Positions 1 through 5,908 of a DNA stretch of 5,908 nucleotides are shown piece by piece; position 1 is the first letter of the stretch, and the number at the start of each line of letters is the position of its first letter. A model generated the notes under the pieces. It had not been told where the DNA came from. It was given only the letters and a program-made list of their open reading frames with translations, and searched no databases. The translations under genes were made by a program, and so were the position numbers. Source of the DNA: Deltaproteobacteria bacterium RIFOXYA12_FULL_61_11 (lineage in GTDB: Bacteria > Bdellovibrionota_F > JAHFAK01 > YA12-FULL-61-11); the NCBI GenBank assembly GCA_001799195.1, contig MGSU01000035.1:1-5908 (forward strand), in the 5' to 3' direction.

Positions 1-1
1 C

Positions 2-2761
2 TGGACCCGGCAGATCGTCTTCGAGCGTCTCAGCCTGGCACGCGAACAGCTCCCGCCAGGCGTGGAGCCCGAACTCGGCCCGCTCTCGACCGGCCTCGGC
101 GAGATCCTCCAGTACACCCTGGAAGGAGAAGGCAAGAGCGCGATGGAGCTGCGCACGGTCCAGGACTGGATCGTCGCACCCCTGCTCAAGCCCATCCCTG
201 GAGTGAACGAGGTCAACAGTTTCGGCGGCGAGGTCAAGCAGTACCAGGTGCTGATCTCGCCCGAGAAGCTCCTCAAGTATGACCTCACGGTGAACGAGGT
301 CGTGGAGGCCGTCGAGCAGGGCAACGCCAACGCCGGCGGCGGTGTCGTCGTGCGGGGCTGGGAGCAGCTCTACCTGCGCGGCGTGGGTCTGATGAAGGAC
401 ATCCCCGACATCGAGCGCATCGTTCTCAAGTCCAAAGACGGGTCTCCCGTCTACGTCCGCGACGTCGCCGACGTGGTGATCGGCGCCGAGCCCCGGCAGG
501 GGGCTGTTTCTCGCGACGGCCAGGGCGAGGCCGTGGCCGGCATGATCATCATGCTCAAGGGTGCGAACTCCGAGGACGTGGTCAGCCGGGTCAAGGAGTC
601 GATCGGGAAGATCCGGAGCACGCTGCCCGAGGGTGTGAAGCTCAACGTCTTCTATGACCGAACCTCGCTCATCGAGGCATGCATCAAGACCGTGGTCGAC
701 GCGCTGCTCGAGGGCGGCATCTTTGTCATTCTCATCCTCTTCCTCTTCGTCGCCGAGTTCCGGACCGCGCTCATCGTCGTGTTCTCACTGCCGCTGACCT
801 TCCTGGTGAGCTTCATCCTCATGGGCTCGGCGGGCATCAGCTCGAACCTCATGAGCCTGGGAGGTCTCGCGTTCTCCGTCGGCATGGTGGTCGACGGGTC
901 CATCGTGGTCGTCGAGAACATCCGGCGGCATCTCGCGCACCGGACCGAGAAGGAGCACAAGCGCCGCATTGTGGCCGAGGCGCTCGTCGAGGTCGCAAAA
1001 CCGGTCGCCTTCTCAATCCTCATCATCGCCATCATCCTGGTGCCGCTCTTCACGCTCCAGGGTATCGAAGGCAAGATGTTCGCCCCGCTCGCTGCGACGA
1101 TGCTCCTCGCCATGCTGGTCTCGCTCGTCGTTGCGTTGACCGTCATTCCCGTCCTCTCCGACGTCTTCCTCAAGCAGGTCCCCGAGAAGGAGTTCGGCTT
1201 CATCCACCGCTTCCACCGAGCCTACGTGCGACTGCTCGGCCGCGCGGTGCGACACCCGGCCGTAACGCTCGGGAGCTCGGGCGGGGTACTCGTCGCTTCC
1301 CTGGCGCTCCTGCCGTTCATGGGCACCACGTTCATGCCCGAGCTCGATGAGGGATCGATCGCCGTAAACGTGGTGCGACTCCCGAACGCGTCGCTCGAAG
1401 GCTCGGTGAAGGTTGCGACCTTCCTCGAGCAGCGCCTGCTCATGTTTCCCGAGGTCGACACCGTGGTGAGCAAGACGGGCAGGGCCGAGATCTCGGAGGA
1501 CCCGATGGGCCCGGAGCAGACCGATATCTTCATCATGCTCAAACCCCGCAAGCAGTGGGGCACGGGCCGAGACAAGCCCGAGCTGGTGGAGGCCATCCAG
1601 AAGGAGCTCGCCCAGCTCCCGGGCCTGCGCTTCTCGTTCTCGCAGCCGATCGCGTTGCGCGTGAACGAGCTCATCTCGGGCGTGAAGAGCGACCTGGCCG
1701 TCAAGGTCTTCGGCCCCGACCTCGAGGTGCTCGAACAGTTTGCCGACCGCGCTGCCACGACCCTGAGTGGCATCGAGGGAGCGCGGGACGTGAAGGTCGA
1801 GCAGGTGTCCGGAATGTCCCAGCTCGACGTGGTCATCGACCGCGAGGCCGTGGCAAGGCACGGTCTCACGATCGGGGACGTCAACGCCGTCATCGAAACG
1901 GCCGTCGCGGGCAAGCAGGCGACAACCTTGATCGAAGAGCAGCGTCGGTTCGCGGTCGTCGTGCGATTCCCCTTATCAGCTCGCGGCGACCTCCCGGAGC
2001 TCGAGCGCCTGCTGGTCATGGCTCCTGACGGCGAGCACGTGCCGCTCTCGCAGATCGCCGACTTCCAAGTCGTGGAGGCGCCCGCGCAGGTGAGCCGCGA
2101 GAACGGCATGCGGCGAGTGGTCGCCGAGGCGAATATCCGCGGTCGCGACCTCGGCGGCTTCGTGAGCGAGGTTCAGCAGAAGCTCGCGCCGCTCGTGAAG
2201 GAACTCCCGTCCGGCTACTACGTCGAGTACGGCGGTCAGTTCGAGAACCAGCAACGCGCCATGCGCCAGCTCGCCCTCGTGGTGCCGATCGCGCTCCTCC
2301 TCATCATGGTGCTGCTCTACCTGGCGCTCGGGTCCATCTGGAACGCGCTGCTGGTGCTCCTCAATCTCCCGTTCGCGCTCGTCGGCGGGGTGGTTGCGGT
2401 GGTCGCCTTCCAGATGCCGGTCTCGGTATCGGCGGCAATTGCCTTCATCGTACTGCTCGGCGTCGCGGTCCAGAACGGCGTCGTCCTCGTGGCCTTCTTC
2501 CGCCAGCTCCAAGAGCAGGGAGAGTCCGTGGCCGACACGGTCCTCAAAGGCTGTGACCTCAGGTTCCGCCCGCTGCTCATGACCGCTCTCACGAGCTTCA
2601 TCGGCCACCTGCCGATGCTCTACGCGACCGGTTCCGGCGCGGACATCCAGAAGCCGCTTGCAGTCGTGGTCATGGGTGGACTCATCACCTCGACGTTGCT
2701 CACGCTCATCGTGCTGCCGACGATTTACTCACTGTTCGCGAAGCGTTTCGCTCCTGCCTAG
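2..2761 (+). CDS. CusA/CzcA-family heavy-metal efflux RND pump (5' partial)
   Basis: Inner-membrane proton/metal-cation antiporter, the pump subunit of a tripartite export complex. The frame is open from the left edge; the GTG at 62 is an internal valine because the preceding codons already read as family sequence (WTRQIVFERLSLAREQLPPG). Counting from base 2, 919 residues are present. Against about 1050 for the family, roughly 110 N-terminal residues including helix 1 are missing. Eleven membrane segments are visible: about 231-306 (three), 334-389 (two), 420-440, 757-832 (three), 858-876 and 884-912, with two periplasmic porter regions before 230 and at 441-756. Helix 4 carries the proton-relay Asp298 and Glu305 in VVDGSIVVVEN; a serine (292) stands where CzcA has a further Asp. 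Positions matching CusA Met573, Met623 and Met672 appear to be Asn456, Gln506 and Glu556, which argues against Cu(I)/Ag(I) and for a divalent cation; this alignment is from memory. The family is certain, the metal is not, so no symbol is given. The gene ends with TAG at 2759-2761. Confidence 0.95.
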   Translation, partial: WTRQIVFERLSLAREQLPPGVEPELGPLSTGLGEILQYTLEGEGKSAMELRTVQDWIVAPLLKPIPGVNEVNSFGGEVKQYQVLISPEKLLKYDLTVNEVVEAVEQGNANAGGGVVVRGWEQLYLRGVGLMKDIPDIERIVLKSKDGSPVYVRDVADVVIGAEPRQGAVSRDGQGEAVAGMIIMLKGANSEDVVSRVKESIGKIRSTLPEGVKLNVFYDRTSLIEACIKTVVDALLEGGIFVILILFLFVAEFRTALIVVFSLPLTFLVSFILMGSAGISSNLMSLGGLAFSVGMVVDGSIVVVENIRRHLAHRTEKEHKRRIVAEALVEVAKPVAFSILIIAIILVPLFTLQGIEGKMFAPLAATMLLAMLVSLVVALTVIPVLSDVFLKQVPEKEFGFIHRFHRAYVRLLGRAVRHPAVTLGSSGGVLVASLALLPFMGTTFMPELDEGSIAVNVVRLPNASLEGSVKVATFLEQRLLMFPEVDTVVSKTGRAEISEDPMGPEQTDIFIMLKPRKQWGTGRDKPELVEAIQKELAQLPGLRFSFSQPIALRVNELISGVKSDLAVKVFGPDLEVLEQFADRAATTLSGIEGARDVKVEQVSGMSQLDVVIDREAVARHGLTIGDVNAVIETAVAGKQATTLIEEQRRFAVVVRFPLSARGDLPELERLLVMAPDGEHVPLSQIADFQVVEAPAQVSRENGMRRVVAEANIRGRDLGGFVSEVQQKLAPLVKELPSGYYVEYGGQFENQQRAMRQLALVVPIALLLIMVLLYLALGSIWNALLVLLNLPFALVGGVVAVVAFQMPVSVSAAIAFIVLLGVAVQNGVVLVAFFRQLQEQGESVADTVLKGCDLRFRPLLMTALTSFIGHLPMLYATGSGADIQKPLAVVVMGGLITSTLLTLIVLPTIYSLFAKRFAPA

Positions 2762-2784
2762 AACATTACCTAGAACTAGTCACC

Positions 2785-2819
2785 GAAAAACTGGTCTGGA
2801 ATAGGGGTCAGTCTTTTTT
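2785..2819 (+). terminator. Possible intrinsic terminator of the RND gene
   Basis: An A-run (2786-2790) is followed by ACTG (2790-2793), a wobble-containing stem and loop, then CAGT (2809-2812) and a run of six T (2814-2819). The A- and T-runs can extend the stem. It lies about 25 bases after the pump's stop codon, where a terminator is expected, and the A-tract/T-tract symmetry could let it work on both strands. The inner stem is weak (several G-U pairs), so this is a moderate call. The segment from 2798 (GGAATAGGGGTCAGTC followed by T's) also resembles short dispersed repeats found near IS200-like/REP-associated transposases, an alternative that rests on memory. Confidence 0.4.
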
Positions 2820-2829
2820 CGACGCGTCG
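2820..2829. repeat. Perfect 10-base palindrome
   Basis: CGACGCGTCG reads identically on both strands and sits directly after the T-run of the possible terminator. It also marks the switch from AT-rich to very GC-rich sequence within the gap. It could be part of a repeat end, a protein-binding site or chance; nothing in the window distinguishes these. Confidence 0.35.
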
Positions 2830-2831
2830 GG

Positions 2832-2854
2832 GTGGCGGCAGGGATGCCGACCAC
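2832..2854. repeat. REP-like imperfect hairpin between convergent genes
   Basis: GTGGCGGCA (2832-2840) pairs with TGCCG-A-CCAC (2845-2854) around a GGGA loop: nine base pairs with a single bulged A. Short GC-rich hairpins of this shape between converging 3' ends are typical of REP-type extragenic palindromes, which protect mRNA ends or are mobilised by REP-associated transposases. No second copy is present in the window, so assignment to a repeat family is inference. No T-run follows on either strand, so it does not look like a standard intrinsic terminator. Confidence 0.4.
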
Positions 2855-2932
2855 CATGCGACGTGCAGGAGGCAGCGGCGCCGGAAGCAGCGAGGCTCAG
2901 TGCCCGAGCGGTGGCGAGAGCTTTTCCGCAGC

Positions 2933-5875
2933 TCATTTCATTATTGCAGCGCTAAGTTCGGCGAGCGGGATCGGGTTGTTGCGTAGCATTTCAAGAAGGT
3001 CGGTACGTTCGAGTAGTTTAACTTCATTGTGCGTGGCTTGTTGTTTGGCAGTACCATTAAAAGTCTGATTGGTCACCGCAACCTTTTTGAAGGACAATGC
3101 CGGGTGCTTGGTATGATAGGCTGCCTCACCGGCTACAACATCTTTGATTGCTTCCCAACCCATTGCACACTCATCGCTTGATGATTTGCATTGAATCAAT
3201 AGCCCATTGTTTTCTTTATAGGCAATGAGATCAATGCCTCCATCTCCACCAAATTTTGGGGTCTGAAACACCTGCCAGCCCTGTTTGCCCCATAGGAGGA
3301 CGCAGAATTTTTCAAAGACATCACCGAGGATGCGATCGAGATCTGCTTCTTCGATGGGCTTGGCATCTTCGACCAGCGTATCACTACCGGGTGTGTCGAG
3401 GCCTTCGGTAAATTCATCAATGCTGAGTTCCAAGCCGCCGTTGAGCATATCATCAGCGAGAGCGCGTTTACTCGAGAGGAGTGTATCGAGTTTCTCTTCG
3501 AAGGTAGTGAAGTCATCAGCGACAATCGTAGGGTAATGCACATACACACATTTCGTTTGACCAATGCGGTAGGCGCGATCGGTTGCCTGGTTCTCGACTG
3601 CTGGGTTCCAGGCCCGAGTATAGTGGATGACGTGATTGGCCGCCTGAATGTTCATGCCGAAACCCACGGCTTTTGGCGAAAGAATGATGCAATTGTAGCC
3701 CTGCTGGTGCTGGAAAGCATCGATCTTGGCTTGCCGTCCTGCAGTTGCGCCGGGGCCTGCCTTGTCGTCTCCGTTCACAATTGCTGGTCGGAGCCGGGTA
3801 TGCACACCAATCGCGTGTTGAAGATAGAGTTGTAACTCTCTGAACTCGGTGAAGATAATGGCCTTTTCCTGTTGGTTTCGAATACTGTCGAGGGTGTTCA
3901 GCAACCAACGTAGTTTTGGGGATTCATTGCAGAGGATATCAAGGTTGCGGCCTAGATCAAGGGTTAGTCCGGGCTCACACGGTGCCGCGCAGATACTGCG
4001 AAATCGGTGTAAAAGACCCAGTATCGCGGCACCTTTTTGGCGTAGATCCGTTTCCTTATTCCGGCTCTCTGAATAGTCGCGTATCGCAAGTTGGTACAGT
4101 AGGCGTTGTCGGGGGGAGATCGTTAGGCGTCGGCAAGCCGGCTCGTTATTTTCGATCTTTGGTGGAAGATCTTTCGCAACATCGGTCTTCATCCGCCTGA
4201 GCACGAAGGGTTCGATGAGGCTACGTAGTTTAATAACCGCGGCTTTTTCTTCTTCGGATTGAGCTTCGATGGGGCGGCGATAGGACCGGCTGAACTCACT
4301 CAAGGAGCCAAGATAGCCGGGTTGGATGAAGTCAAACAGACACCAGAGGTCGGCGAGCGAATTTTCGACCGGGGTTCCGGTACAGGCGATCTTGAAACGG
4401 GCTTTCAGCGATTTTGCCGCGTGGGTAATGAGGGTGCCGGGGGTTTTGATTTTCTGCGCTTCGTCACAAACGATCAGGTCGAAATTGATCCTGGCCAAGG
4501 AAAATTCGTAATTACGTAGGGTTTCATAGTTGGTCAGGATGAGGTCGTAGGGCTCTTGCCAACCCGGTTGCAGCAACTTGGTGATTTTTTGAGAACGGAG
4601 GTCGGCATCAATGTTGGAAAGAGGGACCCGAAAAGATGAAAGGGTGTTGCCATAAAGGCTGAGCACCCGCAGGGAATCGGACATAAAAAACTTCTCGGTT
4701 TCTTGAAGCCAGTTTTCCAGCAGGGCAACTGGGGCGACAACAAGACAGGGGTTTGTACTACCTCGCTCATAACGCAACCAGTGAATGAAGGCGAGGAGTT
4801 GCAGAGTTTTGCCCAGGCCCATGTCATCAGCCAGGATACATCCGCGAAGAGCCTCTCGGGGGTCCCCAGAAGCCTTGGTAAGTGACCAGAGCGCTTGTAG
4901 CCAGGCCAAACCGGACCGTTGATGGGGTTTGAGCGGGAGTTCTTCACGAAGTGTTTGGGGGAGCTGCGGCGGCGGCAGGAGACCGTGTTTGGTCTGGGTG
5001 AGGAGATCTCCCAAAGCTTCGCGATAATCGATGATCTCGATATTCTGGCGAAGCAACAACACCGAGGTGCCCTGCGTGGTAGTTGGTTCACTACTGTTCT
5101 TTTCCTCAGGCGTTGGGGGAGGTTCAGGGATTGGGTGCTTTCCTTCTACGACTCTTTGGAGTGTGGCACTGAGTTGCTGAGCCGAAGCGATGACTTCTGC
5201 AAGGGGGAGAATTACACCAGGGGCTTCGGGCAGTTCGATACTGGATTTGCCCTGTTCGGCAGCAATGTTTGCAGTATTGAGGATGGCTTCGATACGAGCT
5301 GAAGATAAGGGAAGGAACATCGGACTATCGGCACCGCTCGGGGTGATCGAAATCCCGACCAAAATATTCTCTGGCACCCAATCACCTGTGAGACTTTTCC
5401 GGGCAATAAACGGGGTGGCGATGGGCCGGAACGTACCAATGCCTTCCACTCGCTGGCTGTACGAGGAAAGGTCGAGAATTTCAGCGGCTTCGAGGGTAAA
5501 AACCCGCCTGCACCACTGATTGAGTGTGTACTGGAGTTGCTGGAACTGGGATTCTGCATCACCACGGAGTTCGAGTTCATACCCTTCCCAGACGCAGAAA
5601 AGCTTGTTGGCCGCAAGCTTTCTACCGAGTTCCTCGAGAAATGTCCGCAGGTGTAGTGGTGTACCTAAAACGAGTTCAATGCTTTCTCCAGTCGGGTCGG
5701 CGGTGTCCGGCCAGAGTTGAAGTACCACCTTGTCGATACCCCGTTCGTTGCGAAGGACCTTGTGGGAAAAAGAGAAGAAATCGATGCCCGCTTCTTTCCT
5801 CGCCTGTTCGAACCGTTCAGCACCGATTTTCGCGTCTCGTCTAACCGTCACAGAAAAGATGCCGCGTTGCGACAA
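2933..5875 (-). CDS. zorD: SNF2 translocase-Mrr nuclease fusion, probable Zorya ZorD
   Basis: Predicted ATP-driven DNA translocase fused to a DNA nuclease, probably the effector of a type I Zorya anti-phage system. From the TTG at 5875 it has 980 residues. Residues 1-245 are unrecognised; 246-268 form a Pro/Glu/Thr-rich linker. The SNF2 ATPase follows: LPLKPHQRSGLAWL (313-326), Walker A ADDMGLGKT (349-357), DEAQ (471-474) and TGTPVEN (499-505). The second RecA lobe has KAIIFTEF (671-678), the GFGMNIQAANHVI segment (738-750) and DRAYRIGQ (766-773). The C-terminal Mrr domain (about 846-965) shows Glu855, GGDGGID with Asp882, then QCK (Gln895, Lys897) and a VAVTNQTF strand (932-939), so both catalytic centres look intact. 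SNF2 plus Mrr at this length matches my knowledge of ZorD; a stand-alone SNF2-Mrr restriction protein is the main alternative. The start is uncertain: TTG has no Shine-Dalgarno, the frame stays open without ATG, GTG or TTG to base 5908, and the next in-frame Met is residue 186. G+C is near 50%, well below the neighbouring pump gene. Confidence 0.88.
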   Translation of the reverse strand: MSQRGIFSVTVRRDAKIGAERFEQARKEAGIDFFSFSHKVLRNERGIDKVVLQLWPDTADPTGESIELVLGTPLHLRTFLEELGRKLAANKLFCVWEGYELELRGDAESQFQQLQYTLNQWCRRVFTLEAAEILDLSSYSQRVEGIGTFRPIATPFIARKSLTGDWVPENILVGISITPSGADSPMFLPLSSARIEAILNTANIAAEQGKSSIELPEAPGVILPLAEVIASAQQLSATLQRVVEGKHPIPEPPPTPEEKNSSEPTTTQGTSVLLLRQNIEIIDYREALGDLLTQTKHGLLPPPQLPQTLREELPLKPHQRSGLAWLQALWSLTKASGDPREALRGCILADDMGLGKTLQLLAFIHWLRYERGSTNPCLVVAPVALLENWLQETEKFFMSDSLRVLSLYGNTLSSFRVPLSNIDADLRSQKITKLLQPGWQEPYDLILTNYETLRNYEFSLARINFDLIVCDEAQKIKTPGTLITHAAKSLKARFKIACTGTPVENSLADLWCLFDFIQPGYLGSLSEFSRSYRRPIEAQSEEEKAAVIKLRSLIEPFVLRRMKTDVAKDLPPKIENNEPACRRLTISPRQRLLYQLAIRDYSESRNKETDLRQKGAAILGLLHRFRSICAAPCEPGLTLDLGRNLDILCNESPKLRWLLNTLDSIRNQQEKAIIFTEFRELQLYLQHAIGVHTRLRPAIVNGDDKAGPGATAGRQAKIDAFQHQQGYNCIILSPKAVGFGMNIQAANHVIHYTRAWNPAVENQATDRAYRIGQTKCVYVHYPTIVADDFTTFEEKLDTLLSSKRALADDMLNGGLELSIDEFTEGLDTPGSDTLVEDAKPIEEADLDRILGDVFEKFCVLLWGKQGWQVFQTPKFGGDGGIDLIAYKENNGLLIQCKSSSDECAMGWEAIKDVVAGEAAYHTKHPALSFKKVAVTNQTFNGTAKQQATHNEVKLLERTDLLEMLRNNPIPLAELSAAIMK

Positions 5876-5908
5876 GTCTAGGAAAAGATGAGACGAAGGG
5901 GAGCATGA

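What the first reader, a model, noticed from the sequence alone, without database searches (positions are those of the whole stretch)
2933..5908. Probable type I Zorya effector (ZorD) at the right edge; zorABC expected beyond it
One polypeptide carries a complete SNF2 motor (Walker A 349-357, DEAQ 471-474, arginine-finger motif DRAYRIGQ 766-773) and a C-terminal Mrr nuclease with intact Asp882 and QCK 895-897. From established knowledge, type I Zorya ZorD has this SNF2_N/Helicase_C/Mrr_cat order and is normally the last gene of zorABCD. The gene points away from the right edge, so zorC, zorB and zorA would be off-window on the minus strand. The specific ZorD call is inference from architecture.
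Basis: partly seen in the sequence, partly recalled or inferred. Interest (0 to 1): 0.75.

Follow-up and report, generated by a model that had tools for sequence, protein, structure and literature searches.

The report
Anti-phage zorD gene cut by transposon
The gene at the right edge is the effector gene of a known type of anti-phage system (Zorya type I), but it is only the last three quarters of the gene: a jumping DNA element has landed inside it and the assembly stops there, so this copy is probably broken and is otherwise ordinary.

Summary
The minus-strand ORF 2933-5908 encodes an SNF2 motor plus a C-terminal Mrr nuclease, with every quoted motif at the quoted residue. It is a ZorD. The best PADLOC profile is ZorD (979 bits), and it groups with ZorD proteins (96/96 support). 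Of eight close relatives, four sit in complete zorABCD operons and three in contig-edge operons that keep zorB and zorC; the eighth is cut at its contig edge.

The gene is not whole. Homology starts at residue ~308 of about 1,100-1,280. The first ~30 residues of the ORF lie in the last 88 bases of the contig, which are the end of a multicopy insertion sequence (IS) found at the tips of five other contigs. Two other insertions of this element, with both flanks present, show identical 5-bp target duplications, and joining their flanks restores open frames. At zorD the duplicated site would be TTCAG, 5816-5820; the partner flank is not held.

The missing ZorD N-terminus, zorC and a true zorA were not found in the 87%-complete assembly. 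Best reading: a type I Zorya locus whose effector gene is interrupted by an IS, probably inactive. New member of a known kind; low interest.

The parts
2933..5820 (-). 3' part of zorD (about residues 308 to the end): middle domain, SNF2 ATPase, C-terminal Mrr nuclease; stop codon at 2933-2935
   Evidence: PADLOC PDLC00632 979 bits over profile 310-1094; 42% identity to Polaromonas ZorD 308-1243; 40-44% identity to four plasmid ZorDs in zorABCD operons
3980..4924 (-). SNF2-related ATPase domain (ORF residues ~329-643; Walker A ADDMGLGKT 360-368, DEAQ 482-485 in 991-aa numbering)
   Evidence: Pfam PF00176 E 7.7e-63; motif positions
3560..3913 (-). Helicase_C domain (ORF residues ~666-783; motif DRAYRIGQ 777-784)
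   Evidence: Pfam PF00271 E 1.2e-12; motif positions
2984..3337 (-). Mrr-type nuclease domain (ORF residues ~858-975; Asp893 and QCK 906-908 intact)
   Evidence: Pfam PF04471 E 9.4e-14; motif positions
5816..5820 (+). TTCAG, presumed 5-bp target-site duplication next to the element
   Evidence: The same element shows matched 5-bp duplications at two other sites (TTAAT, ATCAG) where both flanks are held; joining the flanks restores open frames. At zorD only one flank is held, so this is inference
5821..5908 (+). End A (88 bases) of a multicopy insertion sequence: terminal repeat CACCGATTTTCGCG, then element sequence ending in a ribosome-site-like AAGGGGAGCATGA; the zorD frame reads through it by chance
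   Evidence: Same sequence at tips of C157, C220, C122, C217, C327; the other end of the element, with the same 14-bp terminus inverted, at C106, C190, C221

Best explanation
This is the 3' three quarters of a type I Zorya effector gene, zorD, interrupted after about codon 307 by an insertion sequence with 5-bp target duplications. Before the insertion the protein would have worked as in characterised type I Zorya: the ZorA-ZorB membrane motor senses phage injection and recruits ZorC and ZorD, and ZorD, an ATP-driven SNF2 translocase here carrying an Mrr nuclease, destroys the incoming DNA (that mechanism is from the literature, not tested here). In the sampled genome the insertion removes the conserved N-terminal domain from the frame and separates zorD from any upstream operon. 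The system is therefore most likely inactive, and the rest of the frame has not yet decayed. Shown: ZorD identity, truncation point, element ends, target duplications at two other sites. Inferred: that the same element caused a clean insertion here, that zorABC lie on its far side, and loss of function.
For: ZorD: best PADLOC model, 979 bits; in a 96/96-supported group with ZorDs from Polaromonas, Nitrosospira, Klebsiella, Polymorphobacter, Acidovorax, Methylococcaceae and others, apart from generic SNF2 helicases including the genome's own C100 protein; of those eight relatives four have complete zorABCD, three keep zorB and zorC beside zorD at a contig edge, and one is cut inside zorD. Truncation: three independent alignments start at residue 308-310, and all eight relatives retain the N-terminal domain, L061 in part because its contig ends there. 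Element: six contig tips share end A and three share end B, with the same 14-bp inverted terminus; the pattern read backwards gives 0 hits. Insertions C157/C221 (TTAAT) and C220/C190 (ATCAG) have matching duplications, and joining flanks restores a 235-aa primase-polymerase-like frame and a 383-aa frame.
Against: The far flank of the insertion in zorD is not in the assembly, so a deletion or a misjoined contig at the repeat cannot be excluded. The remaining frame is fully open with intact catalytic motifs, so decay is not visible. Only the sampled assembly is known; other cells of the population may carry an intact gene.
Confidence: 0.8

Rival explanations
1. The zorD gene is intact in the genome and the contig end is an assembly artefact: the graph wrongly entered the repeat at this point.
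For: Short-read assemblies break and sometimes misjoin at repeats, and the contig ends only 88 bases into the element.
Against: The break falls exactly at the element's terminal repeat, as in eight other contigs. For two other insertions both flanks are present with target duplications, so the element really does interrupt genes here. No uninterrupted N-terminal part of zorD is in the assembly.
Confidence: 0.1
2. The truncated frame is still expressed from within or near the element as a shortened, stand-alone SNF2-Mrr nuclease.
For: The frame stays open across the junction with a possible TTG start at 5875, and all catalytic motifs are intact.
Against: No promoter-like site on the coding strand in 2700-5908; a terminator-like hairpin lies at 5874-5860 on the coding strand, though the scan finds about as many by chance. 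No relative lacks the N-terminal domain.
Confidence: 0.05
3. Not Zorya but another SNF2-nuclease defence gene (Dpd DpdE, DISARM DrmD or a stand-alone SNF2 nuclease) that happens to resemble ZorD.
For: PADLOC model PDLC02854, labelled DpdE, scores 638 bits; zorABC were not found in the assembly.
Against: ZorD scores far higher (979 bits). PDLC02854 itself scores 2417 bits on an annotated Klebsiella ZorD in a zorABCD operon, so its label looks wrong. The tree and all neighbourhoods that can be read point to Zorya.
Confidence: 0.04

Closest known systems
Type I Zorya ZorD of Polaromonas naphthalenivorans plasmid pPNAP01 (WP_011797920.1, zorABCD operon)
   Same: 42% identity over 967 aligned positions, same domain order including the C-terminal Mrr nuclease
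   Different: 1,259 residues with the N-terminal domain intact; the window copy lacks the first ~307 and has no zorABC in reach
Solved ZorD chain, PDB 8qy7 / 8qyc (1,080 residues)
   Same: Aligned over residues 309-1073, E 2.9e-180
   Different: Has the N-terminal domain and no match to the Mrr region; the window copy is the reverse
Type I Zorya ZorD of Klebsiella pneumoniae IncR plasmid (WP_004182096.1)
   Same: 43% identity
   Different: No Mrr domain by Pfam; intact operon

Membership tests
Type I Zorya ZorD (protein family) | Best match to ZorD profiles over other SNF2 families | tested here: met
   PDLC00632 979 bits, top of 39 families; in a supported group with ZorDs
Type I Zorya ZorD (protein family) | SNF2 ATPase with intact Walker A, DEAQ and arginine-finger motif | tested here: met
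Type I Zorya ZorD (protein family) | N-terminal ~300-residue ZorD domain | tested here: not met
   Absent from the window copy and not found in the assembly; present in all eight relatives examined, partly in L061. Hence filed as a truncated ZorD gene, not as an intact one
Type I Zorya ZorD (protein family) | C-terminal Mrr nuclease (present in some ZorDs) | tested here: met
   PF04471 E 9.4e-14 with D and QCK; absent from Klebsiella and Polymorphobacter ZorD
Type I Zorya system | zorC (EH-signature) upstream in the same operon | tested here: inconclusive
   No match in the 87%-complete assembly; the same search rings in four known Zorya records; the contig ends before the position
Type I Zorya system | zorA and zorB (MotA/MotB-like) upstream | tested here: inconclusive
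   Only a weak match to the tail part of the ZorA profile, E 0.008, and weak matches to the ZorB profile at E about 1e-4; the contig ends before the position
Type I Zorya system | Protection against phages | not testable with these tools
   needs an experiment
Dpd (DpdE) | DpdE as best profile | tested here: not met
   Best DpdE-labelled model 638 bits against ZorD 979, and that model fits annotated ZorD at 2417 bits

The most novel reading that the evidence does not exclude
The element has turned zorD into an N-terminally shortened, self-standing SNF2-Mrr nuclease that is expressed and works without the ZorABC sensor.
Probability: 0.04. Interest if true: 0.5.

Novelty: new member of a known kind. 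Interest (0 to 1): 0.2.

Why it matters
It adds type I Zorya to a lineage with very few sequenced genomes (two held for its phylum), and it shows a defence gene apparently disabled by a mobile element, which warns against counting a strong ZorD profile hit as a working Zorya system. It also shows that the Mrr nuclease comes and goes among ZorDs of otherwise similar operons. None of this changes the picture of how Zorya works.

Tried and rejected
One search was lost to a wrong reading frame. Identifying the insertion sequence failed: its end has no match in plasmids, viral contigs or the one other genome of its phylum, and only about 90 bases of each end are held, so its transposase family is unknown. 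An early idea that the repeat was transposase-coding and fused in frame was dropped once the inverted termini and target duplications were seen. The weak ZorA-like match on C220 (E 0.008) covers only the tail part of the profile and was rejected as a ZorA. Dpd and DISARM as the true family were rejected on scores and neighbourhood. The main structural paper on Zorya is not held, so its claims about the N-terminal domain were not used. Structure prediction was not run, since profile and sequence evidence already settle the family.

Full report
Observation. The window is a complete contig (C35, 5,908 bases) of a 4.64-Mb, 342-contig assembly that is 87% complete. The minus-strand frame 2933-5908 is open for 991 codons and runs off the right edge.

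Family. PADLOC gives ZorD as the top family (979 bits). The best plasmid relatives are ZorDs in zorA-zorB-zorC-zorD operons of Polaromonas, Nitrosospira, Klebsiella and Polymorphobacter. A scan of 84,980 species genomes gave nothing above 45% identity. Of its four best hits, L060 has zorA (in part), zorB, zorC and zorD, L059 and L062 have zorB, zorC and zorD, and L061 is cut inside zorD by its contig edge; more distant hits from Poribacteria and Bacillota also have all four genes. In a maximum-likelihood tree the window protein is sister to these eight close ZorDs (96/96), away from the generic SNF2 helicases and from the genome's own SNF2 protein on C100. The competing DpdE-labelled model PDLC02854 (638 bits) scores 2,417 bits on the annotated Klebsiella ZorD, so it does not argue for Dpd.

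Truncation. Homology starts at ORF residue 28-31 and at residue 308-310 of full-length ZorDs: PADLOC profile position 310 of 1101, Polaromonas 308 of 1259, PDB 8qy7 309 of 1080. The N-terminal domain missing here is present in all eight relatives, partly in L061, whose contig begins inside it, and in the solved chain.

The repeat. The last 88 bases, 5821-5908, recur at the tips of contigs C157, C220, C122, C217 and C327, always in the same orientation relative to the contig body. A search for the 14-bp terminus CACCGATTTTCGCG found three more contig tips (C106, C190, C221) carrying a different inner sequence behind the same terminus, that is, the other end of the element. The reversed control pattern gave no hits. 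Flanking pentamers pair up: C157 TTAAT with C221 TTAAT, and C220 ATCAG with C190 ATCAG. Joining these flanks restores a 235-aa frame that reads as one primase-polymerase-like protein (by eye, not by a profile search), and a 383-aa frame. So this is an insertion sequence with 5-bp target duplications that interrupts genes in this genome and breaks the assembly. In zorD the duplicated pentamer should be TTCAG (5816-5820); its partner flank is not in the assembly. The element's own gene appears to start just at the contig edge (AAGGGGAGCATGA) and to read away from zorD; this is a reading of the sequence, not a test.

Upstream genes. The own-genome searches for EH-signature, ZorC and the ZorD N-terminus were negative. 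The last scored only the overlap already in the window, at E 0.79. ZorA gave one weak match to the tail part of the profile, and ZorB only weak matches at E about 1e-4. The ZorC search works: it rings at E 1e-117 to 1e-224 in four records with known Zorya and not in this genome. Given 87% completeness and an assembly broken at this element, absence from the assembly does not show absence from the organism.

Mechanism. Published work on type I Zorya describes ZorA-ZorB as a proton-driven membrane motor that recruits ZorC and ZorD to degrade injected phage DNA (PMC12904381; PMC11890865). The window protein has the motor and nuclease parts of such a ZorD. The Mrr domain is present in the window, Polaromonas and Nitrosospira proteins and absent from the Klebsiella and Polymorphobacter ones, so the statement that type I ZorD has it in general is too broad. 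With its N-terminal domain cut off and its operon separated by an element, this copy is most likely inactive; that is inference.

Context. The contig's other gene (2-2761, plus strand) is an AcrB/AcrD/AcrF-type RND transporter, cut at the left edge, in DNA of 63-67% G+C, against 48-56% for zorD. The change in composition suggests that zorD was acquired. Between the two convergent genes lies a dispersed repeat with more than 20 related copies in the genome, which ties the contig to this genome.

Verdict. A correct family call on a gene that turns out to be interrupted. Ordinary in kind; interest 0.2.

Noticed in passing
window 2780-2924: Dispersed repeat between the two convergent genes, with more than 20 related copies (75-97% identity) across the genome; looks like a REP-type element.
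   Followed up: partly
window 2-2761: RND efflux transporter (ACR_tran, 871 bits), cut by the left contig edge, at clearly higher G+C than zorD.
   Followed up: no
L060 3374-4600 and L062 933-1814: In two Zorya operons (a Methylococcaceae and an uncultured proteobacterium bin) a Sel1-repeat protein gene lies between zorB and zorC. A possible type I variant.
   Followed up: partly
PADLOC model PDLC02854: Labelled DpdE but scores 2417 bits on an annotated Klebsiella ZorD in a zorABCD operon; the label looks wrong.
   Followed up: no
G000 contigs C157, C220, C122, C217, C327, C106, C190, C221: A multicopy insertion sequence with terminus CACCGATTTTCGCG and 5-bp target duplications breaks the assembly at nine contig ends (these eight and the window's own); family unknown.
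   Followed up: yes
G000 as a whole: Only one other genome of its phylum is held, so the host is from a poorly sampled lineage.
   Followed up: no
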